Below, piece after piece: positions 1-46,697 of a stretch of 46,697 bases of DNA. Where the stretch lies: IMG/VR virus record IMGVR_UViG_3300023196_003246, positions 1 through 46,697 of that record; one strand, 5' to 3'. This DNA is from a virus. Each line of letters starts with the position of its first letter. The first letter of the stretch is position 1. The translations under genes were made by a program, and so were the position numbers. Under the pieces are notes generated by a model that saw nothing but the letters and a program-made list of their open reading frames with translations, made no database searches and was not told the DNA's origin.

Positions 1-956
1 TTTCCACGACGAGTTCTTTGTGCGATTGCGTTAGCATCGCGCTCGATTTGGAAAATAAGACCCTTAAACTTCTCAACACTCCAACGTCCGTTAGAGTCAA
101 CATCGAGGTCAAAAGTACCAGCGTTAGCAACGTTTGCTTGAGCACCAGACTCAGCACAACGATATACGGTACGAATAACTTCGCGGTTGATTTCTGCCAG
201 AATCTCAGTAGAGAGGATGTTGGCAAGTTCTGCTTCAGCATTCAGACCGTGAATTGCCTTAAGGTCTTGTGCCAGTTCCAAGCTGTACTCAGCTTTCAGG
301 GCGCGTGACTTAGCAGTAACGGTGACTTTCTCAATCGAGAATGCCATCTCGTTGAAAGCACTTCCAGTTTCGCCCAGACCTTCAGCATCGTCTGTACGAA
401 GACCTTGACCTACGCTGTAGGTAGAAGCGGTCTGAGAACCTTCTGGGTTAAGAAGACCGGGATTAGAACCAGCTTGACCAGTGGTACCCATACCAACGGA
501 ACCATTGGAGAATCCATTAGTTCTGTCGAAGTCGCTATCTTGACCAGAGAATGCGGTGTTGGCCTCATTGAAGAGTGCCTCATCGCCCGTCATGCCGCTG
601 AAGCGGGAACGCATTGCGAAGATGAGTCCAGTAGGACCAGACATTGGTTGAACGCCTGCAAGGTCATATGCGACCAAGTTAGGCATTGCGCGTCTGATCA
701 AGGAGATCAGAACGGGGTCGAAACCAGCAACTGGGGAAGAAGCGCCAGCAGAGAAACCTGCATTTGCTCCACTATTGGTGGAAACGGTAGGTGCTTCAGA
801 AAGAAACGCTCTCTCTTCAGCAAGTGTTTGTTCCTGGTTTTCCAGGAGGACTGCGGTAACAGCTCTGCGGTGGGAATCCCTAATTGGATCCATTCCCTCA
901 TAATCGAGAATGGGTGCCCACTTTTCTTGCAGAGCCTCTGTATTGGGCATTTGCAT
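1..956 (-). CDS. 23: Major capsid protein gp23, N-terminal 318 residues (cut by window edge)
   Basis: T4-like major head subunit that builds the hexamers of the capsid shell. The reading frame begins with two in-frame ATGs (956 and 950) and runs off the left edge without a stop, so only about 318 residues are present (T4 gp23 has 521). Visible cyanophage gp23 features are the opening MQMPNTEALQEKW, then PILDYEGMDPI, and the block FDPVLISLIRRAMPNLVAYD. Residues 52-55 read LSE|A, which fits the known prohead-protease consensus (L/I)xE|(A/G), so about 54 residues are probably removed during maturation, as happens in T4 (65 residues there). It follows scaffold gene 22 and protease gene 21, as in T4. 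No clear Shine-Dalgarno precedes either ATG. The family call is secure; which ATG is used is not. Confidence 0.95.
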   Translation of the reverse strand, partial: MQMPNTEALQEKWAPILDYEGMDPIRDSHRRAVTAVLLENQEQTLAEERAFLSEAPTVSTNSGANAGFSAGASSPVAGFDPVLISLIRRAMPNLVAYDLAGVQPMSGPTGLIFAMRSRFSGMTGDEALFNEANTAFSGQDSDFDRTNGFSNGSVGMGTTGQAGSNPGLLNPEGSQTASTYSVGQGLRTDDAEGLGETGSAFNEMAFSIEKVTVTAKSRALKAEYSLELAQDLKAIHGLNAEAELANILSTEILAEINREVIRTVYRCAESGAQANVANAGTFDLDVDSNGRWSVEKFKGLIFQIERDANAIAQRTRRG

Positions 957-978
957 TTTTTTAAAAAGTTAGTTTGAA

Positions 979-986
979 CATTTATG
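979..986 (-). promoter_or_regulatory. Possible late promoter of gene 23 (CATAAATG)
   Basis: On the minus strand the octamer CATAAATG lies 22 bases before the first ATG of gene 23. It matches the T4-type late core NATAAATA except at the last base. Its position mirrors the exact TATAAATA sites elsewhere in this window. Capsid genes are expected to have their own late promoter, but the imperfect match in AT-rich DNA keeps confidence modest. Confidence 0.45.
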
Positions 987-995
987 ATTTAAAAA

Positions 996-2090
996 TCACT
1001 TTTTGGCAGCTCTAGAGAGAGTCTGCAGATAGGCTTGCATCATTGGGGATACCTCTTCGGAGATAACCTCATTAGTAGAAACCTCTTCTGAAAGATTCTC
1101 AGAGGTGCTTGGAGTTCCGACATTCTCAGGGAAGTAAGAACTTCTCAGAGTTGTCAGTTTCTCGCGATAGTCTGTCTCACTTTCAAACTCAACTTTTTCT
1201 ACGAGAGTAGCGATCTTATCCCTTTGGGAATGTGCAAGACCTTCAGTTACCTCTGCGAATACTACGTCAGCGGTGGACTCTGCTAATCTCTTGTTTAGAG
1301 CAACGTTATTAACGATTTGCTCATTGAGTTTTGACTCCATTTCATCTAGTTTATCTACCATGCTCTCGAGAACATCATATTTATCTTCAGGGATAGTTAC
1401 ATAATGATCTTCAAAAAGTGCCTTCATTCCGTCAAGGAATGATTCGGTCACTTCTGCTTTGAGACCTTGCTCAACTTGAAGTGCGTTCTCTTGGAACCAC
1501 TCGTCGGCAACGTACTCCAAATAGGAGTCAAGTCTCTCGGTGAGTTCTTCTTTGATTGCAACAACTTCTTCAACAAGTGCTTCTTGATATGCTTCAGTCA
1601 AAGACTCTTGCATTTCAGAAACTTTTGAAGTTACTGCTGCTTCAAAAATAGTACGTGCTTTATCTTGGAATTCTTCAGAGAGTTCTTCACCCTCAAAGAG
1701 TGCTTGAACATCTGCTTCGATGTCAATACCTTCTTCCTCGATAATCTCTTCTTCAGTTTCTTCCGCTTCAGCAACAACTTCGTCAGCTGCTACTTCCTCT
1801 TCGGCAACAACTTCGTCAGCTGCTACTTCCTCTTCGGAAACTACTTCCTGGTCTTCGTCGACCTCAACTTCCTCGGCCGCTGCGGCTTTGGAATTGACGA
1901 CATCCTTAACTTGTGCAAGAGTGCCAGAAGGATCCTTCAGCTTATTGCTGTCGTCATCTGGTCTTGAATTTTCGGGAGTAGGACCGCCGAGATCCTCAAA
2001 TGGAATGCCAGCAGCATTCATTGGTTCGGCAGGTGCAGCCCCTTTGGTTACTACGCTTTCCATTTCTTGTAAATTGGTACCAACGGACAT
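996..2090 (-). CDS. 22: Prohead core scaffold protein gp22
   Basis: Main internal scaffold around which the gp23 shell assembles; in T4 it is later degraded to small peptides by gp21. The 364-aa product (T4: 269) is extremely acidic in residues ~70-150, with runs of Glu, Val and Ala including an exact duplication of an 11-residue unit. The rest (about 140-330) is a predicted long alpha-helical, coiled-coil-like stretch rich in Glu, Lys and Leu, typical of phage scaffolds. The C-terminus resembles T4-type gp22 (SPMMQAYLQTLSRAAKK). It sits between protease gene 21 and capsid gene 23. An exact TATAAATA late-promoter sequence lies 36 bases upstream of the ATG; no good Shine-Dalgarno is visible. 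Confidence 0.9.
   Translation of the reverse strand: MSVGTNLQEMESVVTKGAAPAEPMNAAGIPFEDLGGPTPENSRPDDDSNKLKDPSGTLAQVKDVVNSKAAAAEEVEVDEDQEVVSEEEVAADEVVAEEEVAADEVVAEAEETEEEIIEEEGIDIEADVQALFEGEELSEEFQDKARTIFEAAVTSKVSEMQESLTEAYQEALVEEVVAIKEELTERLDSYLEYVADEWFQENALQVEQGLKAEVTESFLDGMKALFEDHYVTIPEDKYDVLESMVDKLDEMESKLNEQIVNNVALNKRLAESTADVVFAEVTEGLAHSQRDKIATLVEKVEFESETDYREKLTTLRSSYFPENVGTPSTSENLSEEVSTNEVISEEVSPMMQAYLQTLSRAAKK
1771..1836 (-). repeat. Exact 33-bp tandem duplication inside gene 22
   Basis: Positions 1771-1803 and 1804-1836 are identical 33-bp units in frame with gene 22, each encoding EEEVAADEVVA (register approximate). The repeat lengthens the acidic segment of the scaffold by 11 residues without shifting the frame. 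The perfect identity suggests a recent slippage or recombination event. Confidence 0.9.
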
Positions 2091-2126
2091 GTGAATTATG
2101 TACTAAATTAATTTATTACATGTATT

Positions 2127-2134
2127 TATTTATA
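2127..2134 (-). promoter_or_regulatory. T4-type late promoter TATAAATA before gene 22
   Basis: An exact TATAAATA on the minus strand, 36 bases before the gene 22 ATG (2090) and just past the gene 21 stop. T4-like late promoters consist of essentially this octamer, read by a phage sigma factor (gp55) with gp33 and the sliding clamp. It would let scaffold and capsid be transcribed independently of the long upstream late transcript. Confidence 0.75.
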
Positions 2135-2136
2135 AA

Positions 2137-2787
2137 TCAAAGATTTGATAGGAAATTATTCCACAAATCTAACTTATGTTCTTCAAGTGATCTTTGACTA
2201 ACAAGATCGTTTATTCTTTTTTTAGATTGTTCGGCAAGTTGTTCACGAAAGATTCCTCCTTCCCAAACCCATTCCTTTCCTTCCATAATTCCATTGACGA
2301 AAGCGTCAGGAGCGGAAGGATCGGCAACAATATCAGCAGCAGTTGCTAACTGAAAATCTTCGCCAACAATCTTACATCCTTCATTAGTAGTTTGGAGTGA
2401 ACCAACACCACGAGAAGAAACGCCAAGCATTACCCCCTCATCAAGAAGTGAAGATGCAATTTTGCCCATAGGGGTAGAAAGGATTTGTGCCTTTCCTTTA
2501 AAATTGTTACCTTCTTGTACTAGAGAAGTAATTTTATGAGAAACCCGATCAAGGTTTACGGTAGGACCGTCAGGATGACCAAGTTCGCCAAGAGCACGAC
2601 CCTTATTTACAAAGGTTTCGTTGTAACGACCTACTTCACGAGCAAGGGTTGACATGGGATACATTCTCCCATTGCGATTCTTAATCTCACCTTGAAGGAA
2701 TACGCCTTCAATGTAGAGTTTCTTATTCGCACCCTTACCTTCAGTAAGAATTTTTACATTTGTTACTTCTTCTGTGATGAGTTTCAT
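2137..2787 (-). CDS. 21: Prohead core serine protease gp21
   Basis: Maturation protease of the prohead (herpesvirus-assemblin/U9-type serine protease family) that cleaves the scaffold, core proteins and gp23 after (L/I)xE. Length is 216 aa (T4: 212). Visible family motifs are NRNGRMYP around residues 38-44, GELGHPDGPTVNLDRVSH (His71 and His84; one is the catalytic His) and GVSSRGVGSL around 122-131, holding the nucleophile Ser. An ILTE|G motif at residues 13-17 and ITE|E at 4-7 could be self-cleavage sites. The gene lies directly upstream of gp22, with only 4 bases between it and the preceding 89-aa cistron. It has no clear Shine-Dalgarno. Confidence 0.93.
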   Translation of the reverse strand: MKLITEEVTNVKILTEGKGANKKLYIEGVFLQGEIKNRNGRMYPMSTLAREVGRYNETFVNKGRALGELGHPDGPTVNLDRVSHKITSLVQEGNNFKGKAQILSTPMGKIASSLLDEGVMLGVSSRGVGSLQTTNEGCKIVGEDFQLATAADIVADPSAPDAFVNGIMEGKEWVWEGGIFREQLAEQSKKRINDLVSQRSLEEHKLDLWNNFLSNL

Positions 2788-2791
2788 TTTT

Positions 2792-3061
2792 TTATGCGGT
2801 AAATCCTACTTTTGCACCCAATACACCAGCATTTGCGGCAAATACGCACTGAGTAGGGTTTTTTTCAAGATATTCTACAGTTCCTGTTGGCATTGTAAAA
2901 GATCCAACAACAGTTCCACTTTGAGTTTCTACCACAGTAACAAGATGATTGCCACTATGCGTATTAACTAAACGGACAACAGTTGCCTGAGTAAAACTGA
3001 CGGCAGCTCCAGTTGTTGTAGGCAGAGCTGCCTCGGCACCTTTACATAAAGTCCTTGCCAT
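2792..3061 (-). CDS. Small conserved virion-region protein, 89 aa, function unknown
   Basis: I recognise this as a type of small protein found between portal and protease genes in cyanophages, but no function is known to me. The sequence is rich in Thr, Val, Ala and Gly, alternates in a beta-strand-like way (for example HLVTVVETQSG and GSFTMPTGT) and has no membrane segment or catalytic motif. Its ATG overlaps the stop of the upstream acidic cistron in a TAATG, with an AGGGGA purine run just before it, which suggests translational coupling. By position it takes the place of T4 gene 68 (a prohead core protein), but its composition is unlike a core protein. A minor capsid or decoration role is possible, only from context. 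Confidence 0.75.
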   Translation of the reverse strand: MARTLCKGAEAALPTTTGAAVSFTQATVVRLVNTHSGNHLVTVVETQSGTVVGSFTMPTGTVEYLEKNPTQCVFAANAGVLGAKVGFTA

Positions 3062-3324
3062 TATTCTTCCCCTTCTGTATCAGTTTCGGTTTCGGTTTCA
3101 AGTTCTGACGTTGGTTCTTCATCAGTAGGTTCATTACCTACTTCAGTTTCACCATCAACTTCACTTTCAGGATATTCAAACTCTTGACCAAACATTCCAT
3201 TAGAAACATAAGGTCTTGCAATATCAACCCGTTCTGCTGCTTTTGCATACAAAACTTCTTTCATTTTATCGCTAATATCAGACGGAGCTCCATCTGTAGC
3301 GATCAAATCTATAACATCTTCCAT
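3061..3324 (-). CDS. Acidic prohead-core-like protein (gp67-like), 87 aa
   Basis: Short protein with an alpha-helical N-terminal half (DKMKEVLYAKAAERVDIARP, then MFGQE) and a C-terminal tail made almost wholly of Glu, Thr and Asp. Its place directly after portal gene 20 is that of T4 gene 67 (pip), a small acidic internal prohead core protein, and the composition fits. I therefore call it gp67-like on synteny and composition, not on a sequence match. The gene ends in a TAATG overlap with the 89-aa gene. An exact TATAAATA lies 26 bases upstream, so it probably heads a late transcript covering 67-like, 89-aa and gene 21. Confidence 0.7.
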   Translation of the reverse strand: MEDVIDLIATDGAPSDISDKMKEVLYAKAAERVDIARPYVSNGMFGQEFEYPESEVDGETEVGNEPTDEEPTSELETETETDTEGEE

Positions 3325-3350
3325 GAAAAATCAATGTATTAATATAATAA

Positions 3351-3358
3351 TATTTATA
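3351..3358 (-). promoter_or_regulatory. T4-type late promoter TATAAATA before the 67-like gene
   Basis: Exact TATAAATA on the minus strand, overlapping the last codons and stop of portal gene 20, 26 bases before the ATG at 3324. The spacing matches the other late-promoter candidates in the window. Confidence 0.75.
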
Positions 3359-5081
3359 ACTCAGCCTTTCTAGTGTCTTTTTGGTAGTTAGCATCTACCA
3401 CTTTTGCCATTGCTTCAACGTCTGGTTCTGTAGGAATTTCCCCCATTGACATTGGATCTGAATCAATTCCTCCCATTCCAGCACCATCGGCAGGTAATTC
3501 TTCTTCAGGTTGTGGAAGTGGTTGACCGGTTACTGGATCAATTGTGGAAGGATCTGGAATAATTCCCTTTTTAATCTCATCTTCAATCTGTCCATCAATC
3601 TCAATGATTTCTTGATCAGTTTGGCGAAGAATTCTCTTACGAACAAACTCGGTAGAATAATACTTACCAATGAATGGTTCAATTTGAGCAAGATTTCCCA
3701 GTCTGCCCTGAATCATTTCAGATTCTTTCAACTCTGCAAACTGATTATCATACAGGAAATCATATTGAATATGATCTCTCATTACTTCCCAATCGTCTGG
3801 AGAAACAATATTCTTAAGAATCAATTGAGTTTTCAACATATCGTTGAACATCTGTGCAAAACGCTTTCTCAGACGACCAACAAACTTAGAAAACTTAAGT
3901 TCATCGCGAAGAATTTCTGAAGAACGTCCAAGATTAAATCCACCATCAGCAGCAATTCTGGATTCAGGAACTCCAAGTGCTCTATAAAGTTTCTTTTGGA
4001 AATACTCAATATCGGAAAGTTCTCCTAAGTTTTGTCCACCTGGAAGAGTTGTGATTTCAGTTCCTCTACCACCTTCTCTTCTAGGAAGCCAGAAATCTTC
4101 CATCATAGACATAAACTTCTTATCATCACGAACTTCGCCAGTCTGTGCATTATATGCAAGTTTATTTCTATAGCGAGACATGACCTCACGAAGGTATTGC
4201 TCTGCCTTTACTTTAGGAAGATTGCCGACATCAATATAAAAAATACGACGTTCTGGTGCTCTTGACAATCTATAGATTACTAAAGAATCCTCAATCATTC
4301 TAAGTTGATTGAGTGCCTTGATTGCTTTATGGAGATATGAAAGAACAGTATTCTTATTCCTATCTACCAAACCAGATGTACAATATGTTACTGTATCTTT
4401 TGCAATTTTTATTGATTTTGTTTTTCCACCAAGACTACTTGTTGGATAATTTGGAGATGGGGTATATTGAAAAAATTCTTCAAACTCAGGACCATTTTGA
4501 TACTCTAATGGATTTTTACCATTTCCACTAACTCTTACCGCTCCAGTATCATATTTGCCATTTGGATCTTTTTTCTCTTGACGAATATATTTCATCTTGA
4601 GAGGGTCAATATATCTAAGTTCTTTAATTCCTTCTTGAGGTGCTTTTAAATCGATAACCTTGAGATAATAAACTCTTCCATCAACATACCAGTTGCGGAA
4701 AATCTCATGGGATTTTCTATCAAAATCTAAAATCTCTTTAAGATATTTGAATTCTTCCCTAATTTTTTTCTTAAGACCATCGCTAGCATTAAGATTTGAT
4801 AACTCAATTTCTACTGGAGAGTCATACAAATCACTAACGATTGCTTCATTAACAACATCTTCAATCGCACCATCCGCTTCGGGATGTAGCGACATTTCTC
4901 TATATCTTCTTATTAAATCATGCTCTGTTTTGAAGACACCTTCAATATCGACATATTGTCCATAAAATCCACTAGAAACATAGTTATCAACCCCGTCCTG
5001 ATTAGTTTCAGGAACGGGGGAAATGACTGAAGGTGACTTATTTTGATTTCCGTCAATTTTAAAACCAAAAAGTTTTGCCAT
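3354..5081 (-). CDS. 20: Portal vertex protein gp20
   Basis: Forms the dodecameric portal through which the terminase pumps DNA and to which the neck attaches; it also nucleates the prohead. Length is 575 aa (T4: 524). Cyanophage gp20 hallmarks include ETNQDGVDNYVSSGFYGQYV near the N-terminus, RYREMSLHPEADGAIEDVVN, the portal core block SRAPERRIFYIDVGNLPK, then QTGEVRDDKKFMSMMEDFWLP and GGQNLGELSDIEYF. The C-terminal ~50 residues are Pro/Glu/Asp-rich. This gene is the usual marker for cyanomyovirus diversity surveys. It follows tail tube gene 19 after 32 bases. Confidence 0.96.
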   Translation of the reverse strand: MAKLFGFKIDGNQNKSPSVISPVPETNQDGVDNYVSSGFYGQYVDIEGVFKTEHDLIRRYREMSLHPEADGAIEDVVNEAIVSDLYDSPVEIELSNLNASDGLKKKIREEFKYLKEILDFDRKSHEIFRNWYVDGRVYYLKVIDLKAPQEGIKELRYIDPLKMKYIRQEKKDPNGKYDTGAVRVSGNGKNPLEYQNGPEFEEFFQYTPSPNYPTSSLGGKTKSIKIAKDTVTYCTSGLVDRNKNTVLSYLHKAIKALNQLRMIEDSLVIYRLSRAPERRIFYIDVGNLPKVKAEQYLREVMSRYRNKLAYNAQTGEVRDDKKFMSMMEDFWLPRREGGRGTEITTLPGGQNLGELSDIEYFQKKLYRALGVPESRIAADGGFNLGRSSEILRDELKFSKFVGRLRKRFAQMFNDMLKTQLILKNIVSPDDWEVMRDHIQYDFLYDNQFAELKESEMIQGRLGNLAQIEPFIGKYYSTEFVRKRILRQTDQEIIEIDGQIEDEIKKGIIPDPSTIDPVTGQPLPQPEEELPADGAGMGGIDSDPMSMGEIPTEPDVEAMAKVVDANYQKDTRKAEL

Positions 5082-5113
5082 AATAATTTCTGCTGTGCTT
5101 CTTATTTAACTAT

Positions 5114-5704
5114 TTAGTTAATATCTTCACCGCCAGCATTTGAACCATTGCCCTTAGTAGCTTCCCACCACTGAACTTGGAGTTCAACAGTGAATTCTTG
5201 AATACCTTGAGCATCATAACCAAGTTCAATTGGTGAAACCTGAGTTGGGAATACATCGTAGAAACGATATGTTCTCAGAACAGAACCATCACGATCAAGT
5301 TGCATGACATATGCATCTGCTTGATATGTTGCAGGATCAGTTAATCCAGTATTATCTGATACTCTATTGATAGTATTCATCCAACGCTCCATGGCAGAGC
5401 GAATCGAGAAGTCTGTATCATTGATAACAGTGACGGTCCAAGAATCGAAGGTTCTATCACCTGCGATTTTCAGAACACGACCTCTGAATGGTACTTCAAT
5501 CTGTTGAATGTTAGATGCTGGCATATTAGCACCTTTAACCAAAAATCTAGTTTTTTCTAGAGTATCGGAATCTGGTTGTGCAGCGTCTGGGAAGTTCAGA
5601 ACGACTTCGAAGAGATTGGCGCGAGCGCCACCACCCGTCAATTTACTCTTGAAGTCAGTAATCTTCCTTAGTGGGGGCGGATTGATTTGCTTATAGTTAG
5701 CCAT
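5114..5704 (-). CDS. 19: Tail tube protein gp19
   Basis: Subunit of the rigid inner tail tube through which DNA passes on injection. The 196-aa product (T4: 163) starts MANYKQINPPPLRKITDF and contains the family block LVKGANMPASNIQQIEVPFRGR near residues 52-73 and a DTDFSIRSAMERWMN motif. The late segment IELGYDAQGIQEFTVELQVQ is typical of tube proteins. The gene lies 24 bases after sheath gene 18, as in T4, with an AAGG purine run 9 bases before the ATG. Confidence 0.95.
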   Translation of the reverse strand: MANYKQINPPPLRKITDFKSKLTGGGARANLFEVVLNFPDAAQPDSDTLEKTRFLVKGANMPASNIQQIEVPFRGRVLKIAGDRTFDSWTVTVINDTDFSIRSAMERWMNTINRVSDNTGLTDPATYQADAYVMQLDRDGSVLRTYRFYDVFPTQVSPIELGYDAQGIQEFTVELQVQWWEATKGNGSNAGGEDIN

Positions 5705-5728
5705 TAGTTTTGACCTTGAGAAGAAAAA

Positions 5729-7966
5729 TTAAACTGAACCAATAACTTCTTCAAACGCAACTCCAGTTCTAGTAGCAACAAAGGTAAGACCGATGAAGTT
5801 GATAGAACGTGCAGGTTTGATGAAGATGTCAGCAACAAATTCATTGGAATCAATGACTGCTGCTGTGTTGTTTGTCTCATCACAAACAACTACAAAATCC
5901 TGAATGCCCCTCTTAGATTGAACATCGCGAAGGAATGGTTCTACAATATTGACAAAATTGGTTCTAGTGATTTCGTCGTTGAACTCAAAAAGGAAATCCT
6001 TGGCAGCAGCAGAAATTGCATCTTCGAGATAGATGAATAAGCGGCGAACATTGATTCTATCAAATGCTGAGGACTTACCAAATCCAGTCTTATCACCAAA
6101 GAGAATCATACCTGCTCCAGGAGAGAAGATAACTGGATTGATTCTGCTTGAATACAGAAGATCTCTTTGCTTCTTACCAGGATTATATGCAAGTTTAACT
6201 GCATTCAAAATTGCACCTCTAGAAGTTCCAGCAGGTGAGAACCATGGGAACTGTTGAATATCAGTTCTGGCACAAGTACCAGCGATATCTCCATTCAGAG
6301 GTACATAGCGGAAAGTATCATTGAAGCGGTCATACATGTACTTGTAACCACTATCAAAGACTCCATATGTAGTTGAAGTTGCAGCAGAATAGAATCCAAG
6401 AACATTTTCTGTAATTTTGTCAATATTATTGACTGTTACAGTTCCGACTTTGTTATCACTAATAAATGCACCTCTATATGGTGAGATGAATGCAACAGCA
6501 TCTTTTCTTGCTTCGGCAACCGCAATACACTTATTAGCAAGTGCTTGTGCCTGTTCCTTAGGATAATTTGCAGAACCCATAAGAATGAAGTCTACTTCAT
6601 ACTCTTCAGTGTTCTCAAACTTAGTCAGACCAGAAACAATATCGTCAAGTCCTGAATGCAATGAACCAGCAGTTGTGTAATCTTTGGTATCACCACCAGC
6701 AGTAGCAGCATAGTTTGTACCACCTGCAAGCGCAGCGGTAAATGCACCCGAACCAGCAAAGTTTACATTCTTTGCATCTTGATCCCAACTAGTATCATCA
6801 TCAAGTTCAAAGGAACTACCCCCATTGTCACTATGTGCGATTGTTGAAATTCCAACAGGTGCAGAACCACCAAAGATGTACTGTGAGTTGGTATAAAGAT
6901 ACTTTCTCCAATAAGAAGGAGACCCAACAGAGAATGTTGCATCTTTTGCCTTGGAAAGATTCAAATGCTTTTCAAGAATTGTTCCTGCATTTCCACTAAT
7001 TGTTCCTTTGTCATCAATGACAACAACGTGAACTTCGTCAAATCTTGAATTGCGTGCAGCAGCATATTCGGAAGTTCCTGGTCTATTTGCCAATTGGTCC
7101 CACTCAAGTGAACCAACACTTAATGGAATAGATTGATTTTCAAACCAATCTCTCTCACCAGAGTATGTTTCAGTAGTAAATGCTGAACTAGAACCGTTTG
7201 TATGAATAGCAACATGTCCAGTTTGTGGAAGAGCATATGCTCCGTTCTGTTGATAATCAACATTAACTACTGTTCCGCCAGCAGAAACGTGAGTTGTTAG
7301 TTTTATTGACAATTGATTAAAACCAACTTCAGTAACAACTCCTCTAAAATAACCATCTAAGAGTGAAGTTGTACCAGCACCGGCAACAGTGGTAGTTGAG
7401 GGAACTACTGCAGTAAATCCATATCCAGATATGACAGATACTGTACTGATACCTGTCAGAATTTGATCTGCACTAGAATCAATAATTGCTACTCTAATAT
7501 CATTTGCCCAAGAACCTGGATTTCTTGCAGCAACAGTTACGTTGGAGATTGCATTCTCGTCGTAACCGAGTTGTTCGTAATGTTCGGTATTCTTAATTCT
7601 TACCGTATTGACTCCGACAGCACCACCGGTGGTGCTGTAGGTTCCGACAACACCAACAAAAGCGTTTTTAAGTCCCTTAGTTGTTGTTACGTTATAGTCG
7701 TCTGCTCTTGAGACAAGCATCACACCACCATAAGCAAGGTAGGATGAAGCTACCATCCAATGCTCATAGTGCTTATCAGTTGAATACGGTCTACCGAAAG
7801 TGTTTAAGAGATCATCTTCTGATTCAATTAATTGGGGAAGATCTACAGGTCCCTTGGTGAATGGAGCAACAAGCGCCCCAATTCCACCAGAGACTGGATC
7901 GACTCTTCCAATAGTTAAATCAACTTCTCTTACTACAATTCCAGGAGATGCTAAATTTAGGGGCAT
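5729..7966 (-). CDS. 18: Contractile tail sheath protein gp18
   Basis: Subunit of the sheath that contracts to drive the tube through the host envelope. At 745 aa it is longer than T4 gp18 (659). The N-terminus SPGIVVREVDLTIG and the C-terminal region with GKSSAFDRINVRRLFIYLED and FVADIFIKPARSINFIGLTF are diagnostic of sheath proteins; the middle is a variable Gly/Ser/Thr-rich surface domain. An AAGGAG Shine-Dalgarno sits 9 bases before the ATG, and a late-promoter variant lies 36 bases upstream. Confidence 0.96.
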   Translation of the reverse strand: MPLNLASPGIVVREVDLTIGRVDPVSGGIGALVAPFTKGPVDLPQLIESEDDLLNTFGRPYSTDKHYEHWMVASSYLAYGGVMLVSRADDYNVTTTKGLKNAFVGVVGTYSTTGGAVGVNTVRIKNTEHYEQLGYDENAISNVTVAARNPGSWANDIRVAIIDSSADQILTGISTVSVISGYGFTAVVPSTTTVAGAGTTSLLDGYFRGVVTEVGFNQLSIKLTTHVSAGGTVVNVDYQQNGAYALPQTGHVAIHTNGSSSAFTTETYSGERDWFENQSIPLSVGSLEWDQLANRPGTSEYAAARNSRFDEVHVVVIDDKGTISGNAGTILEKHLNLSKAKDATFSVGSPSYWRKYLYTNSQYIFGGSAPVGISTIAHSDNGGSSFELDDDTSWDQDAKNVNFAGSGAFTAALAGGTNYAATAGGDTKDYTTAGSLHSGLDDIVSGLTKFENTEEYEVDFILMGSANYPKEQAQALANKCIAVAEARKDAVAFISPYRGAFISDNKVGTVTVNNIDKITENVLGFYSAATSTTYGVFDSGYKYMYDRFNDTFRYVPLNGDIAGTCARTDIQQFPWFSPAGTSRGAILNAVKLAYNPGKKQRDLLYSSRINPVIFSPGAGMILFGDKTGFGKSSAFDRINVRRLFIYLEDAISAAAKDFLFEFNDEITRTNFVNIVEPFLRDVQSKRGIQDFVVVCDETNNTAAVIDSNEFVADIFIKPARSINFIGLTFVATRTGVAFEEVIGSV

Positions 7967-8001
7967 CTTTTTGGTCTCCTTGGTCCAGAGTTATCTCAAA
8001 T

Positions 8002-8009
8002 TATTTATT
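8002..8009 (-). promoter_or_regulatory. Late promoter variant AATAAATA before gene 18
   Basis: AATAAATA on the minus strand, 36 bases before the gene 18 ATG, fits the NATAAATA late-promoter pattern of T4-like cyanophages. It lies in an 81-base gap, one of the few real intergenic spaces in this cluster, which supports a regulatory role. Confidence 0.6.
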
Positions 8010-8047
8010 AAAAGGGGTATTTTGAATGGGGAATCTTGACGTGAAAT

Positions 8048-8260
8048 CTACCAATCTGGATATTCCCAAGTATTATTAATCTTCTTAACTCGTTTCTTTG
8101 TACATTCTTTACATTCATATGAATATGAAGATGCTAATGGACCTCTATCTCTTCTAGTCCTGTAAAATCCATCTACTAAATTTTTAGTAGCACCACAAAT
8201 TCTACATTCTCGCTCATAGAGTAAGAGATGACCTAATTGTAACTGGTCATCTAAGTTCAT
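8048..8260 (-). CDS. Small zinc-ribbon protein, 70 aa
   Basis: Contains two CxxC pairs, CRIC near the middle and CKEC further on, separated by about 27 residues, followed by basic residues. This spacing resembles the zinc-binding part of phage endonuclease VII/HNH-type proteins, but no HNH catalytic segment is present, so it is a free-standing zinc ribbon with unknown partner. I chose the ATG at 8260, which overlaps the gene 17 stop as TAATG; an in-frame GTG at 8275 is the alternative. Its place between terminase and sheath genes suggests a role in packaging or head-tail joining, but that is inference. Confidence 0.75.
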   Translation of the reverse strand: MNLDDQLQLGHLLLYERECRICGATKNLVDGFYRTRRDRGPLASSYSYECKECTKKRVKKINNTWEYPDW

Positions 8261-9909
8261 TAATTGTAATCCCACATATGAGAGTTATCACCATATTCAT
8301 CAGTATGCCATCTATCTCCATTATCATCAGTAAAGGATGTTATATCATTAATACCATCATCTAAGAATCCAAAAGGTGCCATATCTTGGTCAATCTGATT
8401 TTTTTGCTCTTCATAAATTCTTTTACGAATATCATTATCAGTCATCTCTTTGAAATATTCTTGTGCAACTAACCAAGCAAAAATAACAAGACACATTGCA
8501 AGGTCATCATTACACCCTTCCTCTGCTTCAAATGAATTATGTCTTTGAGCAAATGTTGTGAGTTCTGCTATGATTTCATAGTCTAAAGTTAATAATTTAT
8601 AATCTTCTATTAAAATTTTTAAGTTGGAACAACCAAGTTTTTTTACTTGGGCAGTTGTTCTTACACCCATCTGAGATTTTTTGCCAGAAAACCCATGTCC
8701 AACAACTTGACCGGCACGACCTCTCATTGCTGCCATCAGCATGTTTTCATATTCTAGGTCGTAGTGAAGAATGTTTGCTACTTGTTCTCCAATATCATTA
8801 ACTTCTATCAATACCCAAGCATCATTATAACCTTTTGCAGTCTGTTGAATTATATTTGGGAATAACATTGGTTTGACTTCATTATTCCTATATTTCGCAA
8901 CTATCTTATAGGGAAACTCTGTAATATCAACAACGATAAATGCAGAATAATCGTTGCCCAACCCACGAGCAACATCAACAGTAAGAAGATAATTATGCTC
9001 AGGTTTTGATTTTTCATAAACATCCAAACCCGCATTTCTTTGAATTGGGTCTTCATAGATGAGATTTTTCAGAATTGCAGGATTAATTAGTGTATTGACA
9101 GATCCTAAGAACTCGCACTCAAACTCAACTTTAAACTGTTGTTCGGATGTATTTTTGATAGTTTGCTCTTTCCAAACTTCATCTCTTCCAGGAACTTCAG
9201 ACCAATGGACATCTGTAGGAATATATTCACTCTTACCTTTCTCTGCATCATGCCACATACGGTAGAAGTGATTCATACCATGTGGAGTAGATACAATAAT
9301 TACTTTGGTGTTTTTACCAGAAGTAATAGTAGGATATACAGAGGCAAAGAACGAGTCGGCAACATGATTTGGGACGAACGCGAACTCGTCAAGAAAGAGG
9401 ATGTTGAATGACATACCTCGGACAGCACTTGCAGACGTAGATGCTGCCAATATCTTACTGCCATTTTCTAATTCTAGAGATCCTTTATTCCATGATATGA
9501 TGCCCTGTTGCATCCATTTGGGCAAGTTTTCGTATGCAGTTTGTAACCTACTCAACAATTCTCTTGCAGTTGCTGCTTTGTTTGCCAATATACCAATATT
9601 GACACTATCATTAAATACTGCGTAATGTAATAAGTATGAAATCACCGTAGTAGACTTACCAGTCTGACGTGGCATTTTGCATATATTAAATCTATTCTCA
9701 TGAAAGTTATTAATTAACTTTTCCTGAAAATGATATGGATGAAATTGAGTCAATCCTTCATCGAGTGAAACAATCTTAATATAATTGTTTGAAAAATAAA
9801 CAGGATCTTCTTTACACTTCAAGAATTCTAGAATTTGTTCTTCTGTGAATTCTATTGATGTATTTGCTTTTTTTAGATTGGGATTACCAAGATATACATT
9901 ATCATTCAT
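8260..9909 (-). CDS. 17: Terminase large subunit gp17
   Basis: ATPase-nuclease motor that packages DNA into the prohead through the gp20 portal. The 549-aa protein (T4: 610) shows a Walker A PRQTGKST at about residues 80-87, a Walker B ILFLDEF at 170-176 and a coupling motif IIVSTPHG around 204-211. The C-terminal RNase H-like nuclease shows the acidic positions in LLTVDVARG (Asp312), VLIEVNDIG (Glu369 and Asp372) and GCNDDLAM (Asp468/469). It is separated from small subunit gene 16 by the 676-aa gene, which is unlike T4, where 16 and 17 are adjacent. Confidence 0.97.
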   Translation of the reverse strand: MNDNVYLGNPNLKKANTSIEFTEEQILEFLKCKEDPVYFSNNYIKIVSLDEGLTQFHPYHFQEKLINNFHENRFNICKMPRQTGKSTTVISYLLHYAVFNDSVNIGILANKAATARELLSRLQTAYENLPKWMQQGIISWNKGSLELENGSKILAASTSASAVRGMSFNILFLDEFAFVPNHVADSFFASVYPTITSGKNTKVIIVSTPHGMNHFYRMWHDAEKGKSEYIPTDVHWSEVPGRDEVWKEQTIKNTSEQQFKVEFECEFLGSVNTLINPAILKNLIYEDPIQRNAGLDVYEKSKPEHNYLLTVDVARGLGNDYSAFIVVDITEFPYKIVAKYRNNEVKPMLFPNIIQQTAKGYNDAWVLIEVNDIGEQVANILHYDLEYENMLMAAMRGRAGQVVGHGFSGKKSQMGVRTTAQVKKLGCSNLKILIEDYKLLTLDYEIIAELTTFAQRHNSFEAEEGCNDDLAMCLVIFAWLVAQEYFKEMTDNDIRKRIYEEQKNQIDQDMAPFGFLDDGINDITSFTDDNGDRWHTDEYGDNSHMWDYN

Positions 9910-9923
9910 AATAAAAACCTAAC

Positions 9924-11954
9924 TCAACATTTCCAACGTTTACGTGCTTTACAAATTTTCTTATCTGGGGTTTTAGTGCAGTCAATGTTATGCATGTCTT
10001 TCTGTCCTTTAGAACGAGCACAGAAGGATTTGCGTCTTTTTGAATCTTTACTACCTTTCTTAGGATTTCCAGTTACTGCAGTCTTTAATTTAGAACCTGG
10101 ATTTTCGCGCTTATATGCATTAACAGATTTTTGACTCATTCCATCAACACCGTCTTTGCGGTTTGATTTCTGCCAATCTTCAGTAACACTAGTTTTTTTC
10201 TTTTTCACACAGTTTGGATATTTTTTACCAAACATTGTCTTCATACCCTTTTTCTCATATCCTTTCCAACACTTTTCATCAAGCATTTCACTTCCTATAC
10301 CTTTAGTTGCTTGAAGAGGTTCTGGTTTGATAATATCAATTGATTCATATTCTGTACCTTTAAAATCATCTCTCCAATCAGAGTAATCATAACTTTCTTT
10401 TTTGGTCTTGTTGCCCCAATTAGCAGCACCTTTTTTGCGGCACTTAACTAATGCACCAGAGGCATAAGCACTTGGCCAAACAGAATAACGAGACTTGACT
10501 TTATGGTAACAGGCATCTTTCTTACCCTCATCCACCATCTCGGTTTCTTCAGGTAAAGGTTCATCTACATAAATTTTTCTACCTGCTTTTTTACTTGCCT
10601 TTCTATAGCGATCCATATCTTTAGTTTCTGCTTTATTGAAGGAAACTGGTTTTCCTACCTTAGGATGACCCTTAGAATATAGAATTGGACTGCCATCAAT
10701 ACTTGGATTGGAGTATCCAATGTTTGCTTCATCAACTAGTTTGCCTTCAGATTCATATGAATTTTTCAAAGCATCACGAACAGTGTTAATTGCACCACCA
10801 ACGTCTCCACTGGTAGCTTGATCGTAAGCCTTTCCACCAGTTCTTCCACCTCTTCGTCTGCCAATCATTCCACCGAGAGGACCAAACTTATCTCTTCCGA
10901 CTCTCTCACCAGTTGTTTGACCAGTTCTGACGGCCACATCTCTACCAGCAGATTTAATTCTATCTAACAGACCTTCAGTCATTTCACCTTCTGGTTGATA
11001 AGATTGATTTTGAAGTCTTTTCAACATCTCATTTCTTTTTGAAACATTACTGAAGATCGTTCCCCTTTTAGTCTTAGGGTCTTTATGATAATTTCCCTTT
11101 CTTACATTTTCTTGATTCTTTGGATTTAAAAAATCAAGAATACCCTCGTCCAGTTCAGTTCTCCAGTTTGAATAAGATTCTGTTTTCACGTTGATTGCCT
11201 TTCCTTTTCTATTTGGATTTGGATCTTGACGTTGCTTTCTATTAAATGCCCTTTTCTCTTCCTTATCATCTAAATTTGCAGCCATTTTGCTGGATCCACA
11301 CTTGGGTTTGGTCTTTTGTCCTGGCTGTTTGGCACAAGGTTTTCCAGCGTATTTTCCACCCAATTGAACCCAACCAGGTTTGCCATCACTAGACTTACTC
11401 TTACTAAACCAGTCACGCAAAGAAGAATCACCACTTTTAGATTCGCTCATTTTATCTGCATAACCAGCAGCAGCATCAGTGTCGTGTGCGGTATCGGTAA
11501 TCTTTGCTTGCATCCAAGCAGGAATATCCTTTTCTTTCTTACCTAATGCCTTTCTCAACTTTGCGATGTTCCTTGCAGACTTTTTGAGTTGGCTTTGTGC
11601 CATTGCAACTTCATGATCACCACTTTTTCCTTCACTTACTTTTTCTCTACCCCTACAATGGGATTTTTGGGAGAATCCTTTTGGATTATTACAATCTATG
11701 CTCTTCTTATACTTTGCACTCCACGCCTCAGAGACGCCTCCTTCCCCTCCACCATTGGATGCCCCATTAGATTCGCCATTCGCGCTTCCACTGCCATTTG
11801 AAGGGGTTTCATTGTCATTATCTTCACTTGACTCATTCCCCCTTTCTCTACGAAGATACCCACCCATACCGATAGCATATCCTCGCGGTAATTTTCTACA
11901 CTTTTTGGAGGCATAGCAGTAATAGTATCCTTTTTTACAGGACTTTTTTGCCAT
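9924..11954 (-). CDS. Large basic Cys/Lys-rich modular protein between terminase genes, 676 aa
   Basis: Not a known T4 gene. The protein is built from short Cys-containing basic modules joined by acidic or flexible linkers: CKKGYYYCYASKKCRKLPRG (6-25), a Ser/Gly/Asn linker (40-75), IDCNNPKGFSQKSHCRG (87-102), a DWFSKSK...CAKQ...PKCG module (181-220), a Gly/Arg-rich stretch (350-375), CYHKVKSRYSVWPSAYASG (482-500), a KCWKGYEKKGMKTMFGKKYP block (561-580), and a C-terminal module with SKRRKSFCARSKG and KARKRWKC. Similar modules occur scattered in marine phage proteins, several listed as domains of unknown function. Junctions often read (V/L/M)xE followed by G, A, S, K or D, resembling gp21 cleavage sites (residues 76, 108, 171, 270, 327, 409, 476, 560, 592). 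The ATG overlaps the gene 16 stop (TAATG). A packaged internal head protein is my inference. Confidence 0.85.
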   Translation of the reverse strand: MAKKSCKKGYYYCYASKKCRKLPRGYAIGMGGYLRRERGNESSEDNDNETPSNGSGSANGESNGASNGGGEGGVSEAWSAKYKKSIDCNNPKGFSQKSHCRGREKVSEGKSGDHEVAMAQSQLKKSARNIAKLRKALGKKEKDIPAWMQAKITDTAHDTDAAAGYADKMSESKSGDSSLRDWFSKSKSSDGKPGWVQLGGKYAGKPCAKQPGQKTKPKCGSSKMAANLDDKEEKRAFNRKQRQDPNPNRKGKAINVKTESYSNWRTELDEGILDFLNPKNQENVRKGNYHKDPKTKRGTIFSNVSKRNEMLKRLQNQSYQPEGEMTEGLLDRIKSAGRDVAVRTGQTTGERVGRDKFGPLGGMIGRRRGGRTGGKAYDQATSGDVGGAINTVRDALKNSYESEGKLVDEANIGYSNPSIDGSPILYSKGHPKVGKPVSFNKAETKDMDRYRKASKKAGRKIYVDEPLPEETEMVDEGKKDACYHKVKSRYSVWPSAYASGALVKCRKKGAANWGNKTKKESYDYSDWRDDFKGTEYESIDIIKPEPLQATKGIGSEMLDEKCWKGYEKKGMKTMFGKKYPNCVKKKKTSVTEDWQKSNRKDGVDGMSQKSVNAYKRENPGSKLKTAVTGNPKKGSKDSKRRKSFCARSKGQKDMHNIDCTKTPDKKICKARKRWKC

Positions 11955-12385
11955 TATTTGATCTCAGATTCATTGTTATTTAGAAAACCTTGTTTTAGTA
12001 ATTTTGATAATTCTGAAGTGGAACCAACAAATAGCGCATTATTTGTAACACTATTTGGACCTTTACTAATGTTATCTTCTTCCAAATCTTTTAATTTTTT
12101 CTGAAGGTCTGCCAATTTATCAGTTGTATCTGCAACACTTTTAATTAACTGTCCAGCAACTTCATATGCTCTAGGACTTGCACTTTCACCTGCAAGTTCC
12201 ATAATTCCATTAATTGCTTCTTGACCCTTTTCTATTAACGAATATAAATTGGCACGAGTGTACTCATAGTCTTTTGTAATATCATCTTTATCCACTTTTG
12301 GTGGAATAGGTTTTATTGGTTTTGATTCAACAATGCTACTTTCAATTTCAAGTGCTTTGTCAATAGATTCATAACTATCTTTCAT
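11954..12385 (-). CDS. 16: Terminase small subunit gp16
   Basis: Recognises phage DNA and regulates the gp17 motor during packaging. The 143-aa product (T4: 164) contains the typical central helical hairpin: DYEYTRANLYSLIEKGQEAI, then NGIMELAGESASPRAYEVAG and a coiled-coil segment DKLADLQKKLKDLEE. In T4 this region forms the oligomerisation core of the ring. It ends in a TAATG overlap with the 676-aa gene and starts 5 bases after gene 15. No clear Shine-Dalgarno is visible. Confidence 0.92.
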   Translation of the reverse strand: MKDSYESIDKALEIESSIVESKPIKPIPPKVDKDDITKDYEYTRANLYSLIEKGQEAINGIMELAGESASPRAYEVAGQLIKSVADTTDKLADLQKKLKDLEEDNISKGPNSVTNNALFVGSTSELSKLLKQGFLNNNESEIK

Positions 12386-12390
12386 AATTA

Positions 12391-13236
12391 TTAGAAGTCA
12401 GTTTGACGAGTTGGACTATAAGATTTGCCGTCGCCTAAGAATTGCCATTCTTCGTCAAATCCAAAATCATCACCGGGCATAAGTAATGGGGTATCAGATG
12501 AATCAACTACACCATCTGCATTCTTATCTTCCTTTGCAACTGGTTCAACAGTATATCTCATTTCACGTCTAGCAGTCTTTGTATTGGTGTCAGCATACAT
12601 ATCAACTTGAACCTTACGAATAAGACCATCACTGCTGTCTGCGATAGGACCAAACAGATATGTCTTTGCTGTAAAATTTAGTGTGTGAATAAGTGCTCTT
12701 CTAGTATCGAAAGAACCTTCATAATCATCTTGAAAACTTACAGATTCCAGAATAATTGGAATATCTCTTTTTTCTCCAATTGATTCTACTAAGTCTATAG
12801 TAAGATTGAAATGTGGTTGAAAAATAGGTAATATTTGTTCTAAAATCTGAAGAGAGTCGTCATTTAACTTAGAAAGAATATTCAGTTGAAATCCAATATT
12901 ATATGGAACAGGCATAAAAACTTTTTTTACCTTACTCCCATCATCACAAGTTTTGAACGTTTGTACGAGACTTGATTTTCTGGTAGAGTCATATGCAATT
13001 GATGTCATTTCAAATGACATTCTTGGTAAATTAATTTGAACTGCCTTATTTAAATCTGCTTGCTGTTCTAATCTTGCCAAAAACTTTTGAACTGGACCAT
13101 ATGCAAGTGGAATTTTCAAATCATTAATATCATTACCATTTTTATCTTGATGGCGTACATGAATATCATTGAATAAAGTTCCAAAAGATATGATTGTCTT
13201 TCTAACTATTTCGTGATAGTAATAAGTTCCTAACAT
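12391..13236 (-). CDS. 15: Tail completion / sheath terminator protein gp15
   Basis: Hexameric protein that caps the tail tube and sheath and joins the tail to the neck. At 281 aa it is close to T4 gp15 (272). Family features are the start MLGTYYYHEIVRKTIISFGT, the segment MPVPYNIGFQLNILSK (typical of this family) and YLFGPI. Near the C-terminus (12493-12528) is DKNADGVVDSSD, a good match to an EF-hand-type calcium loop (acidic at positions 1, 3, 5, 9 and 12 with Gly at 6), which I do not associate with T4 gp15. The start codon overlaps the gene 14 stop (TAATG). Confidence 0.92.
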   Translation of the reverse strand: MLGTYYYHEIVRKTIISFGTLFNDIHVRHQDKNGNDINDLKIPLAYGPVQKFLARLEQQADLNKAVQINLPRMSFEMTSIAYDSTRKSSLVQTFKTCDDGSKVKKVFMPVPYNIGFQLNILSKLNDDSLQILEQILPIFQPHFNLTIDLVESIGEKRDIPIILESVSFQDDYEGSFDTRRALIHTLNFTAKTYLFGPIADSSDGLIRKVQVDMYADTNTKTARREMRYTVEPVAKEDKNADGVVDSSDTPLLMPGDDFGFDEEWQFLGDGKSYSPTRQTDF

Positions 13237-14678
13237 TAAAATGTTCCAAAGGGATTAGATTCGCTGAAGTCCAAAATATCATCTGCTTCAGATTCAAAAA
13301 TGTCATTTTCAGTATACTTATTGTATATATCATCCTGATTGAATGATTGCATTGGGTATTCTGCTCCAGATTCTTTTCCGCGAATAGTTTCTCCGGGGAA
13401 GAAACCAAGTTGAGTAGAACCGATACTGACATTTGACACTTTGATTATTAAAGTATCTAAATCCCAATCTTTAACTCTTGCTTCAGTTTTAGATCTAGTT
13501 CCAAACACAATTTCATTGAAGATGTAAGTTCCAATTCCACTAATTATTTCTGGATTTTCAATAGTAACTGTTGGGGCAGAACTATATCCTCTACCTGTAT
13601 TTTCCACAAAGATTGCATTAACAACATTTCTACCACCTGCATTTAAACCAATAGATGCAATACCAACAGCAGTACTACTAATTCCGCTAGATGGGGGTGC
13701 AGCGACTGTAACAAGAGGTGCCGTACCAAATCCAACGCCAGGATCTGTAATGGTGTATCTAATTACACCCTGACCAGTAGTTACGATGCGGCATGTTGCT
13801 GCAGCACCACTTCCTCCTCCACCAGAAATTGTAATATTAGGTGCAACAGTATAACCGGCACCAGCATTGATAATTACAATTTTTTCAATAGAAGTTACAT
13901 CACCTTTAGTTGTAAGAATTCCTATTGCTTCTGGCGTATCCCCAGTCTGATTTGTTGGTGATGTCGTAAAACTAATCGTTGGTGGTGAAGTATATCCACC
14001 ACCGTCACTATTTAAGAATATTTCTCTAACATATCCACTTGGCAATGTACCATTAATAACTGCATTGGCAGTGGCAGTTTTTCCAATACCAATAAGTTTT
14101 ATTGTGGAAATAATACCTTCTTCCTGAACTTGAGTATCAATATCAGTGATAGTCGTTTCAATAATTTCATCTTCATATTCAAAGAGTTCACATTTTAGTT
14201 GATAAACATAATTTTTTCCTAATTGGAAAAATGGATTCTCGTGCTCTACAAATTTTACTTCAAATAATCTTTGACCTAAAGGAAAATAAATTAAATCTCC
14301 CTCTCTAGGTCTTGTTGATAGTGATATTTCACTATCTTCAGTTCCATCATCAATTCCCGACATAAATGGGGAAATAAAGTCTTCAAATCTTTCTTTTGAA
14401 ATTGTAAGTATTAATTCATCCCTAATACTTACACCAAATTTTGTTAAGATATCACCAGCACCGCCATATCCATCAAACGTATTTACATATGCTTCAATTG
14501 CAAAATTATCATCATATTTTGATGACTGAACTTCTTCAATTACAGTCTTTTTATTTACAAATTTTCTTGGGATATATGTTACTTCTACACCATTAAATCG
14601 CAGGTGCTCATTAACTATATCCTGAACAAGTCTTTGCTCAGACTGTGTACCTTGAAGAAAGAAGGGATTAAGAGCCAT
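13236..14678 (-). CDS. 14: Neck protein gp14 with inserted Gly-Tyr-Pro repeat domain
   Basis: Neck component attached above gp15 that closes the filled head. At 480 aa it is nearly twice T4 gp14 (256). Residues 1-185 are the usual N-terminal half (MALNPFFLQGTQSEQRLVQD, TYIPRKFV), and the C-terminal ~95 residues again look canonical (TYIFNEIVFGTRSKTEARVK, FFPGETIRG). Between them sits an insertion of four repeats with the core G-x-G-(Y/F)-x3-P-x-(V/I)-x-(V/I), near residues 227, 274, 315 and 363, spaced 41-49 residues. The same repeat type recurs in three other virion genes here. Both ends of the gene use TAATG overlaps (with 13 and 15). Confidence 0.92.
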   Translation of the reverse strand: MALNPFFLQGTQSEQRLVQDIVNEHLRFNGVEVTYIPRKFVNKKTVIEEVQSSKYDDNFAIEAYVNTFDGYGGAGDILTKFGVSIRDELILTISKERFEDFISPFMSGIDDGTEDSEISLSTRPREGDLIYFPLGQRLFEVKFVEHENPFFQLGKNYVYQLKCELFEYEDEIIETTITDIDTQVQEEGIISTIKLIGIGKTATANAVINGTLPSGYVREIFLNSDGGGYTSPPTISFTTSPTNQTGDTPEAIGILTTKGDVTSIEKIVIINAGAGYTVAPNITISGGGGSGAAATCRIVTTGQGVIRYTITDPGVGFGTAPLVTVAAPPSSGISSTAVGIASIGLNAGGRNVVNAIFVENTGRGYSSAPTVTIENPEIISGIGTYIFNEIVFGTRSKTEARVKDWDLDTLIIKVSNVSIGSTQLGFFPGETIRGKESGAEYPMQSFNQDDIYNKYTENDIFESEADDILDFSESNPFGTF

Positions 14679-15520
14679 TATCCAATAAAGTCTAAAGGTG
14701 GTAATTCATACTCAGACATCATTCTTGATTTGATGTTTGATAAGTCAGATTCTGCTTGTTGGAGAATTTCTCCACCATTCAATTCAATTCCACCAGGAAG
14801 TTTAACGCCCCTAAACTTACTAAGATTTCTACCCCACTGCCTTTTAATTAAAGCAGTCAGGTATTGTTTCATCCATGAATCATTATAAATTTGAGTAAAT
14901 GATTCTGGATCTAATGCTCTATAGCATTCAAGAATCATAAACTCACCTACTTCTTGAGAACCCCAATCAATATCAAGATATAATCTATCTTGCCTTTTAT
15001 TAAATCTAATTTGTTTATCAGGTGTCAGTAGAAAATCAATAGTTTCAAGATAACTCTTGGTCATTGCATATTGAAGAAGTTCTACTGAATTGAAATAATA
15101 TAAATCATTTAAAAATAATTGATATTTAATACTAAACATTCCGCCAGAAATAGAATTTGTATCAAATTTAAAAATTCTTTCTATACCTATTACAGAATCT
15201 GGAACTTGAATATAATTGGACGTTTCATAAAAATTAAATGTAGTGTTTCCATATCCAGTTATATTTGCCGAACCAGTTGTGGTAACAATTCCAACACCGG
15301 TTGTACCTTTTGCTTGACCACGATCTAAATCATCTTGTGTTATTTGATATTTTAAATACATCTTTTCAACACCGTCAAAATGACGTTCATTGAAATACTG
15401 AATAGCATCATCAACTAAGTCATCAATTTGGTCATCATCCACGTTAATTTCTAAAACGGGAGCTCCAAGTTGACGTAAACAATAATCAATTAATCCTTGC
15501 TTAGATGATGGTTTTGCCAT
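14678..15520 (-). CDS. 13: Neck protein gp13
   Basis: Neck component that binds the portal after packaging and, with gp14, makes the head-tail connector. Length is 280 aa (T4: 309). Visible family segments are QGLIDYCLRQLGAPVLEINV followed by DDQIDDLVDDAIQYFNERHF, and later YFNSVELLQYAM and NKRQDRLYLDIDW. The C-terminus GYGN region aside, the sequence lacks the repeat insertions found in its neighbour gp14. A good Shine-Dalgarno (GGAG) lies 4 bases before the ATG, and the stop overlaps the gene 14 ATG. Confidence 0.95.
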   Translation of the reverse strand: MAKPSSKQGLIDYCLRQLGAPVLEINVDDDQIDDLVDDAIQYFNERHFDGVEKMYLKYQITQDDLDRGQAKGTTGVGIVTTTGSANITGYGNTTFNFYETSNYIQVPDSVIGIERIFKFDTNSISGGMFSIKYQLFLNDLYYFNSVELLQYAMTKSYLETIDFLLTPDKQIRFNKRQDRLYLDIDWGSQEVGEFMILECYRALDPESFTQIYNDSWMKQYLTALIKRQWGRNLSKFRGVKLPGGIELNGGEILQQAESDLSNIKSRMMSEYELPPLDFIG

Positions 15521-15521
15521 A

Positions 15522-15713
15522 TTACTCCGTTGTCTCTAATTTTAATTTTAGATCGGCATTTTCTTGTGCCAATATTTCATATTGTTTACGAAAATCTTGA
15601 GACAAAGTAGTAAGTTTTGCCTCAAGAAGGACATTCTGATTTGTTAATGATGCTAATTTAGAATTATAAAGTTTAACAAGAACATTTACATCTACTTCAC
15701 CTTGATTATCCAT
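15522..15713 (-). CDS. Small coiled-coil protein, 63 aa
   Basis: A short helical protein with heptad-like spacing of Leu, Val and Ile and many Lys, Glu and Gln (KLYNSKLASLTNQNVLLEAK onward), predicted to be a coiled coil along most of its length. Proteins of this type are conserved next to gene 13 in cyanophages; the function is unknown to me. I chose the ATG at 15713, which lies just after the stop of the fibre-like gene; ATG 15734 and TTG 15737 in the same frame are alternatives, and a GGAGG stands 14 bases before 15713. A collar or chaperone role (as for T4 gp57A-like coiled coils) is speculative. Confidence 0.7.
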   Translation of the reverse strand: MDNQGEVDVNVLVKLYNSKLASLTNQNVLLEAKLTTLSQDFRKQYEILAQENADLKLKLETTE

Positions 15714-15717
15714 TTTA

Positions 15718-17436
15718 TCAGAAAGTGCCTCCATCAAGAGTATTGGTCCAATGTGGTTTGTCAGTATATATTACACCAACACTACTAGGAGCAACAGAAA
15801 GATCTGCTATAAATCCATTTTGACCTTCTCTTCTTAAATTATTTGTAGCATTGAAGGTTCCTTCAACACCGATCAGGGGAACTGTAGCACCACCACTTAC
15901 AGCACTCTCAACAACACCATATGCATCACTAGTATCTTGTCTAACAATATCACCTTCTGCTAGAGTAACATTGCTTGGAAGATTTAAGATTCTTTTTGTA
16001 ATAGCAGTCATTACTTGTTTAGAAGCAGAGACTGAAGAAGATGGTGCATTTGTTGAAGTCTGAAGACCATCAACATCAAAGAAAATCATTCCATTTTGAT
16101 TAAAATCACCAGTCTGATAATAGATACCTTTAATATCTAAATATCCTCTTGTACCACTTACAAGACTGTTTCCAATAGTTGCTTCTGGAATATATGTCCA
16201 AGATCTATGTGTTGCTGCACTACCAACACTTCCTTGGTCAATATATCCAAAGAAACCAGTTTTGTTGCCTGTAGTTCCACCACCAACTTGTGATTGACTA
16301 TCATTATATGCAAAAGAAATACCTCTATCGGTATTAGTATCAAATGCATGAGTAATAGTTAATTGTACTGCAGTTGCAATACCAGAAATAGTGGCATCTT
16401 GTAGAGTAATAACTTTACTTGTGCTGTCATAAGATGAGATTGTATTTGCAGCACCTACATTTAAACTAGCACTTCCACTTACAATATCTCCAGTATTGAT
16501 ACCAACAATAGAATCTAATCTGATAGTACTAACACCAGAAATAACCGTTGTCATTACGGTTCTTTCACTAGTTAAGTCACCAATATGGAAAATTGGATCA
16601 TTTAATGTTGAAGTAGTTGAGTTGATTGATGTTGTTGTTCCATCAACTTGAAGACTACCCTTAATAATAACAGTACCTTCATTACTTAGTCCATCAGGAT
16701 ATGGATCTAAGAAAAGAGTGTCACTACTGGCTGAAAGTGATGATATAACATTATCTTGAATTTTGATGTCATCAATGACAGCACCACCTTCAAGATTGAG
16801 ATTTCCTCCAACATTGAGGTTTTTCTCAATACCAACACCACCTTCAACAATTAGAGCACCAGTATCTTTAGTATCAGACTGTGTTGCAATATTGATTCTT
16901 ACATCAGCACCGGTAAAAGTTAACTGATTAGTACCATCTTCATCATATTCAATTTTAGAATCTGCACTTGAATTTCCATCTGTACCTCCACCAAAACCTA
17001 GGAAAGTATCATCTGGAATCATTACCTCGCCAGATCCGTTTGGATCTAAGATAATATCACCGTTTTGGTCAGTTGAAGATAGTGTATTTAAATCAAGTCT
17101 AAGATTATCTACATTCCATTGATCAACTTTAAGGGTATCGCCTCCACCACCGGTGTTTGCGGCAGGTGCCATAATAGCAACAACACCTTTGTCAGTATTT
17201 CTGGTATTATGAGAAGCTGCTGGAATATTACCAGGACTATGCTCCATCATAGAAGTATAGTAATGTCCCCCAATTGGATTGGCATTAGTGCCATCATCCC
17301 CAAGGAATATCCTATCTTTGTATTGGTTTATTCCTCCATAACTACCAATACCAGTTACATATCCAAGTTCACCCCACTGCAGGCTTGACGGTTTAGATGT
17401 GCCTGAGGATCTTTTGACCCTAATAATACTTGCCAT
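15718..17436 (-). CDS. Fibre-like virion structural protein, 572 aa
   Basis: Probable tail or collar fibre-type protein standing where T4 has genes 12 and wac. The N-terminus IIRVKRSSGTSKPSSLQWGE resembles the virion-attachment region of phage fibre proteins, followed by a Gly/Asn/Asp-rich shaft with short beta repeats (GALIVEGGVGIEKNLNVGGN, then LNLEGG). A C-terminal region contains NDSQSQVGGG and KTGFFGYIDQGSV, found in phage fibres. It ends LDGGTF, much like the INGGSF end of the 75-aa gene directly upstream, from which it is separated by one base. A receptor-binding or whisker role is inferred from position and composition, not shown. Confidence 0.75.
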   Translation of the reverse strand: MASIIRVKRSSGTSKPSSLQWGELGYVTGIGSYGGINQYKDRIFLGDDGTNANPIGGHYYTSMMEHSPGNIPAASHNTRNTDKGVVAIMAPAANTGGGGDTLKVDQWNVDNLRLDLNTLSSTDQNGDIILDPNGSGEVMIPDDTFLGFGGGTDGNSSADSKIEYDEDGTNQLTFTGADVRINIATQSDTKDTGALIVEGGVGIEKNLNVGGNLNLEGGAVIDDIKIQDNVISSLSASSDTLFLDPYPDGLSNEGTVIIKGSLQVDGTTTSINSTTSTLNDPIFHIGDLTSERTVMTTVISGVSTIRLDSIVGINTGDIVSGSASLNVGAANTISSYDSTSKVITLQDATISGIATAVQLTITHAFDTNTDRGISFAYNDSQSQVGGGTTGNKTGFFGYIDQGSVGSAATHRSWTYIPEATIGNSLVSGTRGYLDIKGIYYQTGDFNQNGMIFFDVDGLQTSTNAPSSSVSASKQVMTAITKRILNLPSNVTLAEGDIVRQDTSDAYGVVESAVSGGATVPLIGVEGTFNATNNLRREGQNGFIADLSVAPSSVGVIYTDKPHWTNTLDGGTF

Positions 17437-17437
17437 T

Positions 17438-17665
17438 TTAGAAGCTTCCTCCGTTGATGTCTAAATTCTGCGTTGCACCCGGGGTAAGCGTCAATGTTGC
17501 GTCCCACTTTTTTGTGCCGCTGTTGTATACAAGAACCATGCCGTTAGATAAGGTTGTAGCATTAACATCACTAAGCTCAGACAAAGACAGACCTTGAGCA
17601 CCAGCAAGTGAAGAAATAACTTTTGTTGCGGGTTTCGCTCCTACTCTGACTTTAATTTCAGCCAT
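17438..17665 (-). CDS. Small fibre-associated structural protein, 75 aa
   Basis: Short protein with the block LSLSELSDVNATTLSNGMVL, then VYNSGTKKWDAT, a pattern common in phage fibre and tail-spike N-terminal segments, and a C-terminal INGGSF like that of the next gene. It probably works with the 572-aa fibre-like protein as a partner or attachment piece. An exact TATAAATA lies 26 bases before the ATG, so the two genes likely head a late transcript that continues into genes 13-17. No Shine-Dalgarno is visible. Confidence 0.7.
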   Translation of the reverse strand: MAEIKVRVGAKPATKVISSLAGAQGLSLSELSDVNATTLSNGMVLVYNSGTKKWDATLTLTPGATQNLDINGGSF

Positions 17666-17691
17666 TTATATACAATTCAAGATTGTAGAAA

Positions 17692-17699
17692 TATTTATA
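17692..17699 (-). promoter_or_regulatory. T4-type late promoter TATAAATA before the 75-aa fibre gene
   Basis: Exact TATAAATA on the minus strand, inside the last codons of the 59-aa gene and 26 bases before the ATG at 17665. This is the probable start of the fibre, neck and terminase transcript. Confidence 0.75.
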
Positions 17700-17874
17700 T
17701 TCCTTCAAGTCCTAGTCCTGCAACTACCTCTTGTTGCTTTAAATATAGTTTTACATAAGATTTTGCAATATTTTTTAGCATCTCGGTATTATCACAGGAA
17801 TCAATTTCTCTAGAAAGTTTGATGTATTCAAAACTTTTAGAAAGTTTTTTGAGTTCAATATCGTCTGGGTCCAT
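17695..17874 (-). CDS. Small conserved cyanophage protein, 59 aa, function unknown
   Basis: Starts MDPDDIELKKLSKSFEYIKL and is mostly helical, acidic at the start and Lys-rich in the middle, ending in a hydrophobic VVAGLGLEGI. It has no Cys pair or membrane segment. I recognise it as a small protein that recurs next to the same 76-aa neighbour in cyanophage structural clusters. Its ATG lies 20 bases before the neighbour's stop, so the two reading frames overlap and translation is probably coupled. Function unknown; a chaperone or assembly factor for the adjacent fibre proteins would fit the position only. Confidence 0.7.
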   Translation of the reverse strand: MDPDDIELKKLSKSFEYIKLSREIDSCDNTEMLKNIAKSYVKLYLKQQEVVAGLGLEGI

Positions 17875-18085
17875 TTGTCAACTCCTTTAGTAAAGATTTA
17901 ATTTCTTCTATATCAGATTTAAGTGTGTCAAGTTCTTGCTTTTCATTTTGTTTTAGACGTTTTAATTTGATATAGTTATCATAACCATCTTTATTTGTAT
18001 TAACAATGGAACCAGTATTCTTGTCTCGATACAAATTTTGATGTCCCTCAACAGGAATTAAATCTTCATATTCTGAATGTGGCAT
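17855..18085 (-). CDS. Small conserved cyanophage protein, 76 aa, function unknown
   Basis: N-terminal half holds the conserved-looking block EGHQNLYRDKNTGSIVNTNK followed by YDNYI; the C-terminal half is a Lys/Glu/Leu-rich helix (LKQNEKQELDTLKSDIEEIK) likely to form a coiled coil. I start it at ATG 18085, directly after the stop of the 2461-aa gene (one base between), rather than at the more upstream codon in the same frame, which would lie wholly inside the larger gene. Similar proteins occur singly in many cyanophage structural regions. No function is known to me. Confidence 0.75.
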   Translation of the reverse strand: MPHSEYEDLIPVEGHQNLYRDKNTGSIVNTNKDGYDNYIKLKRLKQNEKQELDTLKSDIEEIKSLLKELTNGPRRY

Positions 18086-18086
18086 A

Positions 18087-21000
18087 TTATGCAAGGGCGA
18101 TACATCTAAAGTCTTTGAGTTTAACTGGAGTAGACTCATTAGTTGATGATGTGACAATTTTAATGCTAAATCCGTCAAATTGTTCCAAATTATTTACTGA
18201 GAATTGATATTCTGAGAAAGTTTCTGGATCATTTGGCGTACTCTTAGCATCTGGTCTTCCACTATTTTTAGTTATATCAATAATTTGATCTCCAAATCCG
18301 TCACCGTCAGTATCTTTAGTATTGTCATAACCAGGAAATGGTGTGAATGATTGATCAATCTCTGCAGAATCCGCTCTATGAAGTCTATAGAAAACTCTAA
18401 TGTCTGAATTTTCCTGTACACATGCCGCAATAAGAACTTTTAAACTAGATGCTGGTTGCTCAAGAGAAGTCATTCTTGTGACAAAAACTGTACTATGAGG
18501 ATCATTCTTTATAGTATTTGTTCTAGAATCTAACACATAATCATCAACTGGATGGTTGATTTTATTTCTACCAAGAACCCAAGTTGCATTTTGTATGTCC
18601 ATTACTGGGGATAAATTTTTATCCTCTGATTCAAAATCAACACGTAAAGTCAATGATTTATTTTTCGGTAGACTTGTTAGTTGTTGTTTCTCGTTTATTC
18701 TAGATGCAACCAATCTAGGAGTATTAAAATGATGAACCTTGTTTATTGTTATTGATTCATATCCTTGGTCAATGAATGAAACCTCATTTCCGCCAGCACT
18801 AGTTCCAGAAATAGTTCTTACTTGTGCTTTTATTTTAGTTCCTTTTCCAGGTGTAATATAATTAAACTGCGCTGTGAGAGAACTGAACTGATAGTTCTGT
18901 GAAATTCCAACATTGTTATTACCAACTGCTTTTTGTCCATTGAAGTTGAGTCTACTTCCACCAGCATCTCTGCTGCTGTATGCAGTAGATCTATTAAATC
19001 TTAGATGATAATGATCAATATTGTCATTATCATCTACATAATAAGTTGATGGTAAATTATGAGTTGTATTAATTCTTCTCAGATTAACTCCACCAATTTC
19101 ATATGGTTGAATAAATTCATCAGTACTATGTGCAGATTGTGTTGTAGAATCAATACCTCTATTGATAATTGTTAGGGTTCCGGAAACACCTGAAGTATTG
19201 GTAATTCCAGAATATTCTACAATTTCATCTGCAATTTTTGCATACCCACCGGAAGTTGAAATTCCTTCATAATTAGCAAATGGTGTAGTATCTGCAATAG
19301 AAACAACCGTTTCATTTTTCCCTAAAGTGGCAGTAAGTTTTACTTTTTCTCTATCTGATGCTACATCAACAATTTCTACATCATTATTTGCGCCATGATG
19401 TGCATGATTGTATTGAACAATCTTCATGACGTTGCCATCATATTTTTCATCGATGATTGATGATTGACTATTTGGTGCAGTATCAAAGTTTGCAGATCCA
19501 CTTGTTTTGGATGATATCAAATAATCTGTTGTAAATCTTTGCAAACGGGTTGCTGCTGGGAAATGCTCACCTTGTACATTAGTGAGATATAAGGTGCTAG
19601 TAACACCTACATTAGTAACTGCAAAAATTGCACCAGTTCCTTTAACGATATTTGATGTTGTAATACCTAATAGGTCTCCAACCGAATATCCTTCACCAGC
19701 GGTTAGGATATTAATACCAGAAACTTGACCACTTGCATCTACTGTAACCTTAGCAGTTGCTCCACTCCCATTGCCTTTAAGGGTATAAAGACTTATTTTG
19801 TCTGGATTTACACTACTACTATATCCGATACCTGCGTTTGCAATTTCGCCAGAACTTGCTCCAATTACGATTCCACCACCAACTTTTTCAATAAATCCAT
19901 ATAAATCATTGTTACCCAATACTCCTACCATTGTGCCAGGAACAAAGTTTGTAGTATCAGCAGCAATTGCGCCGATGCAACTTACTTTTAATTTTCTTGG
20001 TAGAAGTTCAACTGGATTCTTAGGAAGATCAGAAGCATTGGAACCTTTAGATCCAATATTGCTATTATATGCAATTAGGGTGCCTTTTTTAACAAACTCT
20101 GCTTTTCTGATTTTAAAAGTCAAATCTTGATATTGACTTGCAGTCCAAATTGTACCATTTTGAGATTTAAATAATGAACCACCAATATACTGCTTAGAAA
20201 CAACAACATTCTCCGAATTGGGTAAAATTGATGATTGGACAGTTTTCTGTCCCATTGTTGCTGTCCACATCTCATATCCATCAGATGCTGGAGAGAGAAG
20301 AACAATTGCATATTCTCTATCTGCCTCAAGATATACTGGTGATGGAAACTTAATTGTTGTTGGTACTGATGCATCATTAGAAACTTTAATATCTTTAGGA
20401 TTTAAAGCAATTTGAGTAAAGTCTTGAACGAGAAGATTTGTAGGAGTACCTAATTCTACTGTTCTAAGTTCAACAAATATTTTCGAGTTAGGATCCTTAG
20501 TTGCAAAAAATAGATCAAAGGAAGTCAGGAATATACCAGTACCATCAACAAGGAAACTTTGTGCAAGAGGGTCTCTATGTGCCGCTTTAACAGTAACGCT
20601 AACTTTAGTTTTCTTTGCTTTTGGTTTGGGTGGATTTCTAACCTGAACAATATCTTGTTCTTGCGTAATAATAATTCCCGAACCGCTATAAGTACCAATA
20701 GCTTCAGATGCTTGTGCTGTAGAACCTGGAAGTGGAGTTACTCCAGCAGGAACAGCAGTAATTCTTAAAGTTTTAGTTCCACTCTTAACTTTAACTGGTG
20801 CCGCTGGTTTTTTGTTTGGATCACGGAAGTGGAAACAAGCAATAATGTCACCCCAATTATCGGAAGTTAAATCAAAGTTTTTAACCTTAGCAACAGCACC
20901 ACTAGTTTTACCTACAATTTTGCAACCTTTTGTAATATACCCATAAAATTCTTCATTATTTGCTAACTTAGTAAGATCAAAATTGATTAACTTTGAAGAT

Positions 21001-24000
21001 GCAGAATAATTTTCTGGAGGTGCTGAACCTTTCTTATTGTATGGATTAACAGTATATGCCTCATATGCAATCTGACTAAATGCAACAAAATCTGGAATTT
21101 TTTTACCAAATTTGTGATTTGGTGCTTTCAATTTCATATGACCAATTTTTTTACCATTTTTAAAAATGTCTACTTTTTCAGACTTATTAAAAGTTCCAGA
21201 TTGCATATCAATTTCAACCAATTTTGGAATGATATCTAATTGCTGACTATCTAAGAAATGATAATGTTTTGTGTTAGGTTTTAGACCATTTGCATAGAAG
21301 TAAACTTCTCTAGAACGCATAAATGGATCTACCGTGCTAGTAATTTTGACATTTTCAACATAGTCATATTCTTTAGAAGGTCCTACAAGTTTTGGTTTAT
21401 ATGTAGTTGTTTTAGTAATAATTTGATCAACAAATTTTTTCGTCTTCTTCTCATTTCTTCCACGACCCTTTTTATAAGTTACATATTCAACTTTCTTATC
21501 AATATTAACATGAACTGATGCCTTCTGCACCCACTTTGCACCAGAAGATTCTGTTCTTGTATGATCAATATAGATTGTACGAGTCCAATTATCTGCGGGT
21601 GGAGTTAACTGAACACCACCAACATAAACAATAACATTGAATGGATTTACATTTTCAACATTAGTTGCATGTGGTTGATCGAGAAAATCAACTTCATCAT
21701 ATTTTAGTGTTAATATATCACCAGTTTTTTGAATATTTTTATCAAATAATGGTAAATTTTGTGTTACAAGGTCATCATTTTCAGTATCAACTGCTTCATC
21801 CCATGCAAGGTCAGCATTTAAAGACCAGAACTCAACAGGAGAAATTGCCATTTTTTGTTCTGAGTTTATATCAATTCTTGTATGTTTTGGATCTGCAAGA
21901 GATTTATCTTTAAAATCAGAAACAATAAATCCAGATTTAAATCTATTCAATCCATTTGCATCTGTAATTTCTGTTGTAGCAGTATTGAGTTCAAGAAGAC
22001 TTAATGAGGTAACTTCCTCAAGATTTTCAATTCTATCTTCTAATGCTGCAATATCCCTCATCGTAAATCTTCTGTTATCCCTCAACAGAATTCCTGGATC
22101 TTTAGTTGCATTGAAAAGATATGCTGGATATGCAATGAGAGCAACTTCCATTGCATCATCGGCAAGACCTGGTATTTGGGGATCTTCTGAAGCTTCACCT
22201 TGAATAACCTCAACTTCACCAAGACGATTAATTGATATTAAATCAACCCTAGGCACATAATAACTAAGACCAACTTTAGTAGTTTCTTCAGGTGTAACTA
22301 CATATCTGTAATTTGTAGAAAATTCTCTAGCATCATATGCAAATGGAGACATTGTTGCAGTTGATGCATCAAAATCCCTTACTCTTGGTCTAAAGTCTAA
22401 TAAATCACTTACTCTAGTTCCATTGGTAACTGTTGGAATATCACTTGCATATCTTTCTGCAGTATATGAATTAACCGTAAAAATATCTCCAACATTAGTC
22501 GATCCAGAACCTACTCTATACTGATCATAAATGACTTGTAATTGTTTAGTTGGAATTGCAAATCCATCTCTTCTTCTAATACGAGAGAAATCTACATATT
22601 GACTTTTATGTCCTTTTTCTAAGATATAATTGTCAGTTCTATCAATATAACTACCAGGTGTAAATTCTTGAACGACTAAATTCAGTGAGGAATTTTTAAA
22701 TGAAACATCTTCACCAACATTAAAATCATTATCATTTAGAGGAACATATTGAACATCCGTCGCATTTGCTTCTATAACTTGACCAACTGCTCTACTGCTT
22801 TGTCCTACAATTTTTTCGCCAATAATAACATTTTCATTTAAAGAAAGACCGGTTGCAAATTTTAAAGTATCTAATATAGGAGCATTATCGTTGGTGGATT
22901 CATATACTGCAAGGACATTAACCACATCTGCAGTATTTAATGAAATTTCTTCATCTTCAATTCTTAATCCATAAAACTTACTTGTACTGAGACCTGCAGT
23001 ATTTGGAGATTTTCCATTTGATCTTGTAATGGAAACAATATTACTTTTTACATAATTATTTGTCTTATGAGTAACATCAGTTTTTATTAAAGTTCCAATT
23101 ACTACTACGTTAGTTTGACTTACTGTTAATCCTTTAAGTGTAACTTGAGTTGCACCATATGTAAACTGATCAGAAGTTAAATTCTCCGTGGTTCCATCAG
23201 AATAATGAACTGAATATCTTTCAGTATCAAATGGTTCAAAGAATACACTATTAATACCGACAGTAGTATCTAAAAAATCACTAGTAGTAAGTAACATTTC
23301 GCCGTTAGGATCTGTAGATCTACCAGTGATTTGCTTTGTTATAACTAACTCCGCATTTGATAAATCAACAGAAGACACATTAAATCTTGGAAGTTCCGAA
23401 TAAAGACCAGACTGTTGTGAAGCATGAATCTTTGGAACCATCAAAGAGAAATTTGATTCACCATTAGATACAGTTTTATCACAAATGCCAGTAATAGTAC
23501 TGGATGGACTTGCCAAAGTTAGTTCATCTCCAGTAGCATTAATTGCTGAAATTTCATTAAAGTTTGGATCTGTTCCCGCTGCATTTTGATACTTTAAGAT
23601 CGCACCAGTTTTAATTCCAGTTACGCCTGCAAAAAATCGTCCAGGAACTTTACCAGTATTACCACCAGTTACTAATAACTTGTCATTTTTGCCAAAGTCC
23701 GGTAAAGACTTTTCATACAAAATGGTATCAGCAATGAAGTCTTTTTGAATATTTGAATCAAGATTAGTTGAATCCTGATAAACAGATTTGATATCTTCTA
23801 CAGTAAACTCTTCTACTGCAGTTACACCAAAAGTATATTCTTCAATTTCATTAACAATGACTTGTTCGCCTTTCTGGAACGTTCCGGAAGTTTGTATTAA
23901 ACTCATACATAAAGGACTTCTCTTACTGTCAAGGTACCCTGTAGCACCAGTAGAAAGACCTCTTACGTATGACCCGAGAGGAATAACCTCATCACCACTT

Positions 24001-25472
24001 ATAACGCTTATAACGCTTGATACATAGACATCTGTGTATGTCTGAATATCAAAAAGATATAAATCCCAACTTGTTGTATTACCTTCATATGGTGCATCAC
24101 TTACACCATACCAATAAATTCTAGCTTCACCAACCTTTCTACCGGTTCCTGCATTATTTGTTGAAGTATTTCTCCTTTCATCAAATAATTGAATTACATT
24201 ATCGAATGTATTTTGACCAGGTTTAGTTCCAATACTAATATATGGAACACCTGTTACATTATTAAGTTTAAGAAGACTCCCCATTGAGAAGGGGACCTTG
24301 GTTGCTGCAATGGATTTTGTAGTTCTTGGTTTTGGTACATCAATAATAGTTGATCCAACTAGATCTACATCAAAACCCTTAATATATGCAGTTCCTGCAG
24401 AAATTTTAACACATGCTAAATCTGAGCTAGGAGTATTTCCTTCATCAGTAAGTTGATTTTCTGCAAATAAACCAGAACCACCAGTTTCATTATTCAGAGA
24501 ATCTGAAACATCGACAGTAAAGTTATCAACTGCATAGTTTCCAGATTCTTCAAAGGTTCTTTTTGCAAAATAATCTTTGATAAAATTATATTGAGTCTTT
24601 GCTTCTAATTTTTTAATCCCACCTTCATTAATTCTTACAAGTTCAATAAAATTGGTATCATTAAAATCTTGTAAATCTTTTTTAATTAATCTGGTGCTTA
24701 TTTTTAATCTATCTGCACCAGGTGCAGCAAAATTGGTATATCCTTTAGCGTTATCATTTAATGATGAATTTTGGTCTGCATTTAAAACTTCTTCTATGAC
24801 CTCAAAACCAACTCTATATGACGGTTGATTGTTGTATAAATCGAGAATTATTTGTTCAGTAGGAACATTGACGAAATATCCCCTTATAAAGTAAACTCCT
24901 TCAGATACTCCTACAGCATATCCAATCTTTGTAGAGTCAGTTTCAACCAAAGAAAGAATAGTTTCGCCAGCATTTAAAGTTGTATTTCCATATGTTACAT
25001 TTTCTTCAATAATCAATACTTCAGAATTTGCAAAAAACTCAGTTTCTCCGTCTTCTGCTGTTGTACTGTACTTTACAAAAAGTGTAATTTCTTCTGCATC
25101 TGGTGGAAGAACATAACCTTTAATTATTGCAGTTATATCAGTATCTTGACCTCTTACTTCTATACCTTTACCATTATTAGCACTTACAAGAGTATCAAGA
25201 TAAATGCTAATATCAATACCTAAATGAGTCTCCTTTACTTTAATAGTGGTAAATTCATTATCGCATGTAATTCCTCCAGGAATTACCATAGAACCTTCTT
25301 TGAACATATGTGTTCCGAAAGATTCTATCTGATTCTGCAGGACAGATTGAAGACCTGTTAGTTCTCTTGCCTGAACAGGAAATCCCGGTTTAAAAAGAAC
25401 CTTGTAAAAATTATTATCCTTATCAAAATCATCATAATAAGGATTTACGTTTAAATTAGTCTTCTGTGACAT
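18087..25472 (-). CDS. Giant baseplate/fibre structural protein, 2461 aa (DUF4815-like N-terminus)
   Basis: Occupies the place of T4 genes 9-11. The first ~450 residues (KTNLNVNPYYDDFDKDNNFY, KVLFKPGFPVQARELTGLQS) match, from memory, the family listed as DUF4815, seen in T4-like marine phage tail proteins. The middle has a Lys-rich patch (KKGRGRNEKKTKKF) and a beta-rich block HRDPLAQSFLVDGTGIFLTS. Later parts carry Gly-Tyr repeats (NAGIGYSSS, AGEGYSVGD), a turn motif ADEIVEYSG shared in type with the 4272-aa gp7, and a C-terminal EF-hand-like loop DTDGDGFGDQIID near 18279-18314. It probably links the baseplate wedge to fibres. It follows gene 8 after 3 bases; a weak GGA stands before the ATG. 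Confidence 0.82.
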   Translation of the reverse strand: MSQKTNLNVNPYYDDFDKDNNFYKVLFKPGFPVQARELTGLQSVLQNQIESFGTHMFKEGSMVIPGGITCDNEFTTIKVKETHLGIDISIYLDTLVSANNGKGIEVRGQDTDITAIIKGYVLPPDAEEITLFVKYSTTAEDGETEFFANSEVLIIEENVTYGNTTLNAGETILSLVETDSTKIGYAVGVSEGVYFIRGYFVNVPTEQIILDLYNNQPSYRVGFEVIEEVLNADQNSSLNDNAKGYTNFAAPGADRLKISTRLIKKDLQDFNDTNFIELVRINEGGIKKLEAKTQYNFIKDYFAKRTFEESGNYAVDNFTVDVSDSLNNETGGSGLFAENQLTDEGNTPSSDLACVKISAGTAYIKGFDVDLVGSTIIDVPKPRTTKSIAATKVPFSMGSLLKLNNVTGVPYISIGTKPGQNTFDNVIQLFDERRNTSTNNAGTGRKVGEARIYWYGVSDAPYEGNTTSWDLYLFDIQTYTDVYVSSVISVISGDEVIPLGSYVRGLSTGATGYLDSKRSPLCMSLIQTSGTFQKGEQVIVNEIEEYTFGVTAVEEFTVEDIKSVYQDSTNLDSNIQKDFIADTILYEKSLPDFGKNDKLLVTGGNTGKVPGRFFAGVTGIKTGAILKYQNAAGTDPNFNEISAINATGDELTLASPSSTITGICDKTVSNGESNFSLMVPKIHASQQSGLYSELPRFNVSSVDLSNAELVITKQITGRSTDPNGEMLLTTSDFLDTTVGINSVFFEPFDTERYSVHYSDGTTENLTSDQFTYGATQVTLKGLTVSQTNVVVIGTLIKTDVTHKTNNYVKSNIVSITRSNGKSPNTAGLSTSKFYGLRIEDEEISLNTADVVNVLAVYESTNDNAPILDTLKFATGLSLNENVIIGEKIVGQSSRAVGQVIEANATDVQYVPLNDNDFNVGEDVSFKNSSLNLVVQEFTPGSYIDRTDNYILEKGHKSQYVDFSRIRRRDGFAIPTKQLQVIYDQYRVGSGSTNVGDIFTVNSYTAERYASDIPTVTNGTRVSDLLDFRPRVRDFDASTATMSPFAYDAREFSTNYRYVVTPEETTKVGLSYYVPRVDLISINRLGEVEVIQGEASEDPQIPGLADDAMEVALIAYPAYLFNATKDPGILLRDNRRFTMRDIAALEDRIENLEEVTSLSLLELNTATTEITDANGLNRFKSGFIVSDFKDKSLADPKHTRIDINSEQKMAISPVEFWSLNADLAWDEAVDTENDDLVTQNLPLFDKNIQKTGDILTLKYDEVDFLDQPHATNVENVNPFNVIVYVGGVQLTPPADNWTRTIYIDHTRTESSGAKWVQKASVHVNIDKKVEYVTYKKGRGRNEKKTKKFVDQIITKTTTYKPKLVGPSKEYDYVENVKITSTVDPFMRSREVYFYANGLKPNTKHYHFLDSQQLDIIPKLVEIDMQSGTFNKSEKVDIFKNGKKIGHMKLKAPNHKFGKKIPDFVAFSQIAYEAYTVNPYNKKGSAPPENYSASSKLINFDLTKLANNEEFYGYITKGCKIVGKTSGAVAKVKNFDLTSDNWGDIIACFHFRDPNKKPAAPVKVKSGTKTLRITAVPAGVTPLPGSTAQASEAIGTYSGSGIIITQEQDIVQVRNPPKPKAKKTKVSVTVKAAHRDPLAQSFLVDGTGIFLTSFDLFFATKDPNSKIFVELRTVELGTPTNLLVQDFTQIALNPKDIKVSNDASVPTTIKFPSPVYLEADREYAIVLLSPASDGYEMWTATMGQKTVQSSILPNSENVVVSKQYIGGSLFKSQNGTIWTASQYQDLTFKIRKAEFVKKGTLIAYNSNIGSKGSNASDLPKNPVELLPRKLKVSCIGAIAADTTNFVPGTMVGVLGNNDLYGFIEKVGGGIVIGASSGEIANAGIGYSSSVNPDKISLYTLKGNGSGATAKVTVDASGQVSGINILTAGEGYSVGDLLGITTSNIVKGTGAIFAVTNVGVTSTLYLTNVQGEHFPAATRLQRFTTDYLISSKTSGSANFDTAPNSQSSIIDEKYDGNVMKIVQYNHAHHGANNDVEIVDVASDREKVKLTATLGKNETVVSIADTTPFANYEGISTSGGYAKIADEIVEYSGITNTSGVSGTLTIINRGIDSTTQSAHSTDEFIQPYEIGGVNLRRINTTHNLPSTYYVDDNDNIDHYHLRFNRSTAYSSRDAGGSRLNFNGQKAVGNNNVGISQNYQFSSLTAQFNYITPGKGTKIKAQVRTISGTSAGGNEVSFIDQGYESITINKVHHFNTPRLVASRINEKQQLTSLPKNKSLTLRVDFESEDKNLSPVMDIQNATWVLGRNKINHPVDDYVLDSRTNTIKNDPHSTVFVTRMTSLEQPASSLKVLIAACVQENSDIRVFYRLHRADSAEIDQSFTPFPGYDNTKDTDGDGFGDQIIDITKNSGRPDAKSTPNDPETFSEYQFSVNNLEQFDGFSIKIVTSSTNESTPVKLKDFRCIALA

Positions 25473-25475
25473 GTT

Positions 25476-27035
25476 TTAGAATTCCAGTATAATTTTGATG
25501 TCTTCTTTTTGTCTCAAGTTCCTAGCAATACTAGGTCTATTATCAAGATAAATTAATTGCCCTGACCCTTTATTTATTTCAGGAACAGATATGCCACCTG
25601 TGAAATTAACTCCCAAATTAATGAGTTTACTTCCTGTCGGATTTGTAGTGATACCAGAGAAATTAAGATCTATAGAACCACTAAATCCAGATTGCTGACC
25701 AATTATTAGATTTGCGCTTGATTCAATATCATAGTTTCTACCATTAGTAGAAATGCCAACATAATCTTGATGATCTAAAGTGGTTTGATTAAAGTACAAC
25801 GAACGGTCTTGAATATATTTAAGTACTTTTGTTTCACTATCATATGATGAAATATATCCGTATGCTTTTCCTACATTATTTGTAAGAGGTTGCTCAATTT
25901 TTTCTCCAATAATTGGGGTGCCAATAATGTTTGAAAATTTTATAGAATTCAATCCACTAAAAGTTGAACCTGTAAAGATATTATTTGTACCAACAGATGT
26001 TGGATTTTTTACGATTGAAACTTGTGCAAAACTAGTATCAACTGGAAAATCTTTAGTTGAATCATCAAATCTAGCATAGATTAGAACCTTATCAGATCCT
26101 AATTCTGAGTAAATATCATCACCATGACCCTTTCCAGGTGGAATTATTGGTATAAGTTTTGCACTAGAACCAGTTGTATTTGAATTGATAGATCCAAGAT
26201 CTACAAGAGCGTATGAATAATCTTTTCCACCTGCAGTAACTATAGTGTTTGTAATTTTTCCACCTTCAACATCAATTCTGACTTTACCTCCAGTACCATC
26301 ACCAATAATATTCATCTCCTGACTCAATCCACTGGAATAGTTATTACCAGATTTATCAATAAAAACCGTCTTGATTTGATTAAGATTGGTTTGAGAATTT
26401 GCAGAATCTCTTACTGCTTGTATTTGAGTATCAGTTGTTGTTATCCAATTGCTTGGTAAAGTGATATAATCTGTAGAGTCAAATTTAATAATATCACTTG
26501 GAGATACTGTAAATAAGTATTTCCAAACATATCCATCACCACTAGTACCAGCTTTAGTTGGTTCTAAATCCGTAAATGTTGGTTCATCCTGTGATACATT
26601 TCCTTTTGGATTAGTTCCAGTAGAACCATTATCTATACAAATATAAACTCTAAAATCCGAGTTTATTATATAGTAGTTTGCATCAAATAATCTTGATGCA
26701 TTTGTCAATGCGGAGGGAGATGTAATACTGTAGTCATCCCTATACATTTCATATCTACTACCAGCAACCCAATCAATTCTTCTAACAATACGTTTTACAT
26801 TTGCTGAAGATATTTTTTTACCAAATAATAAAACATCGCCTGAGTGATAATTATTAGATTGATTATCCAGTGGTGCTGGTGGCAGAGTATTCCAGTCGGA
26901 AGTTCTACCATATCCAGCAATTGTCGGATTTGGTAGTCCTACAGTGATATAGTATGAGTTAGATCCATTTTCAACCGATTCGACAAAATTGCCGGCATTC
27001 AGAATTCTAAATTGATCGGTAACAATTGCTGACAT
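25476..27035 (-). CDS. 8: Baseplate wedge protein gp8-like, 519 aa
   Basis: Subunit of the baseplate wedge that binds gp7 and gp6 in T4; at 519 aa it is longer than T4 gp8 (334). The N-terminal ~200 residues (VTDQFRILNAGNFVESV, RIDWVAGSRYEMYRDDYS, DGYVWKYLFTVSPSDIIKF) are the segment used by cyanophage gp8 homologues. The C-terminal half contains Gly-Tyr type repeats (SGNNYSSG, AGGKDYSYA). It lies between the giant gp7 and the 2461-aa gene, matching T4 order 7-8. An exact TATAAATA lies 19 bases before the ATG. Confidence 0.88.
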   Translation of the reverse strand: MSAIVTDQFRILNAGNFVESVENGSNSYYITVGLPNPTIAGYGRTSDWNTLPPAPLDNQSNNYHSGDVLLFGKKISSANVKRIVRRIDWVAGSRYEMYRDDYSITSPSALTNASRLFDANYYIINSDFRVYICIDNGSTGTNPKGNVSQDEPTFTDLEPTKAGTSGDGYVWKYLFTVSPSDIIKFDSTDYITLPSNWITTTDTQIQAVRDSANSQTNLNQIKTVFIDKSGNNYSSGLSQEMNIIGDGTGGKVRIDVEGGKITNTIVTAGGKDYSYALVDLGSINSNTTGSSAKLIPIIPPGKGHGDDIYSELGSDKVLIYARFDDSTKDFPVDTSFAQVSIVKNPTSVGTNNIFTGSTFSGLNSIKFSNIIGTPIIGEKIEQPLTNNVGKAYGYISSYDSETKVLKYIQDRSLYFNQTTLDHQDYVGISTNGRNYDIESSANLIIGQQSGFSGSIDLNFSGITTNPTGSKLINLGVNFTGGISVPEINKGSGQLIYLDNRPSIARNLRQKEDIKIILEF

Positions 27036-27054
27036 TTCTTATATCTTTTTTATG

Positions 27055-27062
27055 TATTTATA
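27055..27062 (-). promoter_or_regulatory. T4-type late promoter TATAAATA before gene 8
   Basis: Exact TATAAATA on the minus strand, straddling the short gap between genes 7 and 8, 19 bases before the gene 8 ATG. It would re-start transcription after the 12.8-kb gene 7, avoiding dependence on a very long transcript. Confidence 0.7.
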
Positions 27063-27068
27063 TGGGGT

Positions 27069-30000
27069 TTATAATATAGTAAAACCTGAGGAGTTTTGAG
27101 ACGCATCAGGACCATTTGACTGCTTCCTTAATGCTCCACTATTTTTAAATCCAAAATCTTTTCTCTGGATTGATGGGAATGTGGATAATCCAGAATCAAT
27201 TGTAAGACCCGTTACTCCAATTGAAACAGGATTTTTTCTAGTTATTCCATCAATTGGGTTATATAATCTTCCCCAAGATAACTTACCTGCAGAAACAGTT
27301 AGATTTGGATTATTTATTAAATAAGTTCCGGTTGTTGCAATACCTACAATATTGGTATTTGAGTGAATATTGCAAGTTATTCTACCCTTATTGCCAGCAT
27401 TTGAAACGGCATGTACGATATAAACCGCATCTAAGAATGTTGATCCAATACCAACAGTAGAATTATCATTTCCGTCAACAGTGGTAACTCCATGTCCAAC
27501 TGAGGTATCATAGATGTATACTGGATATCCTACAATCAAACTATTAGTTGCACTATTATTATTTGCAAACTGAATAGCATCATAATCAATATTGAGTGCC
27601 ATTCCACAATCACCGATACCTGAGGTTGTACTAATTCCAGTAATAATTCCAGTAAACCCTTCAACATTTGTAATATTTTCAATCAGTTCCTGTTTTCCTT
27701 TAGGAACTTCAACAATTGCTTGAGGGGGATTGGTAATAGAATAACCAAAACCTATATTTGTGATAGTTGCAGAGTCAATAGAACCACCAACAATGCTTAC
27801 AGTAGCAGTTGCAGTTGTACCAACACCAACACCAATATCTAAAGGTGCTGTAAATTTAACGCCAAGTGTAGTACCAGAATAACCAGAACCAACATTATTA
27901 ATTGTAAGATCACTAATTGTTCCAGAAGCACCAACAGTTACGGTGATTCCAGCAGAAACTGGGTTTGTTCCTTCCACAAGTAATCCTTTTACCGAATTAA
28001 TTGAAATTGCATAATTGTTTTCTTCATAGTTGAAGAATTGTGCATTATCAACAAAGATTTGATTAGTGCCTGCAGAGACATCGTAAATTACTTTTGCAGT
28101 TGGGAAAACTCTGGGTTCGATAGAATCTCTTGTCTTGTAAACAAAATCTCCTTTTATAAATTTGTCCCGTTTCTGTTTTGTCCAATTGATTGGTTTGAAA
28201 TCATTTTCATTAATTCCTGGACCAATATAGATTTCGGTTTCAAGCGTATCCGCAGATAAAATATCAAGAATTGTTCTATCTACATTTTGTTCTTTCGTTA
28301 ATATAAAACCTGGATGTTTCTTAACTAAAATTTCATCACCAATTTTAAATGTCTCATCAACATCAACTATAATAACATCAACATTATTTTCTCCAAGATA
28401 AAAGAAAATATCAACTTTATCAGACTTTGATGGTGCTTCATTGAATATGAATGATGTTCCACCTTCAAATGTATAAGAAGAACCCGGTTGTTGAAGAACT
28501 CCATTGACGAAGATGATCAAAACTGCATTTAAATCAATTGCACTTGAAAGTTGACTGTTAAGATCTAATTCAAAACTAAGAAGTTCTCCTTGATATATTA
28601 ATGGGAATCTTTGTCTAGAATCATCTTGGAATGATTCAATACTATCAATATAATTCATTTCACCAAATGACCAAGAAGACATTGAATCATTGAAAGTTTC
28701 AACAACTTCAAGTTCAAAGTCAGAAATTGGTTGACTTAAATGTGATGCAGTAACAAGACCAGATACTTTAAATACATCACCAATTTGGAATGCATAACCA
28801 TCTCTTCTAATATTAAAAGAATTAACTTGAAAAAGTGTAGAACCAATACCAACGTTAGTGTTTGCTGTACCAATAGTGACATTTAATAATAGATTATCTC
28901 CACAATCAGTAGTCGGACCAACACCGATTCTTGATACACCAACAATTTCCATATTTTCATAAGTTGGTTCCGGAATTTGAATTCTTGGATTTACATATCC
29001 AGAACCGCCGTTATCAATACTGAGAATTAATGTTCCACCTATACCAACCGTTGCTGAGATTTCAGCACCCGTCCCTGCACCCCCACCAGGACCAACATTA
29101 ACTTGAATAGTATTTGCAGTTGCTGAAATAACTGCTGTAGTGGTACCAGCAATTGGATCAGTTGCTCTTGGATACGGTTGTTCTGTGAAGAAATTATCCT
29201 CAGAGCATGTAAATATAATTGCACCAGTATCAATACCAATCTGATTACCTACTACCAATCCATGAGATGGAATAGTCAATATTAAAGAACCAGTATATGA
29301 AGTATATTCTGCATTTGTTGCAGTGAAAGTATTAGAACCAGAAAAAATTGAATTGATGCCAGCACTAACAAATTTATGTTCAAATGCTAAATCGGTAACA
29401 CCAATAGAGACTGGATCTCTATAACCAGAACCATTGGATAATGAGAAGTGTTTGAATACACTACCAAATCCAACATAATTATGAATAATTGTGCTAGGTC
29501 CAACCTGAACTGCCAATTTATCTGCAGAAAGAATATTTACAATATTGAAAGAGCGATCATGGTCTGGGAATACTGTTGTAGTTACGCCAGCATGTGCTTG
29601 AGTACATGTGAAGTGAAGTCCAACTAACTGAACCCTTTCACCACCTTTCAAATAGTGATTTGTACTAGTTTCAATTTCAATAACACCTGTAACATTATTA
29701 TAATCTGCAGTTGTAATTCCTACAGGTTTGCGATAAGTATTAACGCCAACAATATCTGAAATTGTGCCGTTAGTGAGATCTGCTTTAACCTTTGCTCCAT
29801 AAAGTGGTGCATATCCAAGACCTGGTGTTGAACCAAGTGAAACAATGAGTCCACCTCTTGGTAATTGATTTTGATTAATATCGAAATCAGATTGAATATA
29901 TGATCCATTTTCTGAAGTGATCCCAGAGAATTTTACACTAGAGATGCCACTTAAATTTGAAAATCCATAATTATTACCGAGATTATTGATAGTTGATGGT

Positions 30001-33000
30001 GGTTGGAAAACGCCGTTAAGGAATAATATTCCATTACCATTACTAACGCCCGTAGTATTTGCCCCACCAACTTTCATTGTGAAAGTTTGTCCAACTCCAG
30101 TAAATTGACTTGAAATATCATCAAATACCATGTTAGTATCATAATTAGATCTCAAGAAAGTTCGTCCAGAGAATACTGAAGTTACAAATGGGAGATTGCT
30201 TTCATCTCTTCTTGTTCTAGCACTACCAGTAGGAGGATCGGTGAAGTGTACTTTAGATCCTACAATGTCATATGATCCTCTATAAATTTGTACATTTGCT
30301 CCATCGTCATGTGGGGTAGCAGTGGAACCAACAGATGCTCTAATAACAGATATGGTATTAAATGTTGCTGCAGAACCCGCCTGAATAATTCCATTAATTG
30401 GTCCAAGAAGTTCACCTGCAACATTAGTGCTAAGACCAACTTCAACAACTTTCATGTATTCATTATCAATTTTGACTAGATCTCTTGGTTGAATAGAACT
30501 AATACCACTAATATTGAAGGTTGAGATACCTACTGGAATTGTTCCAACTCCAGCAACATTATGGAATCCATTATTTTCGAGAATATGTGAAATTGGAGTA
30601 AACGTAATTGGTTGCTGAACAATACCATCAAGACCAATAACAGTTTTGGATAATTTTTTCGTAACTTCAAGTTTATGTGCATTGCCCTCACCAAGATTGG
30701 TGAAAGTTACTGCAATTCCGGCATTCGCAAATTCTCTAGTTGTTGCTAATCTAAAAGTATTTGGATTAGCAACAATTGGGTATACTTTTTCTGGAAGTTG
30801 ATCTGTAACAACACCAAGATAGTTTGAAGTTTCTCCAATGCCAACTTCAGTCTGTCCCACTCCAATAAAAGTAGAACCTGGAGTATAAATTAACTCTTCT
30901 CCAGTATTAAAGAAGTGATCATTAATTGTTATAACTCCAGTTACCGGATTAAAAGTATTTGTGTCTGTAGGATTGAAGACTTTCTCATATATTGGAGTAC
31001 CTTCATGCTTTAAATCAAATGATATTTTATTCGCTCTTTTTCCGTTGAAAGCATCAAAGGACGACAGGAATAAATCTTGCTCAACGGAATTATATACTAA
31101 AGTATTTGGTACATTATTAAAATCACTTGAAGTATAAAATACTTCATTGAATGATTGAGTTGTATAATCTACAGAACTATCATCAGGATAAAAATTAACA
31201 AAGAAATTATTTCCTACAATTTTTCCTCCGAATGAACCTAATCCTGCAGAACCAGCAGTTGCTACAAATAATCCAGGAATAACAGTAACCTCTGAGGTAT
31301 CACATAAAGCAGTTACCTGATGCAAAGCAGAACTTGACCCGACAGATACTCTAACAAGTGAAGAAACTGAAGAAATAATAGATCTATTATACTCGGCAAT
31401 AGTTGTAATACCTGCATGAACATCAGATACACAATCAAATAAAACACTTCTCTCATTTCCTGCAGGTTGACCACTTCTTAAAAATCTGTAAGTATCGTCT
31501 GCTCCAGACTTTGTAAATTCAATAATATTTGAACGAACATCATAAGTAGATGTTTCAATACCTGCATGTTTTACACTAACTGTAATAATTCCTACGCCGT
31601 CATATACACTGGTTATAATACCAACAGTTGAAGAACTATATGAAAGATTATTAGAATCAAAATAATATTCACTCAAATAAGTATTTGTCCCATCAAAATT
31701 AACAAATGCTTCAATATTAATAAAATCACTTAAATCAAATCTATTAATCATTTCAATACTTACAAATGCAGCATTGAAATCTGTAGAATCAATTTCATAT
31801 AATGCCTTTTCACTAGATGCAGTTCCTACACTACTAATTCCAATAATATTTGAATTAACCAAGTCAATTGAACCCACACTCTGAGTTGCAATACCTGCAA
31901 AGGAATTTGAGTATACTCTTTTAAGAACTTTGATATCTAAATCAATATTAAAAGGATCTGTTGGTGTGAAGATTAGTGTTTTAATTTCATTTTGAATATT
32001 AAGACTGAATTCACCAAGTTTTTGATTCGTATTTGTGGATAATCCTGCAGAAACAGCTAGATTTTTCTCAAATAGATGGGAATTGAGAGTTGTTGTTTGA
32101 GCAATTAATTCTGAAATTTGAACATCTAAAGTATTTGGGTCAATAATTTGAATTAAATATCTAACATTTGTATTATTAATAGCAATTTCTTCAATCTCTA
32201 ATGAATTTGATATGTCACCCTTGGTGGAGAAATTGCCGCTAATATCATCATGAATAAGAACTCGATTAGTTCTACACTCACTATAATTTGCCAACTTTCT
32301 ATTTTTAATTTTAAGGAATTTTGATTGTTCAATGCCAGAACCGAGTGTTCTAACATCATCATCAATCGCTACATCAAAATTGTTAATTGTCCAAACTTTA
32401 TTTTCACTAAAGATATCTAACACACTTATTGCTCTAGTAGAACCTGCCAATCCAACAGCACTATCTACAGAAGACGTGATGCCAACGTCGGCAAAATTCT
32501 TCATACCTGCTGGATGTACAATAGAGTTCAATGGACCAGACATTACTGACCAAGGAATTGAACTCTTAACAGAATAAGATAGATTTTGATAATAATCGTT
32601 ATCGGGAATTACTTGATAATCTTCACTTAATTTACCTCTATCATCTTTCCATCCAAATTCTTGCTTTGAAGAATAATTGAGAGTAAATTTAGATCTTTCA
32701 TTATCAAGTGATACAATTTCAGCAATAGTTCCGGTTAACTTACCTTTAATTTTATCACCAACATTGAAGGTATATGAACCAACAGTTTTGATAAAATCAT
32801 CCCTTACTAAAGAAATAAATGCAGGTGTTTCAATATATCCAGAACCATTATCTACAAATAAACCTTCATTTCTTTCAAATGATGATCTGGATTGAAGAAC
32901 TTCAATATCTGGATAATGATTTTTGTTTATAATAGTAGCATATCCAGATTGATTTGTTTTTGCAATACCTGGATTAGTTGTTAAACCAACTCCCTCACTA

Positions 33001-36000
33001 TCCACAAGTGAGAATGTCAGTTTTGCTGGATTGGAATTAACAAAACTATCAATTTTGAAGAATCTATAGTTGTAGTTTTCAGAATTGTATCCTTGACCAT
33101 TAGTCCCAAGTAATTCAATACCCTCAACAAAAATTTGATCGCCAGTTGCAAAAATTGATGTGGTAAATCCTAAAATAGGAGTTTTTAGAGTACATGTTGC
33201 AACTCCACTAGATCCACTAATGATAGAGTTGATTCCAACACCATTTGAATTGTTTACTGCAATAATTCTATGAGATTCTGATTCTAAACCACGAATTGGT
33301 GCAATTTGTTCAACATCTGATATTGATGTATTTGGTACAATCGGTTTCAAAGAAGAGTCATCTACAACAAAATTATTTTTAGTATTCCATAATAAAAGTT
33401 TTGGTGGTGTAATATATTTTGATCCACCATTAATAATGTTTAACTTGGAAACAGTATCAAGATTGTCAATATTGAGTTTTGTAGGAAGTGCTGCTTCAGG
33501 TCTTAAAGTTTTATCTGAAGGATATGCATATCCAATATTGTCAATTCTAAACTTAGCGAGTTTACCAATAGATGTTGAAATTGCTATTAAATTAGCATTT
33601 ACTCCATTTTCACTAGAAACGTCTATAAATTTTGGCAACCTCTCATAATTAAATCCATCAGATAAGATTTTAACTGCACCAATAGAACTCCTTGCAGTAT
33701 TAGATTTTGTTCTGTAAGTTGCTTCATCACATTCCTTATCAACTGTATATTTTAATACTGATGGTAATTTATATGGAGAAATATTAAATGATGTTGAAGT
33801 GACACCACTAATATTATAAGTTCCATTATACTCACTCTTCACATAATCAATTTCAGAATAATTCTTAACATCAGTATCTGCAGTACTAATATATCCTGCC
33901 TTTTCTATTGCATAAAAAAGTTTTGTTGGAATATTGTTAGAATATTTTAAAGTTACTGATGCTGTTCCAACTCCAGCAACACCCATCCTCTCAATATTAA
34001 AATTGGTATCATCATATGAAGTTATAAACTCATTTTGAAAATTTTCATCATAAAAAATCTTAAACTTATATCCAGTAAGAGACGGATCACTTAAGAGAAA
34101 TTTAATATCAGAATTCTTGACAACACTAATTTTTGGATTTATTTTGCCCAGAGTATGAACGGTTGCTCCTGTCCCAACAATATTAACTACGTTTTCTGTA
34201 TTAGAATTTGTTTCATATAGAGTTTCTGCAAGTCTAAATGTATTTCTACCATCTCTAATCGTGTAGTAAAAACCAGTTGTTAATCCGGATGCAATTTCTG
34301 TACTATCATAGAATACTTTTTCACCAGTTTCAAATCCATGATTTGTGAAAGTAATAGTATTAGTTGTAAGATTAATTGCAGAGGAATTAATGCCAATAGG
34401 ATTGATAAGTAATGAATTTGTATCTTCCCTATAAACTAATGTGGCGGCCGCAGTTGTTCCTAATCCAACAATAGTATTTGGTTTAACATCAAGAGTAATT
34501 ACATCGTTATTTTTTAATCCATGCGTTGATGAAGTGCTGACAGTAGTAATAAGTCTATCAACATCACCAATAACTTGTGTTGGATTATTCTTGAGTAAGT
34601 ATTCTGCGTTATCTGATCCACCACTACGGAAATAGAGACCCTCCGTAAAGGTTGTAAGACCAACTTGTGTTGTTAATCCAATATAGTTTGGACTTTTATT
34701 AATTACATAAACAGTTGCTGTAATTGATCTATTTTCGGGCAAATTGAATTGAGTTGAATCTGATTCGTTTGAAACAATCAGAACATCAGCACCAGTAACA
34801 GAACTATCATTCATACTGAATCTAATTTCTTCACCGGTGTTAAATCTGTGGTTAGGAAGATAGATTTGTCTAGTTGGAATTTGAACTACGTTATCTACAC
34901 CGCCGATAGTGATAGTCTTTTCAATCGCACCATTAGTAGTAGTTCCAAATCCAACTGCATTGTCTGAATTAAAGTAAATTAATTTGGAACGTGATGATTT
35001 AAAATATGGGGTTTTTGCTTGAATTTTAATTCTATCTGGAATTAGATTAACTTCACTGCTGAGAGTATGGGCAATACCAGTATCTCCAAATCTTTTAACT
35101 TTTATAACACCATTACCATAATTATTCAGAACTCTTATAGTTTCATTTGCTATAGTGGTTCCATCATCAGAGTGAATGGTAATAGTACTACCAATAGAAA
35201 CATCCGCCAATCGGTCAATAAAAATATCTTCAGTTATGCCACCAGATGTAGTATAAGAACTCATTGTTGCTGCAAGACCAATAGTATCTGAAGAAATACC
35301 TACTTTATGAGTACCTTTTATATTTGCAATGGATGTTGTTAATCCACTAACAAGGATATTTTCATTATTATTGATGTCAAATCCATGTTCAAAATATGCA
35401 GATACTTGAAATTGACTATCTCTAATAAAGACAGAACTTGGATATTGATCTAAATTTGTATTAATTTCAAAAACATTTTTACCCACAAGTTCAGAGACTT
35501 TAATGGATAAACCAGAACCCTTTGTTTCGCTCTCATCAAAATTGATTGTATCCCCTACCTGATAATTTTCTCCACCAGAAAGAATCTTAATTTTTTCTAC
35601 AGAACCTTTAGTTACAGCAGTAACAAAAGTTCTCTGCGGAAAACTTTCATATCCTTCATCAATAAAATCATAGTCCGCACCTTTATCAGCAATTTTATAT
35701 GGAAATACATTTCTAACAAGATTTGAATTATTAAAATCAAATGACTGATTTAAATATAAATTATCGTCATCTAATTTTGACTTGAATGTATTTCCAACAA
35801 AATATGGATATAGTGGTATAAGAGTATTTGAAACGTTACTAGTTGTTACTCCAGCAAAATATGCATAAGTTCCATTTGGAAATTCTGGAGTTTTGCAAAA
35901 TCTTCCGTTATGAGAATCTAAATCTCCACTATCGTTAAATTTATAATCTTCAATAAAATATCCTTCCTCAAATGTAGATATGTTTGGTCTATTAAATACT

Positions 36001-39000
36001 GAAAGTGCGTCTAAAGAATATCCTGTAGTAATCAGCGAGACACTAGTTGGATTGACAGCATCTTTATATCCATATGGTCCATAGATTGGATTGCCATCAA
36101 ATGCCCAACCAATAATCTTAGAATGATCTTTGTTTATATTATCATCAAAGACATTTGCCAAATCTTCAGAATATCCGTAAACTGAATATTCTAATCCACT
36201 TTCAGAGTCATTTTCTTTCAATCTTCCAAATATTTTTTTAGTCTTTAAAATAGAATCTTTGGCATATCTTTCTGCATCATTAACAGAAAGACTTCTAATT
36301 TTGGTATTAAAAATTGCACCAGAACCTCTGGATTTTACTCTAATAGTTGTCGTGTTTGGATCGTATCCAATACCTTCGTTGATAATGATTACATCAGTGA
36401 TTTGTCTGTCAACAATTACTGGTCTCAATATGGCACCAGATCCAACATTATTTTCATTCTCTATAATTAATTCGGGAGTAGAGAAATATTCTTTTCCAGA
36501 ACCAAGTATTTGAACTTCAATAATTCTGCCACCTGATATAATAGGATTCAGTTGTGCAAGTTTTCCATTCTTCACACTAATAATTGGTTGCTTTTGTAGA
36601 TTCAATACTGTTGAACCATATCCAGCACCAGATTCATACAAATAAGAATCTATAATTGATCCTGTAACAATTGGCGTAAAGTTAAGAGTACCAGTTATAG
36701 TTGAACCAAAAGATACACTTGCAGATACAGTAATTTGAGGATATTGGAATACATGGTATCCAGATCCAATACCAGTTATTTCTACATACTTAGATCTAGT
36801 TAAATCATTGGTAAGTGTTGCTGCAATTCCAACGTTAATCAATCTGAAATTATCATCATCAAGTTTTTGAATTGAATATTGTACATCTGTTGCGATGCCA
36901 GTTATTAGTTGATTACCCTCAACAGTTTCTTGTGTGGAATATTCAACAATCTCACCAGTATTAAATCCGTGGTTTTTAAAGGTTATTTTATCATATTGGG
37001 TAGATATTCCTGATGATTTTACTCTTAACTTTCTATGTTGATATCCAGAACCTGAATCTATAACTTGTATTTTCTTTAAACTTGGTGTTGGAATAGTTCT
37101 GAATTCATGTATACCACTTTCTGTAGTTGCCGTACTAAATCCAATTGTGTTAATACCTGAAGATGCATCTTCAAAATTATTGAATAGTTTGATTGATGAT
37201 GTATTGACTATCTTAATAAGGTATTCATCTCCACTTACAAGTCTATTGTCAAGACTATTTGTAGAATCTTGAAATTCGCCAATACCAAGTTCAATATTTC
37301 CATTTGAGATATAAGTTACTTTTTGGAATTGTGATAAATTGTGTGGTGTTAAAAAGGTTATTGTTTCGTCATTACTATCAACACCACCACCTAAAGATAA
37401 TGCCCTACTATCAAATTTTAGTGTTCTGAATCTACTTCCAATAATAGGTTGCAAAATACATCCAGAACCATTAGCACCGGTTAAAGTTACTGCAGATATT
37501 CCACTAACATCAAAATCTTGTGGATCAATTAATACTTCAGATACTGAACCAGAAATAATTGGTTCTGCAAAAGCAGATGAACCTGCGCCAGTTGTAATAC
37601 TTAATTCTGGAGGATTGATGATATCATAGTCCGTACCACCATTAAAAACTTCAAAGTCTGTTAATGGTCCATAATAAATTTTATCTTTAGACTTGGGACT
37701 TGAGATTTGGACACCATCTATTAATTGTCCAATATGCAGAGTTCCCCTATCAGAACTACTTTTACTAACAATACGTTTATTGAGGGGGTATTTTCTTAAG
37801 ATTGGTAATGGTTCAATTATTCTAGATTTTTGACTCAATAATGTAAATGTATGTGTTGCTGAAGTATCTGAATTTGGATTAAATTCAACAAAATCAGTTC
37901 CAGATGATAGCAAAGAACTAGAAATATAAAGTCTAATTTTATTTGATGCAACAACGCCAATAATATATGACTCTTCGGATTGAAGACCAATGATAGGTTT
38001 ATCCGAAGTATATTTGACTCTATCACCATCAATAAATTTTACATTAGTTGCAAATTTTAATATTGAATAAGTTTTATTGGTGGTATTATATCCATCAAAA
38101 TTTATTTCAGTTCCATTTGCAAGTTGAGATTCAATTAAAGTATCTTCAATATCATATTCTGGTAAAGAAAGTGATGCAACATAACCTAATGTTGAATTAT
38201 CATCACAATACAAATTTTGAATATTTGCAAAGTACTTATCATTTCCTAATGATAGTCCAACATTAGAACTTGAAACTTTTTGAATTTTTCTTCTAATACT
38301 ATAATTAAGAAGCGGATTTGCAGTAAATGAACCTAAATTACTAACTACAACTTGATTGAGAGATTGATTAATACTTGAGATTGTAGCATTTGAGGTGGAT
38401 ATAGTTTCTGAACTACCGATTAAGACGTCGATAGTATCTCCAACCTTCAAACTCGATTTATCAATTTTGGAGGATAATACAAACGTTGAACCAACAATAG
38501 ATTGAACCGTATACCGCGCACTTGTGTTGTAAATCCAAGAATTTGCAAAAATTTCTTTATATGAAGAATCATTCTCCGGATTTGCAATGTTTTCTCCTGC
38601 AGATAATACTCTAATTTCCTCTCCAGTTTGTAAAAGAGAAATGTCATCAATTTCAACAAAATTACTTAAAACTCCGGTAAGGCGAATATCGACTCTTCTA
38701 TCCGAATCTCCATTACCAAATCCATAAACAAATACTTCAGATCTAACTTCATCAGTTGTATTGATTTCTTCAGTAATACCTGTACATCCAAAGAATTGAT
38801 TTACACTCTTTGAAGTAAATTTAATATTATTATTACCAGAGACAATAGTTTTGGATTCATCAAATCCAATGGTAGAATCAACAGTGATTATATCTGCGCC
38901 AACAGCAGCAGATTCTACTGCCTTAGAAAATCCAGGTACGATGAATGCATTTTCAAAACTTGAATTATCATCATATCCAACAAAAAGTTCAAGTTTGTAA

Positions 39001-39887
39001 TATGTCTTTGTATCTCTAGTAAAAACTTCAACATTAGATACGGATGCTGTAGATATTGGAATTGTAGAATTATCAGGCGATCTATAAATTGCTTGACCTT
39101 CTAACTCAAATGGATCACCGGAAATAATCTCTGCAACAACTACTTCTCTTCTAATATATTCTGCTCCGGATGGTTTTATCAGTCTGTTTTCTAAATCTAA
39201 AACATTTGCCCCAACACCATAAAGAACTTTAAAAAGAACTCTTATGGATTCTGCAATACCCTTACCTTGATAAAAGTCTCTAATTTGTCTGATAAAGTTT
39301 GAAACGTCTAAATCAGAAACAAAAGATTGATTTTCAAATCCTGGAGCAAATGCAACTTTAATTTTTTTATAAAACTCTTGTAAGAACAATGAGCTTAAAT
39401 TCGATACACTATCCCCTTGAGAATGTGATTCTGCTTCAGTATCAGAAAAACTTACTGTTTGCTTGTTTATATTAGAGAAATCTTTTTCAATATTATTTAC
39501 ATATCCATCAATACCTGAGAATCCCCTAATACAATCAAGAAACTCAGTGTCAGTTTTTGATGTATAGGTGATAATTTCACCACCAATTTTTAAAAGTCCA
39601 TATTCTTTTGGATATCCCTTCGTTGAAGATACAACAATATTTGTATCTGAAGAAGTTATATCATTAGAAAGAGTAGTCTTCCCAACAAGAACTTCGGGAA
39701 TTAAATTATCTAATTTTAAATATCTGTCAAGATTATTAATTAAATCATCAGGAGAACCTTGACTTTCCTGAGAAATATAATATTGTTTGAAAAATTCAAC
39801 CGCTTTTGGGAATTCTGTGACTAAAAATTCTGGAAGTTGACTCTCAATAATTTTATTAAGTTGCAACTTTTTTTCAAAATGCGACAT
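27069..39887 (-). CDS. 7: Giant baseplate wedge protein gp7-like, 4272 aa
   Basis: Fills the place between genes 6 and 8 and starts with a segment shared by cyanophage gp7 proteins (LNKIIESQLPEFLVTEFPKA, VEFFKQYY, DLINNLDRYL, then IRQIRDFYQGKGIAESIRVL). At 4272 aa it is about four times T4 gp7 (1032) and takes over a quarter of the window. The extra length is a modular array: about a dozen Gly-Tyr-Pro repeats (for example GSGYVNPRIQIP, GSGYSGTTLGVKF, GIGYDPNTTTIRV); at least eight copies of a second unit of the type NHGFNTGEIVEY; and a YHYH-like domain (GWAFDGNPIYGPYGYKD ... PEFPNGTYAYFAG) near residues 1256-1346. No frameshift or stop interrupts it. The array probably forms a baseplate-rim or fibre-like extension. 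Shine-Dalgarno-like GAGAGGAAA precedes the ATG. Confidence 0.9.
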   Translation of the reverse strand: MSHFEKKLQLNKIIESQLPEFLVTEFPKAVEFFKQYYISQESQGSPDDLINNLDRYLKLDNLIPEVLVGKTTLSNDITSSDTNIVVSSTKGYPKEYGLLKIGGEIITYTSKTDTEFLDCIRGFSGIDGYVNNIEKDFSNINKQTVSFSDTEAESHSQGDSVSNLSSLFLQEFYKKIKVAFAPGFENQSFVSDLDVSNFIRQIRDFYQGKGIAESIRVLFKVLYGVGANVLDLENRLIKPSGAEYIRREVVVAEIISGDPFELEGQAIYRSPDNSTIPISTASVSNVEVFTRDTKTYYKLELFVGYDDNSSFENAFIVPGFSKAVESAAVGADIITVDSTIGFDESKTIVSGNNNIKFTSKSVNQFFGCTGITEEINTTDEVRSEVFVYGFGNGDSDRRVDIRLTGVLSNFVEIDDISLLQTGEEIRVLSAGENIANPENDSSYKEIFANSWIYNTSARYTVQSIVGSTFVLSSKIDKSSLKVGDTIDVLIGSSETISTSNATISSINQSLNQVVVSNLGSFTANPLLNYSIRRKIQKVSSSNVGLSLGNDKYFANIQNLYCDDNSTLGYVASLSLPEYDIEDTLIESQLANGTEINFDGYNTTNKTYSILKFATNVKFIDGDRVKYTSDKPIIGLQSEESYIIGVVASNKIRLYISSSLLSSGTDFVEFNPNSDTSATHTFTLLSQKSRIIEPLPILRKYPLNKRIVSKSSSDRGTLHIGQLIDGVQISSPKSKDKIYYGPLTDFEVFNGGTDYDIINPPELSITTGAGSSAFAEPIISGSVSEVLIDPQDFDVSGISAVTLTGANGSGCILQPIIGSRFRTLKFDSRALSLGGGVDSNDETITFLTPHNLSQFQKVTYISNGNIELGIGEFQDSTNSLDNRLVSGDEYLIKIVNTSSIKLFNNFEDASSGINTIGFSTATTESGIHEFRTIPTPSLKKIQVIDSGSGYQHRKLRVKSSGISTQYDKITFKNHGFNTGEIVEYSTQETVEGNQLITGIATDVQYSIQKLDDDNFRLINVGIAATLTNDLTRSKYVEITGIGSGYHVFQYPQITVSASVSFGSTITGTLNFTPIVTGSIIDSYLYESGAGYGSTVLNLQKQPIISVKNGKLAQLNPIISGGRIIEVQILGSGKEYFSTPELIIENENNVGSGAILRPVIVDRQITDVIIINEGIGYDPNTTTIRVKSRGSGAIFNTKIRSLSVNDAERYAKDSILKTKKIFGRLKENDSESGLEYSVYGYSEDLANVFDDNINKDHSKIIGWAFDGNPIYGPYGYKDAVNPTSVSLITTGYSLDALSVFNRPNISTFEEGYFIEDYKFNDSGDLDSHNGRFCKTPEFPNGTYAYFAGVTTSNVSNTLIPLYPYFVGNTFKSKLDDDNLYLNQSFDFNNSNLVRNVFPYKIADKGADYDFIDEGYESFPQRTFVTAVTKGSVEKIKILSGGENYQVGDTINFDESETKGSGLSIKVSELVGKNVFEINTNLDQYPSSVFIRDSQFQVSAYFEHGFDINNNENILVSGLTTSIANIKGTHKVGISSDTIGLAATMSSYTTSGGITEDIFIDRLADVSIGSTITIHSDDGTTIANETIRVLNNYGNGVIKVKRFGDTGIAHTLSSEVNLIPDRIKIQAKTPYFKSSRSKLIYFNSDNAVGFGTTTNGAIEKTITIGGVDNVVQIPTRQIYLPNHRFNTGEEIRFSMNDSSVTGADVLIVSNESDSTQFNLPENRSITATVYVINKSPNYIGLTTQVGLTTFTEGLYFRSGGSDNAEYLLKNNPTQVIGDVDRLITTVSTSSTHGLKNNDVITLDVKPNTIVGLGTTAAATLVYREDTNSLLINPIGINSSAINLTTNTITFTNHGFETGEKVFYDSTEIASGLTTGFYYTIRDGRNTFRLAETLYETNSNTENVVNIVGTGATVHTLGKINPKISVVKNSDIKFLLSDPSLTGYKFKIFYDENFQNEFITSYDDTNFNIERMGVAGVGTASVTLKYSNNIPTKLFYAIEKAGYISTADTDVKNYSEIDYVKSEYNGTYNISGVTSTSFNISPYKLPSVLKYTVDKECDEATYRTKSNTARSSIGAVKILSDGFNYERLPKFIDVSSENGVNANLIAISTSIGKLAKFRIDNIGYAYPSDKTLRPEAALPTKLNIDNLDTVSKLNIINGGSKYITPPKLLLWNTKNNFVVDDSSLKPIVPNTSISDVEQIAPIRGLESESHRIIAVNNSNGVGINSIISGSSGVATCTLKTPILGFTTSIFATGDQIFVEGIELLGTNGQGYNSENYNYRFFKIDSFVNSNPAKLTFSLVDSEGVGLTTNPGIAKTNQSGYATIINKNHYPDIEVLQSRSSFERNEGLFVDNGSGYIETPAFISLVRDDFIKTVGSYTFNVGDKIKGKLTGTIAEIVSLDNERSKFTLNYSSKQEFGWKDDRGKLSEDYQVIPDNDYYQNLSYSVKSSIPWSVMSGPLNSIVHPAGMKNFADVGITSSVDSAVGLAGSTRAISVLDIFSENKVWTINNFDVAIDDDVRTLGSGIEQSKFLKIKNRKLANYSECRTNRVLIHDDISGNFSTKGDISNSLEIEEIAINNTNVRYLIQIIDPNTLDVQISELIAQTTTLNSHLFEKNLAVSAGLSTNTNQKLGEFSLNIQNEIKTLIFTPTDPFNIDLDIKVLKRVYSNSFAGIATQSVGSIDLVNSNIIGISSVGTASSEKALYEIDSTDFNAAFVSIEMINRFDLSDFINIEAFVNFDGTNTYLSEYYFDSNNLSYSSSTVGIITSVYDGVGIITVSVKHAGIETSTYDVRSNIIEFTKSGADDTYRFLRSGQPAGNERSVLFDCVSDVHAGITTIAEYNRSIISSVSSLVRVSVGSSSALHQVTALCDTSEVTVIPGLFVATAGSAGLGSFGGKIVGNNFFVNFYPDDSSVDYTTQSFNEVFYTSSDFNNVPNTLVYNSVEQDLFLSSFDAFNGKRANKISFDLKHEGTPIYEKVFNPTDTNTFNPVTGVITINDHFFNTGEELIYTPGSTFIGVGQTEVGIGETSNYLGVVTDQLPEKVYPIVANPNTFRLATTREFANAGIAVTFTNLGEGNAHKLEVTKKLSKTVIGLDGIVQQPITFTPISHILENNGFHNVAGVGTIPVGISTFNISGISSIQPRDLVKIDNEYMKVVEVGLSTNVAGELLGPINGIIQAGSAATFNTISVIRASVGSTATPHDDGANVQIYRGSYDIVGSKVHFTDPPTGSARTRRDESNLPFVTSVFSGRTFLRSNYDTNMVFDDISSQFTGVGQTFTMKVGGANTTGVSNGNGILFLNGVFQPPSTINNLGNNYGFSNLSGISSVKFSGITSENGSYIQSDFDINQNQLPRGGLIVSLGSTPGLGYAPLYGAKVKADLTNGTISDIVGVNTYRKPVGITTADYNNVTGVIEIETSTNHYLKGGERVQLVGLHFTCTQAHAGVTTTVFPDHDRSFNIVNILSADKLAVQVGPSTIIHNYVGFGSVFKHFSLSNGSGYRDPVSIGVTDLAFEHKFVSAGINSIFSGSNTFTATNAEYTSYTGSLILTIPSHGLVVGNQIGIDTGAIIFTCSEDNFFTEQPYPRATDPIAGTTTAVISATANTIQVNVGPGGGAGTGAEISATVGIGGTLILSIDNGGSGYVNPRIQIPEPTYENMEIVGVSRIGVGPTTDCGDNLLLNVTIGTANTNVGIGSTLFQVNSFNIRRDGYAFQIGDVFKVSGLVTASHLSQPISDFELEVVETFNDSMSSWSFGEMNYIDSIESFQDDSRQRFPLIYQGELLSFELDLNSQLSSAIDLNAVLIIFVNGVLQQPGSSYTFEGGTSFIFNEAPSKSDKVDIFFYLGENNVDVIIVDVDETFKIGDEILVKKHPGFILTKEQNVDRTILDILSADTLETEIYIGPGINENDFKPINWTKQKRDKFIKGDFVYKTRDSIEPRVFPTAKVIYDVSAGTNQIFVDNAQFFNYEENNYAISINSVKGLLVEGTNPVSAGITVTVGASGTISDLTINNVGSGYSGTTLGVKFTAPLDIGVGVGTTATATVSIVGGSIDSATITNIGFGYSITNPPQAIVEVPKGKQELIENITNVEGFTGIITGISTTSGIGDCGMALNIDYDAIQFANNNSATNSLIVGYPVYIYDTSVGHGVTTVDGNDNSTVGIGSTFLDAVYIVHAVSNAGNKGRITCNIHSNTNIVGIATTGTYLINNPNLTVSAGKLSWGRLYNPIDGITRKNPVSIGVTGLTIDSGLSTFPSIQRKDFGFKNSGALRKQSNGPDASQNSSGFTIL

Positions 39888-39893
39888 ACTTTT

Positions 39894-41801
39894 TTATTTC
39901 CTCTCTAATGTTCCGTTTGAGTAACTTGAAGTATAATAATCTCTTGTGAAAGAAACTCCAGAAATATCTTCACCAGATGCAATTACATCTTTAATCATAT
40001 TTATTGTACTATTTGAAACATCAAAACTCAGATAAAGATCTTTCAATCCAACAATATCATTTGATTCTGGGAATGCTTGAATCTCAATAGTATTATTTGG
40101 AAGAGAAGTTTCTTCTATATTAATAGTATTTAAAATAATTTCTCCCTTCTCATAATCAACAATTCCAGCGTCTTTATTAACAACTATACTTTCTCCTGTA
40201 GTAGTTTGTTTTACTATAGAAAGAACACCTATTTTTGAATTAGCACTTCCTGGAGTATCAGTAAGAAAAACTGTTGAAGGATCTCCAGAAACTTTAAATC
40301 CAGTGCTCTTTATATTATATCCATTTGAGTTTACATGAAATCTATTACCAAAACAAAGTTCATATTGAGCAAATTGATTAATAAGTGCTCGTAAATCTCT
40401 TCTAACTTTTATCTTTGTTATATTGGAAGTAATTGCAGAGTCAACTCTATCAATAAGTTGGAGAATTTTACTATACTTAAATCTTCCGCCAAATCTGTTA
40501 ATATCAACATCTTGTGAGTAGATTGATAATGCATCTACAATATTAGTTTTCAAATCATCAACTTCGGAAACTTGATTACTATTAAAGTAAATTGCAGAAT
40601 CAATCTCAACATAAAGAACTTTAAGATCAACTATATTTTGATTAATACCTGCAATAGAATATTGCTTCAATTTATTTAAAATACTTTGTTTGTCAAAATC
40701 TGAAATATAAGTGCCGTTCTTTGGTTTAATACTAATCTGAACATTACCAAACTTAGGCGGACTTAATTCCTCACCACCAACTACTGCTACAGATTCAGTG
40801 TTTGGATAGATTGTTTGGATGATTGCTTCATAATCTCTTGCTGTAACTGCTCTAGATTGCGCTGCATAGAGTCTAGGAGCAAAATACTTAATAGACGACA
40901 CATTCTCAATATCACCACCATTAATCGCCCTCTGAGTGGTAGTTACGTTAATGATATCAGAGGGAATTACTCTTTTATTTTCTCCATCTATGAAGTTACC
41001 CTGAAAGTCAAATTCTGACGGACCATTACCTGCTTTACCCTCAGTTATAATATATCTTACTGTAACGATGGCATTATTTTCTAATGGTCTGCCAAAATAA
41101 CCATCACCGAATAAGAGTTCATATTTCTCATCTTGAATCTCTTGAATGAGATAAATTTCAGAATTTTTATTTACATCTAAAATATTATCTGCTCTACGAT
41201 ATTCTCTTCCAAGTCCACTATCATTAATACCTTTTACATATATTCTTATAGTTGAAGAATCAACGTTAGGATTATCAATAATGAATCTTTGATCAGTTGC
41301 AGTATTAACTAAAAATTGTTTTGAAAGTGAAGAACCTTGATATATTTTAACTGGTTTATCAGTAGTTCCAAACTTTGCTTGTCCATTAACGACTTGTGCA
41401 GTCAGATCCTCTGGAATTGAAAAGCGATATGATGTATTATCAAACGCTCCAACACACACTAGACCTGCTGTAAGTGTGATAAAAGTACTATTGGTAGTCG
41501 TTGGTACAGAAAATGTTATGTCTGCCGTAGAGGCGGTTTTAGAGCGAGGTACATAACCAATATTTCTTGCAAGTGAGACAACGTTTTCACGTACTGTTGC
41601 CGCATCTAAGAAAGATTCATTAACAACAAGATTTGCATTAAATGCATTAATATACGTGTTGTATGCTAATGTATCAATCAAAACTGAAAAATTAGACCCC
41701 TCAAAATCAAAATCCGTGAAATTTGAATTTGCACGAAGATAATCTTTGATCTGGGTCTTGATTTGATCGAAATCTAAGTTAGTAAACTGTGTAAAAGGCA
41801 T
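39894..41801 (-). CDS. 6: Baseplate wedge protein gp6
   Basis: Core of the wedge and of the inner ring that holds the baseplate together. Length is 635 aa (T4: 660). Hallmarks are the start FTQFTNLDFDQIKTQIKDYL followed by SNFTDFDFEGSNFSVLIDTL, and FLDAATVRENVVSLARNIGY near residue 70-90, all typical of the gp6/phage J-like baseplate family. Its order after gene 25 is that of many T4-like cyanophages. An AAGG lies just before the ATG, inside the end of gene 25 (3-base gap). Confidence 0.96.
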   Translation of the reverse strand: MPFTQFTNLDFDQIKTQIKDYLRANSNFTDFDFEGSNFSVLIDTLAYNTYINAFNANLVVNESFLDAATVRENVVSLARNIGYVPRSKTASTADITFSVPTTTNSTFITLTAGLVCVGAFDNTSYRFSIPEDLTAQVVNGQAKFGTTDKPVKIYQGSSLSKQFLVNTATDQRFIIDNPNVDSSTIRIYVKGINDSGLGREYRRADNILDVNKNSEIYLIQEIQDEKYELLFGDGYFGRPLENNAIVTVRYIITEGKAGNGPSEFDFQGNFIDGENKRVIPSDIINVTTTQRAINGGDIENVSSIKYFAPRLYAAQSRAVTARDYEAIIQTIYPNTESVAVVGGEELSPPKFGNVQISIKPKNGTYISDFDKQSILNKLKQYSIAGINQNIVDLKVLYVEIDSAIYFNSNQVSEVDDLKTNIVDALSIYSQDVDINRFGGRFKYSKILQLIDRVDSAITSNITKIKVRRDLRALINQFAQYELCFGNRFHVNSNGYNIKSTGFKVSGDPSTVFLTDTPGSANSKIGVLSIVKQTTTGESIVVNKDAGIVDYEKGEIILNTINIEETSLPNNTIEIQAFPESNDIVGLKDLYLSFDVSNSTINMIKDVIASGEDISGVSFTRDYYTSSYSNGTLERK

Positions 41802-41804
41802 ATT

Positions 41805-42206
41805 TTACCTTGTCGATTCTAATATGAATGAAAACTGTTGTGATGCAAAATCTTGTCCCACGATATCATAGAAAACAATGACATCAAAACTATTATCATC
41901 AGGTCTTGGATCTACTTGAACACGCAAATTTGCTACTCTAGGATCGTAAAAATTAATAGTATTCAAGATTTGATTACGAATTGCATTGGCAGTACCAACG
42001 TCAACGAAATCAAATAGACTTTTACGTACATCAGAACCCAACTTAGAGTTAAAAAATCTTTCAGTTGGAATAGTTTCAACTAAATTACGAATAGATCTTG
42101 TGATTGCACGCTCATTTACCATTACAGGAAGATCCTTCGTCACCGGATGGGGATCAAATGAAAAACTAATATCTTTAAAGGCGCGTGAAATCCTCTTTGT
42201 AGGCAT
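41805..42206 (-). CDS. 25: Baseplate wedge protein gp25
   Basis: Wedge protein of the gpW/gp25 family, with a lysozyme-like fold but no required enzymatic role; in contractile machines it starts sheath polymerisation with gp6. At 133 aa it is the same size as T4 gp25 (132). Family signs are RSIRNLVETIPTERFFNSKL, FDFVDVGTANAIRNQILNTI and DPRVANLRVQVDPRPDDN. An exact TATAAATA lies 23 bases before its ATG, so it probably heads the 25-6-7 late transcript. No Shine-Dalgarno is visible. Confidence 0.96.
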   Translation of the reverse strand: MPTKRISRAFKDISFSFDPHPVTKDLPVMVNERAITRSIRNLVETIPTERFFNSKLGSDVRKSLFDFVDVGTANAIRNQILNTINFYDPRVANLRVQVDPRPDDNSFDVIVFYDIVGQDFASQQFSFILESTR

Positions 42207-42229
42207 TGAGCGTTTATTTTCTATAGATT

Positions 42230-42237
42230 TATTTATA
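42230..42237 (-). promoter_or_regulatory. T4-type late promoter TATAAATA before gene 25
   Basis: Exact TATAAATA on the minus strand in the 45-base gap between the 47-aa gene and gene 25, 23 bases before the ATG. Likely start of the long baseplate transcript. Confidence 0.78.
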
Positions 42238-42251
42238 CCTTATGTTGAAAA

Positions 42252-42395
42252 TTATTGATTTACATCCTTTTCTAAATCTATTTTGTCTGAATCATCAATT
42301 TTTTTGGGAGTTTTCCAATAATCTGTAATTAAACTAGTGGTTCCCCACATTTTATACATGTACTTGGTATCTCTATCAACATGATATTTTGCCAT
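42252..42395 (-). CDS. Tiny protein, 47 aa, function unknown
   Basis: Reads MAKYHVDRDTKYMYKMWGTT at the start, then a charged tail (KKIDDSDKIDLEKD). It has a strong Shine-Dalgarno GGGGGAG four bases before the ATG, and the ATG lies one base after the TAA stop of the upstream 43-aa gene. The strong ribosome site and the tight spacing make it credible despite its size. I recognise the type from cyanophage clusters near gene 25 but know no function. Confidence 0.7.
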   Translation of the reverse strand: MAKYHVDRDTKYMYKMWGTTSLITDYWKTPKKIDDSDKIDLEKDVNQ

Positions 42396-42396
42396 T

Positions 42397-42528
42397 TTAC
42401 TCCCCCTCAGTTAAATTTTGAGGTTCATCTTCTTTATCAGTGTTTTTATTATCACCAACAACTTCACGAATTAGTTTTTCATGCTGTTTTGCCGGTAAAT
42501 TATCCAAGAAATCATTCATTGGTTCCAT
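42397..42528 (-). CDS. Tiny acidic protein, 43 aa, function unknown
   Basis: Starts MEPMNDFLDNLPAKQHEKLI and ends in a Glu/Asp-rich tail. I chose ATG 42528 because GGAG stands 7 bases before it; the longer in-frame extension to 42609 would lie entirely inside the 225-aa gene. The ATG overlaps the last 17 bases of the 225-aa gene in another frame, so the pair is probably translationally coupled. The AKQHEKLIREVV segment looks helical. No function is known. Confidence 0.62.
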   Translation of the reverse strand: MEPMNDFLDNLPAKQHEKLIREVVGDNKNTDKEDEPQNLTEGE

Positions 42529-43189
42529 TTTCTTTCTCCTGTTGGCGTTCTTTTGCTGTTTTCCAGTGATATTCGTCTTCACGACCCATACCGAGTCGTT
42601 CAAATCCATTTTCTACCTGATAATATTGAGTAGAAACTTTAAAATCAGGCATTTTTGGTTCTATAGGTGTCAAACTATTATCAAAAATTCTTAATCTATT
42701 GTTTGGATAGAGTGCATACTGACCATTATTAAGTTCAATTAGGTTATGAGACTTATGTTCAGCAGGATTTTCACTTGTTGCCCAGTCTACGTAGTCTGGA
42801 TCATGATGATAATTGTCAATAGTACAAACATAAGTACCTTTTTGAATATCAAAGTCGCGTGTGTAGCATTCAAAATCCATTGAACCAATAAATTTCTTAT
42901 CTACACTGACGACACCATAGTCCATACAATTCCAGAACTGTAAATTAGGCAAATCCATATCTGGATCAGGAGTTTTTGGTTCTGAAACAAAAGCGGAAAT
43001 CGGTAATTTATCATACATTGCCGCATATTCAGGCAAATAGGTTTCAAAATAAAAAGTACGTCCAGGAATTGATTTAACCGTTACCCAAATACCTTTTACA
43101 AATTCCCCATGCCCACTTTGATGATCAGTTAGGTATTCTTTACGAACCCATACTTCCTGAGAAGGAAGATTAGCAATCAAACAAGACAT
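42512..43189 (-). CDS. Conserved cyanophage protein, 225 aa, function unknown
   Basis: Starts MSCLIANLPSQEVWVRKEYL, with later blocks GIWVTVKSIPGRTFYFETYL, LPISAFVSEP, LQFWNCMDYGVV, KGTYVCTIDNYHHDPDY and MPDFKVSTQYY. I recognise this protein type as a recurrent cyanophage hypothetical; its enzymatic or structural role is unknown to me. It has many aromatic residues and mixed alpha/beta character, no signal peptide and no clear catalytic motif. It is the first gene after the intrinsic terminator at 43.23 kb. A TCTAAATA (one mismatch to TATAAATA) lies 14 bases before the ATG, but this is too close to call confidently. No Shine-Dalgarno is visible. Confidence 0.8.
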   Translation of the reverse strand: MSCLIANLPSQEVWVRKEYLTDHQSGHGEFVKGIWVTVKSIPGRTFYFETYLPEYAAMYDKLPISAFVSEPKTPDPDMDLPNLQFWNCMDYGVVSVDKKFIGSMDFECYTRDFDIQKGTYVCTIDNYHHDPDYVDWATSENPAEHKSHNLIELNNGQYALYPNNRLRIFDNSLTPIEPKMPDFKVSTQYYQVENGFERLGMGREDEYHWKTAKERQQEKENGTNE

Positions 43190-43224
43190 ATAATCTTTAA
43201 TTTTATTTAGAGTGGTATAAGCAT

Positions 43225-43251
43225 AAAAAAAAGGAGGACCCTTAGATCCTC
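43225..43251 (-). terminator. Intrinsic (rho-independent) terminator after the 49-aa gene
   Basis: On the minus strand a 7-bp stem GAGGATC / GGTCCTC (one G-T pair) with loop TAAG is followed by C and then eight T residues. It begins 6 bases past the stop of the 49-aa gene. It is the only complete stem-plus-T-tract I saw in the window and should end the auxiliary-gene transcript coming from 45.2-44.4 kb. Confidence 0.88.
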
Positions 43252-43254
43252 ATA

Positions 43255-43262
43255 TATTTATT
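43255..43262 (-). promoter_or_regulatory. Possible late promoter AATAAATA overlapping the terminator entrance
   Basis: AATAAATA on the minus strand overlaps the stop of the 49-aa gene and ends 3 bases before the terminator stem. If used, transcription would start about inside the 5' arm of the hairpin and read into the 225-aa gene. The match is a variant and the region is AT-rich, so this is tentative. Confidence 0.35.
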
Positions 43263-43407
43263 TTCCTTGTCCGCGATATGCTTTCTTTGCATTATTGCGA
43301 GAAGTCGCGGCATACTTCGTATTTTTACCATTGCCTTGACGAGTATTCTTGGGATTTCCGGGCATAAACCCGTCTTTGTAAATACCAGTCTTTGATTTAA
43401 CTGCCAT
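43258..43407 (-). CDS. Tiny basic protein, 49 aa, function unknown
   Basis: Starts MAVKSKTGIYKDGFMPGNPK and continues with many Asn, Lys, Gly and Ala residues (KNTKYAATSRNNAKKAYRGQ). It is basic, without Cys, and probably largely unstructured, so nucleic-acid contact is possible. A clear Shine-Dalgarno GGAGTT lies 4-5 bases before the ATG. It overlaps nothing and is followed by the terminator. Small proteins of this kind recur in cyanophages; the function is unknown. Confidence 0.72.
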   Translation of the reverse strand: MAVKSKTGIYKDGFMPGNPKNTRQGNGKNTKYAATSRNNAKKAYRGQGK

Positions 43408-43415
43408 AATAACTC

Positions 43416-43571
43416 CTATGATTTAATGATTTTTGTCTTGAGGTCCTCAGGACGTGGAGAACCTTTTTGATAGTATTCAATTGCAAGGTCTCCCATAATA
43501 TTAAAGTACTCAGATTTTGTTAAGTTTTCGTGTAGTACTTTCTCCTTATGGAGAATAGTATAGTTCTCCAT
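43416..43571 (-). CDS. Small conserved cyanophage protein, 51 aa, function unknown
   Basis: Starts MENYTILHKEKVLHENLTKS and continues EYFNIMGDLAIEYYQKGSPR. I recognise the pattern (an ILHKEKVLHENLT block, then a helical EYF-x2-M-x-DLA segment) as a small protein found in many cyanomyoviruses; no function is known to me. It starts 7 bases after the glycosyltransferase stop. No strong Shine-Dalgarno is visible. Confidence 0.75.
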   Translation of the reverse strand: MENYTILHKEKVLHENLTKSEYFNIMGDLAIEYYQKGSPRPEDLKTKIIKS

Positions 43572-43578
43572 AATAATA

Positions 43579-44340
43579 TCAGATCACGCGAGTTTTTTCG
43601 TGCCCAACGCGAACGCGAGGATCACACCAAATCTCAAATCCTGCTTCCTTTGCATCTAAACAGAATGATACATCCTCTCCACACATATCTTGTACTTCAC
43701 CAGATTCAAAGACTTGCATCTTCGGTGCAAACCAAGGATAAGATAAACCTTCGTGCTCAAAGACTCCATGCTTGATCAATAACCATCCAAATCCTGCATA
43801 GTCTACAGTAAATGGTTTACGACGCTTTGAAATAGTCTCCCCAGTCTCATGATTCATGACTCCACCATTATTACGGAAATCATCTTCTTCCATCCAATGT
43901 GCAACACTTGTAGTTTGACCATCTTCGGTCATATACCACCCACTTGCAATATCTTGGTCCATCAAAACTAATTGATAAAACTTCTCAGTGTTAAACACAA
44001 TATCACTATCAATCCATAGTTGATAATCATACTTTAATTTACCATCCCATGGTTTCTGATTTGGTCCACGTAATACATTTGCACCAAGACACTTGCAACG
44101 TGCAAAGTTTACCATTGAACTATAGTCTTGTGATATTTGAATACTTGCACCACATTGTACAAGATCAAAACATAGTTGTACAAAATTCTTCAAATAAACA
44201 TAAGATACTCCACGACCAGGAAGACAGAAGACTACTGTCTTTCCTCTAAGCATTTCTCTTGCTTTATCATAATCCCACTCTTGCTCCGCTGCCTTTGGCT
44301 TCGCAGGTGTTTTTGCTTTTACTGTAAATCCTTTTGCCAT
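43579..44340 (-). CDS. Glycosyltransferase-like protein, 253 aa
   Basis: Probable GT-A fold sugar transferase that moves a sugar from a nucleotide donor, perhaps to phage DNA, a virion protein or host surface glycan; the substrate cannot be read from sequence. Evidence: a Rossmann-like start KTVVFCLPGRGVSYVYLKNF (34-53), a DxD metal/nucleotide motif in YQLWIDSDIVF (DSD 111-113), the acceptor-side block YAGFGWLLIKHGVFE, and GEDVSFCLDAKEAGFEIWCD (221-240), ending in VRVGHEK with a late His247. The N-terminal 20 residues are Lys/Pro/Ala-rich and look like a flexible tail. A near-consensus host promoter lies 40-68 bases upstream. Such genes are common cyanophage auxiliary genes. Confidence 0.82.
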   Translation of the reverse strand: MAKGFTVKAKTPAKPKAAEQEWDYDKAREMLRGKTVVFCLPGRGVSYVYLKNFVQLCFDLVQCGASIQISQDYSSMVNFARCKCLGANVLRGPNQKPWDGKLKYDYQLWIDSDIVFNTEKFYQLVLMDQDIASGWYMTEDGQTTSVAHWMEEDDFRNNGGVMNHETGETISKRRKPFTVDYAGFGWLLIKHGVFEHEGLSYPWFAPKMQVFESGEVQDMCGEDVSFCLDAKEAGFEIWCDPRVRVGHEKTRVI

Positions 44341-44360
44341 AATTAGGTCAAGTTTTGAAT

Positions 44361-44374
44361 TTGAATCGATTCAA
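44361..44374. promoter_or_regulatory. Perfect 14-bp palindrome at the start of the glycosyltransferase transcript
   Basis: TTGAATCGATTCAA reads the same on both strands and begins about 6 bases after the -10 box of the promoter at 44380-44408, that is, at the expected transcription start. A dimeric regulator binding here would block the promoter. No protein is shown to bind it. Confidence 0.5.
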
Positions 44375-44379
44375 CAATA

Positions 44380-44408
44380 ATTATACTCCATTATAAGGAG
44401 TACGTCAA
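44380..44408 (-). promoter_or_regulatory. Near-consensus sigma70-type promoter for the glycosyltransferase gene
   Basis: On the minus strand TTGACG (44403-44408) and TATAAT (44380-44385) are separated by exactly 17 bases. This is a five-of-six -35 and a perfect -10 box with ideal spacing, expected to be read by the host RNA polymerase early in infection. The spacer holds an inverted repeat TACTCC-N7-GGAGTA, which could be an operator. Confidence 0.8.
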
Positions 44409-44599
44409 TTTTTTACTTCGGTTATTACGATACTATCCTTATCTACTTCCATATTAATCTCTGTACCCTCAAACCATCCATACTCTGAAATGATCCACTC
44501 AGGTACTTGAATTACATACTCTCCCGTTACAGGATCAACCTCCACAGTAGTAAAATTTTCTCCGGAATTTTTTTGCATAACAGATATTCCTTGTTCCAT
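44405..44599 (-). CDS. AbrB/SpoVT-like small protein, 64 aa
   Basis: The core TTVEVDPVTGEYVIQVPEWI followed by SEYGWFEGTEINMEVD and DSIVITEV has the beta-alpha-beta-beta pattern of swapped-hairpin AbrB (MazE/SpoVT) DNA-binding proteins, in which two chains intertwine. It could regulate transcription, but AbrB folds also occur as antitoxins; no toxin partner is adjacent. Alternative start: Met8 (44578), which has AAGGA 9 bases before it, whereas the first ATG has none. Its stop overlaps the promoter of the glycosyltransferase gene, which carries a palindrome and a spacer inverted repeat; self or neighbour regulation is plausible but unproven. Confidence 0.65.
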   Translation of the reverse strand: MEQGISVMQKNSGENFTTVEVDPVTGEYVIQVPEWIISEYGWFEGTEINMEVDKDSIVITEVKN

Positions 44600-44610
44600 T
44601 TTTGTTTTAT

Positions 44611-45168
44611 CTATAATTTTATTAAGTTTAACATGTCTGCAATGATATTAAAGTTGAACGATATAATAGTCTTTCTACTCTTTCCATTCGCCATACCTCT
44701 ATGAATCCAATGTGCAGGAAATATTATCATATCCCCCTCATTTACATCTATCTGCATTCTCTTTAAATTATATGGTGAACATATCTCTGTCTTACCACAT
44801 CCATTATCATACTCCAAGTAATATACCCCAGTATAATGTTGCCCATGTATATGCCACCCATGCCCACCATCCTCCAAATACTGCTGAAACCATATTGATT
44901 TCATATCCGCCGCAGTATATGCCATACTATCAATCGCTTCTCCTATTGTCTCCTTATAATACCTATCAAAGGTTCTTACCCATGGACGATTGAAATCCTT
45001 CGCATTATACCAATCATACTTTGCAATACTATCACTATAATATCCATCCTCTACACATAAGGATTCTTCCTCTACTTCAGCAATCTGCTCAAGTATTCTA
45101 TCCCTTATCTCTAAGTGCCCCCTTACTTTAGTATGAATAAGACAATCACTAAATTCAACCTTATGCAT
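44611..45168 (-). CDS. 2-oxoglutarate/Fe(II)-dependent oxygenase-like protein, 185 aa
   Basis: Resembles small double-stranded beta-helix 2OG-Fe(II) oxygenases that are frequent in cyanophages. Visible features are GHGWHIHGQHYTGVYYLEY (residues 103-121; His106 and His108 would be in the metal-binding HxH segment), then GDMIIFPAHWIHRGM (146-159, distal His156) and SRKTIISFNFN with Arg165 suited to bind the 2OG carboxylate. The canonical acidic ligand of the HxD motif is not obvious; the second His stands in its place, so activity is uncertain. Substrate unknown; hydroxylation of nucleic acid, protein or a small molecule is possible. A candidate promoter lies 28-57 bases upstream. Confidence 0.78.
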   Translation of the reverse strand: MHKVEFSDCLIHTKVRGHLEIRDRILEQIAEVEEESLCVEDGYYSDSIAKYDWYNAKDFNRPWVRTFDRYYKETIGEAIDSMAYTAADMKSIWFQQYLEDGGHGWHIHGQHYTGVYYLEYDNGCGKTEICSPYNLKRMQIDVNEGDMIIFPAHWIHRGMANGKSRKTIISFNFNIIADMLNLIKL

Positions 45169-45195
45169 TGGATTTTTTTATCCGGGAATTTTTTT

Positions 45196-45225
45196 TATAT
45201 AGAGATATCTCTCTGGCAAAAGCAA
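45196..45225 (-). promoter_or_regulatory. Candidate sigma70-type promoter with palindromic spacer, before the oxygenase gene
   Basis: On the minus strand TTGCTT (45220-45225) and TATATA (45196-45201) are 18 bases apart. The spacer is largely the perfect 12-bp palindrome AGAGATATCTCT (45201-45212), a possible operator. The match is weaker than the promoter at 44.4 kb. Confidence 0.45.
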
Positions 45226-45263
45226 GACTTTATAGCTTAATGGTACCTATGCGTTTTATAAAC

Positions 45264-45281
45264 GGGGGGCGGGGGGCGGCG
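45264..45281 (+). other. G-rich tract in the intergenic gap
   Basis: The plus strand holds two runs of six G separated by one C, followed by CGGCG, in the 174-base gap between the oxygenase gene and the 58-aa gene. It is sharply unlike the AT-rich surroundings. Two long G-runs plus flanking GG could allow a G-quadruplex, but the loops would be very short. The remainder of the gap shows no gene. Confidence 0.6.
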
Positions 45282-45312
45282 CAACTGCTAATCACGAACC
45301 AACGCTGCTGTT

Positions 45313-45341
45313 ACTTAGGGGGAGGATTAGTCCCCCTAAGT
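45313..45341 (-). terminator. Strong 11-bp hairpin after the 58-aa gene
   Basis: Perfect inverted repeat ACTTAGGGGGA / TCCCCCTAAGT with a 7-base loop, starting one base past the stop of the 58-aa gene. There is no T-tract on either side, so it may be a terminator of a non-classical type or an RNA-stabilising structure rather than a standard intrinsic terminator. Confidence 0.55.
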
Positions 45342-45342
45342 G

Positions 45343-45519
45343 TTAGTGACGAACGATTAAGTCTTTAGTGTTAAGACTTAGTGCGTCCAATTGTCTATTG
45401 ATTGAATCAATCTGTTCCACATTTTTAGTAAGATGTAAACACATAATTAAGTGATTGCGTCTTTTAAGTGTACGGAATGCATCTGATCTTTGTTGTGCGT
45501 TGGAAAGAATGTTAGTCAT
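45343..45519 (-). CDS. Small protein, 58 aa, function unknown
   Basis: Reading frame MTNILSNAQQRSDAFRTLKR onward, basic in its first half with one Met/Cys-containing hydrophobic stretch (NHLIMCLHL), helical second half (VEQIDSINRQLDALSLN). It sits between two hairpins (45313-45341 downstream, 45547-45564 upstream) like the other small genes of this strip. No Shine-Dalgarno is evident, which lowers confidence. I do not recognise a family. Confidence 0.5.
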   Translation of the reverse strand: MTNILSNAQQRSDAFRTLKRRNHLIMCLHLTKNVEQIDSINRQLDALSLNTKDLIVRH

Positions 45520-45546
45520 AATTAATCAGAAAGGTTAAAGAATAGG

Positions 45547-45564
45547 AGGGGCATTGCTGCCCCT
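45547..45564 (-). terminator. Hairpin after the 92-aa gene
   Basis: Perfect 7-bp inverted repeat AGGGGCA / TGCCCCT with loop GCAA (minus strand), 10 bases past the stop of the 92-aa gene and followed by the moderately T-rich CCTATTCTTT. A weak terminator or RNA-end hairpin. Confidence 0.5.
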
Positions 45565-45574
45565 TAGATTTAAT

Positions 45575-45853
45575 TTACAACCAGTCGTGCCACTTAGTAC
45601 CGAATGATGCCATCATATCGTCATCGGATGGATCCCAGTCTGCTGACTCCTCCTCCCAGACCTCCTCAATGGCACCCCACTGATCTTGCGCTACAGGTCG
45701 ACCTGATACCTGTTCGAACCACTCAAGGGCATCGTCAACGGAGCACCCAGCGTGTTCCTGAATATATTCGCGGATCGCAGGAAGATCCAAGATCGCGTAT
45801 CGATCCTGCTCCCGCTCATAAGCATCGAGTGAGGTGTTGTGGAAATCGGTCAT
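45575..45853 (-). CDS. Small acidic protein, 92 aa, function unknown
   Basis: Starts MTDFHNTSLDAYEREQDRYA and is strongly acidic toward the end (EEVWEEESADWDPSDDD), finishing WHDWL. The middle EYIQEHAGCSVDDALEWFEQ looks helical. I chose the ATG at 45853, which is exactly where the repeated leader element ends; a TTG 15 bases upstream in the same frame also reads open. The leader differs by one base (45865) from the two copies before the duplicated gene. GC content is visibly higher than in the structural genes. Family not recognised. Confidence 0.6.
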   Translation of the reverse strand: MTDFHNTSLDAYEREQDRYAILDLPAIREYIQEHAGCSVDDALEWFEQVSGRPVAQDQWGAIEEVWEEESADWDPSDDDMMASFGTKWHDWL

Positions 45854-45910
45854 CGGTCTGGGTTTCAACTGAATTAATTGTACAGCATCAGGGACCGAAT
45901 CACGATCCCT
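45851..45910 (-). repeat. Hairpin-plus-leader element, copy 1
   Basis: About 60 bases made of a hairpin (AGGGATC / GGTCCCT, loop GTGATTC, 45890-45910) followed on the minus strand by a 36-base leader ending in the ATG of the 92-aa gene. The leader holds TACAAT, a possible -10 box. The same element recurs 311 and 622 bases further right, with one mismatch here at 45865. Confidence 0.8.
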
Positions 45911-45921
45911 TAAGGTTTAAT

Positions 45922-46164
45922 TCACAATGCTTTGCAATGGTAGGTGATCGCGATTAAGTCATCATGATGATCGAACCACGTCCAACGGTAGGCGCTGCAA
46001 GGATCGCGCTCCCACTCGCATCGGTAAACGATATGAGTCATCATCGGTTGATCGATCGGACGCTTAATAGTTTGAGCGCCTAGGGTCATTGTCGGACCGG
46101 TCCGGAAGGTCAGCACTTCACAAACCTCATATGTGACAGTGGGAGAAACAGTGTTAGCAAGCAT
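45922..46164 (-). CDS. Duplicated small protein, copy 1, 80 aa, function unknown
   Basis: Starts MLANTVSPTVTYEVCEVLTF and ends in a region rich in Trp, His and Asp (RWTWFDHHDDLIAITYHCKA). Three Cys and the HHDD cluster could bind metal, but no known motif is complete. The frame is identical to the second copy. The stop is followed by CCTTAAGG and then the hairpin-leader element of the next gene. The chosen ATG is the end of the leader; TTG 46179 is an in-frame alternative. Family not recognised. Confidence 0.6.
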   Translation of the reverse strand: MLANTVSPTVTYEVCEVLTFRTGPTMTLGAQTIKRPIDQPMMTHIVYRCEWERDPCSAYRWTWFDHHDDLIAITYHCKAL

Positions 46165-46221
46165 CGGTCTGGGTTCCAACTGAATTAATTGTACAGCATC
46201 AGGGACCGAATCACGATCCCT
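46162..46221 (-). repeat. Hairpin-plus-leader element, copy 2
   Basis: Same element as at 45851-45910, with the hairpin at 46201-46221 and the leader ending at the ATG 46164 of the first duplicated gene. It carries GGAACCC where copy 1 has GAAACCC, so the weak ribosome-site-like GGA is present here. Confidence 0.8.
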
Positions 46222-46232
46222 TAAGGTTTAAT

Positions 46233-46475
46233 TCACAATGCTTTGCAATGGTAGGTGATCGCGATTAAGTCATCATGATGATCGAACCACGTCCAACGGT
46301 AGGCGCTGCAAGGATCGCGCTCCCACTCGCATCGGTAAACGATATGAGTCATCATCGGTTGATCGATCGGACGCTTAATAGTTTGAGCGCCTAGGGTCAT
46401 TGTCGGACCGGTCCGGAAGGTCAGCACTTCACAAACCTCATATGTGACAGTGGGAGAAACAGTGTTAGCAAGCAT
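46233..46475 (-). CDS. Duplicated small protein, copy 2, 80 aa, function unknown
   Basis: Identical in DNA and protein to the gene at 45922-46164, including its downstream CCTTAAGG and hairpin. With no silent differences at all, the copies either arose very recently or are kept identical by recombination; an assembly error is also possible. No recognised domain. Confidence 0.6.
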   Translation of the reverse strand: MLANTVSPTVTYEVCEVLTFRTGPTMTLGAQTIKRPIDQPMMTHIVYRCEWERDPCSAYRWTWFDHHDDLIAITYHCKAL

Positions 46476-46532
46476 CGGTCTGGGTTCCAACTGAATTAAT
46501 TGTACAGCATCAGGGACCGAATTGCGATCCCC
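46473..46532 (-). repeat. Hairpin-plus-leader element, copy 3 (diverged hairpin)
   Basis: The leader part (46473-46522) is identical to copy 2, but the far side of the hairpin has changed: GGGATC GCAATTC GGTCCC. The paired bases are kept while the loop and flank differ, which suggests the hairpin structure matters. It follows the stop of the partial gene at the right edge. Confidence 0.7.
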
Positions 46533-46543
46533 TTACAATTGCT

Positions 46544-46697
46544 TTAGAAAGCGACTAACTGATCGATGTCCCACTGATCGACCTCTTCAGCAGGCATGGA
46601 GCACCATTGATTGACGTGCTTCGTTGTGGTGATGCTGTAGCGGGTGCTGCTGCGGATCCACCCCTTACCGGGCACCAGAGCAGCGACAGCAGTTCTG
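46544..46697 (-). CDS. Partial small protein, C-terminal ~50 aa (cut by window edge)
   Basis: An open frame enters from the right edge and stops at 46544. The visible residues begin RTAVAALVPGKGWIRSSTRY and end EEVDQWDIDQLVAF. The start lies outside the window. GC content and gene spacing match the neighbouring small genes, and it is followed by the third hairpin-leader element. Family not recognised. Confidence 0.5.
   Translation of the reverse strand, partial: RTAVAALVPGKGWIRSSTRYSITTTKHVNQWCSMPAEEVDQWDIDQLVAF

Follow-up and report, generated by a model that had tools for sequence, protein, structure and literature searches.

A tandem pair of identical small genes between stem-loop leaders in a T4-like cyanophage fragment, probably arisen by leader-leader recombination

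The DNA analysed here, 46,697 nucleotides in length and referred to as the window, is the uncultivated IMG/VR contig IMGVR_UViG_3300023196_003246, which carries gp25-like, gp6-like and very long baseplate genes and is a fragment of a T4-like cyanophage (Kyanoviridae). At one end lies a slot of small genes, whose neighbour encodes a 253-aa protein that matched 103 phage records, nearly all of them cyanophages; in the named Kyanoviridae examined, gp25 stands close behind the 253-aa gene. For these two reasons, the slot appears to be the hot-spot beside gp25, between gp46 and gp25, for which the relevant passages of Sullivan et al. 2010 describe variable small hypothetical genes (PMC3037559). The GC content of the slot genes is 50-56%, versus 35% in the rest of the window, so that positions 45200-46697 form a GC-rich small-gene island beside phage genes of 35% GC; the slots of relatives look GC-rich too. 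Two other features of the window are a strong hairpin (ACTTAGGGGGA..TCCCCCTAAGT, 45313-45341) downstream of the cluster and adjoining a G-rich run, and a 33-bp tandem repeat of 2.7 copies (1760-1847) within a 364-aa ORF. On the minus strand, the slot reads W (3' part), leader L3, A, leader L2, A, leader L1 and X, with the following parts (numbers such as L005 denote loci of relatives, unlike the leaders L1 to L3):

46544-46697, minus strand: 3' part of gene W, the upstream neighbour of the slot, running off the window (ORF; phrog_5643, E=4e-13; homologous to L005:252-479)
46473-46532, minus strand: leader L3, with a stem-loop (46512-46532), a -10-like TACAAT (46499-46504) and the 5'UTR CAGTTGGAACCCAGACCG (46476-46493), followed by ATG
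46233-46475, minus strand: gene A, copy 2, 80 aa, function unassigned (ORF; relatives in L004, L005, L006 and L026)
46162-46221, minus strand: leader L2, a chimeric junction leader, with a stem-loop (46201-46221) and TACAAT (46188-46193)
45922-46164, minus strand: gene A, copy 1, identical to copy 2 (ORF and repeat comparison)
45851-45910, minus strand: leader L1, of X type (CAGTTGAAACCC), with a stem-loop (45890-45910) and TACAAT (45877-45882)
45575-45853, minus strand: gene X, 92 aa, function unassigned, the right-hand anchor of the slot (ORF; 97% identical in L012/L013, present in 12 further loci)
45547-45564, minus strand: stem-loop with a T-rich tail downstream of X, intrinsic-terminator-like (terminator scan)

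A Pfam search of A, B, C, W, X, Y and one neighbour returned no match, and among the slot proteins searched against PHROGs, W alone had a clear match, to the phrog_5643 family. AlphaFold modelled A poorly (pLDDT 61).

A preliminary description of this DNA had reported two adjacent 311-bp units, identical at every base and each holding a whole 80-aa gene. In a lag scan, one unbroken run of 346 identical nucleotides was found at a lag of 311 bp (45866-46211 versus 46177-46522), Tandem Repeats Finder gave a period of 311 with 99% matches, and a second repeat finder agreed. Each unit indeed contains, on the minus strand, a complete 80-aa ORF that opens with ATG, gene A. Identity at every base holds for units taken in register from 45866; cut leader to leader (45851-46161 and 46162-46472), they differ once, 45865 being T and 46176 being C, because L1 belongs to X while L3 and L2 belong to A. 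L1 and L3 have exactly 35 nt in common (45866-45900), and L2 is an exact chimera of the two, with its stem-loop side as in L1, the X leader, its ATG side as in L3, the A leader, and the join within the 35 shared bases. Such a chimera is as expected from unequal exchange within the 35 nt common to L1 and L3, and the doubled A is presumably placed in the virion chromosome. Excision of a circle, a chimera formed during PCR or a loop in the assembly would leave the same junction, and because this fits several origins alike, the cassette mechanism discussed below is better supported than this particular duplication event.

The three leaders, of about 59 nt each, precede A, A and the unrelated X; the last of these (L1, with the ATG of X ending at 45853) is the third copy that had already been recognized in front of an unrelated 92-aa gene. 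Read on the transcribed strand, each leader comprises an 8-bp stem-loop, a few bases, TACAAT, five bases, CAGTTGRAACCCAGACCG and the ATG, with a stem of the GGGATCG..CGGTCCC type in all three. With up to 3 mismatches allowed, the window contains exactly three occurrences of a 19-nt leader core, against 0 expected in shuffles. The -10-like TACAAT stands at a set distance from CAGT, the hexamer having been part of the search pattern, and since the leader regex demanded a TA...T hexamer, hexamer counts are circular. Because a strict sigma-70 scan of the leaders found no -35/-10 pair and the terminator scan found no T-tract after the leader hairpins, we only infer that the leaders act as promoters and as terminators of the preceding gene. 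Across 41 leaders, the hairpins that lie upstream of the -10 are more stably folded than coding controls (energy, p=0.002; z, 4e-4), and their sequences differ from genome to genome. Rfam placed no family on the leaders, even at E up to 10, the exact leader pattern with a variable gap had no match in viral contigs, and the core pattern matched viral contigs only in those of L012/L013. In five named phages, the leader pattern gave two matches in S-T4 and none in the other four, because phages differ in their leader sequences. No match came from megablast of the region against named phages or from tblastn of A and X.

Gene A has four relatives (in L004, L005, L006 and L026), in none of which was a doubled A found, and the gene X family extends over fourteen loci. 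In the loci of the A and X relatives, most small slot genes have the same kind of element in front, in a wording specific to the genome. What differs is the content of the slot: between W and X lie A-A in the window, C in L012/L013 and B-A in L005; L004 has B-A before X, but the locus starts too late to show W; L025 has B and then another gene, and L015 and L019 have other genes; B+S is also among the contents seen before X. L012 and L013, the closest relatives, were recovered in two separate metagenome assemblies; their X is the one 97% identical to that of the window, and the unrelated gene C occupies the site of A-A. Between the window and L012/L013, homology runs through W and its leader up to the start codon, halts, and restarts in the X leader. 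L3 aligns with the W-side leaders of L012 and L015, and TTGAAACCC of L1 is also present in the X leaders of L012/L013. Leader copies also stand in L012/L013 without any duplication, bearing out the earlier proposal that the leader repeats existed independently of it. Within one clade, the X leader goes with the gene, TTCCAACCAACCACC being found in L004, L005, L016, L019 and L025. Two observations on relatives may be added. L026 (NZRO01000035.1, 1400-4600) lies on a contig filed under a Flavobacteriales MAG; since both the cyanophage slot and the gene for the 253-aa neighbour are found on it, this contig is probably a mis-binned cyanophage fragment. The gene X family occurs twice in each of L020, L022, L023 and L024, possibly as older duplications, and L023 holds an 83% identical 197-nt pair (1424-1618 and 2822-3016).

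When the same region of 13 cultured ACG-2014f isolates with complete genomes was scanned for indels, six rows of gene-sized insertions came up, five of them bounded by direct repeats of 29-81 nt and the sixth by one of 13 nt; the rows represent about four distinct sites, three of them with 29-81-nt direct repeats. The 81-nt repeat holds a CCCCTCAGGGGG stem-loop, TATACT and a leader, and the insert there gives the longer isolate two extra genes, a 591-nt gene and a Dam methylase gene. The single element of the shorter isolate resembles, in its first part, the left element of the longer isolate and, in its second part, the right one. The 29-nt repeat resembles a leader but has no evident stem-loop or promoter. 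In S-SRM01, an identical 24-nt leader stands in front of two unrelated genes. A motif like GTGACAG..TGGCACA lies upstream of many stem-loop/promoter elements in L031 (ACG-2014f), at about 1-7000. The cassette system proposed at the outset finds support in comparison, both in relatives with different genes between matching leaders and in ACG-2014f isolates that gain or lose genes between direct repeats; a search for the leader elsewhere and for variation between relatives turned up both. Recombination between leaders, reconstructed from such comparisons, is what these sequences suggest.

Among 42 leaders, the UTRs of different genes in a single genome have a similarity of 0.775; for one and the same gene in different clades the figure is 0.712, and unrelated pairs give 0.716. 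None of 2000 genome-label shuffles reached 0.775 (0/2000). Across clades, leader variants track the genome, not the gene. Homology breakpoints fall within an element in 60% of 122 cases, versus 18% with shifted element positions (0/2000). Related loci enter this count in pairs that are not independent, and breakpoints tend to gather at gene boundaries in any case, a bias that the shift control leaves in. Given the common leader consensus, alignments through leaders are partly expected even without leader-leader recombination.

T4-like phages that infect gut bacteria and Vibrio are known to shuffle PeSL (promoter-early stem-loop) cassettes; Arbiol et al. in 2010 and Comeau et al. in 2014 are said to have described such cassettes in RB49/phi1, T4/PST and KVP40/nt-1. 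Like PeSLs, the elements of the window are composites, here of a stem-loop and a putative promoter, placed among the small genes of a hyperplastic region whose genes differ between relatives, and they follow the order stem-loop, -10, leader and start codon that can be read in RB49/phi1 DNA. The slot lies among the small, variable genes of a T4-type phage hyperplastic region (gp25-adjacent, Kyanoviridae), and where relatives have gained, lost or swapped genes, the changes end at the elements, with the gene-boundary bias not fully removed. As a positive control, the intergenic elements of RB49/phi1 showed TTGACA, a stem-loop GGGGATCGGCGATCCCC, TATACT and a leader with GGAG. Differences exist as well: in RB49/phi1, TTGACA directly precedes the stem-loop and GGAG the start codon, whereas the window elements have neither, and the window repeat takes in the A/C-rich untranslated leader up to the ATG. 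Between RB49 and phi1, the first 50 kb contain two gene indels, neither at a PeSL-like element, and a 30-kb end stretch contains one gene insertion at the end of a PeSL-like element, without repeat overlap. By analogy, the window cassettes resemble PeSLs in how they would work and are not a new system; comparison upholds the earlier interpretation in part, as to cassettes.

The PeSL work is cited and summarised in PMC4503421, which deals with the S-PM2 'ORFanage' (Puxty et al. 2015). This, too, is a region of orphan small genes in a T4-like cyanophage with gene gain and loss, for which PeSLs were considered; the authors saw only a sparse promoter and stem-loops there and judged PeSLs unlikely, whereas elements of the window type precede most slot genes. 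The hot-spot of Sullivan et al. 2010 has the same gp25-adjacent position and variable small hypothetical genes, but the passages describing it give no mechanism or repeat element (PMC3037559). Halovirus HF2 (PMC8707807) likewise has short intergenic repeats carrying promoters in a virus genome, but it is an archaeal virus of unrelated sequence, and the positions of its repeats are conserved, not shuffled.

It is probable that the slot is a cassette cluster with leader-leader recombination, in which A was doubled very recently by unequal exchange between an A leader and an X leader. Each small gene would form its own transcription unit behind a composite element, made up of a stem-loop that would terminate the preceding gene, a putative -10 promoter hexamer and a short leader. 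Because the elements are near-identical within one genome, they would serve as patches of homology, and recombination between neighbouring elements, to which the breakpoints point, would swap, delete or duplicate the enclosed gene. Exchange of the A leader with the X leader within the 35 shared bases would then have given the second A. Counting against this reading are the missing -35/-10 pair and T-tract, the X leader that goes with its gene within one clade, the leader-like 29-nt repeat, and the common leader consensus and gene-boundary bias noted above.

Unlikely, though worth weighing, is that the tandem copy is absent from the viral chromosome and that the A-L2-A junction is a library or PCR chimera primed by the leader, or an assembler loop. 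Template switching or a low-k loop in the 35 nt shared by L1 and L3 would produce precisely L2, the window is an uncultivated IMG/VR contig, and A is single in all its relatives. However, 35 nt is shorter than the k-mers usual in final assembly, so a graph loop would need real junction reads. Gene-level gain and loss, moreover, occurs at the same place in complete genomes of cultured phages, and the leader-slot-leader layout recurs in the separately assembled L012 and L013. It is quite improbable that the leaders are alike merely through selection for one early promoter/leader per phage and that replication slippage, for which short direct repeats are enough, duplicated A with no cassette process. 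A leader consensus common to all loci is what promoters would have, but leader variants go with the genome rather than the gene across clades, and in the shorter ACG-2014f isolate the one element present seems to join the left and right elements of the longer isolate in a chimera. Only a slim chance attaches to the tandem pair being an assembly trace of packaged mini-circles: leader recombination would have cut out a 311-bp circle (A plus one leader), and mini-circle reads mixed with single-copy genomes would have been assembled as a tandem. A circle of A would carry exactly the L2 junction, and PeSL mini-circles were reportedly observed in RB49/phi1 by Arbiol et al. in 2010; the data hold no direct sign of circles, however, and plain tandem duplication takes fewer assumptions. 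A site-specific, integron-like system shifting genes at the leader is scarcely credible: each gene is flanked by direct repeats and gene order varies, but no integrase was noticed beside the slot among the listed ORFs (no dedicated integrase search), and the exchange-point repeats vary in length (13-81 nt) and sequence, as in homologous recombination.

Little is settled about the routes by which marine cyanophages acquire and shed the many orphan genes in their variable regions, and the one cyanophage paper found to have considered PeSLs judged them unlikely at its locus (PMC4503421). Element-bounded presence and absence of genes is visible in cultured ACG-2014f isolates as well as in wild relatives, and the process is therefore testable with existing phage stocks. 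With recombination between leaders as the source of the second A, the window would have caught the copying step itself, ahead of the divergence of the two A copies. The mini-circle origin, if true, would mean that wild cyanophages make gene-sized circular cassettes able to be passed on.
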